7,486 bases of DNA from the NCBI GenBank assembly GCA_021787665.1, contig JAJYLN010000035.1:1-7486 (forward strand). The letters are read 5' to 3'. The notes below the pieces were generated by a model. The model was not told where the DNA came from. It saw only the letters and a program-made list of their open reading frames with translations, and ran no database searches. Positions 1-7,486 of the stretch are shown here, piece after piece; position 1 is the stretch's first letter, and the number at the start of each line of letters is the position of its first letter. A program made the translations under genes and the position numbers. Source of the DNA: a bacterium (lineage in GTDB: Bacteria > JAMCPX01).

Positions 1-13
1 GTATCAATTTGGT

Positions 14-160
14 TTAGTGGGAATACCTGCTCCCAGCTTCCGCAGGGATGGCACCATAGAAAAAACTACATGTTGAAATAACTGAGAGATGATGGAATAA
101 AGATACAAACCTATAGTGTGTGTGTGTGTGTGTCGAACACACAGCCTTTGACTGCTTCAT
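14..160 (-). CDS. Small ORF (48 aa) with an in-frame AC repeat, unknown function
   Basis: I do not recognise this product. The ORF starts at ATG 160-158 behind an excellent ribosome binding site (AAAGGAGG, 174-167, six bases of spacing) and ends at TAA 16-14. The protein begins MKQSKAVCS, runs through THTHTH encoded by a perfect (AC)9 tract, and continues with an uncharged, somewhat hydrophobic stretch (about residues 16-36, VSLFHHLSVIST). Because the repeat unit is two bases, loss or gain of one unit changes the frame. One alternative frame meets TAG at once after the tract; the other stays open to TGA at 6-4 and would give a different tail (IGLYLYSIISQ and onward). A promoter-like element lies at 301-273. 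It could be a phase-variable small gene, the 5' remnant of a truncated gene, or a chance ORF behind a real start site. The tail overlaps a degenerate repeat at 20-50, which argues for a remnant. Confidence 0.35.
   Translation of the reverse strand: MKQSKAVCSTHTHTHYRFVSLFHHLSVISTCSFFYGAIPAEAGSRYSH
20..50. repeat. Degenerate REP-like inverted repeat
   Basis: The stretch contains CCTGC (26-30) and GCAGG (42-46) around an 11-base loop, flanked by GGAATA on one side and GGATGG on the other. This resembles the widespread bacterial interspersed pattern of the CATTCCCGC...GCGGGAAT type, but with several differences. It is a resemblance by eye only, and one copy in the window cannot prove a repeat family. 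Confidence 0.25.
116..133. repeat. (GT)9 dinucleotide microsatellite
   Basis: Nine perfect GT units on the + strand (AC on the - strand). Perfect dinucleotide runs this long are rare in bacterial chromosomes and are prone to slipped-strand mispairing. The last units also pair with ACACACA at 137-143 across a CGA loop, giving a 7-bp hairpin (127-133 with 137-143). The tract lies 9 codons inside the small leftward ORF, so each slip changes its reading frame. Confidence 0.9.
148..157. repeat. 10-base direct repeat, copy 1 (TTGACTGCTT)
   Basis: TTGACTGCTT here recurs exactly at 264-273. On the - strand both read AAGCAGTCAA. This copy is codons 2-4 of the small ORF; the other overlaps the -10 element of its presumed promoter. 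It may be a chance match, or a duplication bracketing the 106 bases between. Confidence 0.4.
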
Positions 161-166
161 AGAGAG

Positions 167-174
167 CCTCCTTT
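167..174 (-). promoter_or_regulatory. Strong ribosome binding site of the small leftward ORF
   Basis: On the - strand this reads AAAGGAGG, followed by CTCTCT and then ATG (160-158). It is a near-perfect anti-Shine-Dalgarno match with ideal spacing, and the best reason to think that translation really begins at 160. Confidence 0.6.
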
Positions 175-263
175 ATTGTCTATATCGTCCAACCCACTGA
201 AGGGTTCCAACAATCTAAACCAATCTGTCTCAGGAGATAGTCAAAAACGGTGCTGATTCGCTC

Positions 264-273
264 TTGACTGCTT
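264..273. repeat. 10-base direct repeat, copy 2 (TTGACTGCTT)
   Basis: Exact second copy of the decamer at 148-157. It lies at the expected start region of the leftward transcript. Its TTGACT also looks like a -35 hexamer facing right, but no acceptable -10 follows at 16-19 bases. Confidence 0.4.
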
Positions 274-301
274 TTTTACTCACAATACTTAGTATTGTCA
301 A
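273..301 (-). promoter_or_regulatory. Sigma70-type promoter, leftward
   Basis: On the - strand a consensus -35 TTGACA (301-296) is followed after exactly 17 bases by TAAAAA (278-273), which fits the -10 only moderately. Transcription would start near 266 and read the ribosome binding site at 174-167 after a leader of roughly 90 bases. The spacer is occupied almost entirely by the palindrome at 282-298, so the promoter is probably regulated. Confidence 0.5.
282..298. promoter_or_regulatory. Perfect 17-nt palindromic operator candidate
   Basis: ACAATACT-T-AGTATTGT has two perfect 8-base arms around one central base. It fills the spacer of the leftward promoter, the classical position for a dimeric repressor that blocks RNA polymerase. 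A wider inverted pair, CTTGAC (263-268) and GTCAAG (297-302), encloses it. No regulator gene is in the window, so the family of the binding protein is unknown. Confidence 0.55.
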
Positions 302-391
302 GTTAAATTTATAAAAACCGATCTATCGCGTTTTATGAGGTATGGAGGGCGCCTCAAAACTGGGGATCACTCAGGCTGACAACGGATTTAG

Positions 392-421
392 TTGAAACCT
401 GGTGCGGACTGATTGTAGGAT
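392..421 (+). promoter_or_regulatory. Possible promoter of the aldehyde dehydrogenase operon
   Basis: TTGAAA (392-397) and TAGGAT (416-421) are separated by 18 bases, each matching the sigma70 consensus in part. Transcription would start near 428, leaving a leader of about 20 bases that includes the ribosome binding site AAAGGAGG (434-441). The match is weak and other starts further upstream are possible. Confidence 0.3.
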
Positions 422-447
422 GGTCTCCGAGGAAAAGGAGGAATACG

Positions 448-1941
448 ATGAAGAAATACCAGATGTTTATTAACGGCAGGTGGGTAGACGCACGATCCGG
501 AAAGACGATGCAGGTGACGAACCCGGGCAACGAAGAGATCGTGGCACAGGTGCCGGCCGCGGGCGTCGAGGACGTCAGGGACGCGATAAAGGCCGCGCGG
601 ACCGCCTTCGACAGCGGTATCTGGACGCGGCTCGAGCAAAAAAAGCGATCGGAGCTGATGCTCAAGGTGGTCGACGGCCTGATAGCGAAGCAGAACGAAC
701 TCGCTGAGCTCGAATCGCTGAGTTCCGGCGCAACGGTACGGAAGTCCTCCATGATAGACGCACCCCTCGCAGTCGAGCATTTCCGCTACTTCGCTGAGCT
801 TGCCTATAAGAAAGACCTGTTCGAACCGCTGCCGTGGATAAACTTCCCCTCCGTGAGCTGGAACTTTGTCGTACGGGAGCCCATCGGGGTGGCGGGCCAG
901 ATCATCCCCTGGAACTTTCCCCTTCTCATGGCTGTCTGGAAGATAGCGCCGGCAATAGCGGCCGGCAACTGCGTTGTCCTGAAGCCGGCGAGCTACACGC
1001 CTCTTACCGCACTCGAGCTCGCGAAGATCATCGAAGAGGCCGGCATCCCGGCCGGCGTCGTCAACGTGATAACCGGTCCCGGAGGGGTCGTCGGGGAGGA
1101 ACTCGCAACGAACCCCCTCGTGGACAAAGTGGCGCTCACCGGATCGACCTCGGTGGGGAGCCGCGTCATGGAGCTCGCGGCGAAGACGGTCAAGAAGGTC
1201 ACCCTCGAGCTCGGCGGCAAGTCCGCGAACATCGTGCTCGCCGATGCGAACCTCGACGAGGCGGTCGACGGGGCACTGTTCGGGACATTCCTCCATGCCG
1301 GCCAGGTGTGCGAGTCCGGCACGAGGCTGCTGGTGGACGAACGGATATACGAAAAGTTCATGGACAAGCTGATCGCCAGGGCGAAGGGGATAAAGGTCGG
1401 GTATCAGATGGAGTACGATACGACGATGGGACCGGTGGTCTCGGCAACGCAGCGCGAGACTGTGGAAGGATACATAAAGGCCGGTCTCGAGGAGAAGGCA
1501 AAGCTCGTGCTCGGTGGCAAGAGGCCGGACGCCATGAAGAAGGGGTTCTATGTCGAGCCTACCATCTTCACGGATGTCAAAAACAGCATGAAGATAGCCC
1601 AGGAGGAGATCTTCGGCCCGGTACTCTCGGTGATCCGGTTCAAGACGGCAGACGAGGCGATAAAGATAGCGAACGACAGCATGTACGGACTCGCGGGCGG
1701 GGTATGGTCCACGGACATCCCGCACGCCATAGAGGTCGCAAAGGCGATCAGAACCGGGACGGTCTGGATCAACGACTACCACCTCCTCAATGCGATCGCG
1801 CCGTTCGGTGGATACAAGCAGAGCGGCGTCGGCAGGGAGCTCGGTATGTACGGGTTCGACGAGTATACCCAGGTCAAGCACATCCATGTGGCCGTTGCAC
1901 CCCGCAAGGCGAAGTTCTGGTACGACCTGGTGCTGGATTAA
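448..1941 (+). CDS. NAD(P)-dependent aldehyde dehydrogenase
   Basis: Oxidises an aldehyde to the carboxylic acid with NAD(P)+, presumably in the cytoplasm. At 497 aa it has the normal full length of the ALDH superfamily. Visible hallmarks are PWNFP with the active-site Asn (about N156), the cofactor-binding Lys in VLKPA (K179), the Rossmann-loop motif TGSTSVG (231-237), the general base Glu in LELGGK (E254), the nucleophile Cys in GQVCESG (C288), EEIFGPV (386-392), and the C-terminal APFGGYKQSG (451-460). The start is well supported: AAAGGAGG at 434-441, six bases before ATG. The overall pattern is closest to the betaine/phenylacetaldehyde/general aldehyde branch, but the substrate cannot be told from sequence. 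The gene is followed after 104 bases by a co-directional gene, so a two-gene operon is likely. No truncation or missing catalytic residue is seen. Confidence 0.96.
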   Translation: MKKYQMFINGRWVDARSGKTMQVTNPGNEEIVAQVPAAGVEDVRDAIKAARTAFDSGIWTRLEQKKRSELMLKVVDGLIAKQNELAELESLSSGATVRKSSMIDAPLAVEHFRYFAELAYKKDLFEPLPWINFPSVSWNFVVREPIGVAGQIIPWNFPLLMAVWKIAPAIAAGNCVVLKPASYTPLTALELAKIIEEAGIPAGVVNVITGPGGVVGEELATNPLVDKVALTGSTSVGSRVMELAAKTVKKVTLELGGKSANIVLADANLDEAVDGALFGTFLHAGQVCESGTRLLVDERIYEKFMDKLIARAKGIKVGYQMEYDTTMGPVVSATQRETVEGYIKAGLEEKAKLVLGGKRPDAMKKGFYVEPTIFTDVKNSMKIAQEEIFGPVLSVIRFKTADEAIKIANDSMYGLAGGVWSTDIPHAIEVAKAIRTGTVWINDYHLLNAIAPFGGYKQSGVGRELGMYGFDEYTQVKHIHVAVAPRKAKFWYDLVLD

Positions 1942-1984
1942 AGAAGATCATTGAGTCCAAGAGCTCAGGAGTTTACGCATACCA

Positions 1985-2027
1985 AGGGACAGAGACCTCT
2001 GTTGTCTCGAAAGAGGCCGCTGTCCCT
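1985..2027 (+). promoter_or_regulatory. Intergenic hairpin between the two rightward genes
   Basis: AGGGACAG (1985-1992) pairs perfectly with CTGTCCCT (2020-2027). Inside it, CCTCT (1996-2000) pairs with AGAGG (2012-2016) across a 3/3 internal loop. A competing inner stem, GAGAC (1992-1996) with GTCTC (2004-2008), is also possible. No U-tract follows, so it is not a standard terminator. It may stabilise the upstream mRNA, bind a protein, or control translation of the next gene, whose ATG is 18 bases downstream. Confidence 0.5.
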
Positions 2028-2045
2028 CATGTCATCCTGTTCTCC

Positions 2046-2942
2046 ATGAAAAAGCCGGGCATAACGTCGAAAGGCCTCAAGACCGTGGAGGAAGTGCCGT
2101 TCACGGACACCAGATCCATCATCTCCGAGCAGGAGCTGATGAGACAGCTCGACGAAAAAAAGGGATACACCCTGTACCTTGGTGTTTTTACGAAGGAAGA
2201 GGTCTTCAAGATACTCGAAAGGTCTCACCTGTGGCACGAGCTCACGCTGAAAGGGTTCTCCAACCCTCTGCTCGACATAAACACGGACGACCCGCACCGG
2301 CACACGCTGAGGGTGTACTTCGATACGATGGACAAGGCCCATTTGCTCGTGGAGATTGTCCTTTCCGACCGTATCTTCAAGCCGAGGATACGACACCTGC
2401 CTTCCTTCGACTACAGCACGTACAACATGCTGGTCATAGAATGGCTCGTGCTCCAAAACCCGCTCTCCCAGTTCGGGCCGGGCAGGCCCCAGTTGCCGGA
2501 CCAGCAGTATCCCGGGCTCGGCATCGCGAGACTCGTGAGCGACATGCTGGTGAAGGTCGCCACCCATCTCAAGAAGGACGGTATCCTGAATTTTCCCCAG
2601 TACTATCACAATGCGGTCATATACTCGGAGATATTCAAGTTCTACGATCCGTACATGCACGGGACCCTCATGGCCCTTAAGGCGTCGCTCTCCAAGTACA
2701 GCCTCGCCCAGGCGTCCTTCGCCGTATCACTGGGGTGCGTCAAGAACCTCAGGGACGGTGACTACTTCACATGGAGGACGGAGGAGCTGATACTTCCCCT
2801 GTCCCCGAACCTGCAACAGTACTTCGCGTCAAGGGAGTATGAAAACATCATACGCAATACGATGAAGGAGTACTCATTCGACATCGACGCGGCGCTTTAC
2901 CAGTACAGGACCACCCACCCGCACCGCCTCCCTTACGCCTAA
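2046..2942 (+). CDS. Hypothetical protein, possibly GNAT-like acetyltransferase
   Basis: I do not recognise a named family. The 298-aa protein appears soluble, without signal peptide or membrane segment. The C-terminal half has a pattern recalling the acyl-CoA-binding core of GNAT N-acetyltransferases: a beta-strand-like stretch (YNMLVIEWLVL, 126-136), then QQYPGLGIARL (153-163), which resembles the Q/R-x-x-G-x-G/A loop and following helix, then HNAVIYSEIFKFYDP (188-202), like the late N...Y...F element. This is inference by eye. The N-terminal half (to about 115) is unassigned. ATG 2046 is the first usable start in frame, since the open frame continues upstream through the aldehyde dehydrogenase without ATG, GTG or TTG after its stop. 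No Shine-Dalgarno sequence precedes it, which is unusual next to its strongly primed neighbour. It is probably co-transcribed with the aldehyde dehydrogenase and ends 27 bases from the convergent operon. Confidence 0.8.
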   Translation: MKKPGITSKGLKTVEEVPFTDTRSIISEQELMRQLDEKKGYTLYLGVFTKEEVFKILERSHLWHELTLKGFSNPLLDINTDDPHRHTLRVYFDTMDKAHLLVEIVLSDRIFKPRIRHLPSFDYSTYNMLVIEWLVLQNPLSQFGPGRPQLPDQQYPGLGIARLVSDMLVKVATHLKKDGILNFPQYYHNAVIYSEIFKFYDPYMHGTLMALKASLSKYSLAQASFAVSLGCVKNLRDGDYFTWRTEELILPLSPNLQQYFASREYENIIRNTMKEYSFDIDAALYQYRTTHPHRLPYA

Positions 2943-2969
2943 TCTCTGAACTCCCGCCTCCCTACCTTT

Positions 2970-3962
2970 CTATATCCGTATCGATATACCCGGGATCATG
3001 GCCCTGCCACCGAACTCCAGCGAGCTGGTCCCTTCGGATGTCAGGGTGGCGGTCCTTGTGCCGTGCTCGTATACCGCGAGCTCCATGTCAGCCACCCCGG
3101 TGTTGTAGCACCACAGCCTTTCTCCGTCGGGGTCGATATATTCCACGCCGACGAACGTCTTCACCGGCGCGCCCAGTATGCCCCTGAAGCGCGTACCCCC
3201 AAGCGCGCCGCCAAGCTCCCACACCGGGAACGCGGCCTTGCTCCTGTTCGTGAGGAGCCGGGCGATTCCGTTCAGACGGTAATCCTTTCCACGGTAGCGT
3301 ATAAAGAACAACGTGAGCGCCGGACTCATGATGCCGCCTGCCTTTACCCGTGCCGAAAGTCCTTCGAACACCGCCGAGCCGTCTTGTCTGAAGCTGTTGC
3401 AGTTCGCCCAGGTCCATTGATCCGCGTGCCTGGTCCCCCACAGGTGAGTCTGCTGCCCGGGCTCCCCTCTGCATACGTAGGTCCTGCCGTTAATCTCGAA
3501 TGTCCCGTACACCTTGATGCTGAAATTGGGCGATACGGCCTTGGTTGCCGGCAGCCCTGCACGGTACATGAAGTCGTACGGAAAATGGCGAAACAGCCTG
3601 ATCATAGGCTCGAATCTCAGGTCCCATCGCATGGTGCCCTCCCTGCCCCTGACCGTGCCGATAGCGCGCGTCTGTGCTATCATGGCATCGCCGGCCTTGA
3701 ATAAAAATCTGTCCCTTTCTATCTCTGCCTTTGACAGGGGGAAGGTATTCCTGGCAGCCATGGTCTTCGCAGGGTCTTTCGCGTCGAAAAATATGCCCCA
3801 GAGCTCTGCTACAGCACGGCCGCTGTACGGCACACGCAGGGTATATCGTATCCAGCACGCCGTGGCGCTTTGGCGGTGGTTGAATTTTATGTAGTAGACC
3901 TCGTAGTGTCCCGGACCGCCGCCCCACCTGGTTATGTTTTCCCTCTCGGCCTCGGAGATCAT
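2970..3962 (-). CDS. Hypothetical protein, possibly AttH/CrtC lipocalin-like
   Basis: The 330-aa protein has no signal peptide or membrane segment and is predicted to be rich in beta strands. The opening (TRWGGGPGHYEVYYIKFNH, 11-29) and the central GQQTHLWGTRHADQWTWANC (169-188) recall proteins of the AttH / hydroxyneurosporene-synthase / tocopherol-cyclase group, two tandem lipocalin-like barrels often acting on lipids or isoprenoids. This assignment is a resemblance only. The start is ATG 3962-3960 rather than the longer in-frame ATG at 4049: TAGGGA precedes it at ideal distance, the earlier 29 residues are an Arg-rich artefact overlapping the kinase, and the gap to the kinase stop becomes 7 bases. 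It is the last gene of the five-gene leftward operon. No clear terminator follows; the stop codon TAG is at 2972-2970. Confidence 0.85.
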   Translation of the reverse strand: MISEAERENITRWGGGPGHYEVYYIKFNHRQSATACWIRYTLRVPYSGRAVAELWGIFFDAKDPAKTMAARNTFPLSKAEIERDRFLFKAGDAMIAQTRAIGTVRGREGTMRWDLRFEPMIRLFRHFPYDFMYRAGLPATKAVSPNFSIKVYGTFEINGRTYVCRGEPGQQTHLWGTRHADQWTWANCNSFRQDGSAVFEGLSARVKAGGIMSPALTLFFIRYRGKDYRLNGIARLLTNRSKAAFPVWELGGALGGTRFRGILGAPVKTFVGVEYIDPDGERLWCYNTGVADMELAVYEHGTRTATLTSEGTSSLEFGGRAMIPGISIRI

Positions 3963-3969
3963 ACGGTCC

Positions 3970-5427
3970 CTACGGCAGCCTAACCGTGAAGGTCGTGCCC
4001 TTGCCCTTCTCGCTCCTGACGCCGATCTCTCCGCCGAGTTCCTGGACAATGTTTTTTACAATGGCGAGCCCGAGCCCGGTGCCTTTGTTCGCTGCCTTCG
4101 TCGTAAAAAACGGCTCGAAGATCCTGTCGACGTGCTGCTTATCGATACCCTGTCCTGTGTCTGCGACGTCGATGACAAGGGTGCCATCGGCCCGGGCCGC
4201 TGTGATATGTACCGTGCCTTTCCCCGCAATCGCGTCAACCGCATTCGTCACGAGGTTCATCAGGACCTGTCTGAGCTTCTCATAGTCCGTCCTGTGAACG
4301 AGCGCCCTGTCTGCTTCCGTGATCACCGCTATGTCAGAGAGCTTCCTTCCCAGCCTCACGGTCCCTATAACATCGTCTATCAACGACCGCACGTCGATTT
4401 CCGTCGGTACAGTCGGACGCTGCCTGACATAGAGGAGCATCTGCTTTATCAGCGCGTCTATCCTGTAGGCCTCCTTCAACGAGCGATCAATCATGTCGTT
4501 TGTCTGGTCCACGTCTTGCGGCCCGCTGCGGGCCCCGGCGGGCACGCCGGACTTCAGCGTCTCGAGCATAGAGATGATGGCGCTCAATGGATTGCCGATT
4601 TCGTGCGAGATACCGGATGCGAGCGTGCCCACGGTAGCGAGCTTCTCTTTTCTGATCACAAGGTCCTGCGTATCCCTGAGTTCCCGGATAGTGCCCCTGA
4701 GGCTGTTCTCTTTCATACGAATGGTCTCGGTCATGGCATTGAAGGCGCGGATGATCTTGCGGAGCTCCGTGGTGTCCGGCAGATCGCGTATCTGCGGATA
4801 GTCGCCGCTGCTCACGCCGTCGACCGCCCTCTCTAGCTTCCCGAGCGGTATGACCGTGTACCGGTCGATAATGAACCACGAGACAATGGTCAGTATGAGG
4901 AAGTTCAGCAGGACGTAGGCGACGATGATCTCGACGAACAGAAGCAGACGTTCCATGAGATACCGGCCGTTCGAGACGACAGCAAGGCTCGTACACGTGC
5001 CTCCGGCACTTCGGGCACGTTGTACCGGGAACAGCTTTATCATCCGCATACCGGACGCATCGACAAGTCCCGGCGCGCAGTCGGCGAGCAGGGCGCCTAA
5101 TCGCTCCACGGAGCGTTGCGGGAGCTGCAGACCCAGGCGGGCAGCGGTTCCTGCACCGCTGCCCGAGACGAGCGCTATCTGCGAGAGCAGGGAGGTGCCG
5201 CGGAGCGATTGCGCGGAGATGATGCTGTTATAGGCACGACGTATGTCCCGGTGCGTTTGCTGCATCTGGTTCTGGAACAGTCCGTCGATCGCATCGGCAT
5301 CCGCGATGAACTGATTTGCGATGTCACTTTTCTGGATCTGATAGAACACAATACCCATGAGGACCAGGGCCGTTGCCACGACCAGGCCCTGGATCGCGAT
5401 GATCCGGACCCGCAGCCCCCTAAGCAT
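3970..5427 (-). CDS. Membrane sensor histidine kinase
   Basis: Two-component sensor kinase of 485 aa that autophosphorylates on His and should pass phosphate to a response regulator. Order of parts: transmembrane segment 1 (about 8-29), periplasmic domain of about 130 residues with no recognised fold, transmembrane segment 2 (about 161-184), HAMP linker (about 185-240), HisKA with SHEIGNPLSAI (phosphoacceptor H275), then HATPase_c with N box NLVTNAVDAI (391-400), G1 DTGQGI (423-428), F box FEPFF (437-441) and G2 GTGLGLAI (449-456). All catalytic motifs are intact. The ATG overlaps the last 8 bases of the prepilin peptidase gene, with AGGG about nine bases upstream, so translation is probably coupled. 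No response regulator is in the window. The HEIGNP class is common in kinases paired with NtrC-like regulators, so such a partner is a reasonable guess. Confidence 0.95.
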   Translation of the reverse strand: MLRGLRVRIIAIQGLVVATALVLMGIVFYQIQKSDIANQFIADADAIDGLFQNQMQQTHRDIRRAYNSIISAQSLRGTSLLSQIALVSGSGAGTAARLGLQLPQRSVERLGALLADCAPGLVDASGMRMIKLFPVQRARSAGGTCTSLAVVSNGRYLMERLLLFVEIIVAYVLLNFLILTIVSWFIIDRYTVIPLGKLERAVDGVSSGDYPQIRDLPDTTELRKIIRAFNAMTETIRMKENSLRGTIRELRDTQDLVIRKEKLATVGTLASGISHEIGNPLSAIISMLETLKSGVPAGARSGPQDVDQTNDMIDRSLKEAYRIDALIKQMLLYVRQRPTVPTEIDVRSLIDDVIGTVRLGRKLSDIAVITEADRALVHRTDYEKLRQVLMNLVTNAVDAIAGKGTVHITAARADGTLVIDVADTGQGIDKQHVDRIFEPFFTTKAANKGTGLGLAIVKNIVQELGGEIGVRSEKGKGTTFTVRLP

Positions 5428-6187
5428 GGCCGATCGCCCTGAGGTACATGCCTATCAGGAGCTTGCCATAGAACAGGTAGGTCATTGCGGACGCGGCGAT
5501 AAACGGACCGTACGGTAGCGCGTACCTCCTTGCCTTCCCCGCGAAGATCACGAGCCCTACGCCAACGATTGAGCCGAACAGCGAGCTCACGATGATGATA
5601 AAGATACAAGCCTGCCATCCGAGGAACGCGCCAAGCATGGCCATGAGCTTTATGTCGCCCATGCCCATACCCTCGACACCTGTAATCGCCCTGTAGACGG
5701 ATGCTACGACGAACAGGATGCCGCTCCCTGTCAGCATACCTGCAACGGATTCCAGGGGGGTGTTCAGGCGTGTGATAAAGCTGCTCAGGAAGCCGAGGAC
5801 AATGCCGGGGTAGGATATGACATTCGGGATGATCCTGTAGTCGATATCGATGCAGGTAATGGCGATGAGTGCACACGACAGGACGAAGAGTACGGCCGTA
5901 TCAATACCCGGCCCATACGTAACCATGAGTAGCGCCGCGACGGTCCCGGTAGCGAGCTCGACGAGCGGGTACCGGGGGGAGATGCGTGCCCGGCAGTACC
6001 TGCACCTGCCGCGCAGGAGGACATAGCTCAGCAGGGGGACGTTGTCGTACGGCATTATCGGTCTGTCGCAGGAAGGGCAGTGCGACCGTGGATACACGAG
6101 CGATTGACCCCTCGGGAGCCTGTAGATCACGACATTCAGGAAGCTCCCGATGATAAGTCCGAAGACAAAAGCGAATGCCGTTATCAC
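5420..6187 (-). CDS. pilD: Type IV prepilin peptidase (leader peptidase / N-methyltransferase)
   Basis: Inner-membrane aspartic protease that cleaves the leader of type IV prepilins or type II secretion pseudopilins and usually methylates the new N-terminus. The 255-aa protein starts with the typical GSFLNVVIYRLPRG (14-27), followed by the cytoplasmic zinc site CPSC (37-40) and CRYC (62-65) of the methyltransferase-containing form. The catalytic aspartates lie in IDIDYRIIPN (D114/D116 region) and GMGDIKL (D178, the GxGD motif). About seven hydrophobic segments are visible. The start is GTG 6187-6185, with GGAG eight bases upstream; no ATG fits the family's N-terminus better. The gene lies 28 bases after the prodomain-like gene, and its end overlaps the kinase start by 8 bases. 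No pilin or secretion genes are in the window, so the target cannot be named. Confidence 0.96.
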   Translation of the reverse strand: MITAFAFVFGLIIGSFLNVVIYRLPRGQSLVYPRSHCPSCDRPIMPYDNVPLLSYVLLRGRCRYCRARISPRYPLVELATGTVAALLMVTYGPGIDTAVLFVLSCALIAITCIDIDYRIIPNVISYPGIVLGFLSSFITRLNTPLESVAGMLTGSGILFVVASVYRAITGVEGMGMGDIKLMAMLGAFLGWQACIFIIIVSSLFGSIVGVGLVIFAGKARRYALPYGPFIAASAMTYLFYGKLLIGMYLRAIGHA

Positions 6188-6215
6188 CCCGGATCTCCGA
6201 CGTCGTCCCTACTGC

Positions 6216-6632
6216 TCATTTCCCCAGCAGATGCAGCTTCTTCGACAGCTCGATGAACCGTACATACGGTTTTTCTACGAGCACCATGACGTCCTTCAGC
6301 CGCAAGTCTGCGGTAAAGACCCTGTCCTCGATCGTGCCTATGTGGATGCCCTGACCTGCCAGGGCCCGTTTCTGGTCCCCGGTAAGAGGGGCGTCCGTCC
6401 TTACGAGCACCGCGATCTCCGTATCTCCCCCCGCCTCTCTGATGAGCCTCGAAAGGTCCGGCGAAAGCTTGCCCGGGTTTTGCAGCCCACCGGCGTGTCC
6501 GGCGGTGCATGCGTTGTCCCCGGCCTCCGATCCGTGACTGCACCCCGGGGAAATAGCAAGGAAGGTTATCAGCGCTACGCGTGCTATGATCGTCCTGAAC
6601 TGCTGTCGGCTTTCCCTGGTATGCTGTCCCAC
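6216..6632 (-). CDS. Exported or lipoprotein-like small protein resembling a subtilase prodomain
   Basis: The 138-aa protein has a basic N-terminus, a hydrophobic segment (about 15-29) and a Cys at 31 after ISPG, suggesting export and perhaps lipidation, although SPGC departs from the usual L-A/S-G/A-C lipobox. Residues about 71-135 (EIAVLVRTDAPLT, then IHIGTIEDRVFTADL, then VRFIELSKKL) follow the rhythm of the small alpha/beta N-terminal domain preceding many subtilisin-like proteases: strand, helix, G-x-x-x-G-x-x-x-x-A, helix, V-x-x-I-E. Here it stands alone, with no protease domain attached. The start is GTG 6632-6630, chosen over ATG 6659 because AGGAGG (6642-6637) lies four bases upstream and because 6659 would place the first nine codons inside rlpA. 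Only one base separates it from the rlpA stop. Function unknown; a protease inhibitor or chaperone is conceivable. Confidence 0.8.
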   Translation of the reverse strand: MGQHTRESRQQFRTIIARVALITFLAISPGCSHGSEAGDNACTAGHAGGLQNPGKLSPDLSRLIREAGGDTEIAVLVRTDAPLTGDQKRALAGQGIHIGTIEDRVFTADLRLKDVMVLVEKPYVRFIELSKKLHLLGK

Positions 6633-6633
6633 G

Positions 6634-7299
6634 CTACCTCCTGTTGACGACCACGACATAGCCCAGGTCCTTCAATTTGTCAGCCTCTATGTACGTGGCT
6701 ATCCGGTCCTCGAAGGGCCCGGTAAGGACCCTGTAATACGTCCTGCTGCCCATGGTGTAAGGATCTATCATCGTGTTGGCAAATGATGAGGAGAGCCTCG
6801 ACCTGAGCGCCTCGGCGTTTTCCTTTACCGAGAACAGCCCGACCTGCAGGTAATACGTCCCCGGCTTGAAGCTGCTCTCTCGTGTACTCATGTCCTCTCC
6901 TGGCCTGACAATCTCCAGCCGTACCGGTGCGGTGCCCGTACCGATCATATCGATCGTCTTTGCCGCGGCGTAGGAGAGGTCGATGATCCTGTGGCCCACG
7001 TAGGGCCCCCGGTCGTTGATCCTCACGACCACGCTCCGATCGTTGTTGAGGTTCGTGACGAGCACGCGGGTATTGAAGGGCAGGGTCTTGTTCGCCGCGG
7101 TGAGGCTGCGGGACGTGAATATCTCGCCGTTTGCCGTTTTCCTGCCTATGAACTTGCCGCCATACCACGATGCCGTGCCGTACATCGTGCCCCCCTGCGT
7201 GTTTACCGGCGCAGTGGCACAGCCCACACTCAGAACCGCTCCGAAAGAGAGTACCATGACCGGAAGACAGCAGTGTCCCAAAGCATTACCTGTACGCAT
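6634..7299 (-). CDS. rlpA: RlpA-like septal lytic transglycosylase lipoprotein with SPOR domain
   Basis: RlpA proteins are outer-membrane lipoproteins that cleave glycan strands lacking stem peptides and gather at the division septum. The 221-aa protein has a signal sequence with a probable lipidation Cys (LSVGC, C27), a double-psi beta-barrel (about 40-132: GTASWYG at 41-47, TANGE at 55-59, RINDRGPY at 93-100 with the conserved Asp D96, then RIIDLS) and a SPOR domain (about 147-219, YYLQVGLFS onward), which binds denuded peptidoglycan. All are complete; the length is on the short side for the family because the linker is brief. ATG 7299 gives a signal peptide with an early Arg. The only purine-rich element, GAGG, is one base upstream, too close to be ideal; TTG 7281 is a weaker alternative. 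It is first in the five-gene leftward operon. Transglycosylase activity is known for some members only. Confidence 0.93.
   Translation of the reverse strand: MRTGNALGHCCLPVMVLSFGAVLSVGCATAPVNTQGGTMYGTASWYGGKFIGRKTANGEIFTSRSLTAANKTLPFNTRVLVTNLNNDRSVVVRINDRGPYVGHRIIDLSYAAAKTIDMIGTGTAPVRLEIVRPGEDMSTRESSFKPGTYYLQVGLFSVKENAEALRSRLSSSFANTMIDPYTMGSRTYYRVLTGPFEDRIATYIEADKLKDLGYVVVVNRR
6637..6642 (-). promoter_or_regulatory. Ribosome binding site that decides the start at 6632
   Basis: Reads AGGAGG on the - strand, embedded in the last codons of the rlpA-like gene, with TAGC (the rlpA stop plus one base) between it and GTG. Ribosomes finishing rlpA would sit on it, favouring coupled re-initiation at GTG 6632 over the in-frame ATG at 6659. 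Confidence 0.65.
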
Positions 7300-7313
7300 G
7301 CCTCATAGATAGC

Positions 7314-7352
7314 AAAAAAAGAGGCTCCGGACAACCCTTATGGTGCCCTCTT
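7314..7352 (-). terminator. Weak intrinsic-terminator-like hairpin upstream of rlpA
   Basis: On the - strand AAGAGG (7352-7347) can pair with CCTCTT (7324-7319), followed by a run ending in seven T (7320-7314). The loop is long (22 bases) and the stem only 6 bp, partly using the T run, so stability is doubtful. It would stop leftward transcripts entering from the transposase side before they reach rlpA. Confidence 0.25.
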
Positions 7353-7384
7353 GTGATACCCACGTGAAAATGTCAGTAGAATAT

Positions 7385-7401
7385 CCTGCAATAAAGGCAG
7401 G
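7385..7401 (+). promoter_or_regulatory. Hairpin overlapping the transposase ribosome binding site
   Basis: CCTGC (7385-7389) pairs with GCAGG (7397-7401) over a seven-base loop. The right arm includes the first bases of the Shine-Dalgarno sequence AGGAGG (7399-7404). Many insertion sequences hide the transposase start in such a structure to prevent expression from outside transcripts; that role is inferred here. Confidence 0.35.
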
Positions 7402-7409
7402 AGGAAAGG

Positions 7410-7486
7410 ATGATACTGACAATGAAGGACAAGCAGAGGGCGAATGTTATGGCAGGGGTTATGGATGGAAAACTGTGCGCAGAAGA
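7410..7486 (+). CDS. Probable transposase, N-terminus only (cut by window end)
   Basis: Only the first 25 codons are present. They begin MILTMKDKQRANVMAGVMDG and continue KLCAEE. The pattern M-x-x-T-M-K-[DE]-[KR]-x-R-x-x-V-M-x-x-V-x-[DE]-G-K-L matches the opening of a helix-turn-helix found at the start of ISNCY-type and related integrase-core transposases, where the next residues normally read A-A-x-x-L-G-x-S. AGGAGG (7399-7404) precedes ATG 7410 by five bases; ATG 7422 is a less likely start. The gene is divergent from rlpA, with 110 bases between start codons. The identification rests on a short stretch and on memory of the family pattern, so another helix-turn-helix protein is possible. 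Confidence 0.55.
   Translation, partial: MILTMKDKQRANVMAGVMDGKLCAE

Follow-up and report, generated by a model that had tools for sequence, protein, structure and literature searches.

Most known examples of repeat-based phase variation come from host-adapted bacteria. In the Neisseria opa genes, CTCTT repeats are located in the region that encodes the leader peptide, and slipped-strand mispairing switches the reading frame (PMC3960869); in oipA of Helicobacter pylori, CT repeats in the signal-peptide region produce ON and OFF frames (PMC10564699). In Streptococcus gallolyticus, a leader peptide with GCAGA repeats controls a terminator that precedes a separate pilus operon, pil1 (PMC3894217).

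The window analyzed here is an entire contig (C9; 7,486 bases) of a 2.25-Mb genome of an uncultured lineage assembled in 35 contigs, and it probably includes a single copy of a 5' cassette for exported proteins that is dispersed in the genome and phase-variable. Like opa, this family consists of surface protein genes in multiple copies, each of which carries a repeat of its own in the part that encodes the signal peptide; however, Opa proteins comprise one family, whereas here the proteins encoded past the tract (hereinafter, passengers) are not related to each other, the repeat unit is AC and the genes have in common a 5' UTR that is predicted to be structured. The feature shared with oipA is a dinucleotide tract in the signal-peptide region with ON and OFF frames, but OipA resides in the outer membrane of a host-adapted pathogen, in contrast to a dispersed cassette with an AC repeat in an uncultured lineage that has both MutS and MutL. 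As in pil1, the repeat lies in an ORF with its own start, and the repeat number sets the frame; unlike in pil1, the tract is within the gene of the exported protein itself, and no terminator was found in positions 1–460 of the window, the sequence of which starts at base 1. Because the window is the whole contig, the 3' side of the leader gene is cut at base 1. The features of the window copy, from the promoter to the contig edge, are the following.

Positions 273–301, minus strand: putative sigma-70-type promoter, with TTGACA (296–301), 17 nt and TAAAAA (273–278).
Positions 167–239, minus strand: predicted structured 5' UTR, in which an anti-SD segment UCUCCU (232–237) would pair with AGGAGG (167–172), thereby enclosing an inner stem plus an AACCC/GGGUU hairpin.
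Positions 167–174, minus strand: ribosome-binding site AAAGGAGG, 6 nt from the ATG.
Positions 134–160, minus strand: conserved leader start ATGAAGCAGTCAAAGGCTGTGTGTTCG, whose GTGTGT is able to pair with the start of the AC tract.
Positions 116–133, minus strand: exact (AC)9 tract, (GT)9 on the plus strand, corresponding to codons 10–15 of the leader ORF.
Positions 14–160, minus strand: 48-aa ORF MKQSKAVCST(HT)n in the present frame, with the ATG at 160 and the stop at 14–16.
Positions 1–115, minus strand: tail after the tract, which differs from the signal peptide of the family, is identical in contig C2 and reaches the contig edge.

The initial annotation pointed out a perfect (AC)9 tract nine codons after an ATG with a strong ribosome-binding site and read this arrangement as a possible phase-variable small gene. 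The tract, the ribosome-binding site and all three frame outcomes had been read correctly: with n mod 3 = 0, the present state, the product is the 48-aa peptide; with n mod 3 = 2, there is a stop directly after the tract; and with n mod 3 = 1, the frame runs for ~51 codons. The tract is also, as had been suggested, much longer than chance would produce, with ~3e-5 (AC)9 starts and ~0.15 (AC)6 starts expected in the 2.25-Mb genome under a first-order Markov model on the composition of the window. The GTGTGT/ACACAC hairpin after the ATG is no more stable than its counterparts in shuffled sequences.

Positions 4–310 of the window are one copy of a dispersed 5' cassette. Comparison of positions 1–460 with the source genome (G000) yielded matches in eleven places. 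The leader MKQSKxVC(ST)(HT)n with an AC tract is present in contigs C9 (9 units), C2 (6), C7 (7), C17 (11) and C23 (7), and relatives of this leader that lack the tract were identified at a second site in C17, in C33 and in C6. All five (AC)6+ tracts of this genome are in family leaders, at the same position. The sample of the phylum consisted of nine genomes from one family and four genera; (AC)6+ tracts occur in three of these, namely, the source genome (5 of 5 in the family), its genus relative G001 (JAMCVD01, deposited as a Deltaproteobacteria MAG; 3 of 3) and G002 (JAJYJX01; 1 of 2), and 9 of the 10 are located in the family. Repeat number varies in the related genomes from 5 to 12 units at the same leader position. 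The remaining (AC)6 tract of G002 (L109) lies in a diadenylate-cyclase-like gene and was rejected as a chance occurrence, and the weak leader matches L031 and L033 were likewise discarded as chance. A search of viral contigs with the leader 23-mer retrieved no match.

In most copies, the sequence downstream of the tract specifies first a signal peptide (LCAVLGLVAGLLLFSNALYA in C23), then an exported protein; in C144 of G002, the signal peptide has a lipobox-like SSC. Searches of the passengers against Pfam and NCBIfam produced propeller/PQQ, BNR-like, Big_13 and PepSY matches or nothing, and in these databases no passenger belonged to the Neisseria Opa or Helicobacter Hop outer-membrane protein family. 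The C17 passenger (L097:622-3483; 954 codons, in the OFF state) ends with a Gly-rich linker, a Cys, a hydrophobic segment and a basic tail, an arrangement that resembles a surface sorting signal; a CGPT...H region is suggestive of a cysteine peptidase, with no Pfam or NCBIfam match. Contigs C2, C9, C17 and C33 of the source genome all end inside family members, C17 and C33 at the same passenger end point, so that the copy number is probably under-counted.

The window copy itself is atypical. Its tail, from the tract to base 1, bears no relation to the signal peptide of the family, and its only relative is the duplicate in C2 (n = 6): searches of the source genome, 60 relatives, phages and plasmids with positions 1–115 found nothing else, and no exact 26-mer of the tail occurs in viral contigs. 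The aldehyde dehydrogenase gene at 448–1941 adjoins the cassette in the window; in the relatives, what lies upstream of this gene is either another gene or unrelated sequence, and the cassette is absent; judged from these sequences, the place is lineage-specific. The window copy and its C2 twin are most likely orphan leaders because, up to the contig edge, none of the frames leads into a signal peptide or passenger, and they would presumably remain orphans beyond that edge. A further leader of the orphan type is present in C48b of G001, where every frame stops within 22 codons and within 9 codons after the tract.

Two other readings of the window copy have to be weighed. The tail could be an insertion, brought in by a mobile element or a rearrangement, with the gene continuing off the contig into a passenger. 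The C2 copy ends within 3 bases of the end point of C9 in the identical tail, as assemblies tend to do at an unresolved repeat; however, all three frames stop before the edge, which means that a passenger would require a start of its own or a restart, and the tail is found on no other contig of the bin. We consider such an insertion unlikely. An IS or MITE origin of the tail was also examined and rejected, as there is no terminal repeat beyond short matches at the chance level. The other reading, that of the initial annotation, takes the window copy to be a small gene that is live and phase-variable, with a functional 48-aa or 51-codon product. The copies of the tail with n = 9 and n = 6 share one frame, and the 48-aa peptide shows, on inspection, a hydrophobic stretch plus an AEA-GS end, which together could be taken for a signal peptide. 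Nevertheless, two copies fall in one frame with a chance of 1 in 3, and, apart from the window, the tail occurs in a near-identical duplicate alone, so that the frame lacks independent conservation; the peptide has no family match, and beyond that duplicate none of the tail frames has a relative in the genomes searched; and the orphan leader in C48b stops in all frames. All frames of the window copy end within 51 codons, whereas the products elsewhere are large exported proteins. This reading is thus improbable, and an orphan leader that belongs to a family of exported-protein genes remains the preferred interpretation.

The behavior of the frames was traced at the seven loci in which the tract precedes a passenger. 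For n mod 3 = 0, 1 and 2, the numbers of codons to the first stop after the tract are 16, 1053 and 7 in C23; 938, 7 and 10 in C17; 95, 8 and 15 in C7; 747, 18 and 7 in G001 C78; 18, 720 and 5 in G002 C144; 6, 10 and open to the contig end in G001 C112; and open to the contig end, 0 and 10 in G001 C19. Each locus thus has a single open class of three, and the other two classes stop at 0–18 codons. Two of the seven loci are ON (C23, n = 7; G001 C19, n = 12), and five are OFF (C17, n = 11; C7, n = 7; G001 C112, n = 7; G001 C78, n = 5; G002 C144, n = 12). By comparison, all seven scored members with no tract or an interrupted one (C6, the second C17 site, G001 C48a, G003 C18, G004 C15, C53 and C73) are in frame through the signal peptide; C33 was left out of the scoring because its ORF is disrupted further on. 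The difference in ON/OFF state between tract-containing and tractless members gives a Fisher p = 0.02, for small counts and related members.

It could be argued that the tract reflects neutral microsatellite drift in a His-Thr-rich n-region, with the OFF copies being pseudogenes or assembly errors. Dinucleotide slippage is kept in check by mismatch repair. The source genome has intact MutS and MutL, so such slippage should be slow; this counts against rapid switching and is in line with drift, as is the presence of short or broken passengers in C7, C33 and C6. However, three of the OFF loci keep stop-free frames of 938 (C17), 747 (G001 C78) and 720 (G002 C144) codons. Moreover, the latter two encode orthologous proteins, both OFF, with 63% amino acid identity and a dN/dS of 0.30, which indicates that these orthologs are constrained despite being out of frame with the ATG. 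Together with the consistently in-frame state of the tractless members, these observations make neutral drift quite unlikely.

Three observations point to contingency loci. A non-triplet repeat far above chance expectation is located near the 5' end of the gene; a single repeat class opens a passenger ORF at the seven family loci, although not in the window copy; and repeat number differs between near-identical copies. Between the window (9 units) and C2 (6 units), there are 3 mismatches along ~265 bases and, in addition, small gaps, and G001 C112 (7 units) differs from C78 (5 units) by 8 mismatches in ~200 bases; these are differences between paralogs, not strains, and the lengths come from assemblies and may carry errors. 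The contingency-locus arrangement, as proposed initially, is therefore well supported by comparison for the cassette family, through tract lengths, frames and constrained OFF ORFs, and switching would be its likely consequence; for the window copy, it is poorly supported.

Finally, a role of the tract as a leader-peptide attenuator acting on another gene downstream, the arrangement of S. gallolyticus pil1, is very unlikely: orphan-type copies have short ORFs in every frame, and prepilin-like genes follow a similar tract in a Clostridia family, but in other members the tract is inside the passenger ORF itself, and no terminator-like site was found in the part of the window noted above.

The Clostridia leaders merit a separate description. 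Several MAGs (L052, L057, L059, L060 and L063-L066; also L053, L054 and L069) encode short ORFs of the form MK...HTHTHTH, with (AC)8-14 and a ribosome-binding site; these often read MK...SLEAVHTHTH, and sometimes there are two per genome. In 8 of the 8 cases with enough downstream sequence, L053 excluded, a prepilin-like gene (G[IV][TSN]LIxL) starts 169–347 nt after the leader ATG; after the L053 leader, there is none within 900 bases. These leaders look like another repeat-leader system, independent of the first and akin to that of S. gallolyticus pil1.

The part of the cassette upstream of the leader is shared by the family as well. TTGACA or a one-base variant is found 132–176 nt upstream of the ATG in 16 of 16 copies, and all 16 aligned copies have GGAGG or a closely similar sequence; between TTGACA and the ATG, each copy contains an ACCTC-like segment, then a hairpin, then the GGAGG site. 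The -10 element of the putative promoter in the window is weak, and this promoter is absent from the list produced by a generic promoter scan. A perfect palindrome, ACAATACT-A-AGTATTGT at 282–298, overlaps the -35 hexamer in the window and was not seen in other copies.

In the minimum-energy folds of all 15 UTRs tested, the anti-SD segment is paired with the SD, wholly or in part. Shuffle z-scores range from +0.7 to -4.5, with 12 of the 15 at -1.9 or lower and weak values in three copies, including that of the window (-0.96). A covariance model detected the element in seven of the nine genomes, and most matches were upstream of ORFs with a signal peptide or lipoprotein signal. In the alignment to this model, standard pairs occupy 88% of cells, compared to at most 59% when the partners are slid, although the structure was set by hand and the alignment fitted to it, so that pair counts lean towards it. 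Four of the five hairpin pairs have changed on both sides, that is, in a compensatory manner; in the SD stem, positions are mostly invariant or show one-sided changes. RNAalifold predicted no consensus fold from either the MAFFT or the model-based alignment. Given this result and the fitted alignment, the evidence of pairing is moderate, and we regard the ~75-nt element as predicted to hide the ribosome-binding site. Rfam contained no gathering-level match and no plausible weak match to the UTR. The upstream part of the UTR also occurs at G000:C35:11307-11395 (L006, L099), followed by a nadE-like gene, and at G000:C8:115334-115369 (L095), followed by a lipoprotein-like gene with NHL-like repeats; thus, the RNA element or its promoter may be used more widely than the leader family.

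In the proposed scheme, the cassette would consist of a promoter, a folding 5' UTR and a leader start with (AC)n in the n-region of a signal peptide. In the UTR, a CCUCC-like segment would cover the GGAGG ribosome-binding site; the tract would read His-Thr and, outside the orphans, be followed by the hydrophobic signal peptide and the exported protein. Replication slippage, the simplest mechanism for the frame changes, would add or remove AC units in living cells. With a single repeat class of three in frame, the genes would be switched ON and OFF independently of each other, and the UTR would probably add a common layer of regulation.

The tract itself apparently has a precursor. In G003 and G004, the n-region reads VWHTNT, VRHTHSHT, VFHTQ or VFRTQT, followed by the same kind of hydrophobic segment. 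The non-repetitive HTQT, HTNT or HTHS in these relatives suggests that the tract probably grew from such a motif, and we infer its expansion from a His/Thr motif in two genera. A more far-reaching scenario, offered tentatively, is that a phase-variable secretion cassette, comprising the RNA that hides the ribosome-binding site, the leader start and an AC switch grown from HTxT, may spread as a unit and become joined to exported proteins of unrelated kinds through recombination at or close to the tract, the window copy having lost or never gained a passenger.

We found no paper on the cassette in one open-access library, and the shared RNA-plus-leader cassette on unrelated passengers appears to be new, within an already known class of mechanisms. 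The 5' UTR common to these genes, which lacks a match in Rfam, is a candidate for a regulatory RNA and lies upstream of genes for exported proteins across the family. In this uncultured lineage, large exported-protein genes appear to carry one common dinucleotide switch, and the tractless relatives show a likely route to it, from HTQT, HTNT or HTHS to (HT)n.
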